DNA of 64,000 nt from Glutamicibacter sp. JL.03c (lineage in GTDB: Bacteria; Actinomycetota; Actinomycetes; Actinomycetales; Micrococcaceae): assembly GCF_025854375.1 (NCBI RefSeq), contig NZ_CP107575.1:1922001-1986000 (forward strand), in the 5' to 3' direction. A program made the position numbers and the translations under genes. Below the pieces are notes generated by a model, which had not been told where the DNA came from, ran no database searches, and worked only from the letters and a program-made list of their open reading frames with translations. This document shows, in pieces, positions 1 to 64,000 of the stretch (the first letter of the stretch is position 1; every line of letters begins with the position of its first letter).

Positions 1-974
1 CGCTGCGCTACCGGCAATTCGCCGGCCACGATGGTGTCGCCTCGGGCGATATCCAGGTCGGTTTCCAGTTCAACAACGATCGCGTCGCCGGCCTGTGCGC
101 TCTGCGCTGGACCTGCCGGGGTGCTGATGGCCTTGATCCGGCTGCCCGCCGGATGGCCGTTGGAGAGCACCTGCACGGTGTCCCCCACGTTCAAGATGCC
201 ATCAACCAGGGTTCCGGCGTAGCCACGGTAGTCGCGGTAGGCATCCGGATCCAGTCCCGGGGCCAGTGCGCCCTGCGGGCGGATGACGTACTGGACGTCC
301 AAACGCGCGGTGCCGCCACCAAGCTTCGGCTCCAGGTCTTCAAGCAATCCCAGCAGGGTCGGGCCGGCGTACCAGGTTGCCGATTGGGATGGTTCGACCA
401 CGTTATCGCCCTGCAGGGCGGAGACCGGGATCACGGTGGTGGACTGGATGCCCAGTTCATTGGCCAGCGAGAGGACCTCGGACTCAATGGTGTTGAAATC
501 CTGTTCGTCCCAGCCGATCAGGTCCATCTTGTTCACTGCCACGACCAGCCGAGGAACGCGCAGCAGCGCAAGGACGCCCAGGTGGCGACGGGTCTGCTCG
601 AGCACGCCGTTGCGGGCGTCGACCAAGACGATAGCGGCATCGGCGGTGGAAGCGCCGGTGACGGTGTTGCGGGTGTACTGCACATGTCCTGGGCAGTCAG
701 CCAAGATGAAGGATCGCTTGTCAGTGGAGAAGTAGCGATACGCCACGTCGATGGTGATGCCCTGCTCGCGTTCGGCGCGCAAGCCATCGGTCACCAGGGC
801 AAGGTCGAGGGTGCCGTCGGCTCCGCCGAAGCCGCGCTCGGCACTGGTGCGTGCGATGTCATCCAGCGAATCAGCGAGGATCGCCTTGGCATCGTGCAGG
901 AGACGGCCAACCAGGGTGGACTTGCCGTCGTCTACCGAACCTGCGGTGGCGATGCGCAATAGTGTGGTGGTCAT
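1..974 (-). CDS. cysN: Sulfate adenylyltransferase subunit 1, GTPase (C-terminus outside window)
   Basis: The GTPase subunit of ATP sulfurylase, which drives formation of adenosine 5'-phosphosulfate (APS) from sulfate and ATP together with CysD. The reading frame opens with ATG at 974 (MTTTLLRIATAG) and shows the P-loop GSVDDGKST at about residues 13-21, the switch II element CPGHVQYTRN near residue 95 and the NKMD specificity motif near residue 145, all typical of EF-Tu-like GTPases. About 324 codons are visible before the window edge, so the C-terminal beta-barrel domains and any fused APS kinase domain cannot be judged. The start lies one base after the cysD stop codon, so the two are translated as a pair. 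A direct APS reductase gene upstream means an APS kinase would not be needed for assimilation. Confidence 0.96.
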   Translation of the reverse strand, partial: MTTTLLRIATAGSVDDGKSTLVGRLLHDAKAILADSLDDIARTSAERGFGGADGTLDLALVTDGLRAEREQGITIDVAYRYFSTDKRSFILADCPGHVQYTRNTVTGASTADAAIVLVDARNGVLEQTRRHLGVLALLRVPRLVVAVNKMDLIGWDEQDFNTIESEVLSLANELGIQSTTVIPVSALQGDNVVEPSQSATWYAGPTLLGLLEDLEPKLGGGTARLDVQYVIRPQGALAPGLDPDAYRDYRGYAGTLVDGILNVGDTVQVLSNGHPAGSRIKAISTPAGPAQSAQAGDAIVVELETDLDIARGDTIVAGELPVAQ

Positions 975-975
975 T

Positions 976-1899
976 TTAGAAGTACCCTTCGGTCTTGCGG
1001 TCTTCCATTCCCGCGGCGGAGATTCGGTCATCGGCGCGGGTTGCTCCGCGTTCGGTGACGGTGGCGATAGCCAGTTCGTCGAGCACCTTCTCTACGGTGT
1101 CGGCTTCTGAGAGCACAGCACCGGTGCAGCTGGCATCGCCCACGGTGCGGTAGCGCACCTGCTTGATGATCACCGGTTCATCCTCGTTGGGCTGGCTGAC
1201 CGGGGTCAGTGCCCGCCACATGCCGTCCCTTTCGAAGACCTGGCGGCAGTGGGCAAAGTAGATCGAGGGCAGCTCGATGTTTTCGCGCTGGATGTACGCC
1301 CAGATGTCGCGCTCGGTCCAGTTGGAGATCGGGAAGGCGCGCACATGCCAGTCCGGCTCATGGCGTCCGTTGTAAAGGCTCCAGATTTCCGGACGCTGGT
1401 TGCGCGGATCCCAGACGCCGAATTCATCGCGAAGGGACAGGATGCGCTCCTTGGCGCGGGCCTTGTCCTCGTCGCGGCGGGCGCCGCCGAAGACCACATC
1501 GAATCCGTTGTTTTCGATGGTGTCCAACAGCACTCGGGTCTGCAGGCGGTTACGCGTGCCGTCTGGCAGCTCGGTCAGTTCGCCGCGGTCGATGTATTCC
1601 TGGACGGAGCCGACAACAAGATTCAGCCCGTACTTTTCCACGACCGAATCGCGGAAGTTCAGCACTTCGGCGAAGTTGTGGCCGGTATCGATGTGGACCA
1701 CCGGGATGGGCACGCGCAGGGGTGCGACAGCCTTGGCCAGCAGGTGCAGGACGACTACGGAGTCCTTGCCGCCGGAGAAGAGCAATCCAGGCTTCTCGAA
1801 TTCGGCGAGTACTTCGCGGATGATATGGATGGATTCAGCTTCCAGGGCGTCCAAAACGCTGCGCTGGGTGCCGGTTGGGGCGTTAGCGGTAATGGTCAT
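976..1899 (-). CDS. cysD: Sulfate adenylyltransferase subunit 2
   Basis: Catalytic subunit of heterodimeric ATP sulfurylase, making APS and pyrophosphate from sulfate and ATP. The 307-residue protein has the PP-loop motif SGGKDS at residues 42-47 that binds ATP, the RRDEDKARAKER segment typical of CysD, and the family C-terminal ending KTEGYF. Length matches the family (about 300). The ATG at 1899 lies 10 bases after cysH and a GGAGCAAGCC leader serves as ribosome binding site. It is part of the minus-strand operon sir-cysH-cysD-cysN. Identification is secure. Confidence 0.97.
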   Translation of the reverse strand: MTITANAPTGTQRSVLDALEAESIHIIREVLAEFEKPGLLFSGGKDSVVVLHLLAKAVAPLRVPIPVVHIDTGHNFAEVLNFRDSVVEKYGLNLVVGSVQEYIDRGELTELPDGTRNRLQTRVLLDTIENNGFDVVFGGARRDEDKARAKERILSLRDEFGVWDPRNQRPEIWSLYNGRHEPDWHVRAFPISNWTERDIWAYIQRENIELPSIYFAHCRQVFERDGMWRALTPVSQPNEDEPVIIKQVRYRTVGDASCTGAVLSEADTVEKVLDELAIATVTERGATRADDRISAAGMEDRKTEGYF

Positions 1900-1909
1900 G
1901 GCTTGCTCC

Positions 1910-2632
1910 TTAGATGTGGATGCCGCATTCGGTCTTGTTCAATCCTGCCCAGCGGCCGGCGCGAGGATCTTCGCCCTCGGCCACTGGCCGGGTGCATGGT
2001 TCGCAACCGATGGATGGGTAGCCGTTGGAGAGCAAGAGGTTCACGGGAACCTGCTTCTCGGTGGCGTAGTCGATCAGCTCGTCAAAGCTCCACGGTGCCA
2101 ACGGGTTGAACTTGATCAGCCCGTTCTTCTCGTCGAACGTCACCAGCGGGGTGCCGGTCCGAGTTGGCGCTTCATCCCGGCGGACGCCGGTGAACCATGC
2201 ACTGTAGCCCTTGAGGGACTTCGACAGCGGGTCCACCTTGCGCATCTGGCAGCATTGCGCCGGATTGCTGGCGAACAGGTCCTTGCCGTACTTGGCGTCC
2301 TGTTCGGCCACGGTCAGCTCGGGCAGGACGTCGACGACGTTGACATCCAGGACGCGGGCTACCTCATCGCGGGTGCTGCGGGTTTCGACAAAGTGGTAGC
2401 CGGTGTCCAGGAAGAGGACATCCACCTGGGGCAGCTGCAAGGAGACCACATGCGGAAGCACCGCGTCGGCCATGGAGCAGGCGACGGCGACTTCGCTGGC
2501 ATCCAGGTGCTTGGCGGCGAAGGCGACAACCTCCGCTGCGCTGGCATCCCAGGCCAGTTCTTCGGCACCGAGCCGGGCGATTTCCCGCAGTTCGTCTTCG
2601 CTGCGGGTGCGGGTAGGGGCCTGCTGGCTCAT
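1910..2632 (-). CDS. cysH: Assimilatory APS reductase, 4Fe-4S type (thioredoxin-dependent)
   Basis: Reduces adenylyl sulfate to sulfite using thioredoxin. The 240-residue protein belongs to the PAPS/APS reductase family. It carries the two cysteine pairs that bind a 4Fe-4S cluster in APS-specific enzymes: CC at 127-128 and CEPC at 210-213. The catalytic cysteine is in the C-terminal ECGIH motif (C236). E. coli-type PAPS reductases lack the cluster cysteines, so the preferred substrate should be APS rather than PAPS; this follows from family knowledge, not assay. The ATG overlaps the last four bases of the sulfite reductase gene (ATGA), indicating translational coupling. Confidence 0.95.
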   Translation of the reverse strand: MSQQAPTRTRSEDELREIARLGAEELAWDASAAEVVAFAAKHLDASEVAVACSMADAVLPHVVSLQLPQVDVLFLDTGYHFVETRSTRDEVARVLDVNVVDVLPELTVAEQDAKYGKDLFASNPAQCCQMRKVDPLSKSLKGYSAWFTGVRRDEAPTRTGTPLVTFDEKNGLIKFNPLAPWSFDELIDYATEKQVPVNLLLSNGYPSIGCEPCTRPVAEGEDPRAGRWAGLNKTECGIHI

Positions 2633-4329
2633 TTCAGTTCATCCTCTTCTGCTCGGTGGGCCCAGGCGGCGAATGATTCGCCTTCCGTGGCCGAAGCCGA
2701 GTAGTTCTTGACAACGCGTTCTACGTATTCGGGGAGTTCATCTGCCGCGACTTTCAGGCCACGGACGGTGCGGCCCAAGGCGGCCTCGCCATTTTCGAAT
2801 CCGGCGAGGGTTCCGCCCAGGTGCACCTGGAAACCTGATACCTGTTCACCTTGCTCATTGGTGATCAGCTGGCCTTTGAAGCCAAGGTCCGCCGTCTGGA
2901 TACGGGCACACGAGTTCGGGCAGCCGTTCACGTGCAGGGATAGCTGGCGAGGCAGCTTTCCTTCGTGGTCGGCCAGTCGTTCTTCGATTTTCGCTACGGC
3001 ATCGATCATGGTGTCTTTGGTGTCCACGATGGCCAGCTTGCAGAATTCGATGCCGGTGCAGGCGATGGCTGAACGCTTGAACAGGCTCGGGTAAGCCTCT
3101 AGGCCCAGTGCACGGGCCGAGCCGACAAAGTCCTTGACTTGGTCTTCGGCGATGTCCAGGGCGATGATCTTCTGGTGCGGGGTGGTGCGCAGCCGGGTGG
3201 AACCGTGGGCTTCCACCAGATCGGCGAGACCGGTCAATGCCGTTCCGGAGACGCGGCCGGCAGGAGCGGTCAGGCCGATGTAGAACTTGCCGTCCTTCTG
3301 CTCGTTGACACCGCTGTGGTCCCCCGCTTCGGTAGGCTGTTCCGGCACAGGGCCATCAGGCAGTTCGTAGCCGAGGTACTCGTCTTGCAACACCTGGCGC
3401 ATCTTCTCAGTGCCCCATTCGGCCAGCAGGAACTTCAGGCGAGCGCGGTTGCGCAGGCGGCGGAAGCCGTAATCGCGGAAGATCGAAACGACGCCTTCCC
3501 AGACATCTGGTGCCTGTTCTTCGGTCACGAAGGCACCGAGCCGTTCGCCCAAGCGCGGGTTGGCGGACAGGCCACCGCCCACCCAGAGGTCGTAGCCTGG
3601 GCCGAGTTCCGGGTGCACCGTGCCGATCAGGGCGATGTCATTGATTTCGTGTACGACATCCTGGCTCGGGTGGCCGGTGATGGCGGTCTTGAACTTGCGT
3701 GGAAGGTTCGCGAATTCTGGCTTGCCGATGTAGCGGCGGGAAATCTCAGCGATTACCGGGCTCGGATCGATGATCTCGTCCTTGCTGATGCCTGCTACCG
3801 GGGAACCGAGGATCACGCGGGGAACGTCGCCGCAGGCTTCGGTGGTGTGCAGGCCGACGGCCTCAAGCCGCTGCCAAATCTCGGGGACGTCAACCACGTC
3901 GATCCAGTGCAGCTGGATGTTCTGGCGATCGGTCAGATCCGCGGTGTCGCGGGCGAAGTCGGTGGAGATCTGGCCGATGACGCGCAGCTGCTCGGTAGTC
4001 AGCGCCCCGCCGTCGATCCGCACGCGCAGCATGAAGTAGCGGTCTTCGAGCTCTTCGGGGGTCAGCGTCGCAGTCTTGCCGCCCGGGATTCCCTGGGCAC
4101 GCTGGGTGTAGAGGCCCCACCAGCGGAAACGTCCATGCAGGTCCCCAGGGTCAATGGAATCGAAACCCTGCTTCGAGTAGATCTCCTCGATGCGCTGTCG
4201 CACGTTCAGGCCGTTATCGGCGGCCTTCATTTCTTCGTTGGCGTTCAGCGGCGTAGGGCCGTCGATTTTCCATTGGCCGTTGGGCTTTGCCGCCCTCTTA
4301 GGACGAGCGGGTGTGGTTGTCTGCGTCAT
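2629..4329 (-). CDS. sir: Ferredoxin-dependent assimilatory sulfite reductase
   Basis: Six-electron reduction of sulfite to sulfide, using siroheme coupled to a 4Fe-4S cluster. The 566-residue protein has two ferrodoxin-like/sirohaem half repeats. The cluster and siroheme ligands are in ACTGIEFCK (C424, C430) and NGCPNSC (C470, C474), the C-x5-C and C-x3-C arrangement of the nitrite/sulfite reductase family. Length and the absence of a flavoprotein partner in the operon point to the ferredoxin-dependent SirA/NirA type. It could in principle be a nitrite reductase, but the neighbours cysH-cysD-cysN make sulfite the substrate. The sirohydrochlorin chelatase gene upstream supplies its cofactor. 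Confidence 0.93.
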   Translation of the reverse strand: MTQTTTPARPKRAAKPNGQWKIDGPTPLNANEEMKAADNGLNVRQRIEEIYSKQGFDSIDPGDLHGRFRWWGLYTQRAQGIPGGKTATLTPEELEDRYFMLRVRIDGGALTTEQLRVIGQISTDFARDTADLTDRQNIQLHWIDVVDVPEIWQRLEAVGLHTTEACGDVPRVILGSPVAGISKDEIIDPSPVIAEISRRYIGKPEFANLPRKFKTAITGHPSQDVVHEINDIALIGTVHPELGPGYDLWVGGGLSANPRLGERLGAFVTEEQAPDVWEGVVSIFRDYGFRRLRNRARLKFLLAEWGTEKMRQVLQDEYLGYELPDGPVPEQPTEAGDHSGVNEQKDGKFYIGLTAPAGRVSGTALTGLADLVEAHGSTRLRTTPHQKIIALDIAEDQVKDFVGSARALGLEAYPSLFKRSAIACTGIEFCKLAIVDTKDTMIDAVAKIEERLADHEGKLPRQLSLHVNGCPNSCARIQTADLGFKGQLITNEQGEQVSGFQVHLGGTLAGFENGEAALGRTVRGLKVAADELPEYVERVVKNYSASATEGESFAAWAHRAEEDELK

Positions 4330-4375
4330 GTAATCCAGCGTAGAAAGCCACCCCAGGGGGTCGGCAAGCGCGAGT

Positions 4376-4387
4376 AGTCACATGACT
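4376..4387. promoter_or_regulatory. Short inverted repeat between chelatase and sulfite reductase genes
   Basis: The sequence AGTCACATGACT has 5-bp arms around a 2-bp centre and lies 47-58 bases upstream of the sulfite reductase ATG (4329), in the only gap of appreciable size (67 bases) in the sulfate assimilation cluster. It could be half of an operator for a sulfur regulator. It is short and may be chance. Confidence 0.25.
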
Positions 4388-4396
4388 GCGGGTTGC

Positions 4397-5137
4397 CTAC
4401 AGAGAGCGAACTTCGTCATCTAGCGACACATAACCGGACGCTTTGAGCGTCTCTTGAAGACGCACGAGGAAACATTGCGCAATAGTTACGTCAGGCAAAA
4501 GTGGTCTTGTCACGACGTCGGCACCCGTGCTAACGAGCTTGTGTTGAAAGTATCCGTCGGCCAACAAGGAGCTGAGCACGACCACTGGCCGCTTTAAGGC
4601 ATCCTGCACGACTTCAATGATCTGGGGTTTCGCCCCGGCGCAGTAGCCAACGGCCACCTCGCGGTCTAGGATGCCCGAAATCTGACCCGCAAGATCCTGG
4701 ACCTGGTTCTGCCCCACTTCAAGCCGGGTGCCAGCGGCAGCCAGGACGACCATGGGATTGCCGTCCAAGTGACCAGCGGCTCGATCAGCGAGTATCTGTG
4801 CCAACTCCGGCAATGGCCCCAGAGGCCCTGCCGCGACCGTATTCTCACGCGAATCCACGGCCTTGGCGATGTCAGAAGTCGTATGTACCCCATCGGAGAC
4901 CAGCAGCGGAAGAACCACTGCCGGTTCCGACTGCGGCAAGGACGCCACCACGTCATCCAATGACGGCCGCTGAACATCCACGTAGGCTTCATGCCAAAGC
5001 AAGGTCGCTGGAATTTGCTCCTTGGCGAGCTCCTCCAGTTGGGCTCGCAGGTCATGGATCAGCTGTTGGCCATTGGCATTGTCGGTGCCATGGGATGTGG
5101 CAACGACGTGAATCGTGCGCTGGGTTGATTGGCTCAT
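4397..5137 (-). CDS. Sirohydrochlorin chelatase (CbiX/SirB family)
   Basis: Inserts Fe2+ into sirohydrochlorin to give siroheme, the prosthetic group of the sulfite reductase encoded next. The protein of 246 residues has the double CbiX repeat: the N-terminal half starts with VVATSHGTDN (metal-binding His) and the second half has the GYCAGAKPQIIEV segment. I chose the ATG at 5137 over an upstream in-frame codon at 5164 because AAGGACC sits 8 bases before it. Context (sulfite reductase 67 bases downstream, same strand) argues for siroheme rather than cobalamin synthesis. Iron versus cobalt specificity cannot be read from the sequence. Confidence 0.85.
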   Translation of the reverse strand: MSQSTQRTIHVVATSHGTDNANGQQLIHDLRAQLEELAKEQIPATLLWHEAYVDVQRPSLDDVVASLPQSEPAVVLPLLVSDGVHTTSDIAKAVDSRENTVAAGPLGPLPELAQILADRAAGHLDGNPMVVLAAAGTRLEVGQNQVQDLAGQISGILDREVAVGYCAGAKPQIIEVVQDALKRPVVVLSSLLADGYFQHKLVSTGADVVTRPLLPDVTIAQCFLVRLQETLKASGYVSLDDEVRSL

Positions 5138-5172
5138 TGGTAGGTCCTTACCGGTGGGTTGCACGACGGCTA

Positions 5173-5934
5173 TTATGCGTTGCGGATGAGCTTGTGGTTG
5201 GCTGCCTGCGCCTGGGGGCGGATCACGATTTCGTCGAGATTAACATGGGCAGGCGCGCTCACTGCATAGCGGATAACTTCAGCGACATCCTCCGCAGTCA
5301 GCGGATTCTCCACCCCGGCATAAACGTTGTTCGCGGCGCTTTGGCTACCCAAACGGCGCAGCGAGAATTCCTCGGTGCGGACCAATCCCGGAAGAATTTC
5401 GATGACGCGCAAACCGTTTTCCACTTCTTCCAAACGCAAGGCCTGGGTCATGGCCCGCTCGGCAGCCTTCGCCGCGTTGTATCCGCTGCCGCCTTCGTAG
5501 CTGGCAAGTGCAGCGGTCGACGTGACGTTCAGGACGGTGCCACGCGCCTGGCGCAATTGTGGCAGCAACGCGCGAGTAAGCCGCATCGTTCCCATGACAT
5601 TGGCTTGCCACATGAACTCCCAGTTCTCGTCAACAGCATCGGCCCAGTACTCTGTCCCGCGAGCTCCGCCGGCGCAGTTAATCAGCGTGTCTACGCCACC
5701 GGCGGCTTCGACGGTCTTGGCTAGGACATCGACATCTGTCTGGATGCTGACATCTGCAGGAACGGAAATCGCACCCGTTTCCTGAGCAAGGATTTCCAAC
5801 CGGTCTGCTCGGCGGGCGACGGCGAAAACAGTCCAGCCTTGTTCGCGCAGGGCCCGAACGGTCGATTGGCCAATCCCGCTCGAGGCGCCGGTGACTACTG
5901 CTGAACGGGAGGCTTGTGGTTCTGTGTTGTTCAT
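5173..5934 (-). CDS. Short-chain dehydrogenase/reductase (SDR) of unknown substrate
   Basis: A classical SDR of 253 residues: TGASSGIG nucleotide-binding motif at residues 16-23, NCAGG near residue 88, catalytic Ser in NVTSTAAL, and the YNAAK pair (Tyr-x3-Lys). The basic residues ARRADR after beta-strand 2 suggest NADP(H). It resembles the YdfG/serine 3-dehydrogenase-like subgroup (substrate NADP-dependent hydroxy acids), but the substrate is not predictable. Its stop is 36 bases before the chelatase start on the same strand, so it may be the first gene of the sulfur operon, or simply adjacent. Confidence 0.85.
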   Translation of the reverse strand: MNNTEPQASRSAVVTGASSGIGQSTVRALREQGWTVFAVARRADRLEILAQETGAISVPADVSIQTDVDVLAKTVEAAGGVDTLINCAGGARGTEYWADAVDENWEFMWQANVMGTMRLTRALLPQLRQARGTVLNVTSTAALASYEGGSGYNAAKAAERAMTQALRLEEVENGLRVIEILPGLVRTEEFSLRRLGSQSAANNVYAGVENPLTAEDVAEVIRYAVSAPAHVNLDEIVIRPQAQAANHKLIRNA

Positions 5935-6155
5935 ACCGTCAACTCTATGGCGAGTTCATTGCCAGTTGGTAAGGCATGAATTTCTCTTACGTTTCAAGAC
6001 ACCTCATAAAGAGGCCTCGGCACTGGGCCGCGGCGGGTCCGACGTCAACCTGAATAAGCGCCAAAATTCGTGATTTTCCCGGCATTGTTGGCGTGGTGGC
6101 GCAAGCCATGGGCAGCAATGCCTAGGTGCCCGGTAAATCATGAAAGAATAAGGCT

Positions 6156-8774
6156 ATGGCAGAAGAAAACTTGGGCACAGACACGCCCGCAACAGTTTCC
6201 GTTCCTGACAAGCCAGCTTTGGAAGGTTTGGAAGAACGTCTTTCGTCCCGGTGGCGCACCGAGGGCACTTATCACTTCAACGAGGACACGACCCGCGAGG
6301 CCGTCTACTCCATCGACACTCCACCGCCAACGGCGTCCGGGTCCCTGCACGTAGGACACATGTTCTCGTACACGCAGACCGACGTTTTGGCTCGCTACCA
6401 GCGCATGAACGGCAAGAACGTTTTCTACCCACTAGGCTGGGACGACAACGGACTGCCAACCGAGCGCCGCGTACAGAACTATTTCGGTGTCCGCTGCGAC
6501 CCGTCCAAGCCTTATATCGAGGGCTACCGTCCCCCGGAAAAGCCGGCGAAGAACCAGCGCGACTGGGATGTCATCAGCCGCAAGAACTTCATCGAGGTTT
6601 GCGAAGAGCTGGCAGTAGAAGACGAGAAGGTCTTCGAACAGCTCTTCACCACCCTTGGCCTTTCCGTTGACTGGCGCATGACCTACCGGACCATCGATGA
6701 CAACTCCCGTGCAGCTTCGCAGCGTGCTTTCCTGGACAATCTGGCCAAGGGCGATGCCTACATGGCCGAAGCCCCGACGCTGTGGGACGTGACCTTCCGC
6801 ACCGCCGTTGCCCAGGCCGAGTTGGAAGACCGCGAGATGCCAGGCGCTTTCTACCGCTATGGTTTTGACGCCGAAAATGGCGAGCAGGTTTTCATCGAAA
6901 CCACTCGCCCGGAACTGCTGGCTGCTTGCGCCGCCTTGGTAGCTCACCCGGACGACGAGCGTTACCAGCACTTGTTCGGCAAGACCGTCACCTCACCGAT
7001 CTTCGGTGTTCCCGTCACGGTCTACCCGCACCCATTGGCCCAGGCCGATAAAGGCTCTGGCATCGCCATGGTTTGCACCTTCGGCGATCTGACCGACGTC
7101 ACCTGGTGGCGCGAACTGCAGCTGCCGACCCGCGCGATCATCGGTCGCGACGGCCGAATCCTCGCTGAGACCCCAGAGTGGATCACGACCGAGGCAGGCC
7201 AGGAAGCCTACGCACAGATTTCAGGCAAGACCGTATTCTCCGCCAAGGAAACCATGGTGGATCTGCTCTCCGAGGCTGGATTGCTCGATGGCGAGCCGAA
7301 GAAGATCTCCCGTCCGGTGAACTTCTTCGAAAAGGGCGACAAGCCGCTGGAAATCGTTACCTCCCGCCAGTGGTACATCCGCAATGGTGGCCGCGATGAA
7401 GAGCGACGCGACCAGATGATTGCTCGCGGCAAGGAAATCGACTTCCACCCATCGTTCATGCGTTCGCGCTACGAGAACTGGGTATCGGGCCTGAACGGCG
7501 ACTGGCTGGTTTCCCGCCAGCGCTTCTTCGGCGTGCCCGTACCGGTCTGGTACGAGGTTGATGAACATGGCGAGCCAAACTATGACGCACCGATCCTTCC
7601 GGCGATCGAGCAGCTTCCGGTCGATCCGGCCGCCGACGCTCCATCCGGCTACACCGAGGACCAACGTGGCACTGCCAATGGCTTCATTGGCGATGCCGAC
7701 GTTTTGGATACCTGGGCCACCAGCTCGCTGACTCCGCAGATCGTCGGCCGTTGGGGTCGGGATAACGAGTTCTTCTCGAAGGTCTACCCATTCGACCTTC
7801 GCCCCCAGGGCCACGACATCATCCGCACCTGGCTGTTCTCCACCGCGGTCCGTGCAGATTCCTTGCACGATAACGCACCTTGGAAGCATGCTGCGATTTC
7901 GGGCTGGATCCTTGATCCGGATCGCAAGAAGATGTCAAAGTCCAAGGGCAACGTCGTCGTGCCAAACGAGGTTCTGGACAAGTTCGGTGCAGATGCTGTG
8001 CGCTATTGGGCTGCCAGCGCAAAGCTCGGCGCTGATACGGCGTATGAAGTGAACCAGATGAAGATCGGCCGCCGCCTGGCCATCAAGATCTTGAACGCCT
8101 CGAAGTTCGTGCTGAATCTGGGGGCGACCGATGCCAACGTCCTCACCGACGACGCGGCAGTTGTCACCAACGGCTTGGACCGTTCGTTGTTGGCACGCCT
8201 GTCGACCGTGATCGAAGACGCCAAGCGCGCCTTCGATAACTACGACTACGCTCGCGCCTTGGATATCACCGAGTCCTTCTTCTGGTCATTTACCGATGAC
8301 TACGTGGAGCTGGTCAAGGACCGCGCCTACGGCGGTCACGGAGAAACCGAGCAGGCCAGCGTTCTGGCCACCTTGGCAACTACCTTGGATTCGGTGCTGC
8401 GTTTGTTCGCACCGTTCCTGCCTTTTGCTACCGAAGAGGTGTGGGGCTGGTGGCGCACCGGTTCGGTCCACCTGACCTCATGGCCAAGCGCCGATCATGT
8501 CGCTGCCGCCGTTGAAGGCGCCGACCCAGAAGTCCTGCCGCTGGTCGGCGTGGCTCTGTCGGGTATCCGCAAAGCGAAGTCCGATGCGAAGGTCAAGCAG
8601 CGCACCGAGGTGCTGTCGGGTGAGATCCATGCATCCGCTGCGCAGGTTGCCCAGTTGTGTGCCGGCTTCGAGGATTTGAAGTCCGCAGCCAATGCGCGTG
8701 AATTGACCCTGGTAGAAGCCGAAGGCGAGCTGGCTGTGACCAACGTTGAGTTGGCACCAACCGAAGAAGCCTAG
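6156..8774 (+). CDS. valS: Valyl-tRNA synthetase
   Basis: Charges tRNA-Val with valine in the cytoplasm. The 872-residue class I synthetase has the HIGH-type motif HVGH at residues 65-68, the KMSKS signature in DRKKMSKSKGN near residue 591, and the large CP1 editing insertion between them. It ends with a short segment rather than the long C-terminal coiled coil of E. coli ValS (951 residues), as seen in many actinobacterial valine enzymes. ATG is preceded by AATAAGG. No T-box leader can be recognised in the 221-base upstream region. A perfect hairpin follows the gene. Transcribed alone and divergently from the SDR gene. Confidence 0.96.
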   Translation: MAEENLGTDTPATVSVPDKPALEGLEERLSSRWRTEGTYHFNEDTTREAVYSIDTPPPTASGSLHVGHMFSYTQTDVLARYQRMNGKNVFYPLGWDDNGLPTERRVQNYFGVRCDPSKPYIEGYRPPEKPAKNQRDWDVISRKNFIEVCEELAVEDEKVFEQLFTTLGLSVDWRMTYRTIDDNSRAASQRAFLDNLAKGDAYMAEAPTLWDVTFRTAVAQAELEDREMPGAFYRYGFDAENGEQVFIETTRPELLAACAALVAHPDDERYQHLFGKTVTSPIFGVPVTVYPHPLAQADKGSGIAMVCTFGDLTDVTWWRELQLPTRAIIGRDGRILAETPEWITTEAGQEAYAQISGKTVFSAKETMVDLLSEAGLLDGEPKKISRPVNFFEKGDKPLEIVTSRQWYIRNGGRDEERRDQMIARGKEIDFHPSFMRSRYENWVSGLNGDWLVSRQRFFGVPVPVWYEVDEHGEPNYDAPILPAIEQLPVDPAADAPSGYTEDQRGTANGFIGDADVLDTWATSSLTPQIVGRWGRDNEFFSKVYPFDLRPQGHDIIRTWLFSTAVRADSLHDNAPWKHAAISGWILDPDRKKMSKSKGNVVVPNEVLDKFGADAVRYWAASAKLGADTAYEVNQMKIGRRLAIKILNASKFVLNLGATDANVLTDDAAVVTNGLDRSLLARLSTVIEDAKRAFDNYDYARALDITESFFWSFTDDYVELVKDRAYGGHGETEQASVLATLATTLDSVLRLFAPFLPFATEEVWGWWRTGSVHLTSWPSADHVAAAVEGADPEVLPLVGVALSGIRKAKSDAKVKQRTEVLSGEIHASAAQVAQLCAGFEDLKSAANARELTLVEAEGELAVTNVELAPTEEA

Positions 8775-8788
8775 TTTCCATTAACCAA

Positions 8789-8824
8789 GTCGGGCGGCCA
8801 TTCCGTTAGGAATGGCCGCCCGAC
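8789..8824 (+). terminator. Hairpin after valS
   Basis: A perfect 16-bp stem (arms 8789-8804 and 8809-8824) with a GTTA loop lies 15 bases after the valS stop and just before the convergent small gene. The downstream T-run is weak, so it probably ends transcription from both sides as a bidirectional terminator. Confidence 0.8.
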
Positions 8825-8829
8825 CCACT

Positions 8830-9048
8830 TTAATCCTGTTCCTCCCCCGCCTTTGGTTCAGGCGGTGAAGTGCGAATCAGGTTTTTTGGTTTAGCCTTGC
8901 GTCGCCGCTCTTCAGTGAAATATTCACGTTGTTCATCGGCTGATTGCTCAATGCGATGCCGTTCGGGCGGGCGGCTGGTCCCATCCCTTGGCGAGTGTTC
9001 TTGTGGCATCATCACTTCCTTCGCCCCGATCGCCGTGAAGAGCCCCAT
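8830..9048 (-). CDS. Small hydrophilic protein of unknown function (72 residues)
   Basis: A 72-residue frame starting MGLFTAIGAKEVMMPQ and ending KAGEEQD. It is rich in Arg, Glu, Lys and Pro, with no membrane segment or recognisable motif, and the middle (RHRIEQSADEQREY) could form a helix. The start at 9048 is supported by GGAGAG eight bases upstream, and the gene begins 29 bases after the protease stop on the same strand. The same frame is open further upstream into the protease gene, but no ribosome binding site supports a longer form. I do not recognise a family; it may be a short lineage-specific gene. Confidence 0.5.
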   Translation of the reverse strand: MGLFTAIGAKEVMMPQEHSPRDGTSRPPERHRIEQSADEQREYFTEERRRKAKPKNLIRTSPPEPKAGEEQD

Positions 9049-9077
9049 CGATTTCTCTCCACTGGCTATCAGGATTT

Positions 9078-10082
9078 CTAGCTCTGAGCGTTCTGGTAAG
9101 CCTGCTGGATTACCGAGCCCCAGTAGGGACCGAACATGGTGTTGCGTACGGTGTTGTAACCGAAGCTGTTCACCGAGTTCTGGTATGTAGAGGACCCGGT
9201 GCCCAAGAACCATGGGCCACCCGAAGAACCGCCGGTCATGTTGCACGAAATGCCTTGCGACTGGGTCTGGCCAAACGGATCGTCAGATGCAGATCCCGCG
9301 CAGGACTGCAGGGTCTCGCCGTTGAATGGCGAAGCAGCTGGGTAGCCGTAAGCGGTGTAGTACTCTCCACGTGGCTGGTTGAAGGCCACACCCGATGCCC
9401 CAACGGTGTCGGTCAAGGTCGATCCGCTGCTGTTCGAGACTACTGCGAAGCCGGTGTCATAAGTAATGTCTCCATCATTTGACCACTGTGAAGTCGTGAC
9501 CAGTTCAGTAGCAGCGAAGGAGCCGTAGGGTGCACTGCCATTCTCATAGGCTGGCACGAATACCCAGCGAGTTGCAAAGGCGCCAGGGCCTTCGTTCAAG
9601 CAGTGGCCTGCGGTGGAAACGGTGGATTCATTGGCAGAAACGACTGCGTTGCCAGAGCAAACGTAATCCTGGCCGCCGAGCGTGAAGAACACCTTGCCGA
9701 TATGCGACACGGGAGCCTCTTGGCCACGAGTCTTTCCGCCGGCTTTGGTGCTGATCTTTCCTGCGTTGGAGTTCGCAGCATGGCCTGGAACCTTGGCGGC
9801 TTTGCTTGTATCAACCTTGGCCGCTGATCCTGACTTGCCGGCGACGAGCGTATCTGCGTTCTTAGCTGCCTTCATGCGGTCGGCAGTCCAGTAGTCAAGA
9901 GCCGAATCAGCCTTCTGCGCCGATATTTTAATCGATTTGATGTCATCACTTGTTGACGACGGCGCTGCGGATGCCATCGGTGCGGCACTGAGCATCAAAG
10001 CCCCTGCCAGAAGTGCGGCTCCAGCCAGCTTGCGGCGACCCTTCAGCTTCGACGAATCCGCCTTTAGTGTACGAACTTGCAC
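9078..10082 (-). CDS. Secreted trypsin-like serine protease (S1/V8-like)
   Basis: An exported endopeptidase of 334 residues. The start is GTG at 10082, seven bases after a perfect AAGGAG; an ATG 33 bases upstream has no such site. The N-terminus has a Sec signal peptide: basic KLKGRRK, then hydrophobic LAGAALLAGALML, with cleavage predicted after ASA near residue 39. A propeptide-like segment rich in Lys/Ala follows. The catalytic triad is visible as His in TAGHC (about 160), Asp in DITYDTGF (about 209) and Ser in GGSSGGPW (about 287). Two Cys pairs (VCSG/HC and SCAG/ISC) may form disulfides. It resembles the V8-like glutamyl endopeptidase and Streptomyces secreted protease families; cleavage specificity is unknown. 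Confidence 0.9.
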   Translation of the reverse strand: MQVRTLKADSSKLKGRRKLAGAALLAGALMLSAAPMASAAPSSTSDDIKSIKISAQKADSALDYWTADRMKAAKNADTLVAGKSGSAAKVDTSKAAKVPGHAANSNAGKISTKAGGKTRGQEAPVSHIGKVFFTLGGQDYVCSGNAVVSANESTVSTAGHCLNEGPGAFATRWVFVPAYENGSAPYGSFAATELVTTSQWSNDGDITYDTGFAVVSNSSGSTLTDTVGASGVAFNQPRGEYYTAYGYPAASPFNGETLQSCAGSASDDPFGQTQSQGISCNMTGGSSGGPWFLGTGSSTYQNSVNSFGYNTVRNTMFGPYWGSVIQQAYQNAQS

Positions 10083-10597
10083 GATATAACTCCTTGTCCA
10101 GTGGCACATGACCACTATCGATGGGGGTGCTGTAGCACTCGTGCAAATTAGTCAAACACACACTTCACACAATTTCTATAGGAATTTTTCCCTCCGCTAA
10201 CCGCCAAGATGACTGGGAATTATCCTTTGGATATGAAGTAACTCAGCTTGTTCACAGGTAATCGTGTCTCGTCAGTCAATCGCCATGAGATCGAAGACTG
10301 GACGGGCCCCATTGCACATCCCACATAGCAGACCGCGAAATTTCGGCAATGGATGACAACTAGCCATGCTCTTGAGCGAACGCACGCACGCCCTGGTTCA
10401 GTGCCAAAAAATATGAAAGAAAAACTTCGGTATCAGGTACTTCGTCACCACGATGTGTGCTGCGAACCCGTTGAAAATTCATTGCGATTAGCTTCAAAAG
10501 ACCAACTTATTAACCTCGGAGGGCCGCATAAAGTGAGAGCCCATGTGCATTCCCCCGCAGTTCATGAACCTGCCCGGTCTGCGTTAAAGGACAGCCT
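10083..10597. other. Gene-free stretch between protease and membrane protein genes
   Basis: About 515 bases without a convincing gene. It should hold the protease promoter: on the minus strand a TTGACT hexamer precedes the start, but I could not find a well-spaced -10 box. A small inverted repeat GTGCTGTAGCAC lies at 10127-10138. A plus-strand frame at 10353-10634 has unnatural composition and no ribosome binding site. No RNA gene or repeat was recognised. Confidence 0.5.
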
Positions 10598-11554
10598 TCA
10601 CACAATCGAGGCCTGGTCCGTCGACCGTGGTTGATTCAGCGCCCATTTACGGCTTAGAGGAATGGATGCTGCCCCAAGAAGGCCCGCAGCGACGGCTGTC
10701 ACGATCAACGATGTCGCGAGCCCGCTGCTCATTTGGGCGAAAATTTCCCTGGCCACTTCCCGGTCGATGTTGGAGAGCATTCGTTCTTGAACATAGTCCG
10801 GAATGAGAGTTTTCAAGGCAATGAAGCTAAGGGCACTTACGATGGATACCCATAGCAGCGCTCTCGAAAGAAGTCTCGGAGCGAGCAGAACACCAGCGAT
10901 CAGCACAGCCGCATTAAGGTAGAGCGCCCATGGCCCTATTCTGTCCACGAGTAGATAAGCCTTTTGCACTGTCGGTAACGCATCGTTTTGAATCAATTTC
11001 ATGTTCCATTCGAGATTGCCCGTTGCCGGCAAATCTGGAATTCCCAGCCCCGTCAAGGACTTCGAGATCTCGGCAACTACATCGTCCAACCTGAAACTTA
11101 GATTTCCTGCTTGGTCTAGAGAAGCCGAACTTTGGCCGGTGAAGATACGATGAGTGCTTTGATGACTCGCGCGCAATGCCGTTTGCCAGAGTGAAGCAAA
11201 GTTCTCGGATTGGACGACGCGCAACGCAGAGTTCTCAATGGTCTCGTATGCTTTGGTTGCAATCTCTTCTGTGGGGACGAGACTCGATAGCCAACCGGAA
11301 CCCGTCACCGCGTCAAGGCGTTCTTCGATGCGAAGGTGGCCGGAAACTGACTGCGCTACTTGCTCAGACACCAATTCCTGGAGTTCTTGGTTCTGAGCTA
11401 GCGGCCCCATGGTCTCCACAAAGCCATCAGTGTCCGTCAGGTGCCCTGCAGCCCATGATGCTGAGATAGTTATCGGCGCTGCTATCACCGACACCACCAG
11501 GCAAATGCTCGATAGCACGCTTCGCCAGATAGATGGACGCAAGTTATTCTCCAC
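10598..11554 (-). CDS. Integral membrane protein of unknown function
   Basis: A 318-residue protein with one N-terminal membrane segment (about residues 13-34), a long extracytoplasmic region (about 35-200) with HLTDTDGFVETMGPLA, and three C-terminal hydrophobic segments (about 205-228, 230-252 and 275-300). This layout is common for a conserved actinobacterial membrane protein family without assigned function. The start codon is GTG at 11554. It stands alone, with about 160 bases to the next gene upstream on the same strand. No catalytic motif was seen. Confidence 0.75.
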   Translation of the reverse strand: MENNLRPSIWRSVLSSICLVVSVIAAPITISASWAAGHLTDTDGFVETMGPLAQNQELQELVSEQVAQSVSGHLRIEERLDAVTGSGWLSSLVPTEEIATKAYETIENSALRVVQSENFASLWQTALRASHQSTHRIFTGQSSASLDQAGNLSFRLDDVVAEISKSLTGLGIPDLPATGNLEWNMKLIQNDALPTVQKAYLLVDRIGPWALYLNAAVLIAGVLLAPRLLSRALLWVSIVSALSFIALKTLIPDYVQERMLSNIDREVAREIFAQMSSGLATSLIVTAVAAGLLGAASIPLSRKWALNQPRSTDQASIV

Positions 11555-11716
11555 ACTGTACCCCCTACAAATGATGGCTTACCTATCCCCCGCCCCTTAA
11601 TCGTTGCATGGGGTGCTGTGAATCAAGCTGGATTCAGGCATGCGTTGGCAGATCAAAGAAACAACGGACGCCCGCTTGAATAAAGAGGCGTCCGCTGTAC
11701 CGAGTCCACGGGATAT

Positions 11717-12325
11717 TTAGTCGAAGGTTGGGCTCTCAGTGCGAGTGCGCTTCATCTCAAAGAAGTATGGGAACGATGCTAGCTGCGCTGCCGCGTCAAA
11801 CATCTTTCCTGCATCTTCGCCGGTCGGAACACGGGTAATCACAGGTCCGAAGAAGGCAACGCCGTCCACAGCAACAATCGGGGTGCCAACGTCTTGGCCG
11901 ACTTTGCTGATGCCGGTCTCGTGGCTGGCGCGCAATGCCGCGTCGTTGGCATCCGTATGCGCTGCTTCGGCGAGATCCACGGGCAGCCCGGTCTTCTCCA
12001 GCGCCTTCTTGATAACTTCATCGCGGTCGGAGATTTTCTCGTAATGGAACAATTCGCCCATTGCGGTGTACAGCTTGTCTATTACATCTTCGCCGTGCAG
12101 CTCGGCAGCCTTCAAGACTACGCGAACTGGACCCCAGGACGAGTCCATCATCGCACGGTAATCTTCTGGCAAGTCCCGGCCCTCGTTGAGGACAGAGAGG
12201 CTCATGACGTTCCAAGAAACGTCGATGTCGCGCACTTTCTCAACTTCCTTGATCCATCGGCTCGTGGCCCAGGCGAATGGGCAAATAGGATCGAACCAGA
12301 AATCAACGTGCTGATGCTCGGCCAT
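11717..12325 (-). CDS. Rv2466c-like mycothiol-dependent DsbA-family oxidoreductase
   Basis: A 202-residue thioredoxin-fold protein closely resembling M. tuberculosis Rv2466c (mycothiol-dependent nitroreductase/disulfide reductase). Shared features include the N-terminal FWFDPICPFAW, SRWI, WGPVRV, DVGTP before a cis-Pro, GVAFFGPV and the C-terminal FFEMKRTRTE segment. The active site reads CPFA instead of the CPWC of Rv2466c: the nucleophilic first Cys is kept and the resolving Cys is Ala. That would suit a monothiol mechanism with mycothiol as resolving thiol. It lies 47 bases before clpX's stop region on the same strand, downstream of clpX. Confidence 0.85.
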   Translation of the reverse strand: MAEHQHVDFWFDPICPFAWATSRWIKEVEKVRDIDVSWNVMSLSVLNEGRDLPEDYRAMMDSSWGPVRVVLKAAELHGEDVIDKLYTAMGELFHYEKISDRDEVIKKALEKTGLPVDLAEAAHTDANDAALRASHETGISKVGQDVGTPIVAVDGVAFFGPVITRVPTGEDAGKMFDAAAQLASFPYFFEMKRTRTESPTFD

Positions 12326-12372
12326 GATGTACCAACTTCCTTACCGAATTAAAACTATTGATCTTATGCAGT

Positions 12373-13665
12373 CTAGGCAGACTTCTTGTCGCGTTTGGCG
12401 ACCATGGCGTGTGACAGCATTGCAGGCTCTTCACCGTCGATGACCGTGGCACGCGTAACCACCACTTCAGCGACATCTTCTCGGCTTGGCAGATCGAACA
12501 TCACTCCGCCGAGTGTCTCTTCGAGAATCGAACGGAGTCCGCGGGCACCGGTCTCGCGTTCGATCGCCAATTCCGCGACTGCATCGAGCGCCGACTGGTC
12601 GAAGCTCAGTGCAACCCCGTCCATTTGGAACATCTTCTGGTACTGCTTGAGCAAAGCATTCTTTGGTTCGGTCAAAACTCGAACCAGCGCTTCCTTGTCC
12701 AGATGTTCAACCGTGGTGATCACGGGAAGACGTCCAATGAATTCTGGAATCAAACCGAACTTCAACAGGTCTTCGGGACGAACGTCCGAATACGATGCCG
12801 TCTCGCTCTTCAATGCAGTCAGCGGAGCTCCGAAGCCGATACCCTTTTGTCCGGCGCGAGAGGAAATGATTTTTTCCAGGCCAGCGAAGGCTCCGGCCAC
12901 GATGAAGAGAATGTTAGTGGTATCCAACTGTATGAAGTCCTGATGCGGGTGCTTGCGACCACCCTGCGGAGGAACAGCAGCCACCGTTCCTTCAAGGATT
13001 TTCAGCAAAGCCTGCTGTACGCCTTCACCCGAAACGTCACGAGTAATCGATGGGTTCTCGCTCTTGCGCGAAATCTTGTCGATTTCATCGATGTAGATGA
13101 TGCCGGTTTCGGCCTTCTTAACGTCATAGTCTGCTGCCTGCAACAGCTTGAGCAGGATGTTCTCGACGTCTTCGCCTACATAGCCGGCCTCGGTCAGGCT
13201 AGTCGCGTCAGCTACGGCGAAAGGTACGTTGAGCTTTTTGGCCAATGACTGCGCCAGGTAAGTCTTACCGCAGCCAGTCGGGCCAATTAGCATGATGTTC
13301 GACTTTGAGACTTCCACTTCACCCAGGGGGTCATCATTCGTCAAAGCGGCCACTGGCCCGTGGTCCTGGTTTCCGTGGATGCGCTTGTAGTGGTTGTAGA
13401 CCGCTACGGATAGGGCGCGCTTGGCGTTCTCCTGGCCAATGACGTATTCCTGCAACGAATCAAAGATCTCTCGTGGCTTGGCCAGCGAAAATTCTTCGTG
13501 CACCTGCTCTTCAGCGAACTCCTCGGCAATGATTTCATTGCAAAGCTCAATGCACTCGGTACAAATGTAGACACCATGGCCTGCAATTAGCTTCTTAACC
13601 TGCTTTTGACTCTTCCCGCAGAAAGAGCATTTCAGCAGATCCGAGCCTTCACCCATGCGTCCCAT
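12373..13665 (-). CDS. clpX: ATP-dependent Clp protease ATP-binding subunit ClpX
   Basis: AAA+ unfoldase that feeds substrates to ClpP1P2. The 430-residue protein has the N-terminal C4 zinc finger (C13, C16, C35, C38), Walker A GPTGCGKT at residues 128-135, Walker [10 protein letters not shown], and the IGF-type loop IGFGAP for ClpP docking near residue 275. Length matches the family (about 425). Start ATG at 13665 or an internal ATG three codons on cannot be separated. It lies downstream of clpP2 with a 168-base gap that holds a strong nested hairpin, so its expression may differ from clpP1P2. Confidence 0.96.
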
Positions 13666-13742
13666 CGCACCATTCTCCTATTTAATTGAGTAGCTGTGGA
13701 CTTACTCAATTCTAGGCTAGTTGTCCCCCAAATTAGATGAAT

Positions 13743-13807
13743 ATGGCGGTTTACCTGCGTTGCGCCACTTCACGTTCGTGAAGTGCGATCACTTGGTAAA
13801 CCGCCAT
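13743..13807 (-). terminator. Nested hairpin between clpP2 and clpX
   Basis: Outer arms at 13743-13755 and 13795-13807 form a perfect 13-bp stem. Inside, 13766-13774 pairs with 13777-13785 to give a second 9-bp hairpin. The structure starts 27 bases after the clpP2 stop. It has no T-run, so it is not a textbook terminator; it may stabilise the clpP1P2 message or attenuate read-through into clpX. Confidence 0.6.
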
Positions 13808-13833
13808 TCATCGGAGATTATTCCGAAAAAGAG

Positions 13834-14493
13834 CTAGCTGCCCAGCTGCGCCCGGTTCAGCTTACGTGGCGTCAATACTTCATCGACGATTCCGTAGGCC
13901 TTTGCTTCAGCTGCGGTCATGAACAGGTCGCGCTCCACGTCGTCACGAACCTTCTCTACGGGCTGTTCCGAATGCGAAGCCAGAGTTTCTTCCAGCCAGC
14001 CGCGCATGCGCATGACTTCTTCAGCCTGGATCTGCAGGTCGGTCGCGGTACCGCGTTCGCCGCCACCCATTGCTGGCTGGTGGATCAGCACACGAGCGTT
14101 AGGCAGTGCCAAACGCTTGCCCGGTGTACCAGCGGCCAACAGGACTGCAGCGGCCGATGCTGCCTGACCCAAGCACACGGTCTGAACTTCCGGACGAATG
14201 AACTGTATCGTGTCGTATATTGCAGTCATCGCAGTGAACGAACCACCTGGCGAGTTGATGTACAGGGTGACATCGCGTTCCGGGTCCATGGATTCAAGGA
14301 CCAGCAGCTGGGCCATAACGTCATCAGCCGAGGCATCGTCTACCTGAGCGCCGAGGAAGATAATGCGATCCTCGAACAGCTTGGCGTACGGATCCTGGCG
14401 TTTGAACCCATAAGGGGTGCGCTCCTCGAACTGAGGAAGAATGTAGCGGGCCGATGGCATCTGGCCGGCGACAGCTTCAGGATTGAAGTTCAT
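13834..14493 (-). CDS. clpP2: ATP-dependent Clp protease proteolytic subunit (ClpP2)
   Basis: Serine peptidase subunit of the Clp protease. The 219-residue protein has catalytic Ser113 in GQAASAAAV, His138 in LIHQPAMGG and Asp near residue 187, plus the INSPGG oxyanion loop region. Together with ClpP1 encoded 46 bases upstream it would form the mixed ClpP1P2 tetradecamer usual in actinobacteria. The ATG is preceded by AGGAGAAAACC. Which paralogue is 1 or 2 follows the operon order used in mycobacteria and corynebacteria. Confidence 0.95.
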   Translation of the reverse strand: MNFNPEAVAGQMPSARYILPQFEERTPYGFKRQDPYAKLFEDRIIFLGAQVDDASADDVMAQLLVLESMDPERDVTLYINSPGGSFTAMTAIYDTIQFIRPEVQTVCLGQAASAAAVLLAAGTPGKRLALPNARVLIHQPAMGGGERGTATDLQIQAEEVMRMRGWLEETLASHSEQPVEKVRDDVERDLFMTAAEAKAYGIVDEVLTPRKLNRAQLGS

Positions 14494-14539
14494 GGTTTTC
14501 TCCTAGGACAAATCTTTGGGAATCAAGTGGTGAGTTCGA

Positions 14540-15163
14540 CTACTGACGCTCTACGCCGCCACCACCGGTGACTGAACCGGCGTGCTTTGCGATCTGGTCG
14601 AAGAAGCCGTAGGCAAGGCCCTCTTCTGCGGTGAACCACTTGTCACGCTGGTTATCGATCAGGATCTGCTCAACAGTCTGTCCGGTCTGCTCAGCGGTCA
14701 GGTCGCTCATGACCTTCTTCATGTGCATGATCAGCTCAGCCTGGATCTTGATGTCCGAAGCGGTACCGCCGATGCCCCCCGAAGGCTGGTGCATTAGGAT
14801 GCGTGCATTCGGAGTCGCGAAGCGCTTGCCCGGGGTGCCCGAGGAAAGCAGGAACTGCCCCATCGATGCAGCAAGGCCGGTGGCCACGGTAACAACGTCA
14901 TTCGGGATGAAGTTCATCGTGTCGTAGATGGCCATGCCTGCAGTGATCGAACCGCCCGGCGAGTTGATGTACAGGTAGATGTCCTTCTCAGGGTCTTCTG
15001 CCGAGAGCAGGAGCAACTGCGAGCAAATTGCGTTCGCATTGTCGTCGCGGACTTCGGAGCCCAGCCAGATGATGCGCTCCTTGAGCAAGCGGTTGTAGAT
15101 GTAGTCATCACGGCTGGCCGGATCGACGGCTGCCATAGTAGGAGTGCGCGAATCATTTGACAT
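14540..15163 (-). CDS. clpP1: ATP-dependent Clp protease proteolytic subunit (ClpP1)
   Basis: First gene of the clpP1-clpP2 operon, 207 residues from the ATG at 15163. The frame is open to a TTG at 15181, but the ATG has AGAGG upstream and gives the usual length. Catalytic Ser100 (GLAASMGQF), His125 (LMHQPSGG) and the INSPGG loop are present, with the GxGGxA(S/T)D segment typical of the family. Upstream, two CGC-N5-GCG boxes at 15290-15320 look like binding sites for the ClgR activator, which controls clpP1P2 in other actinobacteria. Confidence 0.95.
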
Positions 15164-15289
15164 GTTCTCTACCTCTTCCAAACGTGTAGATCAGATTCTG
15201 GAATTTCTGTTTCTAATCCCAAAGCTGCAACTGGTTACTTTGAGATTACTTACTTCAAGGCTTTCATGGGGCGTTTCATGCCCTTGTTT

Positions 15290-15320
15290 CGCTCACGGCG
15301 CATGATGCACGCCGGCAGCG
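15290..15320 (-). promoter_or_regulatory. Two tandem ClgR-like operators upstream of clpP1P2
   Basis: Read on the minus strand, 15310-15324 contains GTTCGC-N5-GCG, which matches the ClgR motif described for Streptomyces. A second CGC-N5-GCG core lies at 15290-15300, exactly 20 bp away, so both would face the same side of the helix. They sit about 130-160 bases before the clpP1 ATG. The clgR gene itself is not in the window. The match is to a remembered consensus; binding is inferred. Confidence 0.6.
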
Positions 15321-15327
15321 AACAAAA

Positions 15328-15367
15328 ATGGCCATTGGCCGCCTTTTTCAAGGCAGCCAATGGCCAT
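15328..15367 (-). terminator. Rho-independent terminator of trigger factor gene
   Basis: Arms 15328-15339 and 15356-15367 form a 12-bp stem, with further pairing in the loop. On the minus strand it is followed by TTTTTGTT, so it is an intrinsic terminator 16 bases after the tig stop. Its T-run abuts the upstream ClgR-like box. Confidence 0.85.
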
Positions 15368-15383
15368 CAGAGTCTCGAAAAGA

Positions 15384-16715
15384 CTACTTAGCTTCTTCAG
15401 CTTCAACTTCAGCGGCTTCTTCTTCGCCCGCTGGCTTCACGAAGGAAGTCAGGTCAACAGCGGCACCGTTGGAATCGGTGACGGTTGCGAATTCAAGAAC
15501 CTTTGCCAGTGCCTTGCGGCGGCGAACCTCGCCCATGAGCATTGGAACCTGGCCGGCGCCGTCCAGCATCTGCGCGAACTGGTTTGGCTCCATGCCGTAC
15601 TGGCCGGCGGTCTGAACGATGTAGTCGATCAGTTCGGACTGCTCAACGCCAACTTCCTCAGCGTCTGCCACAGCATCCAGGATGATTTCGTTCTTGAAGG
15701 CACGCTCGGTGTTCTCGCGAACCTCTGCACGGTGCTCTTCGGTGTCGTGATCATCTTCAGCGTCTGGGGCATTGAAGTGCTGCTCGATCTGCTCGTCGAT
15801 GACCGAAGCAGGAACTGGAACCTCTACCAGTTCAACCAGCTTGTCCAGAACCAATTCGCGGGCTTCTACGCCCTGCTCGACGATCTTGCCCTCTGCAGCG
15901 TCCTTGGCCAGGTTTTCGCGCAGTTCAGCAATGGTGTCGAATTCCGAAGCAAGCTGTGCGAAGTCATCATTTGCTTCTGGCAGTTCGCGCTGCTTGACGG
16001 CGTTGATAACGACCTTTACAGTTGCTGCCTTGCCGGCGTGCTCGCCGCCGGCCAGGGTGGTTTCGAAGGTCGCGTCTTCGCCAGCGGACAGGCCGGTAAC
16101 AGCCTCGTCCATGCCTTCAAGCATATTGCCGGAACCGATCTGGTAGGACAGGCCTTGTGCGGAGTCTACTTCTTCGCCGTCAACCGAAGCGGTGAGGTCA
16201 ATGGTAACGAAGGAATCGGCAGCTGCTGGAGCTTCAACTTCCTTCAGGGTGCCGAAGCGGCCACGTAGGTCGTCGAGAGCCTTCTCGATGTCCTCGTCAG
16301 CAACTTCCTTGGCTTCAACAGAAACTTCGAGGCCCTTGTAGTCCGGCAGCTCAACCTTCGGACGGATGTCAACCTCGAGGGTGAAGACCAGCTGGCCTTC
16401 GCCTTCCTTCTCGATCGAAGGCAGCTCGGTGATGTCGACCTCTGGGCGGGACAGTGGGGTGAGTTCATTCTCGACCATGGCCTGCTGGTAGTACTCGTTC
16501 AGACCTTCGTTTACTGCGGTCTCGATGACGTAGCCACGGCCAACGCGCTGATCGATCAAGCGGGAAGGAACTTTGCCCTTACGGAAGCCTGGGATCTGAA
16601 TCTGCTGAGCGATGGTCTTGTACGCCTCATCGACGCGGGGCTTCAGTTCCTCGTAAGGAACTTCAACGGTCAGCTTAACCCGGGTCGGGTTGACGTTTTC
16701 GACGGCGCTCTTCAC
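15384..16715 (-). CDS. tig: Trigger factor, ribosome-associated chaperone and prolyl isomerase
   Basis: Folds nascent chains at the ribosome exit tunnel. The 443-residue protein has the N-terminal ribosome-binding domain with the signature GFRKGKVP at residues 43-50, the central FKBP-type PPIase domain (about 150-245) and the long helical C-terminal chaperone domain, ending in an acidic Glu/Ala tail. The start is GTG at 16715, nine bases after AGGAG. It is upstream of clpP1P2-clpX on the same strand, the usual tig-clpP-clpX order, but a terminator separates it from clpP1. Confidence 0.96.
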
Positions 16716-16757
16716 AGCGTTGTACTCCTGAGTTGTTTAATATTAGGTCTAATCTGC

Positions 16758-16791
16758 AAAAAACCCCGCAACATGGTGGCGTTGCGGGGTT
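16758..16791 (-). terminator. Rho-independent terminator after tRNA-Pro cluster
   Basis: Arms 16762-16772 and 16781-16791 make an 11-bp GC-rich stem with an 8-base loop, followed on the minus strand by TTTTTT. It starts 12 bases after the last tRNA-Pro and separates it from tig. Confidence 0.9.
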
Positions 16792-16802
16792 GTTCGACAG
16801 AG

Positions 16803-16877
16803 TCGGGGTGACAGGATTCGAACCTGCGACCTCACGCTCCCAAAGCGCGCGCTCTAGCCAAGCTGAGCTACACCCCG
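16803..16877 (-). tRNA. tRNA-Pro(UGG), copy 1
   Basis: Cloverleaf read on the minus strand: acceptor stem CGGGGTG/CACCCCG, D arm GCTC..GAGC, anticodon loop TTTGGGA with anticodon TGG, T loop TTCGAAT, discriminator A; CCA is not encoded. 75 bases. Identical to the two copies upstream, and followed by a strong terminator. Confidence 0.97.
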
Positions 16878-17034
16878 ATTAGCAGTGAACAGTCTAACCC
16901 GAGTCATCCTGTATCCACTAATCGTTTGTGATGCTTACTAGTTACCTTTGACAGTTTTTAGTGATCACAAGATCTAAATAATATTTAGCTCTCAATATTC
17001 ATGATCAAGAATTCAAGGATTCCCTCACACAAAG

Positions 17035-17109
17035 TCGGGGTGACAGGATTCGAACCTGCGACCTCACGCTCCCAAAGCGCGCGCTCTAGCCAAGCTGAGC
17101 TACACCCCG
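17035..17109 (-). tRNA. tRNA-Pro(UGG), copy 2
   Basis: Same sequence as copies 1 and 3 over all 75 bases, anticodon TGG. The spacers on either side (157 and 140 bases) are AT-richer and not obviously related to each other, apart from short flanking matches (AAAGT before and GATTAG after the gene on the plus strand). Confidence 0.97.
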
Positions 17110-17249
17110 ATTAGTCAGCCGCACTGTGCTTTCGCATCAGACAATGCCTAACCGTTAGTTGATGAATCAGGAAATTTGCTAATACCCTGATTCAGTGAAC
17201 CCAATTCCTCGGATTCAAAATATGGCTGAATTTCAATTCTTCCATAAAG

Positions 17250-17324
17250 TCGGGGTGACAGGATTCGAACCTGCGACCTCACGCTCCCAAAGCGCGCGCT
17301 CTAGCCAAGCTGAGCTACACCCCG
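17250..17324 (-). tRNA. tRNA-Pro(UGG), copy 3
   Basis: Third identical 75-base copy, first in the direction of transcription, anticodon TGG. CCA is not encoded. Confidence 0.97.
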
Positions 17325-17752
17325 ATGAAGTTCGTAAAACCTTACTTCATCTGGACATTCCGTCCCGCGTTCAACCCGGGAATCAATTGTTTCCCGTGCT
17401 GATCACAAGAAACTAAGTTACACGTGTTCGAACCAAAAGCAAAATCGAACCTCCACCATGTCGTGGCCCGCAGAGGGTCAAATCTCTTGAATTTCCGGTA
17501 ATCACAAGGTTGATTTGGGACGGTTTGCTGAGATAAGTGAGTTGAATAACAGGAACTTTCCAGCTGCGGCCTCAGATTTGACCGCAGATCCCGAAAGACT
17601 TGAACCCCATGGAGCGCCCTGCCAGGCGCCAAGACCCTACAACCACGGCGAGATTCCCAGTGCGCAAACGACCGAAGTTCGCAATTGATGCGCCGGCACT
17701 TTCGGCACTGCGGGTGGGCTCGCCACCAGATCCGAGATTCGCACGAACAGCA
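17325..17752. other. Gene-free stretch between tRNA-Pro and tRNA-Gly
   Basis: About 430 bases without a gene. Short frames here include pieces of tRNA and have no ribosome binding sites. The motif GATCACAAGA occurs at about 17401 and again in the tRNA-Pro spacer near 16963, possibly a relic of the duplication. No RNA gene recognised. Confidence 0.5.
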
Positions 17753-17780
17753 AAAGACCCCGTATCTCTACGGGGTCTTT
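17753..17780 (-). terminator. Terminator of tRNA-Gly
   Basis: Perfect 11-bp stem (17753-17763 with 17770-17780) and 6-base loop, just beyond the tRNA-Gly 3' end. On the minus strand it runs into TTTTGC. Confidence 0.85.
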
Positions 17781-17786
17781 CTTTGG

Positions 17787-17857
17787 AGGGGATGACGGGA
17801 ATCGAACCCGCGTAATCAGTTTGGAAGACTGAGGCTTTACCATTAAGCTACATCCCC
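17787..17857 (-). tRNA. tRNA-Gly(UCC)
   Basis: 71-base cloverleaf on the minus strand: acceptor GGGGATG/CATCCCC, anticodon stem TCAGT/ACTGA around loop CTTCCAA (anticodon TCC), T loop TTCGATT, discriminator T. CCA is not encoded. Confidence 0.97.
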
Positions 17858-18052
17858 ATTTCGAAGCATCTGCGCTTCGAACAAGATCGAGTCTAGACCA
17901 TAAAAGATGCGCTTTGCAAATCGGCCATTCCCAGCCTCACTTGGAGCCTCTTGATTAGCATTTAGATAGGGCAACTCAAAGCTATACACGCCGGAGAATT
18001 CAGGGGAAATGTATTCTTCTGATCTCATTTGCGACGTTCGGCCCCAACTTAT

Positions 18053-19012
18053 TCATTTTGCGCGCGGCATTTTCTGGCATCTAGGGCACCAATAGAGTTT
18101 TCTGGCCGCAATTTCGGCCATCGAAATTATTCCTGCGCAACGACGGCACCTCAATCCTTGGCGCTGGTATACGTAATATGCGTTATCTGGCCACAACGGC
18201 AGCCCTGGCTGCCGGTCTTCAGTGCGAGTAGTGATGATTTTTCCATCCCGGACTCCGTCTTCCATGACAGAGACAATATCCAACCAAAGTTGTCGAACTC
18301 TTCGCGCCGATAGTTGATTTGCAGGAAGTTCAGGCGAAACTCTATTGCGAAACAATGCCTCGGCACGGTAGATGTTGCCAACACCGCTGATCACATTCTG
18401 ATTCATTAATGCAACCCCAATGGCAGCCTTGGTACGGGACAGATTCATGCGGAACTGCTCGTACCCGGCTTCGACCGTGTCCGCAGCATCACCAAAGTCA
18501 GCCTTGGACTTCATGCCGTAAAAGACCTGCGCTGCGCTGGCTAGTGGATCTGGCCCTAACTTGCCCAGATGTATTTGCACCTGGCTGTAGTCCAGCACTT
18601 CGCAGGCGGTGGGGCCGCGCAAATCGGCCCAACCGTGTTCTGAGACTATGCGGGCGCGAACGGCACCAACTGGATCCGGGGGCCCTGCGTACAGTTCATG
18701 CTCTGCTTCAGCAGTTACTTCTCTTTCGCCGATCTTGCGCGGGGCCCCGATCGACGAGGCGCCAGAAAAATGCCGGTCTCCACCGAAGCTAAACGCCCCG
18801 TATAACCCAAGATGCACGCGGAGGTACAAATCGTTGGAGAACCGGCAAAAAAGTTGCTTGCCCTTCGCGAAGGACTGCTCAAGTTGCTGCCCATCAATAC
18901 GAGCAGCGCCGGCACTGAACCTTCCTTGCGGCGATGAAACCTGCACCCTTTGCCCGCCAAAGACATCGTCAATCTGGCGGGCCAAGCGGTGAAGGGAATG
19001 TCCTTCTGGCAC
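18053..19012 (-). CDS. nei: Fpg/Nei family DNA glycosylase (endonuclease VIII-like)
   Basis: Base-excision repair glycosylase/AP lyase for oxidised bases. 319 residues from a GTG start; the mature N-terminus PEGHS gives the catalytic Pro and Glu of the family. A helix-two-turn-helix region with NVISGVGNIYRAEALF (near residue 200) and the C-terminal zinc finger (CRRC ... CPRC, near residues 292-313) are present. N-terminal PEGHS-type proteins without the Fpg PELPE signature belong to actinobacterial Nei2-like enzymes. It starts 2 bases after the rpiB stop, so the two are co-transcribed. Confidence 0.9.
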   Translation of the reverse strand: MPEGHSLHRLARQIDDVFGGQRVQVSSPQGRFSAGAARIDGQQLEQSFAKGKQLFCRFSNDLYLRVHLGLYGAFSFGGDRHFSGASSIGAPRKIGEREVTAEAEHELYAGPPDPVGAVRARIVSEHGWADLRGPTACEVLDYSQVQIHLGKLGPDPLASAAQVFYGMKSKADFGDAADTVEAGYEQFRMNLSRTKAAIGVALMNQNVISGVGNIYRAEALFRNRVSPELPANQLSARRVRQLWLDIVSVMEDGVRDGKIITTRTEDRQPGLPLWPDNAYYVYQRQGLRCRRCAGIISMAEIAARKLYWCPRCQKMPRAK

Positions 19013-19014
19013 GA

Positions 19015-19488
19015 CTAGTCGATAACTTCGCCAGTGGTTTCGTAAGTTGCGATCTTCCCGATGCGGCGAGCGTGACGCTCTGCATCACTGAATGGTTCCG
19101 CCAGGAAGGCTTCGATAAGCTCCGCGGCTTCCTCAACCGAGTGCTGGCGACCACCCACGGCAATGACATTGGCATCGTTATGCTCACGAGCAAGCTTCGC
19201 AGTATTAAGGTTCCAAGCCAGTGCGGCACGAATGCCTTCGACCTTGTTGGCGGCAATCTGCTCGCCGTTACCCGATCCGCCGAGAACAATACCCAGCGAG
19301 TCCAGTCCTGCCCGCCGATCTTCAACTACAGCTTTGGCTGCATTGATGCAGAATGCAGGGTAGTCGTCTTCCGGATCGTAGGCCTGCGGACCATGGTTGA
19401 TCATTTCGTAGCCCTTGGCGGTCAAGTGCTTCACCAAGTAATCACTCAGTTCAAGTCCGGCATGGTCAGTGGCGATATGCACGCGCAT
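19015..19488 (-). CDS. rpiB: Ribose-5-phosphate isomerase B
   Basis: Interconverts ribose 5-phosphate and ribulose 5-phosphate in the pentose phosphate pathway. 157 residues, RpiB/LacAB family, with the N-terminal ATDHAG motif (Asp/His), the LGGSGNGEQIAANK loop and NVIAVGGR. The catalytic position that is Cys in E. coli RpiB is Ser/Gly here, as in mycobacterial RpiB. The remaining pentose phosphate genes lie at 50-58 kb. Confidence 0.93.
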   Translation of the reverse strand: MRVHIATDHAGLELSDYLVKHLTAKGYEMINHGPQAYDPEDDYPAFCINAAKAVVEDRRAGLDSLGIVLGGSGNGEQIAANKVEGIRAALAWNLNTAKLAREHNDANVIAVGGRQHSVEEAAELIEAFLAEPFSDAERHARRIGKIATYETTGEVID

Positions 19489-19774
19489 AATCTGTAGCCT
19501 CTTTTATCTGGGAGGGGTCAAATACTTCCTCATCTAGCTTAGCGATCTCAACTGACGCAGTTGCAATATAGCGCTGCGCTGGCTGAATTTTTACGCCTAA
19601 GTCCCGTGCGGTGGACCCAAAGTGCCTTGCTTTCGGCCGAAATCCAAAAATTGAGTAAATTGATCTCTGAGATGACTTGCTTTACACCCCGTTGCCAGTG
19701 ACACAATATACAAATATTCAATATCCGTTTCATAACTGCCACGGATGTAACCCTCATGAAGAACTGGAGACCCC

Positions 19775-22315
19775 ATGCCAGGAATGAACCTCACTCGCGC
19801 CGAGGCTTCGACTCGCGCCGAACTGCTCAACGTCGACAGCTATGAAGTGAATCTGGACCTTACTCGGGGCGAACGTGTCTTCTCGTCGAAGACTACGGTG
19901 CGTTTCAGCGCAACTGAGGGTTCTTCCACGTTTATTGATGCTGTAACTGATTCGGTCCGCTCCATCAATCTCAATGGCTTGGAACTTGATCCAGCAGAGG
20001 TCTCGGACGGCATTCGCATCCAGCTGCCGAATCTAGCCGCCCATAACGTCTTGACCATCGACGCCGACGCGCTCTACATGAACACTGGCGAAGGCCTTCA
20101 CAGGTTCGTAGACCCCGTCGATCAAGAGGTCTACCTATACACCCAGTTTGAAGTCGCTGACTGCCGCCGCATGTTCGCAGTGTTCGAACAGCCGGACCTC
20201 AAAGCTTCCTTCCAGTTCACAGTTACTGCGCCAAAATACTGGAACGTTATCTCCAACGCACCCACCCCAGAGCCGGAAGAACTCGGCGAGGCAGCGACGT
20301 GGGCCTTTGCCCCTACCCAGCGCATCTCCTGCTACATCACCGCGTTGATTGCAGGACCCTACCAAGTCGCTCGTGATTCGCTCGTGTCCTCCAGCGGCCG
20401 CACCGTCGAACTGGGCGTCTTTGCACGAGCATCCATGATGGAATACTTGGACGTCGACAACATCGTGACGATTACCCGCCAGGGATTCGAGTTCTATGAG
20501 AAGAACTTCGGTACTCCCTACCCATTCGAGAAGTACGACCAGCTCTTCGTTCCGGAATTTAATGCCGGCGCCATGGAGAACGCTGGCGCTGTGACATTCC
20601 TCGAAGAGTACGTGTTCCGTTCCCGTCCAACCGGTGCCATGGTCGAACGCCGCGCCATCACCATTCTGCACGAACTGGCACATATGTGGTTTGGCGATCT
20701 GGTGACGATGAAGTGGTGGAACGACCTGTGGCTGAATGAATCATTCGCTGAGTTCATGTCCACCCTGGCCGCAGCCCAGAACACCGAATTCACCAGCGCC
20801 TGGACAACCTTCAACACGCTGGAGAAAAACTGGGCCTACCGCCAAGACCAGCTGCCTTCGACGCACCCCATCGTTGCCCCGATCAATGATCTCGAAGACG
20901 TCGAGGTCAATTTCGACGGCATTACCTATGCCAAGGGCGCCAGCGTGCTCCGGCAGCTGGTTGCATTTGTTGGCCAGGAAGAATTCATGGCCGGCGTGCG
21001 CGAATACTTTGCCAAGCATTCATGGTCCAACACAGAGCTGCCGGACTTGCTCAATGAACTGGAGGCATCCAGCGGCCGTGATCTTAGCGATTGGGGCGCG
21101 CAGTGGCTTGAGACGTCCGGCGTTAATACCCTGACGGCAGACATCGACACGGACGCATCTGGAGCCATCACCTCATTCACCATCCGCCAGACAGCGATTG
21201 ATGAGTACCCGACGATTCGCCAGCATCGCCTTGCCGTAGGCTTCTACAGCCTTGATGAAGCAGGAGCGTTGAAGCGAGTGCACCGCGAAGAGCTGGATAT
21301 CTCGGGCGAGGCGACTGCAGTGGATGCCTTGTCAGGCCTGCAGCGCCCGGACCTCGTCTTGCTCAATGACGACGATCTGACCTATGCCAAGATCCGCCTG
21401 GATGAACTCTCCCTGGCAACCGCCACCGAGCACCTCAAGGACTTCGAGGAATCCCTGCCTCGGACTTTGGTTTGGTCGGCAGCCTGGGACTCCGTGCGCG
21501 ACGCCGAGGCACCAGCTCGCATCTACGTTCAGCTGCTGCTGAACAATATAGGCTACGAGGCCGATTCGACGGTCATCATGGTCCTTCTGCGTCAGCTCAA
21601 CACCTCGCTGGATAATTACGTTGCCTCCGAGCACAGCGCCGATCTGTCAGTTCAGGCAGCGGACCGGCTTTGGCAATTGGCCAACGAGGCGCAGGCCGGT
21701 TCCGACGCCCAGCTGCAGCTGGCGAAGGCCTTCGCGCATCGTTCACGCACCGCTGAACAGCTGGATCGCGTTCAGGCCCTCTTTGACGGAACGCAATCGC
21801 TGGATGGTTTGGCCATCGACACCGACCTCCGTTGGTCTTTGGCAATTGCGCTCAGCGCTGGCGGCCGTCTTTCAGATGAACAGATCGATGCCGTGTTGAT
21901 GAACGACGATACTGCCAAGGGCAAAGCCTCCTGGTACACCGCCCGCGCCTCGCGACCTACACCTGCCGCCAAGAACGAGGCCTTCGAAGCGGCCACGTCC
22001 GCCACCCTGTCCAATGACCAGCAAAGCGCAATCATTGCCGGATTCAACAATGTGCACGACGCATCGCTGATCTCGGATTACACCGAAAAGTACTTCGGGC
22101 TGCTGATCAAGTCGTGGGAGACTTTCTCCCACGAAATGGCAAAGCAGATTGTGCTCGGCTTCTACCCGAGCTCACAGGTCTCCCAACGGACCTTGGACCA
22201 GACCGAGGCATTCCTTGGATCACTCGGTGAGAAGCACCCCGCGCTTCGTCGCTTGTTGACCGAATCGGCCGCGGACGTCCGACGTGCGCTGGCAGCACGA
22301 CGTGCTGATGCCTAG
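19775..22315 (+). CDS. pepN: Aminopeptidase N (M1 metallopeptidase)
   Basis: Cytosolic zinc aminopeptidase of 846 residues. The GAMEN exopeptidase motif is near residue 266, the zinc site HELAHMWFGD near 302, with the third ligand in NESFAEF 19 residues later, and a C-terminal ERAP1-like helical domain follows. Actinobacterial PepN proteins of this type are about 850 residues. ATG at 19775 has GGAG six bases upstream. Monocistronic; divergent from rpiB-nei, with a hairpin after the stop. Confidence 0.95.
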   Translation: MPGMNLTRAEASTRAELLNVDSYEVNLDLTRGERVFSSKTTVRFSATEGSSTFIDAVTDSVRSINLNGLELDPAEVSDGIRIQLPNLAAHNVLTIDADALYMNTGEGLHRFVDPVDQEVYLYTQFEVADCRRMFAVFEQPDLKASFQFTVTAPKYWNVISNAPTPEPEELGEAATWAFAPTQRISCYITALIAGPYQVARDSLVSSSGRTVELGVFARASMMEYLDVDNIVTITRQGFEFYEKNFGTPYPFEKYDQLFVPEFNAGAMENAGAVTFLEEYVFRSRPTGAMVERRAITILHELAHMWFGDLVTMKWWNDLWLNESFAEFMSTLAAAQNTEFTSAWTTFNTLEKNWAYRQDQLPSTHPIVAPINDLEDVEVNFDGITYAKGASVLRQLVAFVGQEEFMAGVREYFAKHSWSNTELPDLLNELEASSGRDLSDWGAQWLETSGVNTLTADIDTDASGAITSFTIRQTAIDEYPTIRQHRLAVGFYSLDEAGALKRVHREELDISGEATAVDALSGLQRPDLVLLNDDDLTYAKIRLDELSLATATEHLKDFEESLPRTLVWSAAWDSVRDAEAPARIYVQLLLNNIGYEADSTVIMVLLRQLNTSLDNYVASEHSADLSVQAADRLWQLANEAQAGSDAQLQLAKAFAHRSRTAEQLDRVQALFDGTQSLDGLAIDTDLRWSLAIALSAGGRLSDEQIDAVLMNDDTAKGKASWYTARASRPTPAAKNEAFEAATSATLSNDQQSAIIAGFNNVHDASLISDYTEKYFGLLIKSWETFSHEMAKQIVLGFYPSSQVSQRTLDQTEAFLGSLGEKHPALRRLLTESAADVRRALAARRADA

Positions 22316-22346
22316 TCCAAGGCCATAGCCGGCACGGCGAACATTG

Positions 22347-22385
22347 GGGCGCACCCGTGAGCAGATCACTCTGCCGGGTGCGCCC
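22347..22385 (+). terminator. Hairpin after pepN
   Basis: Arms 22347-22357 and 22375-22385 give an 11-bp GC-rich stem, with extra GCAG/CTGC pairing inside the loop. No strong T-run follows. It lies between pepN and the osmC-like gene. Confidence 0.65.
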
Positions 22386-22414
22386 TAACGGTTTAAAGAT
22401 GCAAGAATAAGGCT

Positions 22415-22909
22415 ATGGATCTGTCACGGCATGAGTATCACATCAGTTTGGAGTGGACAGGCAACCGGGGCACGGGGACCGACAGCTACCGTGGTTACGG
22501 TCGGGACCACGTGGTGCGTTCCACTGGATTGCCGGATCTACCGGGCACCGCTGATCCCACCTTCCATGGCGACAAAGATCGCTGGAACCCGGAGCAGCTA
22601 TTGCTTGCGGCACTGAGCCAGTGCCATATGCTGTCCTATCTGCATTTGGCAGTGAACCACGGACTCACAGTAAACGGCTACCGCGATTCAGCCGATGGTC
22701 TGCTCCGGCTGAACCGCGACAATAGCGGAGAGTTCGTTCAGGTGGTTCTGCATCCTTCTGTAAGCTTGGCGGACGAAACCCAACGTGAGCTTGCCGACTC
22801 TCTTCATGCAGAGGCGAACAAGGTATGCTTCATCGCCAGATCCGTGAACTTCCCAGTCCTTCATGAACCAGTCCTTCCGAATCATTCCCGAGGAAACAAT
22901 AATGAGTGA
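22415..22909 (+). CDS. OsmC/Ohr family peroxiredoxin-like protein
   Basis: Thiol-dependent peroxidase fold, likely reducing organic hydroperoxides. The 164-residue protein has both redox cysteines of the family: SQCHMLSYL (near residue 69) and NKVCFIARSVNFPV (near 137). It belongs to the OsmC rather than the Ohr branch by the N-terminal half, but the substrate is not certain. Its TGA overlaps the start of the truncated haemoglobin gene by 8 bases, so the two are translationally coupled. Confidence 0.88.
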   Translation: MDLSRHEYHISLEWTGNRGTGTDSYRGYGRDHVVRSTGLPDLPGTADPTFHGDKDRWNPEQLLLAALSQCHMLSYLHLAVNHGLTVNGYRDSADGLLRLNRDNSGEFVQVVLHPSVSLADETQRELADSLHAEANKVCFIARSVNFPVLHEPVLPNHSRGNNNE

Positions 22910-23402
22910 ACACCCGCAGATCCCGCATAGCGTCAGGCAGGATCCGTTCAGCAAGCCTCTCGTCCTGGGCCCATCCAGCCAAGAATTCCTGGATCTTGCC
23001 AATGAGCCGGTCGATGCATCGCAGTACCCGGGGACGTTTTACCACGAGGTTGGCGGCCGTGAAGTCTTCGCGAAGCTGACTAAGAACTTTTATGATTCAG
23101 TCGCCGAGGACCAGGATTTTCGCGCCATGTACCCGGAAAAGGACCTTCACCCGGCACAAGTCAGGCTGCAATTATTTCTTGAGCAGTACTGGGGCGGACC
23201 AACTACCTATTCAGAGCATCGCGGCCACCCCAGGCTGCGGATGCGGCACGGCAACTTCACCGTGAATTCGCACTACCGCGACGTATGGCTTGGCCATATG
23301 AACAAGGCCATCGATCAGCTGGAGCTTCCACCGCTGCAGGCCGAAACCCTCAGGGATTATTTCGAGCGTGCGGCTCATTCCATGCTCAATACCCCGGATT
23401 AA
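22902..23402 (+). CDS. glbO: Truncated haemoglobin, group II (GlbO-like)
   Basis: Small haem protein for oxygen/NO/peroxide chemistry. From the ATG at 22902 (GAGGAAAC nine bases upstream) it has 166 residues. Group II features: FYDSVAEDQDF near the N-terminus, YWGGPTTYSE (CD1/E region), LRMRHGNF (proximal His in F8 region) and a conserved Trp in DVWLGHM (G8). The family in mycobacteria and Streptomyces is usually about 130 residues; here there is an N-terminal extension of about 35 residues. Coupled to the OsmC-family gene, suggesting a joint oxidant/NO role. Confidence 0.9.
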   Translation: MSEHPQIPHSVRQDPFSKPLVLGPSSQEFLDLANEPVDASQYPGTFYHEVGGREVFAKLTKNFYDSVAEDQDFRAMYPEKDLHPAQVRLQLFLEQYWGGPTTYSEHRGHPRLRMRHGNFTVNSHYRDVWLGHMNKAIDQLELPPLQAETLRDYFERAAHSMLNTPD

Positions 23403-23415
23403 GCGCCCCGTAAGG

Positions 23416-23451
23416 TGATTGGCTGGAACCTCAAGAGGTTTCAGCCAATCA
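23416..23451. terminator. Bidirectional hairpin between glbO and unknown gene
   Basis: Arms 23416-23431 and 23436-23451 pair over 16 bp with one G-T position and a 4-base loop. It sits between the convergent genes glbO and the 219-residue unknown and probably ends both transcripts. Confidence 0.75.
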
Positions 23452-23465
23452 GTTCTAAATGGTAC

Positions 23466-24125
23466 TCACCCAAGCAATGAGGACTGTCGCAAAAGAGCGT
23501 GGCCTCGGCCATTGCTTACCCTGTGCCAGGAACCCTGCTTAAGAATCCTGCTTTCGCCGTCATGGGACAGGAATCCGAGGGCATGCATGGCAAAAGCTGC
23601 ACCCATAGGTAGCCCCGGACTCTGATCGTCCATTGCCGAGGACCAAATACGTTGACGGATCTGAGTGATGACTGGTTTTCCAGGGTTTTCAGGCAAAGCC
23701 TGTGCCACCGCATCGATGCCAGTTTGTGCTGCCGATGACAACGCCTGGTCCGAAATAACTCCTGCTTCTTCCCATCCTGACATTGGGACAGAAATACCAG
23801 CCCAGCGTGCAGTAGCTTCTACTGGTGGCAGAGCGAATTCAACTGAGAACTCCCCCATGCGGGCTAAACGATCTTGAATCGACGACATCGAAAAGCTCGC
23901 ATTGACTTCTGCCGGCTGGGCCAGGCGATGCACCCTCATGCCCAGTATCGTGTATTGTCCTTGACCGAGTTCAGCAGGAACTAATACCGGTACGTAAACA
24001 GCTAGCGCGGTCCCCCTCGCAACAAAGAGTGCTGCATCATCTTCTATAGTTTTTGCCCGACTAATGAAGTTCACAAGATCACTTACGGAATTAGCATCGT
24101 CAAAAATCAATACATCGCTTGCCAT
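23466..24125 (-). CDS. Conserved unknown protein
   Basis: A 219-residue soluble protein (MASDVLIFDDANSVSDLV...). It contains a LAVYVPVLVPAELG segment and a Trp-containing AGISVPMSGWE motif, but no membrane segment or known catalytic motif. Proteins of this kind appear to be conserved in Micrococcaceae and relatives, without a known function. It is divergent from tesB, with 172 bases between. Confidence 0.7.
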   Translation of the reverse strand: MASDVLIFDDANSVSDLVNFISRAKTIEDDAALFVARGTALAVYVPVLVPAELGQGQYTILGMRVHRLAQPAEVNASFSMSSIQDRLARMGEFSVEFALPPVEATARWAGISVPMSGWEEAGVISDQALSSAAQTGIDAVAQALPENPGKPVITQIRQRIWSSAMDDQSPGLPMGAAFAMHALGFLSHDGESRILKQGSWHRVSNGRGHALLRQSSLLG

Positions 24126-24234
24126 GGACCAATGTTCTCACGCTCCGGCAATGTGACCTTGTGGAATTAGCTGATGGCGTGATGTTTGCTAGAAAAGTCG
24201 TATAGATTACCTATGAGCGGAGAAATCATTCGAC

Positions 24235-24256
24235 AATATTACTTTCAAGTAATATT
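24235..24256. promoter_or_regulatory. Perfect AT-rich palindrome upstream of tesB
   Basis: Two perfectly complementary 10-bp arms (AATATTACTT at 24235-24244 and AAGTAATATT at 24247-24256) around a TC centre, 42 bases before the tesB start. In a GC-rich genome this is a striking candidate operator, perhaps for a fatty-acid-responsive repressor. The regulator is not identifiable here. Confidence 0.6.
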
Positions 24257-24297
24257 TGTTTTGGTTCTACCCCACAGCACTTCAAGGAGTTTAAACC

Positions 24298-25188
24298 GTG
24301 ACCGGAGACCTTGGCACCACCCAGGTATTGCTTGATCTTCTAGCGCTAGACGGAGACAACGAGGCTCGTACCGACGAGGACGTTTTTGTTGGACAGACGC
24401 CTACGCAGAATCGCCATCGCGTATTCGGCGGCCAAGTACTGGCACAGTCGATCATGGCAGCGACGCGCACGGTCGATGAAGTACGTGTCGTGCACTCATT
24501 GCACGGCTATTTTTTGCGCCCCGGCGACCCGAACCAGAACATCACATTCGGCGTACAACGCCTCAGGGACGGTCGATCCTTCTCGGCACGCCGGGTTCAT
24601 GCCTACCAGAACGGCGAGCCAATCCTCTCGATGATCGCTTCCTTCCAGGAACCGTCGGAAGGACTGGAACATCATGATCCAATGCCTATCCAGGCCCCGG
24701 AGCCCGAGTCGCTTCCAACTACAGCGGATGTCGTCGGGCACTTGAATCATCCGGTCGCCAAGGAGTGGGCTTTCGAACGCCCCTTCGACGTTCGCCACGT
24801 GACTGAGCCAATCTATCTTGTCGGAGACAAAAACCAGGTAGCAGATAGCGCTGTTTGGCTCCGCACAACCTCGGCAATGCCAGACGATTTGGCGTTGCAT
24901 CGCGCTGCTTTGGCCTACGCCAGCGACTACGTCTTATTAGAGCCCATATTGCGTGCTCATGGCTTAGCTTGGGTGCATCCAGGACTGAGCATCGCCAGCC
25001 TAGATCACGCCATGTGGTGGCACCGGGACTTCAGGGTCGACGAGTGGCTGCTATACGTCCTCCACTCCCCTTCCGCGTCTTCAGCGCGCGGCTTGGGAAC
25101 AGGCCAGTTCTTCAATCGCGACGGACAGCTTGTGGCAACCGTCGCCCAAGAGGGCATGATTCGATTGCCAGAATTCGGCAAAAAATAG
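24298..25188 (+). CDS. tesB: Acyl-CoA thioesterase II
   Basis: Hydrolyses acyl-CoA to free fatty acid and CoA. The 296-residue protein has the double hot-dog fold of TesB: VFGGQVLAQS and the HSLHGYFLRPGD segment in the first half, and SLDHAMWWHR (catalytic Asp region) with GRG-type ARGLGTGQFF in the second. GTG start at 24298 with AAGGAG nine bases upstream. It converges on the MOSC fusion gene with 31 bases between. A palindrome upstream may be its operator. Confidence 0.93.
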   Translation: MTGDLGTTQVLLDLLALDGDNEARTDEDVFVGQTPTQNRHRVFGGQVLAQSIMAATRTVDEVRVVHSLHGYFLRPGDPNQNITFGVQRLRDGRSFSARRVHAYQNGEPILSMIASFQEPSEGLEHHDPMPIQAPEPESLPTTADVVGHLNHPVAKEWAFERPFDVRHVTEPIYLVGDKNQVADSAVWLRTTSAMPDDLALHRAALAYASDYVLLEPILRAHGLAWVHPGLSIASLDHAMWWHRDFRVDEWLLYVLHSPSASSARGLGTGQFFNRDGQLVATVAQEGMIRLPEFGKK

Positions 25189-25219
25189 TATCACCCGAAG
25201 ATTTTCCTGATATCACCGG

Positions 25220-26956
25220 CTAAATTTCTAGCTCGATGGGTTCCGCTGGAACAGATACGCATGTCAGTACCTGTCCAGCGGAAACCGAAGCACTGGGTTC
25301 CATCGGGTAGGTCACACTCCCCTTGAGCAGCCTGACAGAACACTGGCCACACGATCCGGCCCGGCAAAGGCTTGGCGCATCTACGCCTGCGGATTCGAGG
25401 GCCTCCAACAACACTCCATCTTCTGGCTTCCAAGTAAATTCAGTTCCAGAATCTCGGCAACTGACTTCTGCGGCAGGCAGATCCTTGAAAAGCTGCGCAA
25501 GGTCAGTTTGTGGAGAGGCGAACATCTCACTATGGATATTCTCGGGCGGTATTCCTAGCGCAGCGCACAAGTCATTCACTGACCGGGTGAATCCTTCAGG
25601 TCCGCAAATAACGACGCTGTCACAGGCCTCGACAACGCTGGCGATTTCTTCGCTAGTCGGACGCCTTATCGAACTGTCGTAATGATGGTGCCGTACTTTG
25701 GCGCTCAGTGGTTCCGAAACTTGCACCGCGCGATCGCTCAGTTGGCTCGGCAGGCCTCGTTCAACATGCAACATGCGAAGCTCTTCAACAAGCGAGGCAT
25801 TTTCGCAGTCGCGAAGCAATCCGAGCACCGGAGTGATTCCAATACCCGCGGTGACTAAAGCGGTTTTCCGACGCAGAACATTGGCTGCGGTAGTCGTGCC
25901 ATATGGTCCTGAAACCAGGAGCTCGTCCCCCGCGCGCAGCGTTGCCAGTCGTTGAGAGACAGAGCCCTGTACCCTCACTGCAATCTTCACTGCTCCGTTT
26001 GCCACGGAGGTAATCGTGTAGTTGCGCCACAAGGGATCAGCGAAATGAACGCGTAGGTATTTCCCGGCTTCGTCGTGCTCGCTAAACCAATTGAACGCAT
26101 CACTAAGGGTGAGTTCTACGATTTCTGAACCATGATGAACAGCATCCAGTACGGTGGCAAACCGCGGAGAACGTTTGGAGGGAACGAGATGCTTTTCCTC
26201 GGCGCTCATATCGCCAACCTCGATGGAGGACCCAACACTCAGCGTGCCAGAAGCAAGAACAGTGCCATAGATGCCGCAATGCAGGTGCCCAAAATGTGTT
26301 GCCAATAGTCGAGGTCCATTTGTATCAACCTCGGTGGTGTCCGGATTCACCGATGTGGCTGAGCACCGCTCGATGGATTTCGTGATGGCAATTTTCACGT
26401 CCCCTATCCGCAAGACTTTGCCAATCAAACCGAACTCGGCAAATGCCGGCAGCCCTTCAATAAGGATGTTGCCACGATACCGACGTGGGTCGAGGTCAAT
26501 CTTCCCTGCTTTGGAAAGTTGCTTGACCGTATTTGGATTGATCAGGGAAATCCCGGACAGCTGAGAATCAAACATGCCCCCTGGCGTTGAGACCACTTCA
26601 CGTCGGTGAGATCCTTGTGTTGGTAGATGCGAGGAAAGATATTCTCTCAACTCGATGCGTCCGTCCGGATGCGAAGAGTCGAAGGTCAGCGAATCATTCG
26701 AGGTCGCACCAGGAGCCGAAACAGTAATCATCGGTGGCTCTGACTTCACAGACCACTTTTGCAAGCTCTTGTCGTTCTTCAGGATAGTGAAGCCTAGGCA
26801 GCTGCTCCATTCACCGTCGGAGACGTCAACCGTGCCGTTGGAAAAAGCCACGCTTCGATCGCCAAGCAGTCCGCCGCCTTCGTGAACCGGCGCTGACTCG
26901 ATTGATTCTCCAGGCAAGCCTTTGACGGGGAAACGGAACAACTGATCGATTCTCAT
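25220..26956 (-). CDS. MOSC - flavin reductase - 2Fe-2S ferredoxin fusion protein
   Basis: A 578-residue protein with four parts. Residues 1-110 form the MOSC N-terminal barrel; about 115-245 the MOSC domain, with the conserved Cys198 (IERCSATSV) expected to bind molybdenum cofactor. About 265-490 is a phthalate-dioxygenase-reductase-type module with flavin motif RNYT (311-314), NAD motif AGIGITPV (370-377) and CGPEG (451-455). Residues 495-578 are a plant-type 2Fe-2S ferredoxin with C531-x4-C536-x2-C539 and C566. E. coli YcbX has MOSC_N-MOSC-Fer2 only; here the electron-donating reductase is built in. By analogy with YcbX/YiiM it may reduce N-hydroxylated compounds. It follows soxR by 83 bases, same strand. 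Confidence 0.88.
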   Translation of the reverse strand: MRIDQLFRFPVKGLPGESIESAPVHEGGGLLGDRSVAFSNGTVDVSDGEWSSCLGFTILKNDKSLQKWSVKSEPPMITVSAPGATSNDSLTFDSSHPDGRIELREYLSSHLPTQGSHRREVVSTPGGMFDSQLSGISLINPNTVKQLSKAGKIDLDPRRYRGNILIEGLPAFAEFGLIGKVLRIGDVKIAITKSIERCSATSVNPDTTEVDTNGPRLLATHFGHLHCGIYGTVLASGTLSVGSSIEVGDMSAEEKHLVPSKRSPRFATVLDAVHHGSEIVELTLSDAFNWFSEHDEAGKYLRVHFADPLWRNYTITSVANGAVKIAVRVQGSVSQRLATLRAGDELLVSGPYGTTTAANVLRRKTALVTAGIGITPVLGLLRDCENASLVEELRMLHVERGLPSQLSDRAVQVSEPLSAKVRHHHYDSSIRRPTSEEIASVVEACDSVVICGPEGFTRSVNDLCAALGIPPENIHSEMFASPQTDLAQLFKDLPAAEVSCRDSGTEFTWKPEDGVLLEALESAGVDAPSLCRAGSCGQCSVRLLKGSVTYPMEPSASVSAGQVLTCVSVPAEPIELEI

Positions 26957-27039
26957 GTTCCAAGTCTAGTTACGGATGTCTACCGCAAACGACAAGATGA
27001 ACGGCTAGGCCTGGATTCTTTCATAACTAATCACCAGGC

Positions 27040-27534
27040 CTATTCACTTGATTCATCAGAGTCAAGGCGTCTCGCGCCGGCGCCCTGTCGGGAGAGCCGG
27101 TCATCCGGATTCAGAAGGTTGCACGCCTGCATCGAGAGGCAGCCGCAACCGATGCAGCCCATGAGTCGATCTTCCAGCTCTTCGATTGCTCGTCGACGAG
27201 CTTCTAGGACGAGTTTCCAATGTGCGGTAGCTCGAAGCCAGTCCTCCTCGGACGGCAAGCGATCCATTGGAACCGGAGCCAGAGCCTCCTTAATATCGCT
27301 AAGCGCAATGCCCAATTGCCTGCCTACGGTGATCAATGAAATTCGGCGAAGCAAGTGCCTAGGATAACGACGCTGGTTTCCTGATGTCCGCAGAGAGGCG
27401 ATGAGTCCAAGCTCTTCATAATAGTGAAGTGCAGAACGTGCGACCCCTGTACGTTCGCTGACTTGGCCAATAGACAGGAGTTCCTCTGCGGGTTTTTCCT
27501 GTGGCTTTTCGGCATCGTTTGATATGCGAATCAT
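27040..27534 (-). CDS. soxR: Redox-sensing transcriptional activator SoxR
   Basis: MerR-family sensor of redox-cycling compounds with a 2Fe-2S cluster. The 164-residue protein has the N-terminal winged HTH (LLSIGQVSERTGVARSAL), a dimerisation helix, and the cluster motif CIGCGCLSMQAC (C127, C130, C132, C138: C-x2-C-x-C-x5-C). Start ATG at 27534 is preferred because GGAGG lies 7 bases upstream; the frame extends to a TTG at 27558. The SoxR box at 27553-27570 lies just upstream, in the divergent promoter region. The C-terminal tail after the cluster is longer than in E. coli (154 residues total). Confidence 0.95.
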   Translation of the reverse strand: MIRISNDAEKPQEKPAEELLSIGQVSERTGVARSALHYYEELGLIASLRTSGNQRRYPRHLLRRISLITVGRQLGIALSDIKEALAPVPMDRLPSEEDWLRATAHWKLVLEARRRAIEELEDRLMGCIGCGCLSMQACNLLNPDDRLSRQGAGARRLDSDESSE

Positions 27535-27548
27535 CACTCTCCCTCCGC

Positions 27549-27579
27549 TTGACCTCAAGTTCGCTTGAAGTCTTAGTGT
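27549..27579 (+). promoter_or_regulatory. SoxR box within a 19-bp-spacer promoter
   Basis: The 18-bp dyad CCTCAAGTTCGCTTGAAG at 27553-27570 closely resembles the E. coli soxS operator. It is placed between a -35 element TTGACC (27549-27554) and a -10 element TAGTGT (27574-27579), separated by exactly 19 bp. An overlong spacer with the dyad inside is the hallmark of MerR/SoxR-activated promoters. The promoter reads rightward to the flavin reductase gene. Confidence 0.85.
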
Positions 27580-27670
27580 TGAGGTTATCAGTGTCGTTGG
27601 TGAGAACTGAAGAAACTCTCACATCACCTGCCGGGCTACGTATTTCTGTTCGGCTTGAAGGAGCTATTGG

Positions 27671-28174
27671 ATGAGCCAATTATCAGATGACTTTCGCACC
27701 GCGTTTCGCCATCATCCAGCCGGAGTGGCACTCATTACCGCAACAGTCGACGGACTGCCCTACGGATTGACGATTTCATCTTTGGCTTCCCTGTCAATTG
27801 ATCCAGTGGCCGTTTCGTTTTCACTTGCAAAGGAGTCAGGTGCCGCAGGCGCGGTATTGGCAGCACCAAGTTTCATCATCCATATGCTCTCTGAAGAGCA
27901 TGAAGAACTGGCAAATAATTTCGCTCTGCCAGGTGCGCCGCGATTCACGGAGGACCAGAATTTCCGATTCCTTCCGACCGGCGAGCCCTACTTTGCCGAT
28001 GCCCCAATTGCTTTCAGGTCGACCATTCACTCGTCTATCAGCGTGGGAAGCTCTCGTTTGATTGCTGCCGAAGTCCACGAGATCCTCCACGGGGCTCCAC
28101 AACAGCATCTTGTGCACCAGAACCGGCAATATGTCAGGCTTTCGAGCCTTCTTGCGCCAATTTATCAAGACTGA
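27671..28174 (+). CDS. Flavin reductase-like protein (HpaC/NTAB family), SoxR-regulated
   Basis: A 167-residue flavin reductase domain protein: FRHHPAGVALITA at the N-terminus, GLTISSLASLS and DPVAVSFSLAK form the FMN-binding barrel. Such proteins reduce FMN/FAD with NAD(P)H for a partner monooxygenase or act as flavoenzymes themselves. ATG at 27671 with AAGGAG nine bases upstream. A SoxR-type promoter 90 bases upstream predicts induction by redox-active compounds. A bidirectional terminator follows. Confidence 0.9.
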   Translation: MSQLSDDFRTAFRHHPAGVALITATVDGLPYGLTISSLASLSIDPVAVSFSLAKESGAAGAVLAAPSFIIHMLSEEHEELANNFALPGAPRFTEDQNFRFLPTGEPYFADAPIAFRSTIHSSISVGSSRLIAAEVHEILHGAPQQHLVHQNRQYVRLSSLLAPIYQD

Positions 28175-28200
28175 CTCTACTTTTTGGACTAGTCCTTAAA

Positions 28201-28236
28201 ACAGCGATGGCCGCCAAAATTGGCGGCCATCGCTGT
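28201..28236. terminator. Bidirectional terminator between flavin reductase and ettA
   Basis: A perfect 16-bp stem (28201-28216 with 28221-28236) and 4-base loop AAAT. T-rich sequence follows on both strands, so it serves both convergent genes. Confidence 0.9.
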
Positions 28237-28244
28237 TTCGTTTC

Positions 28245-29927
28245 CTAGTCGCGAGTCAGGCGGCGGTGGGTGACTCGATGCGGCTTCGCAGCATCGACAC
28301 CCAAGCGCTCAATCTTGTTCGCTTCGTAGGACTCGAAGTTGCCCTCGAACCAGTACCAGTTTGACGGGTTTTCTTCTGTGCCCTCATAGGCGAGGATGTG
28401 GGTAGCCACGCGGTCCAGGAACCAACGGTCGTGGGAAACGACGACAGCGCAACCAGGGAAATCAAGTAACGCATTTTCCAGCGAAGACAGGGTTTCAACG
28501 TCCAAGTCATTAGTCGGCTCATCGAGAAGCAAAAGGTTTCCGCCCTGCTTCAACGTCAACGCCAGATTCAAGCGGTTGCGCTCACCACCGGAGAGCACGC
28601 CGGCCTTCTTCTGCTGGTCTGGTCCCTTGAAACCGAACGCGGAGACATAGGCGCGAGAAGGCATTTCAACCTGACCCACGTTGATGTAATCCAGACCGTC
28701 AGAAACAACTTCCCACAACGACTTGTTTGGGTCGATATTTTCACGGTTCTGGTCAACGTAGGAAATCTTTACGGTTTCGCCGATCTTCAGCGAACCGCTA
28801 TCAAGCCCTTCCAAGCCGACGATGGTCTTGAAGAGGGTCGACTTACCAACACCGTTGGGGCCAATAACACCGACGATGCCATTGCGTGGCAACGAGAATG
28901 ACAGTCCGTCAATCAGTACGCGATCGCCGAAGCCCTTCTTCAAGTCGCTAGCTTCAATCACGACCTGGCCCAAACGCGGGCCTGGCGGAATCTGGATCTC
29001 TTCAAAGTCCAGCTTGCGAGTACGCTCTGCTTCCGCAGCCATTTCTTCGTATCGAGCCAGACGTGCCTTGGACTTGGTCTGGCGGCCCTTGGCGTTGGAA
29101 CGAACCCATTCGAGCTCTTCAGCCAGTCGCTTAGCAAGCTTCTGGTCCTTCTTGCCCTGTACCTCCATACGTTCGCGCTTCTTCTCCAGATAGGTGGAGT
29201 AGTTGCCTTCATATGGGTGCAGGCGACCACGGTCAACTTCACAGATCCACTCGGCGACGTGGTCCAAGAAGTAGCGATCGTGGGTAACTGCGAGGACGGC
29301 GCCTGGGTAGGCAGCAAGGTGCTGTTCCAGCCAAAGTACCGATTCTGCGTCCAAGTGGTTGGTCGGTTCGTCCAGAAGCAGCAAATCCGGCTTCTGGAGC
29401 AACAACTTGCACAACGCTACTCGACGACGTTCACCACCAGAGAGGTGAGTGACCATCTCGTCACCAGGTGGGCAGCGCAAAGCGTCCATAGCCTGTTCAA
29501 GCTGATTGTCGATGTCCCAAGCATCAGCAGCGTCAATGGCTTCCTGAAGCTTGCCCATCTCTTCGAGCAGCGCATCGAAGTCGGCACCTTCTTGGGCCAT
29601 TTCTTCTGAAATCTCGTTAAAGCGAGTGATCTTCTCGTAGATCTCCCCAACGCCCTCTTGGACATTGCCCAGAACGGTCTTTTCCTCGTTCAGTGGTGGC
29701 TCCTGCATCAGGATGCCAACCGAATATCCTGGCGAGAGTCGTGCCTCGCCGTTGGACGGGGTATCGAGACCCGCCATGATCTTCAAGATCGTTGACTTAC
29801 CAGCACCGTTCGGACCTACAACACCAATTTTGGCGCCAGGGAAGAACGACATGCTGACGTTGTCAAGGATGACTTTGTCACCAACGGCCTTGCGAGCCTT
29901 GGTCATCGTATAAATGAATTCCGCCAT
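28245..29927 (-). CDS. ettA: Energy-dependent translational throttle protein EttA (ABC-F)
   Basis: Ribosome-binding ABC-F ATPase that gates translation elongation according to energy state. 560 residues with two ABC domains: Walker A GPNGAGKST (38-46) and signature LSGGERRRVAL in the first, GPNGVGKST and LSGGERNRLNL in the second. Between them lies the basic P-site tRNA interaction linker (EKKRERMEVQGKKDQ and following). Length matches E. coli EttA (555). No transmembrane segments. Monocistronic. Confidence 0.94.
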   Translation of the reverse strand: MAEFIYTMTKARKAVGDKVILDNVSMSFFPGAKIGVVGPNGAGKSTILKIMAGLDTPSNGEARLSPGYSVGILMQEPPLNEEKTVLGNVQEGVGEIYEKITRFNEISEEMAQEGADFDALLEEMGKLQEAIDAADAWDIDNQLEQAMDALRCPPGDEMVTHLSGGERRRVALCKLLLQKPDLLLLDEPTNHLDAESVLWLEQHLAAYPGAVLAVTHDRYFLDHVAEWICEVDRGRLHPYEGNYSTYLEKKRERMEVQGKKDQKLAKRLAEELEWVRSNAKGRQTKSKARLARYEEMAAEAERTRKLDFEEIQIPPGPRLGQVVIEASDLKKGFGDRVLIDGLSFSLPRNGIVGVIGPNGVGKSTLFKTIVGLEGLDSGSLKIGETVKISYVDQNRENIDPNKSLWEVVSDGLDYINVGQVEMPSRAYVSAFGFKGPDQQKKAGVLSGGERNRLNLALTLKQGGNLLLLDEPTNDLDVETLSSLENALLDFPGCAVVVSHDRWFLDRVATHILAYEGTEENPSNWYWFEGNFESYEANKIERLGVDAAKPHRVTHRRLTRD

Positions 29928-30040
29928 GCCCTTAAGGCTAGTCGGTTAGAGGGGTCAATTCCGAATTCTCAACCAACTATTTTGGGTGGGCGGTGTCCGG
30001 TTTCACAGGAATGACCCGAACACCGCCAATCTGCCTAAAT

Positions 30041-30490
30041 TCATGCAGCTTGATCGTCGCCTTTGGTCCAGCTTCCTTCAGTTTCCGTCGTCGGGTCCTG
30101 ATGCGAGATTCGATCAAAATCACCGGTGTCGTTGCGAACACGGGCGAAGGAACTCGTGCCGAACCGCAAATCATGTCCGATGCTGTATGCCTCGATATCC
30201 GCGCTGTTGCCTTTGGACCCATCCGCGCGTTCGAATTCACGAATTTGAAGTTTGCCAAAGACCATCACGTGATCGCCCTGAGCCAGCGATTCCATGGTGT
30301 TCTCAGCAAGGCCCCTAAAGGCTGAAATTGAATACCAATTCGTGGGCCCATCAACCCACTGCCCCGACTCCTGATCCCTCTTGCGTTCATGAGTCGCAGC
30401 TCGAAATTTCAACACCGCCACCCCTTTGGCCGTCACGGTCAATTGCGGATCCGTGCCCACAACCGCACGGATAGTCACCAGATCGCTCAC
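30041..30490 (-). CDS. ssb: Single-stranded DNA-binding protein, paralogue without acidic tail
   Basis: OB-fold SSB of 149 residues from GTG at 30490, eight bases after AAAGGAG; the frame is open to 30547 but without such a site. VSDLVTIRAVVG, FRAATHER, WYSISAFRGLAEN and GDHVMVFGKL are typical SSB elements. The C-terminus ends in TKGDDQAA instead of the DDDIPF tip that recruits partner proteins in the main SSB, and there is no long Gly/Pro-rich linker. It is therefore likely a secondary SSB (SsbB-type), as found in other actinobacteria. Confidence 0.88.
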   Translation of the reverse strand: MSDLVTIRAVVGTDPQLTVTAKGVAVLKFRAATHERKRDQESGQWVDGPTNWYSISAFRGLAENTMESLAQGDHVMVFGKLQIREFERADGSKGNSADIEAYSIGHDLRFGTSSFARVRNDTGDFDRISHQDPTTETEGSWTKGDDQAA

Positions 30491-30547
30491 TCGTACCACT
30501 CCTTTGTTTTCCTTACGCCAAGGAATCTTCCTGACGTTGCTGTCCAT

Positions 30548-31331
30548 GGTGGCTCACGGACAGGAAAGTCGATTCATGGTTGTAACGAGTTGTGGAGATC
30601 GACCGTCTACGCATTCCGTCGACGGGCCGCCGGGAATAGTACGCGTGCGATGAGCGCCCCTGGCGCAAGTCAACCGGTCCAACCCATGGTGAATGATTAG
30701 TTGGAATTAAGCGATGCGCCAACAGTCATGATTTTCGAAGTCAGGCCTACCGGGCATTGAACATTCCATGAGCGAGTCCAGCTTGCCAGATTGAGTGGCT
30801 GCAAATTCGAATCCGCCCGAGAAATGCCCGGAACAAGATGCAGGCGCGGCGAACATCGCGAGCACTCCCCCAAACTGGTGCCAGCGGAACGCTGCGTGCA
30901 AGCAGGATTAGCGAAGCATGCGAAAGAGGCCAAACCACGTCTGATACAAGGATGGCCGCGTATTTTTCGAACCGCAGCAATCGGGACCAGACCCAACCGC
31001 GTTATCCGATTTCTTCTCCGACGATTTCATAGTCCATAAGCTGGTCCCGCGAAGGATGGCAAGCCCGTGTCCCCGAGCAAAGTCATAGCCAGAGCGGCCA
31101 CCACGCTTCGGGTTGAACATCATCATCTACGCGATAGTTGTGACAGCCGGCTCCTGCAGCCCTTCGCCGAACCATATCGGTGAAGCTGCGCTGCAACCAA
31201 GCAACAGGTCCAGCGCCACGACCAGCTCGATGCTCTGACAGCTATCAAATCTCAACTTTGGCACTCTTCGCGCCCTACTGACCTCAACTCGTACTTTCAG
31301 CGGGCAATAAGCTAAACTATTTTCGGTCATG
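30548..31331. other. Gene-free stretch between ssb and tRNA-Arg
   Basis: About 780 bases with no credible gene. Minus-strand frames at 30513-30996 lack ribosome binding sites and natural composition. A 9-bp inverted repeat (30750-30758 with 30823-30831) encloses a tRNA-like TTCGAATCC, but the T stem does not pair. It may be a decayed gene or intergenic DNA holding the ssb and tRNA-Arg promoters. Confidence 0.45.
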
Positions 31332-31405
31332 CCTCCGTAGCTCAGCTGGATAGAGCAAGAGCCTTCTAATCTCTAGGTCGTGGGTTCGAATCCCGCCGGG
31401 GGCAC
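31332..31405 (+). tRNA. tRNA-Arg(UCU)
   Basis: 74-base cloverleaf: acceptor GCCTCCG/CGGGGGC, D arm GCTC..GAGC, anticodon loop CTTCTAA (TCT), T arm GTGGG-TTCGAAT-CCCGC, discriminator A. The top anticodon stem pair (C-T) is mismatched. A hairpin with a T-run follows. Confidence 0.95.
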
Positions 31406-31413
31406 CATTCTCA

Positions 31414-31458
31414 AGACTGCTAATCTCGTGCTTTTCACGTGGTTGGCAGTCTTTTTTC
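31414..31458 (+). terminator. Terminator of tRNA-Arg
   Basis: AAGACTGC (31414-31421) pairs with GCAGTCTT (31447-31454), with weaker pairing further in, and runs into TTTTTT. It begins 9 bases after the tRNA. Confidence 0.85.
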
Positions 31459-31671
31459 TTCCAAGTTTTCCGCCGATCCGGCGCCATAAATTTGCGCCGA
31501 AACCACGGTAAAGGCCCCGCGAATCAAAGCTCCTGCCTGTACAGAAACTGGGCATCACCGCCGTATTCTCTCAAAAACAAGGCAAATCCAACCGTCTAGT
31601 AACTTAGATCTCCAGAGTGAGATAAACTCTAGGCACTATAGAAACCGAGAGGGAACAGGGAAAACTTTCAG

Positions 31672-32889
31672 ATGACCCAGCCGGTCGCCACCAGAGCGCG
31701 ACTCTTGCCCACTGAACGCACCAGCATCAACCTAATATTCTTCCTTGCAGGATTATCATTCGCTTCCTGGGCAGGAAGGCTATCGATCATCGATGATGTA
31801 CTGGGGTTCTCCGGCCTAGGTCTCGGTTCATTCCTTCTATGCATGACGTTGGGCACCCTGATCGGCTTGTCGATTATCCCGACCATCAGCAAATATCTGC
31901 CCACCAAGCGGCTCCTCTGCGTCCTTCCCCTTGGTCTGGCCTTATGCCTGTCTGTCCTCGGTGTCGCCGTTTCATTGACGCAGAGTACATGGCTCGCATA
32001 TCTCACGCTCTTCATTAATGGCATCACTTTCGGGTGCCTCGACATCATGATGAACGTCAGTGGTGCAAGAATCGAACGCAAACTCGGTCGTAGCATCATG
32101 CCCTCGTTGCATGGCTTTTTCAGCCTAGGCTCATTGGCCGGGGCAGGGCTCGCAACGGCCACGATTGCCATGCACGTGCGCAGCATCTGGCACTTTGCCT
32201 TAGTTTCTGTCTTGCTCGTCGTACTCGCATTTGTTGCCCACTTGGGCTTGAGCGAATGGGGAAATGAAAACTTCGCTGAACTGGCGAAGGAAAAGTCAAC
32301 GGGGGCTTCCAAGCCCGCAGGTAACCTCGGATTGCTCCTGCTGCTTGGACTCATGGTGGCCGGCCTCAGCTTCACGGAAGGTGCCGCCAATGACTGGATT
32401 GCAGTCGCAACCGTAGACGGCCACGGACTGGAGCACAAGGAAGGCGCACTCATGTTCACCCTGTTCGTGGGTGCCATGACTATTGGGCGATTCCTTGGCG
32501 GGCATTTGGTCGACCAGCTGGGACACAAATACACGCTGCTTTTCATGGGAACCATAGGTCTCGTCGGCGTCACGTTGTTCATCGTCGGGTCGAGCCCGAA
32601 CTTGATCGGACTAGGTTCAGCCATGTGGGGCCTGGGCAGCTCCCTCGGATTCCCCATTGGAATGAGCATCGCCGCTTCGCGCACTGAGCGCCTTGGTCCG
32701 AAGGCCGTCAGCATCATCAGCGCTTTCGGTTACGGAGCAATGCTCGGCGGTCCGCCGCTGATCGGTTTTATCGTCGACGGAGTGGGTCTGCCTCAGGCTC
32801 TGTGGATCTGCGCAGGTATTCTCGTGGTTTCCCTTTTGCTCACCCCGCGCGTCAGCCGCCCGCCCAAGCTTGCCGATCAGGCGGGCTAA
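31672..32889 (+). CDS. Major facilitator superfamily transporter (YbjJ-like)
   Basis: A 405-residue inner-membrane transporter with 12 hydrophobic segments, split by a hydrophilic loop near residue 205 (WGNENFAELAKEKS). It contains NGITFGCLDIMMN and the LHGFFSLGSLAGAG segment seen in YbjJ-type MFS proteins, some of which are linked to sugar or drug efflux. The substrate is unknown. ATG at 31672 has only a weak GGGAA upstream. Its last 4 bases overlap the end of the convergent lrp gene, so it probably has no own terminator. Confidence 0.85.
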   Translation: MTQPVATRARLLPTERTSINLIFFLAGLSFASWAGRLSIIDDVLGFSGLGLGSFLLCMTLGTLIGLSIIPTISKYLPTKRLLCVLPLGLALCLSVLGVAVSLTQSTWLAYLTLFINGITFGCLDIMMNVSGARIERKLGRSIMPSLHGFFSLGSLAGAGLATATIAMHVRSIWHFALVSVLLVVLAFVAHLGLSEWGNENFAELAKEKSTGASKPAGNLGLLLLLGLMVAGLSFTEGAANDWIAVATVDGHGLEHKEGALMFTLFVGAMTIGRFLGGHLVDQLGHKYTLLFMGTIGLVGVTLFIVGSSPNLIGLGSAMWGLGSSLGFPIGMSIAASRTERLGPKAVSIISAFGYGAMLGGPPLIGFIVDGVGLPQALWICAGILVVSLLLTPRVSRPPKLADQAG

Positions 32890-33332
32890 ACGGGGAGCAC
32901 CGCTCGCTCTTTGATATTGCGCATCACTATCGTGCTAGTCAGTTTCTCAACGCCGGGCAGGCCAACCAGGACTTCGTCGTAAACATGCTGATAGTGGCTC
33001 AGGTCTTCGGCGAACACGCGCAATAAGAAGTCAGGCTCCCCGAATAACCGCTGGGCGTCGACAATCAAGTCCTCTTGTTCAACCGCAAGCTCGAACTCTT
33101 TGAGCTGCGCTCTGTCCCTCAGCGTCGCGAACACAAGTGCCTCGAATCCCAATCCAACCCGCTCCGGGGCAATTATCGCTTGGTATCCAGTGATCACGCC
33201 TGAGCGTTCAAGCTCTCGTATGCGACGGTGGCAAGGAGCAACTGATAGCCCGATTTTTGCGGCAAGGGCCGTGGCGCTGATCCTTCCGTCGAGCTGCAGT
33301 TCGGAAAGTATTGCTCTATCCAATTCATCCAT
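32886..33332 (-). CDS. Lrp/AsnC family transcriptional regulator
   Basis: A 148-residue leucine-responsive regulator: N-terminal HTH MDELDRAILSELQLDGRIS...VAPCHRRIRELE, then an RAM domain with YQAIIAPERVG and PDFLLRVFAEDL. It is divergent from the LysE-type exporter gene, 153 bases away, the classical arrangement in which an Lrp protein controls an amino acid exporter. Effector is likely an amino acid. Confidence 0.92.
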   Translation of the reverse strand: MDELDRAILSELQLDGRISATALAAKIGLSVAPCHRRIRELERSGVITGYQAIIAPERVGLGFEALVFATLRDRAQLKEFELAVEQEDLIVDAQRLFGEPDFLLRVFAEDLSHYQHVYDEVLVGLPGVEKLTSTIVMRNIKERAVLPV

Positions 33333-33485
33333 AGTTTCAGATTACCGCACAAAAAAGTTGCGTGTTCTATTCAGATTTGACGTTTTCTTTGCGTGATTTT
33401 CCGGCTTTATCCAAGAATTGGCAAACACATTTGGCGTCGATTTCCCTAGGGTGGAGACAGTATCAACTTGTCCCAAAGGATGGCC

Positions 33486-34208
33486 ATGGATTTCGCTCAG
33501 CTAACAGCTTTTCTCCTGATCTCGGTCACTTTGGCATGCACGCCCGGCGCAGACTGGGCCTACATCATTTCTTCGGCATTGCGGAAGCAAAGCTACCAGC
33601 CCGCTGTCTGGGGACTGCTCTCCGGATACCTCGTTCACACTGCATTATTGGTCTGCGGGATCGCAGCGCTCGTCGACAGCTCGCCAACGGTGCTCATTTG
33701 GCTGACCGCTGCAGGATCGCTCTACTTGTTATGGCTCGGAATTTCGACGCTTCGATCGAGCAAGACGGCATCCTTCTTCGAGGTTCCAATCGAAGCGGTA
33801 GCTGACGAAATCGACGTGCAGAAACCAGATCGAGTCGACAGCTTGGGTGGCGCGGAGAGCGGGCCTGTGGCTCTGGCGGCCGCGACCGCACAACGGATTT
33901 CGCCACGCAGCTCTTTCCTCAAGGGCTTGCTGACAAGTGGAACCAACCCCAAGGCGCTGCTCTTATACGTTGCCCTGATCCCACAATATCTGGATCCCGC
34001 AACGAGCCTGCCTATGCCAGTTCAAACAGGCATGCTCGGACTGACCCACTTCTGCGTTTCCATCGCTGTCTATTTCACGGTGGCTATCGCAGCACGCGCT
34101 CTGCTTCGCTCCAGGCCTCTAGCCGCACGCATTGTGACACTTCTTTCCGGAATCATCATGATCTTCTTGTCTCTTGGCCTGGTTTTCGATCAACTTTTCG
34201 TCGCCTAG
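33486..34208 (+). CDS. LysE/RhtB family amino acid exporter
   Basis: A 240-residue membrane protein with six hydrophobic segments. The N-terminal TPGADWAYIISSAL (LysE-type TPGP motif variant) and GTNPKALLLYVALIPQYLDP are diagnostic of the family. The start ATG at 33486 lies six bases after AAAGG; a TTG at 33468 is open but has no site. Exports an amino acid or derivative. It is paired with the divergent Lrp regulator. Confidence 0.9.
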   Translation: MDFAQLTAFLLISVTLACTPGADWAYIISSALRKQSYQPAVWGLLSGYLVHTALLVCGIAALVDSSPTVLIWLTAAGSLYLLWLGISTLRSSKTASFFEVPIEAVADEIDVQKPDRVDSLGGAESGPVALAAATAQRISPRSSFLKGLLTSGTNPKALLLYVALIPQYLDPATSLPMPVQTGMLGLTHFCVSIAVYFTVAIAARALLRSRPLAARIVTLLSGIIMIFLSLGLVFDQLFVA

Positions 34209-34215
34209 AAAATTC

Positions 34216-34252
34216 ATTGAACACTGATCAAGACAATTGAACAGTGATCAAG
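34216..34252. promoter_or_regulatory. Tandem operators upstream of the biotin operon
   Basis: Two near-identical dyads TTGAACACTGATCAA (34217-34231) and TTGAACAGTGATCAA (34237-34251), 20 bp apart. Each is a near palindrome and matches the pattern TGAAC-N3-GATCA, close to the TGAAC-N3-GTTAC box of the actinobacterial biotin repressor BioQ. TTGAAC of the second could also act as a -35 with CTTAAT 16 bp on. Repression by a BioQ-like TetR protein is inferred. Confidence 0.6.
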
Positions 34253-34262
34253 TATGCTCTTA

Positions 34263-34286
34263 ATCGATGGTGAATCAACCATCGAT
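34263..34286. promoter_or_regulatory. 9-bp inverted repeat in the biotin operon leader
   Basis: ATCGATGGT (34263-34271) and its complement ACCATCGAT (34278-34286) with a 6-base loop, 72 bases before the bioM start. It may be a leader hairpin or another operator. Confidence 0.5.
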
Positions 34287-34357
34287 CAAAACGGCCTCGG
34301 TCAGCCAGCAAACGTTGCTGCGCCGCCGGGAGCCTTGAGTATCGCGCTGGAGCTTTT

Positions 34358-35047
34358 GTGGAATTACCCTCAATCCGATTGGAGAACGTCTTCGTTCGCT
34401 ACGATAACCGAGATGTGCTCCGGCAGATCAGCATAGATCTCAACGAAAAGCGCATCGGCATCATCGGAGCCAACGGCGCAGGCAAAAGCACCTTGTCCCG
34501 CCTGCTCAATGGACTTGTACTCCCAACCGAGGGAACCGTACACATCGGTGAGCTCACCACTCGAGAGCACGCCAAGCAGATCAGGCGCCAGGTGGGATTC
34601 GTCTTCCAGAACCCGGCAAATCAGATCATCATGCCAATCGTTTCCGACGACATCGCATTCGGGCTGAAGAATTTGTCCTTGCCCAAGCATGAACGGCAAG
34701 TGAGAGTCGCACAGACACTCGGTGAGTTGAACATTTCCCATCTAGCTGATCGCGAGAGCCACACGCTCTCGGGCGGTGAACAGCAAATGGTGGCGCTCGC
34801 ATCGGTGCTGGCCATGCGCCCGCAAACAGTAGTGTTCGATGAACCGACAACGATGCTGGATTTGCGCAACCGACTGGCGTTCCAAAAAGAGATCTCCAAG
34901 CTCTCGCAACGGGCAATTGTCGTGACTCATGATCTGGAAATACTCGAAGATTTCGAACGTGTCCTTGTCGTCACGGATGGGACCGTTGCCTTCGATGGTC
35001 CACCGGCCGAAGCGATCGCCCACTATCGCCAATGGAGCCACGCATGA
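34358..35047 (+). CDS. bioM: Biotin ECF transporter ATPase BioM
   Basis: A-component of the energy-coupling factor biotin transporter, hydrolysing ATP for uptake. The 229-residue ABC ATPase has Walker A GANGAGKST (37-45), Q-loop region FVFQNPANQ, signature LSGGEQQ (near 139), Walker B VVFDEPT and the H-loop VTHD. GTG start with GGAG six bases upstream. The stop overlaps the bioN ATG (ATGA), and bioY follows, so it is bioMNY. Two tandem operators precede it. Confidence 0.92.
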   Translation: MELPSIRLENVFVRYDNRDVLRQISIDLNEKRIGIIGANGAGKSTLSRLLNGLVLPTEGTVHIGELTTREHAKQIRRQVGFVFQNPANQIIMPIVSDDIAFGLKNLSLPKHERQVRVAQTLGELNISHLADRESHTLSGGEQQMVALASVLAMRPQTVVFDEPTTMLDLRNRLAFQKEISKLSQRAIVVTHDLEILEDFERVLVVTDGTVAFDGPPAEAIAHYRQWSHA

Positions 35048-35655
35048 TCGCGGCGAACAACACCTCCTATCTGGCGCGGATCAAACCCGGCTGGAAGTTT
35101 GGCGCTCTGCTCGTCCTGAGTATCGCGCTCTACCTCATCACATCCTGGATAGTGCTGCTCGCACTATTTGTTTTCAGCGCTGCGATCCTGCTTTCTGCGC
35201 ACGTAGACTTCAGACAGCTACGCCTGCCGCTGATCTCGATAACGCTCATCCTCGGTGTAGTTTTCATCCTTCTTGGACTGCAGACCGATTGGTTGAATGC
35301 CTTGCGTTCGGTGTTGAGGCTTCTGACCATGTGCCTCTTGGCGTACGCGGTCAGCCTTACCACGAAATTCGAAGCGATGCTGGAACTTTTCCAACAAGTA
35401 GCCTCCCCCGTTCGCTTCATTGGTGGGAACCCGGCACAAATCGCTTTGGCGTTGTCAATGACCATACGCTTCATCCCTGAGCTGAAAAAGGTCTATATTG
35501 AGGTTCGTGAAGCCCAGCACGCCCGGGGCCTGGCCAACAACCCCCTGGCAGTTACAGTCCCGCTTGTCATCCGATCCTTAAAAATCGCCGATGAAACCGC
35601 AGAGGCGCTGGATGCCCGCGGCTACGATTCCGAGCCCGCCAAACGCCGATTCTGA
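35044..35655 (+). CDS. bioN: Biotin ECF transporter transmembrane protein BioN
   Basis: T-component of the ECF transporter. 203 residues from the ATG at 35044, which overlaps the bioM stop. Hydrophobic segments near residues 20-70 and 80-110, and two Ala-Arg-Gly motifs (EAQHARG and DARGYDSE) in the C-terminal coupling helices, which contact the ATPases, are present. It is needed to couple the S-component BioY to ATP hydrolysis. Confidence 0.9.
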   Translation: MIAANNTSYLARIKPGWKFGALLVLSIALYLITSWIVLLALFVFSAAILLSAHVDFRQLRLPLISITLILGVVFILLGLQTDWLNALRSVLRLLTMCLLAYAVSLTTKFEAMLELFQQVASPVRFIGGNPAQIALALSMTIRFIPELKKVYIEVREAQHARGLANNPLAVTVPLVIRSLKIADETAEALDARGYDSEPAKRRF

Positions 35656-35695
35656 GCAAAGCACAACTTCACACTCGTATTATCAAGGAACACTC

Positions 35696-36274
35696 ATGTC
35701 TCGAAACCCGTCTTCATCACAAACCAAAAACACGGTATATATCGCTGTGTTCGCCGCAATGATCGCCGCAATGGGCCTGCTGCCGCCCATCACGCTGGGC
35801 ATCATCCCTGTGCCTATCACCTTGCAAACGCTCGGAGTGATGCTTGCTGGCGCATTGCTGGGCCCATGGCGTGGCGCCACGTCATCGTTGGTCGTCGTTG
35901 TTCTCGCTATCGCGGGATTGCCCCTGCTCTCAGGTGGCCGGGGCGGTCTAGGGGTCCTCCTTGGCCCCACCGGCGGATATCTTGTCGGCTGGATATTCGG
36001 ATCCCTGGTGATCGGGGCGTTATTCAAGTATTGGGTTCTGCGCAGAACCGGTAACGCGGCGCGATTCGCCACCGGCCTGGCAGCAGTAGTCATCGGCGGA
36101 ATCGGCGTCATTTATCTTTTCGGCGTACCGTGGACTTCCGTGGTGACGGGCCTTGACCTTCGGACTTCCCTGATTGGATCGGCAGCTTTCCTCCCTGGAG
36201 ATGTGTTCAAAGCTGTCGTCACGACGTTGGTTGCGCTGACCGTGCACCGCAGTTACCGCGGACTCATGAGCTGA
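35696..36274 (+). CDS. bioY: Biotin transporter BioY (substrate-binding component)
   Basis: Membrane S-component that captures biotin. 192 residues from the ATG at 35696 (AAGGAAC seven bases upstream; an earlier in-frame codon at 35591 overlaps bioN and is unlikely). Typical BioY elements: ITLGIIPVPITLQTLGVMLAG, GGRGGLGVLLGPTGGYL and six hydrophobic segments. Lies between bioN and an acyl-CoA ligase gene starting 4 bases later. Confidence 0.93.
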   Translation: MSRNPSSSQTKNTVYIAVFAAMIAAMGLLPPITLGIIPVPITLQTLGVMLAGALLGPWRGATSSLVVVVLAIAGLPLLSGGRGGLGVLLGPTGGYLVGWIFGSLVIGALFKYWVLRRTGNAARFATGLAAVVIGGIGVIYLFGVPWTSVVTGLDLRTSLIGSAAFLPGDVFKAVVTTLVALTVHRSYRGLMS

Positions 36275-36278
36275 CATC

Positions 36279-37715
36279 ATGGGGTTCTGGCAGGCCGTCG
36301 CGAGTTGGGCAGAGAGCTGCCCTAACAATTCAGCAGTCATTGCACCTTCTGGCAAGTTGACCTTTTCTCAGCTGGCAGGACGAGCGCATCGACTCGCTCG
36401 AACCTTGAAAAGCTACGACCAACAGCGCATCGGAATATTAACTCGAGATCCGATCACGATGGCTGTTGGCTTTCATGGCACATCGCTCGCCGGCAAGACC
36501 CTCGTCGTTCTGGATCCTTCTTGGCCACAGGCCTTGCTCGAATCAATGCTCGGAAATCTCGCCTGCAAACTAGTCATCACTGACTACCCAAACCGACTTG
36601 ACAAGGCGGGCCTCGCGGATCCGCTAGTGATCTCCGAAGAACCCGACCGCAGTCCATGGGAACTGCACGAACACGAGAATGAACGCGAACTTCTGATCAT
36701 CTGCACTTCAGGAAGCACCGCAAGGCCGAAAGCGATCAGCCGGACAGCATACTCGTGGCTGGCTTCCCTGGCCGCCGGAGCCGCAATGCTCATGGCCCCT
36801 GAAGAAGCAGTTACCCTGTCGCCTGGCCCGATTTCACATGGACTTGGCCTGTATTCCCTGATCGAATCCATTCACACGGGCGGAACGTTCATAGGTGCCG
36901 GGCACTGGCGGTCCGAAGTCCTCGACTCTTTGTTGAGCCAGGTTTCCTGCAATCGCATCGTCAGCGTGCCCACCATCCTTGACCGTCTTTCGACCCACCT
37001 CGAACCGCAACATCTTTCGAATATCCGTTGGGTCATCAGCGGAGGCGAAACACTACCAGTACAACTAGTCAGCCGTCTTCAGGCCCTACCTGCTCTCGAA
37101 TCTTGCATAGAGTATTTCGGGAGCAGCGAACATAGCCTCATTGCTTACGCTCTCCGCGACACTACAGCCAAAGACGCCGGATGCTTCTCTGGTCGGCTCT
37201 TTCCCGGTGTCTCGGTCCATTTCCATGATGTTGATCCAGACACCGGTTCCGGCGCCGCCTACATCGATAGCCCTTACAACGCGAACGGCTATGACCCCGC
37301 AACGGCACCGCCAATTGCGCGCTGCGGCAATTCAACCAGCATTTTGGACCAAGGAATGCAATCGGATGATGGAACGATCACTTTCATGCGCCGCGAAGAT
37401 GGAATGCTGAACCTCAACGGCAATAATATCCATCCCTCGGAGATCAAAGACGTCCTGGCAATCCTGAATATCCTGGATGCCAAAGTCCAAGTCGAACGAC
37501 AAAATGGCCATGCCCGCTTGATCGTTCATGCTCTCTCCCCCGCCGTTGATAGTGGACTTCTTCATAAGCGGTTCTTTGAACTTCTTCCGACCTTCAAAGT
37601 CCCCCACGAAATCATCTTCCACAAAGAATGGCCGCTGTCGTTCAGCGGAAAATCAACCGCCATTTGGACGGCGAATGCAATGCCCGAACCCCTCACGAGA
37701 ATACGTTTACGATGA
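36279..37715 (+). CDS. AMP-forming acyl-CoA ligase, linked to biotin transport
   Basis: Adenylate-forming enzyme of 478 residues, with ATP motif TSGSTARPKAI near residue 146, YFGSSEHS near 280, REDGMLNLNGNNIHPSEI (A8 hinge) and the catalytic Lys in FSGKS near the C-terminus. Starts four bases after bioY. B. subtilis has a comparable biotin-regulated group yhfU(bioY2)-yhfT-yhfS, in which yhfT is a ligase and yhfS a thiolase; this gene corresponds to yhfT. Substrate is unknown; a fatty or dicarboxylic acid precursor of biotin (pimelate branch) is a guess. Shorter than usual FadD proteins (about 550). Confidence 0.85.
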   Translation: MGFWQAVASWAESCPNNSAVIAPSGKLTFSQLAGRAHRLARTLKSYDQQRIGILTRDPITMAVGFHGTSLAGKTLVVLDPSWPQALLESMLGNLACKLVITDYPNRLDKAGLADPLVISEEPDRSPWELHEHENERELLIICTSGSTARPKAISRTAYSWLASLAAGAAMLMAPEEAVTLSPGPISHGLGLYSLIESIHTGGTFIGAGHWRSEVLDSLLSQVSCNRIVSVPTILDRLSTHLEPQHLSNIRWVISGGETLPVQLVSRLQALPALESCIEYFGSSEHSLIAYALRDTTAKDAGCFSGRLFPGVSVHFHDVDPDTGSGAAYIDSPYNANGYDPATAPPIARCGNSTSILDQGMQSDDGTITFMRREDGMLNLNGNNIHPSEIKDVLAILNILDAKVQVERQNGHARLIVHALSPAVDSGLLHKRFFELLPTFKVPHEIIFHKEWPLSFSGKSTAIWTANAMPEPLTRIRLR

Positions 37716-38881
37716 ACAATGCCTACGTTATTGATGCCCTCCGTACACCGATCGTCCGAGCCGGAAAGGAATATGCGCGCATCAGCGCCGACAAACTCAT
37801 CGCGCCAGTGCTGACCGCCCTCGTGGAGAGAAAGGGAATAGCGCCCCATAAAGTTGACCATGTGTTTCTCGGCAACGCAGCCGGACCCGGAGGAAACATT
37901 GCCCGGGTCGCGACGCTGGCTTCAACCTTGCCATCCTCGGTGAGCGCAACCAGCGTGGATGCCCAGTGCACTAGCGGGTTGGAAGCAATCTCTGCCGGTG
38001 CTCGAATGATCCGCTGCGGCGAAGCAGACATCGTCATTGCTGGCGGCGTTGAATCAGTTACTACGGCTCCGTGGAGAGTTGAGAAACAGGCTTCCGCGAT
38101 GACCCCACCACGCATGTATTCACGGGCGAGATTCACCCCAGAGCCAGAGCCCGATCCCGACATGGGCGTCGCCGCCGAAAACATTGCCAAGAGGTTCGAG
38201 GTCAGCCGCGCACGACAAGATTCCTTTGCCTTGCAAAGTCACAGACGAGCAGTCGACGCGAAAAACTCAGGGCTCTATAAAGATGAGTTGCTACCCGTCA
38301 GCACGCCCACGGGGCTCATCTCAGAAGATACCTGCCCTCGAGCCTCTATCGACGAACGGAAACTTGCTGCGCTGAAGCCAGCTTTTGTGAGCAATGGAAG
38401 TGTCACCGCGGGAAACTCCTGTCCCATCAACGATGGTGCAGCCGCGGTCCTGATGGTGAGTGAAGAAGTCCTGCATGCAGTCAATCCGCCTTTCGCCTTG
38501 CGTTACCTGGCAACTGCGACTGGAGCCTGCGCCCCTGAGATTCTTGGGATGGCGGCCGTTCCAGCCTATGAAAAACTCGCAAAAATGCTGCAGGACACTG
38601 ATTCCGCTCATACGCACCTAGTCGAATTTAATGAAGCCTTCGCGGTACAAGCCCTCGCATGCCTCGAAGTTTTGGGGATCGACCCAACCGAGGTTAATCG
38701 TGATGGCGGGGCGCTGGCCTTGGGACATCCTTACGGGGCCAGTGGAGCCATATTGACTACCCGTCTCTTCTGGCAGGCTCAAAAGTTACGCCTCGATGGG
38801 CAACGCGCATTCGCCCTAATGGCAGCCGCAGGAGGCACGGGCAGCGCCATCGCCTTCGAATCCGTTCTTTCTGGAGCTTAG
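37712..38881 (+). CDS. Thiolase-like protein lacking the second catalytic cysteine
   Basis: A 389-residue thiolase-fold protein, starting at ATG 37712, which overlaps the ligase stop by four bases. Nucleophilic Cys86 (DAQCTSGLEA), NEAF and GHPYGASGA (His339) are all present. The C-terminal CxGGG motif, which holds the acid/base cysteine, reads MAAAGGTG (Ala at about 371). Without that Cys a normal Claisen condensation or thiolysis should be impaired, so it may act on acyl groups as a transferase or have a different acid. Corresponds to yhfS of the B. subtilis biotin group by order. Ends convergently 12 bases from the second sufT-like gene. Confidence 0.85.
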   Translation: MNNAYVIDALRTPIVRAGKEYARISADKLIAPVLTALVERKGIAPHKVDHVFLGNAAGPGGNIARVATLASTLPSSVSATSVDAQCTSGLEAISAGARMIRCGEADIVIAGGVESVTTAPWRVEKQASAMTPPRMYSRARFTPEPEPDPDMGVAAENIAKRFEVSRARQDSFALQSHRRAVDAKNSGLYKDELLPVSTPTGLISEDTCPRASIDERKLAALKPAFVSNGSVTAGNSCPINDGAAAVLMVSEEVLHAVNPPFALRYLATATGACAPEILGMAAVPAYEKLAKMLQDTDSAHTHLVEFNEAFAVQALACLEVLGIDPTEVNRDGGALALGHPYGASGAILTTRLFWQAQKLRLDGQRAFALMAAAGGTGSAIAFESVLSGA

Positions 38882-38893
38882 CCAGCAGGCCGC

Positions 38894-39238
38894 TCAGATA
38901 TTGAACCCGAGAGCTCGCATTTGTTCTCTGCCGTCTTCGGTGATCCGTTCTGGGCCCCAAGGGGGGCTCCATACCCAATTCAGGTGGTGGACCGTGACCA
39001 AATTCCCGAGCGCTTGGTCAACTTGTTCTTCCAGAATGTCGGTCAGCGGGCAGGCTGGCGTAGTGAGTGTCATGTCAATCTCAAGCACTGCGCCCTCGAC
39101 AAATCGCAACGCATATACCAGCCCCAAGTCAATGATGTTAATTCCGAGCTCGGGATCAATAACGTCCTTGAGCGCTTCCTCGATTTCCTCGATAGGGCGT
39201 GCGATCTTGCCTTTTGCGGCCGTGGTTGATTTGTCCAT
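38894..39238 (-). CDS. SufT-like metal-sulfur cluster assembly protein (MIP18/DUF59), copy 2
   Basis: A 114-residue MIP18-family protein (IEEALKDVIDPELGINIIDLGL ... PACPLTDILEEQV) involved in Fe-S cluster maturation. It is a tandem paralogue of the 114-residue gene at 39463-39807; the two share the DPELG, TPACPLTD/TAACPLTD, NWVW.PPWGPERIT and DQMRALGFNI/REQMRALGFNI elements. Conserved Cys in the ACPLTD motif is present. A strong hairpin separates it from the first copy, so it may be transcribed separately or at lower level. Confidence 0.85.
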   Translation of the reverse strand: MDKSTTAAKGKIARPIEEIEEALKDVIDPELGINIIDLGLVYALRFVEGAVLEIDMTLTTPACPLTDILEEQVDQALGNLVTVHHLNWVWSPPWGPERITEDGREQMRALGFNI

Positions 39239-39405
39239 CGACTACTCCGATTCAGATTCCAAGGTTCCCCTAATGTCATTAAATGAAACTATAGTCACGT
39301 TTTTGTTCAGCGTGCCAACATTAACTGGCTTTGGTCGCAATCGTGTTATCGGTCAACGATCAAATCGGTAGGTTGCCGGCAGGCGCCCCGATTGAGTTAA
39401 AGTGC

Positions 39406-39445
39406 GGAAGGCCGCATCCATCCTTGCGGATGGATGCGGCCTTCC
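39406..39445 (-). terminator. Hairpin between the two sufT-like genes
   Basis: Perfect 18-bp stem (39406-39423 with 39428-39445), TTGC loop. It follows the first sufT-like gene by 18 bases; the T-run is weak. Likely ends the sufRBDC transcript or attenuates read-through. Confidence 0.75.
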
Positions 39446-39462
39446 AACGTCATACGTCGCTC

Positions 39463-39807
39463 CTAGATGTTGAACCCGAGGGCTCTCATCTGGTCACGGC
39501 CATCATCAGTAATGCGTTCCGGACCCCAAGGTGGCATCCAGACCCAATTCAGACGGTGGTCATCCACGATGTTCTCCAACGCCTTGGCAACCTGCTCCTC
39601 GATAATATCGGTGAGCGGGCAAGCTGCGGTGGTCAACGTGAGATCCAGGAGCAGCGCGCCGTCATCAGCGTACTTCAAGCCGTAGAGCAACCCAAGGTCA
39701 ACGATGTTGACACCAAGTTCCGGGTCGATAACGTCTTTCAGGGCTTCCTCAACGTCTTCCAGAGGAGTCGTGACAGCTCCCTGGCTCTGTTCGGTTGATT
39801 CACTCAT
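39463..39807 (-). CDS. SufT-like metal-sulfur cluster assembly protein (MIP18/DUF59), copy 1
   Basis: A 114-residue protein with LEDVEEALKDVIDPELGVN, TLTTAACPLTDIIEEQV and WVWMPPWGPERIT, typical of SufT at the end of actinobacterial suf clusters. It starts 11 bases after sufC on the same strand. Role: Fe-S cluster assembly or transfer to apo-proteins (established for the family only in part). A hairpin follows its stop, then the second copy. Confidence 0.9.
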   Translation of the reverse strand: MSESTEQSQGAVTTPLEDVEEALKDVIDPELGVNIVDLGLLYGLKYADDGALLLDLTLTTAACPLTDIIEEQVAKALENIVDDHRLNWVWMPPWGPERITDDGRDQMRALGFNI

Positions 39808-39817
39808 GGAAATACCT

Positions 39818-40576
39818 TTAGGCCTTGACGTTCAGGTAGCGGTCGTAGCCTTCTTCTTCCAGGCGGTCGGCAAGTTCTGGGCCACCCTGTTCAGCCACGC
39901 GGCCGTCCACGAACACGTGCACGAAATCTGGCTTGATGTAGCGCAGAATGCGCGTGTAATGGGTGATCAGCAAGGTGCCCATGTTGTTTTCTTCCTGAGC
40001 GCGGTTAACGCCTTCGGAAACAATCTTCAGTGCGTCAACGTCCAGGCCGGAGTCGGTCTCGTCCAAGATCGCGAACTTAGGCTTGAACAGTTCCAGCTGC
40101 AGGATTTCCACGCGCTTCTTCTCGCCGCCGGAGAAGCCTTCGTTGACATTTCGGCCAGCGAAGTCGGCATCGATCTTCAGCTTGCTCATGGCTTCCTTGA
40201 CGTCCTTGGTCCAAGTGCGCAGCTTCGGGGCTTCTCCGTCGATTGCGGTCTTGGCGGTACGCAGGAAGTTGGTCATGGTGACGCCAGGTACCTCGACTGG
40301 GTACTGCATTGCCAGGAACAGGCCGGCCTTGGCGCGCTCGTCGACGCTCATCTCCAGGACATCTTCACCATCAAGGGTGATGCTGCCCGAAGTGACGTTG
40401 TAGCGTGGGTGGCCGGCGATGGTCGATGCAAGGGTCGACTTGCCCGAGCCGTTAGGACCCATGATTGCGTGGGTTTCGTCGGTGTTGATGGTCAGGGTTA
40501 CACCCTTGAGAATTTCTTTCTCGCCCTGCTCGGTTTCAATCGAGACATGCAGGTCCTTGATTTCCAGAGTAGACAT
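39818..40576 (-). CDS. sufC: Fe-S cluster assembly ATPase SufC
   Basis: Soluble ABC ATPase of the SufBCD scaffold. 252 residues with Walker A GPNGSGKST (near 39-47), signature FSGGEKKR, Walker B AILDETDSGLD and the H-loop LLITHYTRIL. ATP hydrolysis drives the change in SufBD during cluster assembly. Starts 61 bases after the sufD stop. Confirmed by operon order sufR-sufB-sufD-sufC. Confidence 0.96.
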   Translation of the reverse strand: MSTLEIKDLHVSIETEQGEKEILKGVTLTINTDETHAIMGPNGSGKSTLASTIAGHPRYNVTSGSITLDGEDVLEMSVDERAKAGLFLAMQYPVEVPGVTMTNFLRTAKTAIDGEAPKLRTWTKDVKEAMSKLKIDADFAGRNVNEGFSGGEKKRVEILQLELFKPKFAILDETDSGLDVDALKIVSEGVNRAQEENNMGTLLITHYTRILRYIKPDFVHVFVDGRVAEQGGPELADRLEEEGYDRYLNVKA

Positions 40577-40637
40577 ACGTCGTTCCGTTTCTTTCTAAAA
40601 AGCTCTGAGGCTAAAAAGCTGTTGAAGCGAGCACTAC

Positions 40638-41918
40638 CTAGTTATCGGTAGCAGCCAATTCTTCTTCGATGGTGTCGGTCAGTCGCTCCTGCAGAGCTTC
40701 GTCGCCGATTTGCTGAACGATTTCGTTCAGGAAGCCACGGACTACCAGGCGGCGGGCGGTCTTTTCATCGATGCCGCGTGCCATCAGGTAGAACAGGTGC
40801 TCATCATCGAAGCGACCGGTAGTCGATGCGTGACCAGCACCATCGATCAGGCCGGTTTCGATTTCCAGGTTCGGAACCGAGTCGGCACGTGCGCCATCGG
40901 TCAGCACCAGGTTGCGGTTGGCCTCGTAGGAATCGGTGCCAACGGCTTCCTTCTGGATCAGCACGTCGCCAACCCAGACGGTGTGCGCGTCCTTGCCCTG
41001 CAGCGCACCCTTGTACAGAACGTTCGACTTGCAGTTGGCCACAGCGTGGTCAACGAACAGTCGGTGCTCCAGATGCTGGCCAGCATCTGCGAAGTACAGG
41101 CCGTAGAGCTCGATTTCCGCACGTTCGCCGGTGAAGCGAGCCGAAGGGTTCACGCGAACCAAGTCACCACCGAAGGAAACGGCAATGTGCTTGAAGGATG
41201 CACCCTGGGCAACCAGTGCCTGCTGCGACGATGCGTGTACCGCGTCATCTTCCCAAGCCTGCAGGGATACGACGGTCAGTCGGGCGTTGGCTCGAACATC
41301 GAATTCAACGTTCTGGGCCAGCACTGCCGAACCGACGTGATCCAGGATCACGGTGGCTTCCGAGTTTTCCTCGGCGACGATGATCAGGTGCTGAGCAGCT
41401 GGATCCAGCGATTCGCCGGTGATGCGAACGCTAGCGCTGGCACCTTCGGCATTCCTAGGGATGGTCAGGACCTGGGTCTCGGAAGCGAACTTCCAGGCAT
41501 TGGCCGAGACACGATCGTCCGGGGTGTGCGCAATGCCGTTCAACGCGTCATCCGAGGACACGACCGACAGCTTGGCGATGTCATTGCCGGTCAACTCGAC
41601 CTTGGGAGCAGCGCCAGTAAGTTCCTCGCTGTGCAGGCCCTTCAGCCGCTTGAGCGGGGTGAAGCGCCAGTCTTCTTCACGACCGGTCAGCTTCGCGAAA
41701 TCTTCCACGTTGGTGCTGGTCAGACGACCAGCGCGCGAGGAATCCGGAATGCCGACGCCGCCGCCATGGCTGTGGGCCTTGGCAGAGGCTCCGCCCAGAG
41801 GCGAGCTGCCATTGTCGTTGATCGGCGAAAGGTCTTCGCCCTCTTCGGTGAAACCAGGGATGGACGGGGCGCCGATGCGCACCTTCTCATCTGGGATATG
41901 GGTGGTGGTCTCCGACAT
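40638..41918 (-). CDS. sufD: Fe-S cluster assembly protein SufD
   Basis: Scaffold subunit of SufBCD, 426 residues, mostly right-handed beta-helix. Family features include HTVWVGDVLIQKEAVGTDSYE, NLVLTDGARADSVPNLEIET and the C-terminal DDEHLFYLMARGIDEKTAR..FLNEIV. The start ATG lies 2 bases after the sufB stop. The N-terminus has a Gly/Ser-rich segment before the conserved core. Confidence 0.95.
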   Translation of the reverse strand: MSETTTHIPDEKVRIGAPSIPGFTEEGEDLSPINDNGSSPLGGASAKAHSHGGGVGIPDSSRAGRLTSTNVEDFAKLTGREEDWRFTPLKRLKGLHSEELTGAAPKVELTGNDIAKLSVVSSDDALNGIAHTPDDRVSANAWKFASETQVLTIPRNAEGASASVRITGESLDPAAQHLIIVAEENSEATVILDHVGSAVLAQNVEFDVRANARLTVVSLQAWEDDAVHASSQQALVAQGASFKHIAVSFGGDLVRVNPSARFTGERAEIELYGLYFADAGQHLEHRLFVDHAVANCKSNVLYKGALQGKDAHTVWVGDVLIQKEAVGTDSYEANRNLVLTDGARADSVPNLEIETGLIDGAGHASTTGRFDDEHLFYLMARGIDEKTARRLVVRGFLNEIVQQIGDEALQERLTDTIEEELAATDN

Positions 41919-41920
41919 TC

Positions 41921-43377
<1,457 letters not shown>

Positions 43378-43381
<4 letters not shown>

Positions 43382-44163
43382 CGCGGCCTCTCCTGCTTCG
43401 TGAACTGAATTCGAGTTCTCTTCTCGGCGCGCATTGGCGCCTTTTCACGTCCCACAGGGATGTGGGTCGTGCACACGTGTCCGCCACCGGCCAAGGTCGA
43501 CAATCGTCGAACGTCAACACCCAGCAGACGGGCGAACATTTCCGTTTCGGTGTCGCAAAACACCGGAAACTCTCGTGCTAAGTCTTGTATCGGGCAGTGC
43601 CCCTGGCATAGCTGAACGCTATGCATCAAAGCCGTTGCCACTTTTGTATCAACTTTTCGGGTGTACCCCACGAATCCGTCGGAGCTGAGCAAATTGCTCA
43701 GAACCTCGGCCCGTGCTTCCAGCCCTTCAACCCCGGCCAACGCCTTGGCGTACCGGGTTTCCATTTCGGCGAAACGATTACGCGCGAACTTACGAATCGC
43801 ATCGTCACCGGCAGCTTCACCGAGCATCTTCAGCGCATCGGTAGCAATTTCCAAATAGTCATTGCCCAGCTTGGTCTGGCCGCGATGCGAGAGCACGTAG
43901 CGACGAGACGGACGGCCAGCACCCGACTTCTGGTTTGCCACCAGTTTCACCTCAACGAGCCCCGATTTGGAAAGCGCATCAAGGTGACGGCGAACTGCAG
44001 CTGGCGTGAAACCCAGCTTGTTGCCAAGCTCGGCTGCACTGACCGGCCCGTCCTCCAGTACTGCATAAAGGACGCGGTCGCGCGTGCGTTCTTCGGTATC
44101 CCCAACTGCGCCAACCGTTTCGGCAGTGGAGCCACTAGCTGAGTCTAAATTTGATGAATACAC
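43378..44163 (-). CDS. sufR: Transcriptional repressor SufR (Fe-S sensing, ArsR-like)
   Basis: Regulator of the suf operon, 261 residues from GTG at 44163. N-terminal winged HTH ([21 protein letters not shown]...AVRRHLDAL) and a C-terminal sensor domain with C186, C190, C203 (LCQGHC...FC) and C231 as likely cluster ligands. The frame is open to a TTG at 44259 with AAAAGGCG; I prefer the GTG because family members start near the HTH. An inverted repeat TAGTAAG-N6-CTTACTA at 44197-44216 then lies in the promoter. Next to sufB in actinobacteria. Confidence 0.88.
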
Positions 44164-44196
44164 AACACAATCATGCGTAAATTTTCGCGCCAGGTC

Positions 44197-44216
44197 TAGT
44201 AAGGAAGGACTTACTA
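44197..44216. promoter_or_regulatory. Inverted repeat upstream of sufR
   Basis: TAGTAAG (44197-44203) and CTTACTA (44210-44216) around 6 bases, 34-53 bases before the GTG chosen for SufR. A candidate SufR operator. It differs from published mycobacterial and cyanobacterial SufR sites, so binding is uncertain. Confidence 0.45.
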
Positions 44217-44343
44217 AGGGAGAGCTTGCCCACTTCTCAATCCAGGCCTTATTAAGCAACTACGCCTTTTTATTCTCGCGCTCATGCGTGGCAGTGGCGA
44301 GTGTTGGTGACATAGTCCTCAAATATTGGAGTTCGACATGTCG

Positions 44344-44349
44344 TAGAAT
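44344..44349 (+). promoter_or_regulatory. Putative -10 element giving a leaderless ABC transporter transcript
   Basis: TAGAAT at 44344-44349 ends seven bases before the GTG at 44356, so transcription would start at or next to the start codon. No clear -35 was found and no ribosome binding site precedes the GTG. Confidence 0.4.
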
Positions 44350-44355
44350 GTTTTG

Positions 44356-45309
44356 GTGTCTTCCGTAACCCCCAGTCTCATCATCAATGAACTGGCCAAA
44401 GATTTAGGGCCAGTTCCCGCCTTGGACAACCGCATGCTGCGGGTCCTCGAGTCGGTGTCCCTGAAGGCTTACCCCGGCCAAGTCACCACACTTCTCGGCG
44501 CTAACGGCGCAGGCAAGTCAACAACTTTGGCGTGCGCTCAGGGGTTGCTGCAGCCAGAGGGCGGCACTGTGGAGCTGCTGGGGCAAAACCCGTTCGGCGA
44601 CAACCCCGAGCTTCGCTCGCGCGTAGGCGTCATGCTCCAGGAGGGCGGGCTGCCGCCATCAATGCGCCCGGTCCCGCTGTTGCGTCATGTCGCCTCGCTT
44701 TACCAAAACCCCATCGACATTGACGCACTGATCGCCCGCTTGGATCTCGAATCTTTTGGCACGCGCACCATTCGCCGTCTCTCCGGCGGGCAGAAGCAAC
44801 GTGTTGCCCTCGCCATCGCGCTTGCCGGAGACCCGGAAGTCGTCTTCCTCGATGAGCCAAGCGCAGGTCTGGATCCGCAATCCCGCCAGGTAGTGTTCGA
44901 TCTCATCGCTGAACTGCGCGATGCTGGCAAGGCCATCATCCTGACCACCCATTTGATGGATGACGCGCAACGCCTGAGTGATTACGTGTACATCATCGAT
45001 AAGGGCTGCACTGTCGCACAGGGAACCGTGGCCGAGCTCACCGCACGCGCCGCGGAAGACCAGGATGCTCGCCCCATCTCCTTCGCTGCCCGTCCGGGCC
45101 TGGAGCTGCCCGAGGCACCTGCTGGGTTATATCTCTCCGAGACTTCGCCCGGCGAATATCGCTTGGACGGAGTCAACTCCCCTGAACACCTGCATTGGCT
45201 CACTAGCTGGTGGCTGAAGGCAGGCATCCTGCCGACGCAGCTGAATCTGCAGGCTCGAAGCCTGGAAGATGTATTCCTCGAATTCGCACAAAAGGAGGAA
45301 CACGCGTGA
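44356..45309 (+). CDS. ABC transporter ATP-binding protein (drug/heme-exporter type)
   Basis: A 317-residue ABC ATPase: Walker A GANGAGKST near residue 48, Q-loop VMLQEGGLP, signature LSGGQKQR, Walker B VVFLDEPSAGLDP, H-loop TTHLMDD. The C-terminal 90 residues form a variable domain. It forms an ABC-2 exporter with the permease whose GTG overlaps its stop. Similar genes lie next to ctaA and sufR in other actinobacteria. Substrate is unknown. GTG 44356 or TTG 44353 could start; a -10 box at 44344 suggests a leaderless transcript. Confidence 0.88.
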   Translation: MSSVTPSLIINELAKDLGPVPALDNRMLRVLESVSLKAYPGQVTTLLGANGAGKSTTLACAQGLLQPEGGTVELLGQNPFGDNPELRSRVGVMLQEGGLPPSMRPVPLLRHVASLYQNPIDIDALIARLDLESFGTRTIRRLSGGQKQRVALAIALAGDPEVVFLDEPSAGLDPQSRQVVFDLIAELRDAGKAIILTTHLMDDAQRLSDYVYIIDKGCTVAQGTVAELTARAAEDQDARPISFAARPGLELPEAPAGLYLSETSPGEYRLDGVNSPEHLHWLTSWWLKAGILPTQLNLQARSLEDVFLEFAQKEEHA

Positions 45310-46067
45310 GCCAACAAGCTACGGTCAATAACGCCGTTTCACCCATCAAACGCATTCTCTTCCAAGGAAAATACGAATCCTTGCAAATGTTGAGCAACGG
45401 TGAACAGCTCATTCTCGCGGTGGTCATGCCGATGATCGCCCTAGTCGTTCTCACGCTTACAGATCTCCTTGATGGCGTTGCCGAACGGAGTATCGACGCC
45501 GCAGTTCCTGGCGTCTTAGCGCTGTGCGTCATCTCCACTGCTTTCACCGGCCAGGGAATCGGAACCGGGTTTGATCGCCGTTACGGTGTGCTGAAAATGT
45601 TCTCCACCACACCACTGGGGAAAACCGGACTGATTTTCGGCAAAGTCATCGCTGTGCTCACCGTACTGGCGATTCAAGTTGTTCTCATTACCGCAGTGGC
45701 CCTCTTCATGGGTTGGGAGCCAAACCCCTGGGGCATCGCCCCGGCCATCCTCTTCCTGCTGCTCGGGGCCGCCGCGTTCACTTCGCTTGGGCTGCTAATC
45801 GCGGGCACGGTTCGCCCGGAGGCAACCTTGGCGATCACAAACCTCGCCTGGATTCTTCTGGCCGGAGCCGGAGGCGTGCTGTACCCACTGAGCATGGCGC
45901 CAGCTTGGATCCAGCCCACACTTAACGCCCTGCCATCCGCGGCGCTTGGCGATGCGATGCGCGAAGCGCTGATCTCCGGACACGTCAGCATTGCTGGACT
46001 CATTTTCCTGGTTCTCTGGTCGGCAGCTGGCTCATTTGCAGCCGTCAAGCTCTTCAAGTGGAACTAG
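45306..46067 (+). CDS. ABC-2 type transporter permease
   Basis: A 253-residue permease with six hydrophobic segments (about residues 43-62, 80-100, 120-145, 155-180, 183-205 and 230-250), including GIGTGFDRRYGVLKMFSTTPL, the ABC-2 loop. The GTG at 45306 has AAAGGAGG nine bases upstream and overlaps the ATPase stop (GTGA). Earlier in-frame codons lie inside the ATPase gene. Upstream of ctaA by 30 bases, so it may be in one operon with it; a link to cytochrome oxidase maturation is a guess. Confidence 0.88.
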   Translation: MSQQATVNNAVSPIKRILFQGKYESLQMLSNGEQLILAVVMPMIALVVLTLTDLLDGVAERSIDAAVPGVLALCVISTAFTGQGIGTGFDRRYGVLKMFSTTPLGKTGLIFGKVIAVLTVLAIQVVLITAVALFMGWEPNPWGIAPAILFLLLGAAAFTSLGLLIAGTVRPEATLAITNLAWILLAGAGGVLYPLSMAPAWIQPTLNALPSAALGDAMREALISGHVSIAGLIFLVLWSAAGSFAAVKLFKWN

Positions 46068-46097
46068 CCAATACATATATCTTCAAGGGAGATTTCC

Positions 46098-47036
46098 ATG
46101 TCTTCAGATCTGGCCATTAAAAGCTGGACCGCCAAGCTGCCAACGAAGGTCACTCGCCTCGTGCATGGCCTCGCGATTGCCTCGTTGATCTCTCAGGTTG
46201 GCATCATCGTAACCGGCGGTGCAGTCCGGCTGACCGAATCGGGCCTGGGATGTTCGCACTGGCCCAACTGCGTTCCGGGCTCGATGACGCCAGTGCCAGC
46301 CATGGGCATCCACGGCATCATCGAATTCGGCAACCGCACCTTGACCTTCGTCCTATTGGCGATCGCAGTGGCATTCCTCATCTCGGTCTGGACTATGCGA
46401 CGGACTCACTCCACTCTGTTCAACCTTGGGCTGGCCCTCTTGCTAGGCATCCCAGCCCAGGGCGTCATCGGCGGCATCACGGTATGGACAGGACTGAATC
46501 CATGGGTTGTCTCCCTGCACTTCCTGCTTTCAGGAGCACTGGTGATCCTGGCGACCATGCTGGTCAATCGCACGCGTACTGAGCTGAAAGCCCAGGAGAA
46601 CCCGGCGACTACCAAGACCGTTCGCCAGACCGCCACCGCAGCATGGATCTTCAGCATCCTCGCTGTCATCCTGGGCACCATTGTTACCGGAACAGGCCCA
46701 CACGCCGGGGACGCGACGACGCCTCGCCATATGTTCGATCCGCTGCTGGTAACCCGCATGCACACTGCACCGGTATACCTGCTGGTTATCGCCACCGTCG
46801 CATTGCTGATCCTGGTCTACAAAGCCGGCGGCAATGCCCGCTTGCGCTCGTCCGCCTGGTGGCTAGTAGCGGTCATCTTGGTTCAAGGAGCCATCGGATA
46901 CACCCAGCACTTCACTGGTTTGCCCATCGGATTGGTGCTCCTTCATATGCTTGGTGCCAGTTTGCTGCTGGTATCCAGTACTGACACATGGGATCGGACT
47001 GCACTTCTTCCCAAGTACCAGCGAGTCGATAAGTAG
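46098..47036 (+). CDS. ctaA: Haem A synthase
   Basis: Oxidises the C8 methyl of haem O to the formyl group of haem A for cytochrome aa3 oxidase. COX15/CtaA membrane protein of 312 residues with eight hydrophobic segments. It has the paired His sites GIHGIIEFGNRTL, VVSLHF, TRMHTAPVY and LVLLHMLGAS, and the extracytoplasmic Cys pair CSHWPNC near residues 53-59. GAGGAGATTTCC-type leader (CAAGGGAGATTTCC) before the ATG. Its partner ctaB is encoded 1.5 kb away on the opposite strand. Confidence 0.95.
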   Translation: MSSDLAIKSWTAKLPTKVTRLVHGLAIASLISQVGIIVTGGAVRLTESGLGCSHWPNCVPGSMTPVPAMGIHGIIEFGNRTLTFVLLAIAVAFLISVWTMRRTHSTLFNLGLALLLGIPAQGVIGGITVWTGLNPWVVSLHFLLSGALVILATMLVNRTRTELKAQENPATTKTVRQTATAAWIFSILAVILGTIVTGTGPHAGDATTPRHMFDPLLVTRMHTAPVYLLVIATVALLILVYKAGGNARLRSSAWWLVAVILVQGAIGYTQHFTGLPIGLVLLHMLGASLLLVSSTDTWDRTALLPKYQRVDK

Positions 47037-47045
47037 CCTCGCAGG

Positions 47046-47092
47046 ACAGCTCGGGTGGCCATGCAAGCACATTGCATGGCCACCCGAGCTGT
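47046..47092. terminator. Strong hairpin after ctaA
   Basis: A perfect 21-bp stem (47046-47066 with 47072-47092) and 5-base loop, between convergent ctaA and the HAAS-like membrane protein gene. Likely bidirectional terminator. Confidence 0.85.
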
Positions 47093-47123
47093 TTAACATG
47101 GCCTTGCGGCCGCGATCCACTTC

Positions 47124-48071
47124 CTAACCTGCCGCGTTGCGCTTCTCGAACCACAACAGGCCGTACAAGCCGAAGTAGAAATACATTGTGCCCGCGAGCC
47201 AGAACGCGGCCGAAAGCATCCCGTGGTCAATGATGGACAGTGCTGCCAGTCCAGCGCCAACGACGCTGGTTGCCCACAGAGCCAGCCTATATCTGAGCAG
47301 GAATCCTACGCCACATAGAAGACCGACGGCCGCGTAAGCGTAGGCTCCGCCCCCTTCGACGGCTCCGGTGACTAGGCCGCCCACAGCGAATAGCACGGGG
47401 ATCAGCAAGGCCGCCGCACCGATCAGCTGGATGGCGCGCGAACGTTTGGCTCTACGGTCTTGGCTGAGCTTTAGATTGCTGGCCCCGACGAGCATCCAGG
47501 CGGTAACCATCGATGGCACGAAGAACATCCCCAAGCCGGTCCCGCAGAAAATTACCACAATCGTCAGGACGATAGCGGCGGCGATACTGTATTTGCGCGC
47601 TATTACCGGCCGCATCATTGCCGAGGCAGCAACCATCAAGGCAAGTGCCAACACGATCAGGAGCTGTATCGCGGCGAAGATATCCGGGTAGCCGTAATTG
47701 ATACTCAGCCCCTGGAGATCCACGGGACCGAAAGCCATCTCGACGATGGTTGAATCCGAGGATCGCGAAACGATCGCGGCGAACAACCCGGTCACCAAGG
47801 CGACAATGCCCAGCACGCGTCGAATCGTGCGCATTCGAGGCGAGTTCCCGTCCTGCATCATGTCATCCAGATACGGCGCAGCCACGGCCTGCGGTGAACC
47901 GAGCGCCGCAAGGATCTGCCTGTCGCTGCGTCCCCGTTCACGTCCCGCATCGATATGCGCCGCGATATCTTCAACAAGATCGCGTCGTGCCTCCACAGGT
48001 ACATGTCGCAGAAGACGATCCAAGGCGCGCAGATATGACTCCACGCTTTGGTGCTCAGCTAGCTTCGCCAT
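47124..48071 (-). CDS. HAAS-like multi-pass membrane protein, partner of PadR regulator
   Basis: A 315-residue protein. The N-terminal 70 residues are a helical HAAS-type domain (VESYLRALDRLLRHVPVEARRDLVEDI...AALGSPQAVAAPYL); then follow about eight hydrophobic segments. Start ATG at 48071 has GGAGGGCAAG before it and overlaps the padR-like gene by 17 bases. Such genes occur with PadR regulators in many actinobacteria and Firmicutes; function unknown, possibly a sensor or transporter-like protein. Confidence 0.85.
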   Translation of the reverse strand: MAKLAEHQSVESYLRALDRLLRHVPVEARRDLVEDIAAHIDAGRERGRSDRQILAALGSPQAVAAPYLDDMMQDGNSPRMRTIRRVLGIVALVTGLFAAIVSRSSDSTIVEMAFGPVDLQGLSINYGYPDIFAAIQLLIVLALALMVAASAMMRPVIARKYSIAAAIVLTIVVIFCGTGLGMFFVPSMVTAWMLVGASNLKLSQDRRAKRSRAIQLIGAAALLIPVLFAVGGLVTGAVEGGGAYAYAAVGLLCGVGFLLRYRLALWATSVVGAGLAALSIIDHGMLSAAFWLAGTMYFYFGLYGLLWFEKRNAAG

Positions 48072-48405
48072 CTTGCCCTCCAAGTAATTGTTCGACCTGC
48101 GCCGTGATGTCCACCCAGACTGCGCGAAATTCCTTGAGCATGACTTGTCCGCGGTCGGTGATTGAATAGTATTTTCGCTTCCGGCCTGCCCCGCCTTCTT
48201 CCCAGCGGGTCTCGACCAAACCCGCCGTTTTCATGCGGGCGAGGAGCGGATACAAGCTGCCTTCCCCAGCAGTCAAATGCCGCTTCGTCAATTCTTCAGC
48301 AAGTTCCAGCCCATACTTGTCTTCGCTTGCCAAGGAACCCAGAACGCAATATTCGAGCACTCCCTTGCGTATGTTGGTTGCTATCTTTTCGCGCTGTTCA
48401 AGCAT
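48055..48405 (-). CDS. PadR family transcriptional regulator
   Basis: A 116-residue winged-helix PadR protein: MLEQREKIATNIRKGVLEYCVLGSLA, DKYGLELAEEL, GEGSLYPLLARMKTAGLVE, GRKRKYYSITDRG. The ATG at 48405 is chosen; an upstream extension to 48546 runs through the likely promoter. Two 13-bp dyads at 48419-48445 just upstream suggest autoregulation. Ligand unknown. Confidence 0.9.
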   Translation of the reverse strand: MLEQREKIATNIRKGVLEYCVLGSLASEDKYGLELAEELTKRHLTAGEGSLYPLLARMKTAGLVETRWEEGGAGRKRKYYSITDRGQVMLKEFRAVWVDITAQVEQLLGGQDGEAS

Positions 48406-48418
48406 GATTCGAGGATAT

Positions 48419-48445
48419 CTTGCATAACAAGACTTGTATAGCAAG
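48419..48445. promoter_or_regulatory. Double PadR-type operator
   Basis: CTTGCATAACAAG (48419-48431) and CTTGTATAGCAAG (48433-48445), one base apart, form a 27-bp double dyad 14 bases before the padR start. Typical of an autoregulated PadR promoter. Confidence 0.65.
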
Positions 48446-48563
48446 ATTTTCATTCGAAGCCCGGCCATCTTGGAACGGCCTGGTTTTAGGTAGGCGAAAG
48501 CCCCTCCGCCAATCCAAGGATTTTTGCGAAGGGGCTTGCAGATCATGGAAGCTACAACGGCAA

Positions 48564-49541
48564 TCAGCCGAAGAGCGGGTTCCCCACAAAAGGATCAATT
48601 GCCAAAGCCAAAAAGACAATGGACAAGTAAGTGATGGAAATGTGGAAGACCTTCATGGCCTTGCGATTCACTACTGCAGGCTTGTGATCACCCTGAGCTT
48701 CACGGTAGAGGACATGCGATTCGTAGATGAACCAGATGCCCGCGCCACCGGCAATCGCCGTGTAAACGATGCCTGCGTGACCCAGCGGGACGAGCAGGAG
48801 TGAGCAAACGACAGTTGCCCATGCGTAAAGAACCACCTGGACCGACACGCGTCGAGCGTTGGCAATCGCACCGAGCATCGGGACCGACGCAGCGTTGTAA
48901 TCATCCGCGTACTTCATCGATAGCGGCCAGTAATGAGGTGGAGTCCATAGGAAGATGACCAGGAACAGGATGATCGCTGGCCATTCAATGGTTTCTTTCA
49001 CGGCAGCCCACGCGATGAGCACTGGCATGCAGCCGGCGATACCACCCCAAACGATGTTCTGGGCGGTGCGGCGCTTCAAGATCATCGTGTAGAACACTAC
49101 ATACAGCAGGATGGCGGCTAGACCCAGAGCGGTAGTCAGTGGATTGGTCCCGAACCACAGCACGACCAACGAAGCAATCGCCAGAGCCCACGAGAAGATC
49201 AGTGCCTCTTTAGGGGTCAGATCGCCGGTGACCAAAGGACGCCCCTTGGTGCGCTTCATCAACTTGTCCATGTCGCGATCGATATAGCAGTTGAAGGCTC
49301 CCGATGCCCCAGCAGCCATGGCACCGCCGATGAGAGTGGAGATCATCAACCACACTGGCGGGAATCCTCGCTGAGCAAAGATCATGGTCGGGAAGGTGCT
49401 CACCAGCAGCAACTCGATAACGCGAGGTTTGGTCAACGCCAAATAGGCGCTGGCCTTGCGCTTCACATACTCCCCGGTACTTTCGCCAGGCTGACGCGAG
49501 GCGCGAGGCACGGATGCTCCAGCGACACTTTGAGTCTTCAA
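48564..49541 (-). CDS. ctaB: Protohaem IX farnesyltransferase (haem O synthase)
   Basis: UbiA-family prenyltransferase that adds farnesyl to haem B, giving haem O for CtaA. 325 residues, nine hydrophobic segments, with the [20 protein letters not shown] diphosphate-binding motif near residue 84 and YNAASVPML near 216. Divergent from tkt, as in other actinobacteria. Confidence 0.95.
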
Positions 49542-50297
49542 TTAAACGCACTCAGTTCTTCACGGGTACAAGATAGACAAAGCTCATTCTACGCCCGATA
49601 GAAATTCTTTGAAACTCCAAACCGGAGAGTTCTTCAGCAAATGTAGGTGATCTCTATCAATCTGGATACCCACTCGATCCCCTGGGGCAGCCAAGGCCGT
49701 CGCGGTTCGGCGCGAGTTCCACGAACGGAGAACATCGACCCACGACGACCGTTTCTTGCCGACTGGCGCGTCACTAAGTCTCAATATTCGGACAGCCACC
49801 TCGGAACCCGGCACCCGGGACGCGGCACCACGAGCCAGCAATTGTTAGATCTTTGAAACTCGTGCGTTGCACGCCGAAGCGAGAGCACTTGAGTCCGCGA
49901 CAAACAGCATCTGAGCACTGTATCGATTAGGTTTACAATCTTTGTAGATTGTTCATTTGCATCTGGCGACACTTGTGACCAGCACCGAATTCCGCTCCTC
50001 GGGCATGCGAATAACCACAACATCACGCAAGGTGACCGCCGTTACATCGCAGCGCATCGCTTGCAACCGTTTATCAACCGTGAATCCACTGTTACGTGGT
50101 GGAAATAAACTTGCGTGTCATCTTGCTATAACCAGCACCTCACTCATCGTTTTCGCGATAGAGTTGGACGAGATTGCGCCGTCGCAACCTACATCTTCCA
50201 GAGCAGTAAAGAGCTCAGGAATATATGGGAGGCGACGGCGTATTGCGTGTCAGCGGGAGAGATCTCCCGTCCGAGCCTGAATGGAAGGAACGCCGCT
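49542..50297. other. Divergent control region between ctaB and tkt
   Basis: About 755 bases without a gene. It holds the promoters of ctaB and the tkt operon. A dyad ACAATCT-TTGT-AGATTGT lies at 49935-49952 with a -10-like TACAAT at 49934. A 7-bp inverted repeat CGGGAGA..TCTCCCG lies at 50254-50269 near the tkt ribosome binding site. No RNA gene was recognised. Confidence 0.5.
49935..49952. promoter_or_regulatory. Palindrome in ctaB-tkt intergenic region
   Basis: Perfect 7-bp arms ACAATCT and AGATTGT with a TTGT centre, about 346 bases before the tkt start and about 394 bases from ctaB. Candidate operator of unknown regulator. Confidence 0.45.
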
Positions 50298-52412
50298 GTG
50301 GCGACTGAATCCTTAGTAGAAGAGTTTTCACTGACCGAGTTGGACCGTAAGGCCATCGACACCACCCGTGTCCTGGCAGCCGACGCTGTTGAAAAAGTTG
50401 GCAATGGCCACCCTGGTACCGCCATGAGCCTGGCACCGGCCGCCTACCTGATTTTCCAGAAGCACCTGCGCCACGATCCGAAGGATCCAAACTGGATCGG
50501 ACGCGACCGATTCGTCCTCTCCCCTGGCCACACCTCCTTGACCCTGTACCTGCAGCTGTTCCTCTCCGGCTACGGCCTGGAGATGGAAGACATCGAGGCA
50601 CTGCGCACCTGGGGCGCCAAGACCCCGGGCCACCCGGAGTACGGCCATACCGCCGGCGTCGAAATCACCACCGGTCCGCTGGGCCAGGGCCTGGCTTCCG
50701 CCGTGGGCTTCGCCTACTCCCAGCGCCGCATGCGCGGCCTGCTGGATCCAGCCGCTGAGCCGGGCACCAGCCCCTTCGACCACACCGTCTACGTCATTGC
50801 TTCCGACGGCGACCTGCAGGAAGGCGTCACCTCCGAGGCCTCTTCGCTGGCGGGACACCAGGAACTTGGCAACCTCGTCGTCATTTACGATGACAACAAG
50901 ATTTCCATCGAGAACGACACCGACATCGCCTTCACTGAAGACGTCCTCGGCCGCTACGACTCCTACGGCTGGCACACCCAGCGTGTTGACTGGACCGTCA
51001 CCGGCGAATACGTGGAAGACCTGAAGGCACTGGATGAGGCAATTCGCGCCGCCAAGGCCGAGACCTCCCGCCCTTCGATCATCGCTCTGCGCACCGTCAT
51101 CGGCTGGCCAGCTCCAACCAAGCAGAACACCGGTGGCATCCACGGTTCGAAGCTCGGTACCGAAGAAGTAGCAGGCCTGAAGGAAGTCCTGGGCTTCGAC
51201 CCGGCAAAGAACTTCCACATCGACCAGGAAGTACTGGATCACGCCCGCGAGGTCGTCACCCGCGGCGCAGACCTGCACGCTTCGTGGAACGAGGGCTTCA
51301 CTGCCTGGAAGAGCGCAAACCCGGAGCAGGCCGCCCTGCTGAAGCGCCTGGAATCGGGCAAGCTGCCTGAAGGCTGGACCGAGAAGCTTCCGGTCTTCGA
51401 GCCAGGCTCCACCATGGCCACCCGTTCAGCTTCGGGCAAGGTCATCAACGCCATCGCCGATGAGTTGCCAGAACTCTGGGGCGGCTCGGCCGACCTCGCA
51501 GGCTCGAACAACACCACCATCGACACCGCGAAGTCCTTCGCACCGGAGCGCCGCTCCACCGCTTCGTGGGATGCCAGCCCATACGGCCGCGTCCTGCACT
51601 TCGGTATCCGCGAGCATGCCGCTGCCTCGATCGTCAACGGCATTGTGCTCTCCAGCCCAACCCGCGCGTTCTCCGGCACCTTCCTGATCTTCTCGGACTA
51701 CCAGCGCCCGGCCATCCGCTTGGCTGCCCTGATGGGTGTTCCATCGATCTTCGTTTGGACCCACGACTCCATCGGCTTGGGCGAAGACGGCCCAACCCAC
51801 CAGCCAGTGGAACAGCTTGCGTCCCTGCGCATCATCCCGAACTTCGACGTGGTCCGCCCAGCGGATGCCAACGAAGTCGCCTACGCATGGCGCGGCATGC
51901 TGGAACTGACCGATACCCCATCGGGCATCGTGCTCTCCCGCCAGAACCTGCCAATCTACGACCGTGCAGCCAACGGCTTCCGCGGTGCAGAAGGCACCCT
52001 GAAGGGTGGCTACATCCTGGCCGAGGCAGTACGCGACGGCGCAGAGGTCACCCCAGACGTGATCCTGCTGGCTACCGGTTCCGAGGTGGAACTGGCAGTC
52101 GAGGCCCGTGAGGAGCTGGCCGCCAAGAACATCGCAGCCCGCGTGGTCTCGCTGCCTTCCCTGGAGTGGTTCGCCAAGCAGGATGCCGCCTACCGCGAAG
52201 AGGTCCTGCCCGCTGCCATCACCGCCCGCGTGTCGGTCGAAGCTGGCGTGGCCCAGGGCTGGCGCGAGCTGGTCGGCGCCAATGGCGAGATCATTTCCCT
52301 GGATCACTTTGGCGCTTCTGCCGATTACAAGAAGCTGTACTCCGAGTTTGGCATCACCACCGCGGCTGTTGTTGCCGCAGCCGAAACCTCCGTGCAGAAC
52401 GCTGCAAAGTAA
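50298..52412 (+). CDS. tkt: Transketolase
   Basis: Thiamine diphosphate enzyme moving two-carbon units between sugar phosphates. From GTG at 50298 (AAGGAA nine bases upstream) it has 704 residues; an open frame further upstream is ignored. Motifs: GNGHPGTAMSLAP near residue 34, ASDGDLQEG (ThDP-binding start) near 165, HDSIGLGEDGPTHQPVE near 490 and DRAANGFRGAE. First gene of tkt-tal-pgi-zwf-opcA-pgl. Confidence 0.96.
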   Translation: MATESLVEEFSLTELDRKAIDTTRVLAADAVEKVGNGHPGTAMSLAPAAYLIFQKHLRHDPKDPNWIGRDRFVLSPGHTSLTLYLQLFLSGYGLEMEDIEALRTWGAKTPGHPEYGHTAGVEITTGPLGQGLASAVGFAYSQRRMRGLLDPAAEPGTSPFDHTVYVIASDGDLQEGVTSEASSLAGHQELGNLVVIYDDNKISIENDTDIAFTEDVLGRYDSYGWHTQRVDWTVTGEYVEDLKALDEAIRAAKAETSRPSIIALRTVIGWPAPTKQNTGGIHGSKLGTEEVAGLKEVLGFDPAKNFHIDQEVLDHAREVVTRGADLHASWNEGFTAWKSANPEQAALLKRLESGKLPEGWTEKLPVFEPGSTMATRSASGKVINAIADELPELWGGSADLAGSNNTTIDTAKSFAPERRSTASWDASPYGRVLHFGIREHAAASIVNGIVLSSPTRAFSGTFLIFSDYQRPAIRLAALMGVPSIFVWTHDSIGLGEDGPTHQPVEQLASLRIIPNFDVVRPADANEVAYAWRGMLELTDTPSGIVLSRQNLPIYDRAANGFRGAEGTLKGGYILAEAVRDGAEVTPDVILLATGSEVELAVEAREELAAKNIAARVVSLPSLEWFAKQDAAYREEVLPAAITARVSVEAGVAQGWRELVGANGEIISLDHFGASADYKKLYSEFGITTAAVVAAAETSVQNAAK

Positions 52413-52430
52413 GGAACCGAAGTAAATATT

Positions 52431-53534
52431 ATGAGCAATCCAAATACCCAGGCCCTGTCCGATGCCGGCGTTTCAATCTGGCTCGATGATCTTTCCCGCG
52501 AGCGACTGACCAGCGGTTCGCTGGCCAAGCTGATCGAAGAGAAGAACGTCGTCGGCGTGACCACCAACCCCGCGATCTTCGCAGCATCGCTGTCCAAGGC
52601 CGAGGTGTACGGCGAAGCCATCGCCGAGCAGCGCAACAAGTCGGTCGAGGACGCCATCACCGAAATCACCAGCGATGACGTAGCCGCGGCCTGCGACCTG
52701 TTCAAGGGCATCTACGAGTCCTCCAAGGGCTTCGACGGCCGCGTGTCCATCGAAGTCGACCCTCGCCTGGCTCACGAAACCGCGCCGACCATCGCCCAGG
52801 CCAAGGCCCTGTACGAGCGTGTCAACCGCGAAAACGTGCTGATCAAGATCCCGGCAACCCTTGAGGGTTTGGAAGCGATCACCGAGACCATCGCCGAAGG
52901 CATCTCGGTCAACGTGACCCTGATCTTCTCGCTGGAACGCTATCGCGAAGTCATCAACGCCTACCTGATCGGCCTGGAGAAGGCCCACGCCAAGGGCCTG
53001 GACCTGTCCAAGATCCACTCGGTCGCTTCCTTCTTCGTTTCCCGCGTGGACACCGAGATCGACAAGCGGCTGGATGCCATTGGCACTGAGGCAGCCACCG
53101 CGCTGCGCGGCCAGGCCGGCGTGGCCAACGCCCGCCTTGCCTACCAGGTCTTCGAGGAGACCTTCGCTTCGGCTCGCTACGAGGTGCTGGCTGCTGCCGG
53201 CGCCAACGTCCAGCGTCCGCTGTGGGCCTCGACCGGCGTCAAGGATCCTGCCTACCCATCCACCCTGTACGTCGCCGAACTGGTGGCACCGCAGACCGTG
53301 AACACCATGCCGGAAAAGACCCTGGATGCCACGGCAGCCGAGGCCGAGGTACGCGGCAACGCGGTCGCCGGCAGCTACGATGCAGCCAACCGCGTGCTGG
53401 ACAAGCTCGCCGCCCAGGGCATCGACTACAACGAGATCGTGAACCTGTTGGAGGTCGAGGGCGTCGACAAGTTCGAGGTCGCCTGGAACGAACTGCTCGA
53501 AGACATGTCCGTCGCACTGAAGGGAGCCAAGTAG
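52431..53534 (+). CDS. tal: Transaldolase
   Basis: Transfers dihydroxyacetone between sugar phosphates via a Schiff base. 367 residues, with VTTNPAIF near residue 42, the lysine in [12 protein letters not shown] near 141 and [19 protein letters not shown]. Starts 18 bases after tkt. Length is typical of the long actinobacterial type (about 370). Confidence 0.95.
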
Positions 53535-55109
53535 ATGGAACTCGGTTTGGTGACCTCTGGCGAGGCTCTGGCCTCCGTTGATGCGCTGCTCCCGAAGCTC
53601 ATCGAAGCAAAAGTCGGCAGCCGCATCGCAGCGCAGGACCCTACCGTGTGGGGCCCGGCCGCAGAAGCAGAATCCTCCATCCGCTTAGGCTGGGTCAACC
53701 CCTTCGAGGCAGCCGGCAAGCTGATCCCGGCCATCCTGGAACTGCGCGATGAGCTGCAGAAGGAAAACCTGACCCGCGTCGTCTTGTGCGGCATGGGCGG
53801 CTCGTCTCTGGCTCCTGAAGTCATCGCGGCGCACGACGAGGTTGATCTGGTCATCTGCGACACCACCGACCCGACGATGGTCAAGCAGATCGTGGAGACG
53901 GACCTTGAGCGCACCGTTGTGGTCGTATCTTCCAAGTCCGGCTCCACCGTTGAGACCGACTCCCAGCGCCGGGCATTCACCGCGGCATTCCAGGCAGCCG
54001 GCATCGATCCGGCCACCCGCCTGGTGCTGGTGACCGATCCAGGTTCGCCCATGGACAATCCTGAAGGCGTTCGCGCGGTCTTCAACGCCGACCCGAACGT
54101 CGGCGGCCGCTACTCGGCGCTGACCGCCTTCGGCCTGGTTCCTTCGGGCCTGGCCGGTGCCGACATCGAAGCCCTCGTTGAAGAGTCCGGACTGATCAAT
54201 GACGTCTTGGCTTCGGACGACGAGGACAATCTGGCGCTGCACCTCGGTGCCGCCATGGCTACCGCAGGCCGCGACAAGCTGCTCATCGCCTGCGTCGGCG
54301 ACGCGCTGCCCGGCTTCGGCGATTGGGCTGAACAGCTCATCGCTGAATCCACCGGCAAGGACGGCAAGGGAGTCCTTCCGGTCGCCGCCCACGTCGACGC
54401 TCCAGAGCTGAAGAACCTGCCAGCCGATGTCGTGCCGCTGTATGTCTATGACGAACTGCCCGAGGAAATCGACGAGGAAACCACCGGCGTGCATTTCAGC
54501 GCACCGCTGGGCACCGCGTTCATGATCTTCGAGTACGCCACCGCAGTAGCCGGCTACCTGCTGGGCATCAGCCCCTTCGACCAGCCGGATGTCGAAGCCG
54601 CGAAGGCCGCAGCCCGCTCGATGCTGGAGGCCCCGGCCGCCGCCGAGCCGGATGCAGTCGACGGTTCGGTGCAGCTGTTCGGCACCACCGCAAGCACCTT
54701 GGATGCCGCGTTGGCCGAGCTGACCGCCACGCTGCCTGAGGACGGCTACTTCGCCATCCAGGCGTACCTGAACCGCACCTCGGATAACGAGCTGCAGGAG
54801 CTGCGCGACCTGTTCGCCGAGAAGACCGGCCGCCCGGTCACTTTCGGCTGGGGCCCCCGCTTCCTGCACTCCACCGGCCAGTACCACAAGGGCGGGCCAG
54901 CCCAGGGTGTGTTCTTGCAGATTACCGCTGATCACCAGGACGACCTCGAGATCCCGGATCGTCCATACTCCTTCGGCTCCCTGATCACTGCCCAGGCCAT
55001 CGGCGATGGCGCAGTGCTCTCGGATGCCGAGCACAACCGCCCAGTGCTGCGCGTGAACCTCACGGACCGCGCAGCCGGAATCGCTGCCCTGCTTGAGGCA
55101 GCGAAGTAA
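53535..55109 (+). CDS. pgi: Glucose-6-phosphate isomerase
   Basis: Interconverts glucose 6-phosphate and fructose 6-phosphate. A 524-residue protein with SIS folds: LCGMGGSSLAPEV, SSKSGSTVETDSQ, and the C-terminal GWGPRFLHSTGQYHKGGPAQG. ATG begins directly after the tal stop codon. Its place inside the pentose phosphate operon, between tal and zwf, lets the cell recycle fructose 6-phosphate into the oxidative branch. Confidence 0.94.
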   Translation: MELGLVTSGEALASVDALLPKLIEAKVGSRIAAQDPTVWGPAAEAESSIRLGWVNPFEAAGKLIPAILELRDELQKENLTRVVLCGMGGSSLAPEVIAAHDEVDLVICDTTDPTMVKQIVETDLERTVVVVSSKSGSTVETDSQRRAFTAAFQAAGIDPATRLVLVTDPGSPMDNPEGVRAVFNADPNVGGRYSALTAFGLVPSGLAGADIEALVEESGLINDVLASDDEDNLALHLGAAMATAGRDKLLIACVGDALPGFGDWAEQLIAESTGKDGKGVLPVAAHVDAPELKNLPADVVPLYVYDELPEEIDEETTGVHFSAPLGTAFMIFEYATAVAGYLLGISPFDQPDVEAAKAAARSMLEAPAAAEPDAVDGSVQLFGTTASTLDAALAELTATLPEDGYFAIQAYLNRTSDNELQELRDLFAEKTGRPVTFGWGPRFLHSTGQYHKGGPAQGVFLQITADHQDDLEIPDRPYSFGSLITAQAIGDGAVLSDAEHNRPVLRVNLTDRAAGIAALLEAAK

Positions 55110-55116
55110 GGCACTC

Positions 55117-56637
55117 ATGAGTAATCCACTACGCGATGCCCGCGACCGGCGGCTTAACCGCATTGCCGGTCCGGGCGCGCTGGTGTTCTTCGGAATCACC
55201 GGCGACCTTGCCCGCAAGAAATTGATGCCAGCAGTCTATGACCTGGCCAACCGCGGGCTGCTCCCCCCGAATTTTGCCATCGTCGGCTTCGGCCGCCGCG
55301 ACTGGAGCGCCGAGGACTTCGCGAACCAGGCCCGCGAATGGATCCTGGCCAGCTCCCGAACCCCGTTCAACGAAACGGTCTTCGCCCAGCTGGCCTCGGG
55401 CATGCGCTTCATTTCCGGTGCATTTGACGACGACGATGCCTACAAGAAGCTCGCCGAAACCCTCGACGAGCTGGCCCAGTCCCGTTCCACCGGCCGCAAC
55501 CACGCGTTCTACCTCTCGATCCCGCCCAGCTGGTTCGAAATCGTCTGCCAGAAGCTCTCCGAACACCACCTGGCCAACGATTCCAACCCGGGCTGGGAAC
55601 GCGTGGTCATCGAGAAGCCGTTCGGCCACAACCTGCACAGCGCCCGCGAACTGAACCAGATCGTGGAGTCCGTTTTCCCTCCGGATCAGGTCTTCCGCAT
55701 CGACCACTACCTGGGCAAGGAAACCGTGCAGAACCTGCTGGCCCTGCGGTTCGGCAACCAGATGTTTGAGCCGCTGTGGAACAACAAGTACGTTGACCAC
55801 GTCCAGATCACCATGGCCGAGGACATCGGCATCGGCGGACGGGCCAGCTACTACGATGGCGTGGGCGCGGCGCGCGACGTCATCCAGAACCACCTGCTCC
55901 AGCTGCTCGCGCTGACCGCCATGGAGGAGCCGATCTCCTTCAACGCCGATCACCTGCGCAGCGAAAAGGAAAAGGTCCTCTCGGCGGTCGAGCTTCCCGA
56001 AGACCTGGGTGCTGCCAGTGCGCGCGGCCAGTACACCTCCGGGTGGCAGGGTGCGGAAGAGGTTGTCGGCTTCCTCGATGAGGAAGGCTTCAACCCGAAG
56101 TCCAAGACCGAAACCTACGCCGCGGTGCGCTTGAACATCAAGACCCGCCGATGGGATGGCGTGCCGTTCTACCTGCGTGCCGGCAAGCGCCTGGGACGCC
56201 GCGTCACCGAGATCGCCGTGGTCTTCAAGAAGGCCCCGAACCTGCTCTTCGGCGACCACGATTCCGACGAGTTCGGCCAGAACGCCTTCGTGATCCGCGT
56301 CCAGCCAGATGAGGGCGCCACCATCCGCATCGCCTCGAAGGTGCCAGGCACCCAGATGGAAATCCGCGATGTCACCATGGACTTCGGCTACGGCAATGCC
56401 TTCACCGAATCGTCCCCGGAAGCCTACGAGCGCCTGATCCTCGATGTGCTCCTGGGCGAACCGCCGCTGTTCCCACGCCATGAAGAAGTGGAACAGTCCT
56501 GGCGGATCCTGGATCCTTTTGAGGAATACTGGGCTTCGCTGCCAGCCCAGCCGGATCCTTATGCTCCGGGGTCGTGGGGACCAGCCAGCAGTGATGAGCT
56601 GATGGCCAACGATGGAAGGACGTGGCGACGCCCATGA
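55117..56637 (+). CDS. zwf: Glucose-6-phosphate dehydrogenase
   Basis: First oxidative step of the pentose phosphate pathway, making NADPH and 6-phosphogluconolactone. 506 residues from the ATG at 55117 (AAGTAAGG upstream; an open codon at 55093 lies within pgi). FGITGDLARKKLMPA (nucleotide binding) and RIDHYLGKETVQNLL (catalytic His) are present. Its stop overlaps the opcA start, and OpcA is a known assembly/activation factor. Confidence 0.96.
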   Translation: MSNPLRDARDRRLNRIAGPGALVFFGITGDLARKKLMPAVYDLANRGLLPPNFAIVGFGRRDWSAEDFANQAREWILASSRTPFNETVFAQLASGMRFISGAFDDDDAYKKLAETLDELAQSRSTGRNHAFYLSIPPSWFEIVCQKLSEHHLANDSNPGWERVVIEKPFGHNLHSARELNQIVESVFPPDQVFRIDHYLGKETVQNLLALRFGNQMFEPLWNNKYVDHVQITMAEDIGIGGRASYYDGVGAARDVIQNHLLQLLALTAMEEPISFNADHLRSEKEKVLSAVELPEDLGAASARGQYTSGWQGAEEVVGFLDEEGFNPKSKTETYAAVRLNIKTRRWDGVPFYLRAGKRLGRRVTEIAVVFKKAPNLLFGDHDSDEFGQNAFVIRVQPDEGATIRIASKVPGTQMEIRDVTMDFGYGNAFTESSPEAYERLILDVLLGEPPLFPRHEEVEQSWRILDPFEEYWASLPAQPDPYAPGSWGPASSDELMANDGRTWRRP

Positions 56638-57575
56638 TGATCGATCTTCCCAACACCACCACCTCCAAGGTGGCCAAGAAGCTGATCTCCTCGCGCCGTA
56701 CCCACGGCGTGGTGGCGCTCTCCCGCGTGCTGACCCTGGTGGTCATCACCCGCGAAGGCTTCGCGGAAAACGCGATCGAGGCCGCCAACCTGGCCAGCCG
56801 CGAGCACCCTTGCCGCATCATCGTGGTGGTGCGCGGCAACACCAAGGAGAAGAACCGCCTGGACGTGCAGATCCGCGTTGGCGGTGACGCCGGCGCGTCC
56901 GAGGTCATCGTCATGCGCACCTTCGGCCCAGACGTCGTCGCCGATGAGGCGCTGATTTCCGCGCTGCTGCTGCCGGACGCCCCGATCGTCGCCTGGTGGC
57001 CGCATGGCGTGCCGAAGGATCCATTCGCCACCGCATTGGGCCGGCTGGCACACCGCCGCATTACCGATTCGGCCGAAGAGTCCGATCCGGTGGCCTCGCT
57101 GTACGGCCGGGCCGACAGCTACCATGCCGGGGATACCGACCTGGCGTGGACCCGCCTGACCTACTGGCGCGGACAGCTGGCGAGCATCATCGACCTGGTG
57201 GGCACCGAGGACCTGACCGGCATCACGGTGAAGGGCGCGGAGAACTCGCCCTCCACCGTATTGCTGGCCGCCTGGCTGACCATGACCCTGAACCTGCCGG
57301 TGACGATTGCCGCCGATAACACCACCGGAGGCCTGTCCAGCGTGCGCCTGTCCCGCGAAGCTGGCGATGTGGAACTTTCGCGCCCTTCCGGCGCGGTGGC
57401 CCACCTGTACCAGCCGGGCTCCGCCCCGCAGCGCATCTCCCTGCCTCGCCGTTCCGTCGCGGACTGCCTGGCCGAGGAAATGCGCCGCCTTGATGCCGAC
57501 GAGGTCTTCGGCGACGTCATCACCAAGGGCCTGAAGATGACCCAGCTGCGGAGCGTGGTTCCCAGTGATCGCTAG
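56634..57575 (+). CDS. opcA: Glucose-6-phosphate dehydrogenase assembly protein OpcA
   Basis: Redox-responsive OpcA protein needed for full G6PD activity. 313 residues from the ATG at 56634, which overlaps the zwf stop; a GTG at 56622 is an alternative. Typical segments: NAIEAANLASREHPCRIIVV, PDAPIVAWWPHGVPKDP and SPSTVLLAAWL. Overlaps the pgl start by 11 bases. Order zwf-opcA-pgl is conserved in actinobacteria. Confidence 0.94.
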   Translation: MMIDLPNTTTSKVAKKLISSRRTHGVVALSRVLTLVVITREGFAENAIEAANLASREHPCRIIVVVRGNTKEKNRLDVQIRVGGDAGASEVIVMRTFGPDVVADEALISALLLPDAPIVAWWPHGVPKDPFATALGRLAHRRITDSAEESDPVASLYGRADSYHAGDTDLAWTRLTYWRGQLASIIDLVGTEDLTGITVKGAENSPSTVLLAAWLTMTLNLPVTIAADNTTGGLSSVRLSREAGDVELSRPSGAVAHLYQPGSAPQRISLPRRSVADCLAEEMRRLDADEVFGDVITKGLKMTQLRSVVPSDR

Positions 57576-58305
57576 GCAAATCACCATCCACGAGGATGCC
57601 GCTTCCACCGCGCATGCCATCGCCGCCCGCTTGATCACCTCGATCAACGACGCGATCGCGGCCCGCGGGGTCGCCCACGTTGTGGTCACCGGTGGCAGCC
57701 TGGGCATCGCAGCACTGGTGGCGGTCGCCGAAAACCCGGCCAGAATCTCGGTGAACTGGTCGCAGGTGCATTTCTGGTGGGGTGACGAGCGCTTTGTCGC
57801 CAGTGGCTCCGCCGATCGCAATGTGCTGCAGGCCGAGCCGCTCTTCGCCGCCCTGGACGAGTTGGGGCTGGACCGCGGCACCGTCCACGCCATGGGCGCC
57901 AGCGACCAGTTTGAGAGTGCCGAGCAGGCCGCCGCGGCCTACACGCAACTGCTCGCACAGGAAGCGCCGGAAGGCTCCGCTTCGCCGGTCTTCGACGTGC
58001 TGATGCTGGGCATGGGCCCGGATTCGCATGTGGCCTCGCTCTTCCCGAACCACACGCGCTCTGATGAGCTCGGGGCCATCGCGGTCCACGACTCCCCCAA
58101 GCCGCCACCGCATCGTGTCAGCTTGACCATGGGGACCATCAACACCGCACGCGAAGTGTGGTTGATCGTCGCCGGCGCCGACAAGGCTCCCGCCTTGGCC
58201 GCCGCGTCCCATGAAATCAACGAAGTGGCTGTTCCTGCCAGCGCAGTGCGCGGGACCCGAGCCACCCGTTGGATCGTCGATCGCGCCGCGTCAACACTGC
58301 TCTGA
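57565..58305 (+). CDS. pgl: 6-phosphogluconolactonase
   Basis: Hydrolyses 6-phosphogluconolactone to 6-phosphogluconate. 246 residues: VTGGSLGIAALVA near the N-terminus, WGDERFVA near 72, and MLGMGPDSHVASLFP near 151 are the DevB/Pgl motifs. GTG start overlaps opcA. Last gene of the operon, followed by a hairpin. Confidence 0.95.
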   Translation: MIARQITIHEDAASTAHAIAARLITSINDAIAARGVAHVVVTGGSLGIAALVAVAENPARISVNWSQVHFWWGDERFVASGSADRNVLQAEPLFAALDELGLDRGTVHAMGASDQFESAEQAAAAYTQLLAQEAPEGSASPVFDVLMLGMGPDSHVASLFPNHTRSDELGAIAVHDSPKPPPHRVSLTMGTINTAREVWLIVAGADKAPALAAASHEINEVAVPASAVRGTRATRWIVDRAASTLL

Positions 58306-58320
58306 TCAGCAACATATGGT

Positions 58321-58352
58321 CGGCTCCGCGAACCTCCGGGTTCCCGGAGCCG
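58321..58352 (+). terminator. Terminator-like hairpin after pgl
   Basis: 8-bp outer arms (58321-58328 with 58345-58352) and inner GAACC/GGTTC pairing (58330-58343), separated by a C-C mismatch. It lies 15 bases after the pgl stop, followed by GCCTTTG. Confidence 0.7.
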
Positions 58353-58386
58353 GCCTTTGCGCTAGCCACCGTCTTAAAGGATTCCC

Positions 58387-59352
58387 ATGCCAGAACTGCT
58401 CGCCCCGATCAATGTCACGGTGATAGGTGCCGGGGTCATCGGCCTGTCCACCGCCCATGAACTGGCCAGCCAAGGCCATCGGGTGCGTGTGATCAGCGAT
58501 CAGGAACCGCTGCGCACCGTTTCCGCGGTGTCCGCGGCCATCTGGTTCCCCTACCACTCGGAGAGCTCCCCCGCCGCCGACATCCTGCTCGCCCGCACCC
58601 TGGAACGCTTCGAGGCGCTCTCCTTGATCCCGGAGACCGGGGTCGACCTTCGCTTCGGCATGGACGTCGAGCGGCGCGAGGATGCCGATCGCTCATGGAC
58701 CAGGCATGTTGCCGACGCCGCCGTCGTCGACCCGTCCTTGCTACCCGACAGCGCGCTCTCTGCTTCCAGCGGCACCGTCCCGGTCATCACCATGCCGACC
58801 TACCTGGACTGGCTCCAGCAGCAGTGCCAGCGGCTCGGCGTGCAGTTCGAGCAGGACACGATCACCGACGTGGGCGAGCTGGGCGCCGAAAGCGACGCCG
58901 TGGTGGTAGCTGCCGGGATCCGCGGAGGCGAGCTGCTCGGTGATGACAACAGCGTCTACCCGATCCGCGGCCAGGTCATCCGCTTGGCCAATACCGCCGG
59001 GTTGAGCGATTGGTTCAGCGATGACGACCATCCCCAGGGGGTCTGCTATGTCATTCCACGGCGCGATGACATCATCGTAGGCGGAACCGATATCGCCCAC
59101 GACGCGAACCTCGAAGTTGATGAACAGACGGCGATCGACATGCTCGATCGGGCCATCGCCCTGGTCCCGCAGTTGGCGGACTGCGAGGTTCTGGAGCACA
59201 AGGTCGGCCTGCGTCCGGCACGGGAAACCATCCGATTGGAGCACGTGGCCGGCTACAACTTCCCGGTGATCGCGGCTTATGGCCACGGAGGCGGCGGTGT
59301 CACACTGTCCTGGGGCACCGCACAGCGGGTTGTGGAGTTGCTGAACCCGTAG
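58387..59352 (+). CDS. D-amino-acid oxidase
   Basis: FAD-dependent oxidase making 2-oxo acids, ammonia and H2O2 from D-amino acids. 321 residues with GAGVIGLSTAHEL (FAD dinucleotide fold, residues 14-26), AAIWFPYH, the conserved YPIRGQVIRL, VIPRRDDIIVGGT and the C-terminal GHGGGGVTLSWG. The family matches DAAO from Arthrobacter protophormiae. Starts at ATG 58387 (AAAGGATTCCC before it), 82 bases after pgl and beyond its hairpin. Whether it has its own promoter cannot be seen. Confidence 0.9.
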   Translation: MPELLAPINVTVIGAGVIGLSTAHELASQGHRVRVISDQEPLRTVSAVSAAIWFPYHSESSPAADILLARTLERFEALSLIPETGVDLRFGMDVERREDADRSWTRHVADAAVVDPSLLPDSALSASSGTVPVITMPTYLDWLQQQCQRLGVQFEQDTITDVGELGAESDAVVVAAGIRGGELLGDDNSVYPIRGQVIRLANTAGLSDWFSDDDHPQGVCYVIPRRDDIIVGGTDIAHDANLEVDEQTAIDMLDRAIALVPQLADCEVLEHKVGLRPARETIRLEHVAGYNFPVIAAYGHGGGGVTLSWGTAQRVVELLNP

Positions 59353-59695
59353 CTGCGCAGGCCGCATCATTAAACACAAACTTCATCCTGATTAAACTCT
59401 GTGTTGCCAGGGGCCGGATATGCTCAGCATAGAACGCCAATCGGTGCCGTTCGCTGCCTAGGCTGGGGCGGTTTTCGGCGTTGCGTTTCGGAAACTGGAA
59501 CAGGTCCGGCCCGCCGCGCCCTGAATAGTGCGGCGGGATATCGCGGATCGCCACAGTACCTGGTCCCGGCGCACGGCACCTTTGATGACGCTTGCCGGTC
59601 AAGGGCGACGACAGATCGCCGGCCTTAGAGTAATGTCACGTTTCACGCACCACCACTGACAATCCAGGTACTACTGACGATCACGAGAGCAGCCA
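59353..59695. other. Gene-free region upstream of glgP
   Basis: 343 bases with no credible gene or RNA. It should contain the glgP promoter; I found no clear -35/-10 pair, operator dyad or attenuator. Confidence 0.5.
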
Positions 59696-62134
59696 ATGTC
59701 GCAATCATTTGATGCCCGTCAACTCCGCGAAACGCAGGCCGGGCAATCCAGTCCGACGCCGGCACAATTTCGCCAAGCCTTGTTGCGCCATCTGCAGTAC
59801 ACGGTAGGCAAGAGCACGCAGAAGGCCTCGCTGTTCGACTGGCGGATGGCCCTGTCCCACACGGTGCGCGACAACGCGGTCGATCCGTGGTTCAGCGCGA
59901 CCCGTCGCACCTGGGATGAAGATCGCAAGCGCGTCTACTACCTGTCGATGGAATTCCTGATCGGCCGGCTGCTCGAAGACCAAGCCATCAATCTGGGCCT
60001 GCGCGATGTCATGGTCCAGGTCCTCGCTGAATTCGGATTGGACTTCGATGAAGTGGCCGAGGGAGAACCCGATGCCGCCCTGGGCAACGGCGGGCTGGGA
60101 CGGCTCGCCGCCTGCTACCTCGAATCCATGGCCACCATGGGCTGCCCCGCCTACGGCTACGGCCTGCGCTACGAACATGGGCTGTTCCGCCAGCACTTCG
60201 AGAACGGGCGGCAGATCGAAACCCCGGAAAACTGGCTGGCCACCGACAATCCATGGGATTTCACCCGCCCCGAAGCCGCCTACCCGGTTGGCTTCGGCGG
60301 CGAGCTGCACGACCGGCACGGAGCCTCCATCTGGTCGCCACGCTCCAAGGTCCTGGCCTCGGCCCATGACACCCCGGTGGTGGGCTACGGCGGCCAGTGG
60401 GCCAACACCTTGCGCCTTTGGGCCCCGATGCCCAGCGCCGACCTCTTTGATCTGGACCGCTTCAACGCCGGCGACTTCGCCGCGGCCTCCGAACCCGAAG
60501 CATTGGCCCGCAGCCTCAGCCGCGTTTTGTACCCGAACGACACCACCGAGGGCGGCAAGGAGCTGCGGCTTTCCCAGGAGTACTTCCTGACCTCCGCCTC
60601 GGTCCAGGACATCCTGCGCCGCTACCTGGCAGCACACGATGACCTGATCAAGCTCCCCGAGTTCGTTGCCATCCAGATGAACGACACCCATCCTGCCATT
60701 GCCGGTCCCGAGCTGATCCGCCTGCTGGTCGATGAACATGCCGTGGACTTCGATACCGCCGTGGAAACCGCGACCGGGGTCCTGGGCTACACCAACCACA
60801 CGCTGCTGCCTGAAGCCCTGGAACGCTGGAGCGTCGGGCTGATGCGCAAGGTCCTGCCTCGCCATCTGCAGATCATCGAGACTCTCGACACCCAATTCAT
60901 CGCGCTGCAAGGCCAGGTCTCGGATCCGGTGCGCCTGATCAGCAACGATCAGGTCAGCATGGGCGATTTAGCGTTCACCACCAGCCACAAGGTCAACGGG
61001 GTTTCAGCGCTCCACACCGAGCTGGTCAGCCAGCAGCTGTTCCCGATCCACAACGAACTGCACCCAGGGCGCATCGTGAACATCACCAACGGTGTCACCC
61101 CGCGCCGTTGGCTCAAACTTGCCAACCCGTCGCTGGCCGCGTTGATCACCGACACCATCGGCGCCGGGTGGGAGACGGACCTGGAGCGGCTGAGCGAACT
61201 CGAACCCTATGCCGAGGACCCCGCCTTCCGTGATGCCTTCGGCCGCAGCAAGCGCCAAGCCAAGGAGCATTTCATCGGCTGGCTGGCCGCTGAGCACGGC
61301 ATCGATCTGCCCGCCGAGGCGTTGTACGACGCCCAGGTGAAACGGCTGCACGAATACAAGCGCCAGCTGCTGAACATCTTGTGGACCATTGCGCACTGGC
61401 AGCGGATCAAGCGCGATCCGCAGGCCAACTGGGTCCCTCGGGTCAAGATCTTCGGTGGCAAGGCCGCACCGAGCTACGAGATGGCCAAGCTGATCATCCA
61501 GCTGATCAATGACGTCGCCGAAGTGGTGAACAACGACCCGGAAACCCGCCACCTGCTGCGCGTGGTCTACCCGCCGAACTACGGCGTAACCATGGCCGAA
61601 AAACTGATTCCGGCGGCCGATCTGTCCGAGCAGATTTCCACCGCGGGCATGGAAGCCTCGGGCACTGGCAACATGAAGTTCGCCCTCAACGGCGCATTGA
61701 CCATCGGCACCCTTGATGGGGCGAACGTCGAAATCCGCGAGCACGTCGGTGCCGAGAACTTCTTCCTCTTCGGGCTCACCACCGAACAGGTCGCCGAACG
61801 CCGCGCCCAGCAGGGCCACTCCCGCGCCGCGCTGGAGGCCAGCCAATCCCTGCGCGATGTCCTGCAGGCCATTGCCGAAGGCGTTTTCAGCCCCGAGGAT
61901 CATCACCGCTATGACCGGTTGCTGGAGACCATGTGGAACAGCGACTGGTTCCTGGTTGCCTCGGATTTCGAGGACTACGACCGGGCCCAAAGCGAAGTAG
62001 CCAATTGCTACAGCGATCCCGAAAAGTGGCAGCGCATGGCCATCTTGAACATCGCTCGCATGGGTTATTTCAGCTCCGACCGCTCAATCCGCGAATATAT
62101 GTCGCACATTTGGGATGTGGAATCCGCGCTGTAG
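59696..62134 (+). CDS. glgP: Glycogen phosphorylase
   Basis: Releases glucose 1-phosphate from glycogen or maltodextrin. 812 residues; MEFLIGRLLEDQ near residue 83, NDTHPAIAGPELIR near 330, and the pyridoxal phosphate site EASGTGNMKFALNGALTIG near 655 (Lys in NMKFALNG). Length and motifs fit GH/GT35 phosphorylases. Followed by glgB after 110 bases, so glycogen degradation and branching are linked here. Confidence 0.95.
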   Translation: MSQSFDARQLRETQAGQSSPTPAQFRQALLRHLQYTVGKSTQKASLFDWRMALSHTVRDNAVDPWFSATRRTWDEDRKRVYYLSMEFLIGRLLEDQAINLGLRDVMVQVLAEFGLDFDEVAEGEPDAALGNGGLGRLAACYLESMATMGCPAYGYGLRYEHGLFRQHFENGRQIETPENWLATDNPWDFTRPEAAYPVGFGGELHDRHGASIWSPRSKVLASAHDTPVVGYGGQWANTLRLWAPMPSADLFDLDRFNAGDFAAASEPEALARSLSRVLYPNDTTEGGKELRLSQEYFLTSASVQDILRRYLAAHDDLIKLPEFVAIQMNDTHPAIAGPELIRLLVDEHAVDFDTAVETATGVLGYTNHTLLPEALERWSVGLMRKVLPRHLQIIETLDTQFIALQGQVSDPVRLISNDQVSMGDLAFTTSHKVNGVSALHTELVSQQLFPIHNELHPGRIVNITNGVTPRRWLKLANPSLAALITDTIGAGWETDLERLSELEPYAEDPAFRDAFGRSKRQAKEHFIGWLAAEHGIDLPAEALYDAQVKRLHEYKRQLLNILWTIAHWQRIKRDPQANWVPRVKIFGGKAAPSYEMAKLIIQLINDVAEVVNNDPETRHLLRVVYPPNYGVTMAEKLIPAADLSEQISTAGMEASGTGNMKFALNGALTIGTLDGANVEIREHVGAENFFLFGLTTEQVAERRAQQGHSRAALEASQSLRDVLQAIAEGVFSPEDHHRYDRLLETMWNSDWFLVASDFEDYDRAQSEVANCYSDPEKWQRMAILNIARMGYFSSDRSIREYMSHIWDVESAL

Positions 62135-62244
62135 TCCGGCATATTCGGTCACGGCAAGTAATACAGGCGTGACCTGCGTCATCTTAGGGGCAGGACCTTC
62201 CCATTGTGTTTGGATGAGAGCAACCGCAACAGCAAGGAGCCGAT

Positions 62245-64000
62245 GTGGCAGACGAGGACATGAACCATCCGGTGCTCGATGCACGGCAGGTGCGCCTGCT
62301 GGCCCAGGGGCGGCATCCGGATCCTTTCTCCGTGCTCGGACCCACCGAAAACGGCCGGCACCTCGTGGCGCGCATTCCAGGCGCGGCCCAGCTCTGGGCC
62401 GTGAACGCCACCGACGAGGTGCAGCTTGAACCGCATCCCGAGGACCCGGAGCTTTTCACCGGTCCCGCCCTGCCCTACTACCGGTTGCGAATCCGCTGGG
62501 CCTCGGGATATGTCGAGGAGCGCGAGGACGCGTACCGCTTCGGACCGGTTATCGGCGCATTCGACGAGCACCTGATCGGCGAAGGCGAGCACCGCAGCCT
62601 CTGGAAAGCGCTGGGTGCGCACCTGATCACCCACGAGCAGGTTGCCGGCGCGCATTTCGCGCTCTGGGCGCCCAACGCTCGGAGGGTCAGCGTGGTTGGG
62701 GATTTCAACTCGTGGAATGGCACCGCCCATCCGATGCGTGCGCGCGGCGCCACCGGAGTGTGGGAACTCTTCCTGCCCGGTCTCGACGAGGGCGCGGTGT
62801 ACAAGTACGAGATACTGGGCCCCGACGGAGAGCTGTTGCCGTTGAAGGCCGATCCCGTCGGCTTCGGCTCCGAGCATCCGCCCGCCACCGGTTCGGTGAT
62901 CCGGCGCATCGAGGACCATGATTGGCGTGATGGATCATGGCTCGCCCGCCGCGAGCAGATCAACTCGGTCAACGCCCCGATCAGCATCTACGAGGTGCAT
63001 CTGGGTTCCTGGCGTCGTGCCGCGGGCACCGGCAAGTCGATGAGCTATCTGCAGCTGGCCACGCAGCTCGTGGACTACGCCGCAGATATGGGGTTCACCC
63101 ACGTCGAGGTCCTGCCCGTCACCGAGCATCCCTTCGAGGGGTCCTGGGGCTACCAGCCCATTGGCCTGTTCGCGCCAACGATCCGCCACGGGACTCCGCA
63201 GGAATTCGCGGCCTTCGTTGATGCCGCCCACGAACGCGGGCTCGGGGTGATCGCCGACTGGGTTCCGGGGCACTTCCCCACCGACCAGCACGGGCTGGGC
63301 CGGTTCGACGGAACCGCCCTCTACGAGCATCTTGATCCGCGCGAGGGCTTCCACCCGGACTGGAACACGCTGATCTACAACTACGGCCGCCCTGAGGTGC
63401 GCAACTATCTGGTGGCCAATGCGCTGTATTGGCTGGGCGAATACCACCTCGACGGGCTGCGCGTGGACGCCGTCGCCTCGATGATCAACCGCGACTACTC
63501 GCGCGCCGACGGCGAATGGATCGCCAATAAGGACGGCGGGAAGGAAAACTACGAAGCCATCGACTTCCTGAAGCAGACCAATGTGGCCAGCTATGCGCAG
63601 CACCCGGGCATCGCGATGATCGCCGAAGACTCCACCGCCTACCCCGGGGTCACCCGCCCGGTGGATGCCGGCGGCCTGGGCTTCGGCTACAAGTGGAACC
63701 TCGGCTGGATGAATGACTCGCTGGAGTACTTCGGCAAAGATCCGGTCTACCGAAAGCACCACCACAACCAGCTGACCTTCGGCATCACCTACGCCTTCAG
63801 CGAGAACTTCCTGCTGCCGATCAGCCACGACGAGGTCGTGCACGGCAAGGGCTCGATGTACTCGCGCATGCCGGGCAGCCACGCCGACAAGCTCGGGAAC
63901 CTCAAGGCCTTCTACGGCTACATGTGGGGGCATCCGGGCAAGAAGCTGCTGTTCATGGGCCAGGAATTCGGCCAACCCGGCGAATGGGACTACCAGTCGC
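62245..64000 (+). CDS. glgB: 1,4-alpha-glucan branching enzyme (C-terminus outside window)
   Basis: Introduces alpha-1,6 branches into glycogen. GTG start at 62245, seven bases after AAGGAG. 585 codons are visible. N-terminal CBM48 modules (FALWAPNARRVSVVGDFN near residue 140), then the GH13 barrel: SWGYQPIGLFAP, catalytic Asp in DGLRVDAVASM (near 410), Glu in IAEDST (near 464) and SHDEVVHG (near 533). Family length about 730, so about 150 residues lie beyond the window. Confidence 0.95.
   Translation, partial: MADEDMNHPVLDARQVRLLAQGRHPDPFSVLGPTENGRHLVARIPGAAQLWAVNATDEVQLEPHPEDPELFTGPALPYYRLRIRWASGYVEEREDAYRFGPVIGAFDEHLIGEGEHRSLWKALGAHLITHEQVAGAHFALWAPNARRVSVVGDFNSWNGTAHPMRARGATGVWELFLPGLDEGAVYKYEILGPDGELLPLKADPVGFGSEHPPATGSVIRRIEDHDWRDGSWLARREQINSVNAPISIYEVHLGSWRRAAGTGKSMSYLQLATQLVDYAADMGFTHVEVLPVTEHPFEGSWGYQPIGLFAPTIRHGTPQEFAAFVDAAHERGLGVIADWVPGHFPTDQHGLGRFDGTALYEHLDPREGFHPDWNTLIYNYGRPEVRNYLVANALYWLGEYHLDGLRVDAVASMINRDYSRADGEWIANKDGGKENYEAIDFLKQTNVASYAQHPGIAMIAEDSTAYPGVTRPVDAGGLGFGYKWNLGWMNDSLEYFGKDPVYRKHHHNQLTFGITYAFSENFLLPISHDEVVHGKGSMYSRMPGSHADKLGNLKAFYGYMWGHPGKKLLFMGQEFGQPGEWDYQS

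Follow-up and report, generated by a model that had tools for sequence, protein, structure and literature searches.

The adjoining soxR and flavin reductase genes of Glutamicibacter sp. JL.03c, a soil-type actinobacterium, raise the question of what switches on the reductase, and of whether the same regulator reaches any further in this genome. We discuss it for a window of 64,000 nucleotides, i.e. the whole stretch of DNA analysed, in whose coordinates all positions are given. Read from the sequence, the -35 element TTGACC (27549-27554, + strand) and the -10 element TAGTGT, of the form TANNNT (27574-27579, + strand), are separated by a spacer of exactly 19 bases, TCAAGTTCGCTTGAAGTCT, and within it lies the 18-bp SoxR-box dyad at 27553-27570, which reads CCTCAAGTTCGCTTGAAG, with the arms CCTCAAG and CTTGAAG around TTCG. 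This agrees to the base with a preliminary description of the locus, which had reported an 18-bp dyad in a 19-bp spacer between these two hexamers. According to the available part of PMC9909328, MerR-family promoters have spacers of 19-20 bp and cannot be used by RNA polymerase until the regulator distorts the DNA, and the 19 bp found here fall in this range. The dyad equals the E. coli SoxR box, as quoted in PMC4411124, at 15 of 18 bases. It is imperfect, one arm being CTTGAAG and not CTTGAGG, as is also the case in two other genomes of the genus (G003 and G017), while the dyad of G008 is more degenerate, with two mismatches. The divergent neighbour is soxR itself (27040-27534, - strand), encoding a MerR-family [2Fe-2S] regulator of 164 aa. 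Its product exceeds the curated cut-off of the SoxR model TIGR01950 (176.7 against 116.9 bits) and carries the domains PF13411 (MerR HTH) and PF09278 (MerR-DNA-bind). Among solved structures, E. coli SoxR (2zhg) is the closest, with an E-value of 1.9e-39 over residues 17-161. The cluster motif CX2CXCX5C is present with all four cysteines, CIGCGCLSMQAC, and the string CIGCGCLS occurs in 29 of the 30 soxR loci fetched, L016 being without the exact string. Five more MerR-like regulators of the host genome match the SoxR model, with scores far under its cut-off. On the other side, the predicted target (27671-28174, + strand) is a protein of 167 aa in the Flavin_Reduct family, matching PF01613 with 93.9 bits against a gathering cut-off of 27 and also matching flavin reductases of known structure, though none of the named equivalog models at its cut-off. 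A search of named genomes with it gives 10 loci, five in Glutamicibacter and three in genomes filed as Arthrobacter sp., with 60-83% identity, and two weak matches in other bacteria.

On this anatomy, SoxR control of the flavin reductase is very likely, and we hold with high confidence that the reductase promoter is a one-site SoxR switch. The mode of action may be drawn from the known family by analogy, as far as binding, redox sensing and DNA distortion are concerned. A SoxR dimer would occupy the dyad inside the 19-bp spacer. With the [2Fe-2S] cluster in the reduced state, the excess length of the spacer would hold the -35 and -10 elements out of phase and leave the promoter nearly silent. 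Since the protein has the four-cysteine motif, it would itself be the redox sensor: a redox-active compound oxidising the cluster would make SoxR distort the DNA, bring the two elements into register and let the reductase be made. The enzyme, whose substrate is likewise assigned by family, would then produce reduced flavin with NAD(P)H, or might reduce the redox-active compound directly. The bound dimer may also limit the transcription of soxR, because 18 bp separate the dyad from the start codon of soxR and because of the case of S. maltophilia, but such autorepression is uncertain. In the available text on the soxR-mfsA pair of S. maltophilia (PMC4411124), SoxR binding was tested at a box in a 19-bp spacer that overlies the soxR start site. 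The window resembles this system in having one box in a 19-bp spacer, a divergent soxR, and the box near the soxR start; it differs in the target, which is an MFS efflux pump there and a flavin reductase here, and binding and autorepression, tested in S. maltophilia, are for the window deduced from the likeness. Among actinobacteria, S. coelicolor is described in the part of PMC4146615 at hand as having six SoxR targets: an ABC transporter, oxidoreductases, a monooxygenase, an epimerase and the flavoprotein reductase SCO2478. There too SoxR acts directly on enzymes, including a flavoprotein reductase, together with transporters; however, the six targets are scattered, with soxR constitutive and not autoregulated, whereas the window has one site beside soxR, so that several scattered boxed targets, as expected of a regulon of that type, are not seen. 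The E. coli soxR-soxS pair, with its layout as given in the same S. maltophilia source (PMC4411124), is similar in that the dyad lies between -35 and -10 and soxR is divergent. However, E. coli SoxR switches on the regulator SoxS, while in the window it is the flavin reductase, an enzyme, that stands in the place of soxS. The enzyme of the window presumably belongs to a flavin reductase family other than that of SCO2478.

For the search of further copies, the -35 element, the dyad, the 19-bp spacing and the -10 element were combined into one 31-base pattern, allowing at most 3 mismatches in the own genome and in the genus. In the host genome of 3,586,856 bases it has a single match, and its reversed-letter control has none. 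Within the window alone a short pattern has 2 matches, which is much weaker evidence, as 6 of 100 shuffles reach as many. Across the genus the pattern is found in all 18 of the Glutamicibacter-like genomes at the soxR/flavin reductase pair; of the 19 matches, one lies elsewhere (in G011, with 3 mismatches) and looks like chance, and the control has 1 match in the 18 genomes. All 18 genomes share an identical TTGACC and have a -10 element of the form TANNNT. When the 18 loci are aligned, the block of -35, dyad and -10 is the sole long conserved one while the flanks drift; since the rows were found by the pattern of that very block, it is this contrast that carries the weight. Among 58 relatives, SoxR is found in 28 and the reductase (E <= 1e-25) in 26; the reductase occurs without SoxR in five (G019, G022, G023, G040 and G055), and SoxR without the reductase in seven (G024, G027, G039, G042, G047, G048 and G051). 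This speaks against a fixed pairing and counts against the one-site switch, as do the imperfect dyads of the window and of G008 and the further MerR-like regulators of the genome.

On the family level, the pattern with at most 2 mismatches is present in 134 of 295 genomes, the remaining 161, likewise contrary evidence, being without such a promoter, and none of the matches listed belongs to the control pattern. The arms of the box are CCTCAAG/CTTGAGG in the genus of the window and mostly CCTCAAC/GTTGAGG among the other family matches listed. We read 30 loci out of the 134 matching genomes. A flavin reductase homologue is there in 25, soxR in 27, both in 22, and no locus has neither. In three of them (L070, L072 and L074) the box precedes a reductase with no soxR within the 3-kb locus, and since these reductases are boxed all the same, the box follows the target. 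In 22 of the 30 loci the box lies between soxR and a co-directional reductase, a tandem order unlike the divergent one of the window. Behind other boxes of the family and order, in loci whose proteins were scanned, there are MFS transporters, a zinc-type dehydrogenase, a short-chain dehydrogenase and a glyoxalase-like protein. The SoxR promoters of other genera in the family and order are the same promoter as in the window, often standing before a flavin reductase. The preliminary proposal of a SoxR-type promoter for the reductase therefore gains from both its presence in 18 of 18 genomes of the genus and its recurrence before reductases of other genera.

A further difference lies in the region between promoter and gene. 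In many loci of other genera, an ATG follows the -10 element by 6-7 nt before genes for a flavin reductase or an MFS transporter (L078, L080-L084, L087-L089, L091, L006, L015, L071, L076 and L077), and therefore these messages are probably leaderless, unlike that of the window. Here the reductase mRNA has a predicted 5' leader of 85 nt (27586-27670, + strand), its first base placed from the position of the -10 element. From the start so placed to the start codon, the length is 62-85 nt in the 18 genomes of the genus and 78-85 nt in the 12 leaders that can be aligned. In these 12 of 18, two tandem local hairpins with compensating changes are seen. In the window, hairpin 1 (27600-27622, + strand) pairs GTGAGA at 27600-27605 with TCTCAC at 27617-27622, hairpin 2 (27630-27654, + strand) pairs GCCGGGC at 27630-27636 with GTTCGGC at 27648-27654, and 3 nt past the latter follows the ribosome-binding site AAGGAG (27658-27663, + strand), recognised from sequence and alignment. 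The alignment A1 consists of the 12 leaders; L043, L044, L046, L052, L054 and L058 were excluded because they do not align.

Several measures on A1 speak for the fold. In A1, 72.0% of the cells pair against 63.7% in shuffles, a value that none of 500 shuffles attains, and the true register is better than every slid one, while two of the five measures are no better than shuffles (changes on both sides, 139 of 500 as high; further pair types, 449 of 500). Arms pair better with their own partner than with those of other leaders, with 0 of 20000 permutations as high for hairpin 1 and 1 for hairpin 2; on six dereplicated rows, 1 and 6 of the 720 matchings are as high, the true one included. With a fixed register, simulation along the tree gives a mixed picture for hairpin 1, for which none of 200 simulations is as high at its own place, and 15, 18 and 23 of 200 are as high by three measures when all positions are considered, which is not significant. 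Hairpin 2 is weak in this test: at its own place, 2 of 200 simulations are as high in pairing and 38 of 200 in double changes, and anywhere 174 to 200 of 200 are. A register-free score for local hairpins, chosen after the fixed-register result was known, reaches 212 in its best window against 126 +/- 10, and 419 against 239 +/- 15 for two hairpins, with none of 1000 tree simulations as high in either case. Taken singly, 8 of the 12 aligned leaders have p < 0.05 against their own shuffles; the others are that of the window itself (L041, 0.06), L051 (0.057), L056 (0.15) and L057 (0.71). One of the six unaligned leaders is below 0.05 (L058, 0.015), and L046 has 0.052. In the window, 10 of 65 other upstream stretches score as high as the leader for two hairpins. 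We take the two-hairpin structure as real in the 12 leaders.

The leader might be a cis-regulatory element by which the SoxR switch is supplemented with a second control after transcription, a reading that we consider improbable. It is in favour of it that the compensating changes in the 12 leaders bring the two-hairpin score above all 1000 tree simulations, that both hairpins prefer their own partners, and that the covariance model R1 recovers the leader place only, among the scored candidates (150 of about 950-1370 per genome): it finds the 12 leaders once per genome and nothing else, these 12 matches being so by construction because R1 was built from them. On the opposite side, the leader has few invariant bases, and therefore no obvious ligand pocket. 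An Rfam scan of 27480-27800 returns only NEAT1_2 (14.2 bits against a gathering cut-off of 60, E 0.95). RNAalifold on A1 predicts just 5 pairs of hairpin 1 (-1.63 kcal/mol), and hairpin 2 is not predicted. The fixed-register test, as given above, is mixed for one hairpin and weak for the other. None of the other six genus leaders fits R1, and the leader of the window alone is insignificant (MFE z 0.27; two-hairpin p 0.06). In addition, a plain mRNA-stabilising role would give the same picture, and most simply the leader would serve mRNA stability or keep the ribosome-binding site clear. The more specific idea, that the leader RNA of the genus controls translation or stability of the reductase message by flavin or redox state, is still somewhat more doubtful; if it were true, a transcriptional redox switch would be joined by a second check on the RNA level, which the relatives with leaderless messages would do without. 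The folded leader is the sole unusual part of an otherwise standard SoxR switch.

Returning to the one-site switch, we then ask whether SoxR reaches beyond the reductase. The preliminary description had supposed a concrete regulon and suggested a scan of the genome for promoters with this dyad. The scan, done at the 19-bp spacer, gives the one site mentioned above, so that by sequence the regulon comes down to this single detectable site. The dyad alone, with at most 2 mismatches, matches the own genome 26 times forward and 23 times in reverse and the control 26 and 28 times, i.e. there is no excess. On inspection by eye, the next three dyad sites (L002, L003 and L004) lack suitably spaced -35 and -10 elements around them. 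The search by promoter pattern is blind to sites with another spacer or a poor dyad. With the loose dyad search at control level and the 31-base pattern occurring once, we reject a wider SoxR regulon as a candidate.

The nearest further target would be the gene downstream of soxR, which encodes a fusion of MOSC, FAD-binding and 2Fe-2S parts, according to its domain matches (578 aa; 25220-26956, - strand). That SoxR controls a wider set including this fusion, as a member of the soxR operon, is quite unlikely in our judgement. The arrangement is suggestive in that the two genes share a strand with a gap of 83 nt, and of 47-111 nt in the 10 genomes having the same order. However, among the 18 genomes of the genus it is beside soxR in those 10, elsewhere in 4, and absent (E <= 1e-40) in 4, and in the four genomes with a relocated copy the pattern matches only at the soxR site and not at the fusion. 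Moreover, a -10-like hexamer stands 6 nt ahead of the start codon ATG in each of the 14 copies: in the window TAGACT (26963-26968, - strand), a predicted leaderless promoter; TAGACT or TAGAAT in 10 of the 10 copies adjacent to soxR; TAGAMT in 3 of the 4 relocated copies and TAAACT in the fourth; hence TAGAMT in 13 of 14 and TAAACT in 1 of 14 overall. These hexamers point to a separate, leaderless promoter for the fusion. Between soxR and the fusion gene the window also has a 9-bp hairpin (z -3.27), although the folds of the other nine soxR-MOSC gaps do not show it. The co-regulation of the fusion, tentatively supposed before, is thus not supported, and it was dropped as the main reading on account of the relocated copies without box and the hexamers in 14 of 14. 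The fusion is probably no SoxR target.

Finally, the reading that the dyad is mainly an autoregulatory site of soxR, the reductase having another promoter and just sharing the intergenic region, draws on the 18 bp between dyad and soxR start codon and on S. maltophilia, where autorepression by SoxR acts through a site of this kind (available text of PMC4411124), and is very improbable, as -35 and -10 elements in the direction of the reductase stand at 19-bp spacing in all 18 genus genomes, 22 of the 30 family loci have the box with soxR on one side and a co-directional reductase on the other, the three boxed reductases without soxR in the locus are not explained by autoregulation, and a consensus scan of 26900-28260, covering spacers of 16-18 bp only, gives no other promoter. 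As to soxR itself, its start is the ATG at 27534 with GGAGGG upstream; the list of open reading frames also offers a TTG at 27558, inside the dyad, as a less likely start. The same consensus scan, with its spacers of 16-18 bp, yields 0 promoters for soxR as well; by eye, a candidate extended -10, TGA-TAACCT, can be seen upstream of it on the - strand. The available parts of the literature describe soxR as constitutive and without autoregulation in S. coelicolor (PMC4146615), and as constitutive in S. maltophilia and inducible in some other bacteria (PMC4411124).

Overall, the locus is an ordinary and well-conserved example of a known SoxR switch, and the leader hairpins are its new part. In the SoxR literature on Glutamicibacter, Arthrobacter, Micrococcaceae, Streptomyces and flavin reductase, as far as titles and abstract openings of the entries listed go, none describes the switch. 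The available parts of PMC3534580 and PMC4326396 describe Arthrobacter genomes as having soxR without soxS, with targets merely guessed. The present system, with one regulator, one detectable site and one enzyme in 18 of 18 genomes of the genus searched, is a clean and apparently single-target SoxR system of an actinobacterium, and offers a simple setting for asking about the role of a flavin reductase against redox-active compounds. It bears on whether SoxR outside the antibiotic producers serves as a defence against the compounds of other organisms, which the accessible text of PMC3534580 leaves open for Arthrobacter. A small testable puzzle is also posed by the folded leader in part of the genus, as opposed to several leaderless-looking relatives.

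Some minor observations concern the surroundings. A second, diverged soxR is found in G008, G015 and G012 (L013, L016 and L017), with 42-44% identity to that of the window and a more degenerate dyad. About 400 bases beyond it, L013 has a luciferase-like monooxygenase (Pfam), and L016 has a protein with a similar beginning; this monooxygenase-like protein is a possible user of reduced flavin. In the window, the convergent genes of the flavin reductase and ettA enclose, by eye, an inverted repeat (28201-28236) whose arms of 17 bases match perfectly and which is likely a two-way terminator; the hairpin scan of this place gives only a smaller hairpin (28221-28235) at chance level. About 4 kb from soxR, the gene of an OsmC-like protein overlaps that of a bacterial globin (22415-23402).
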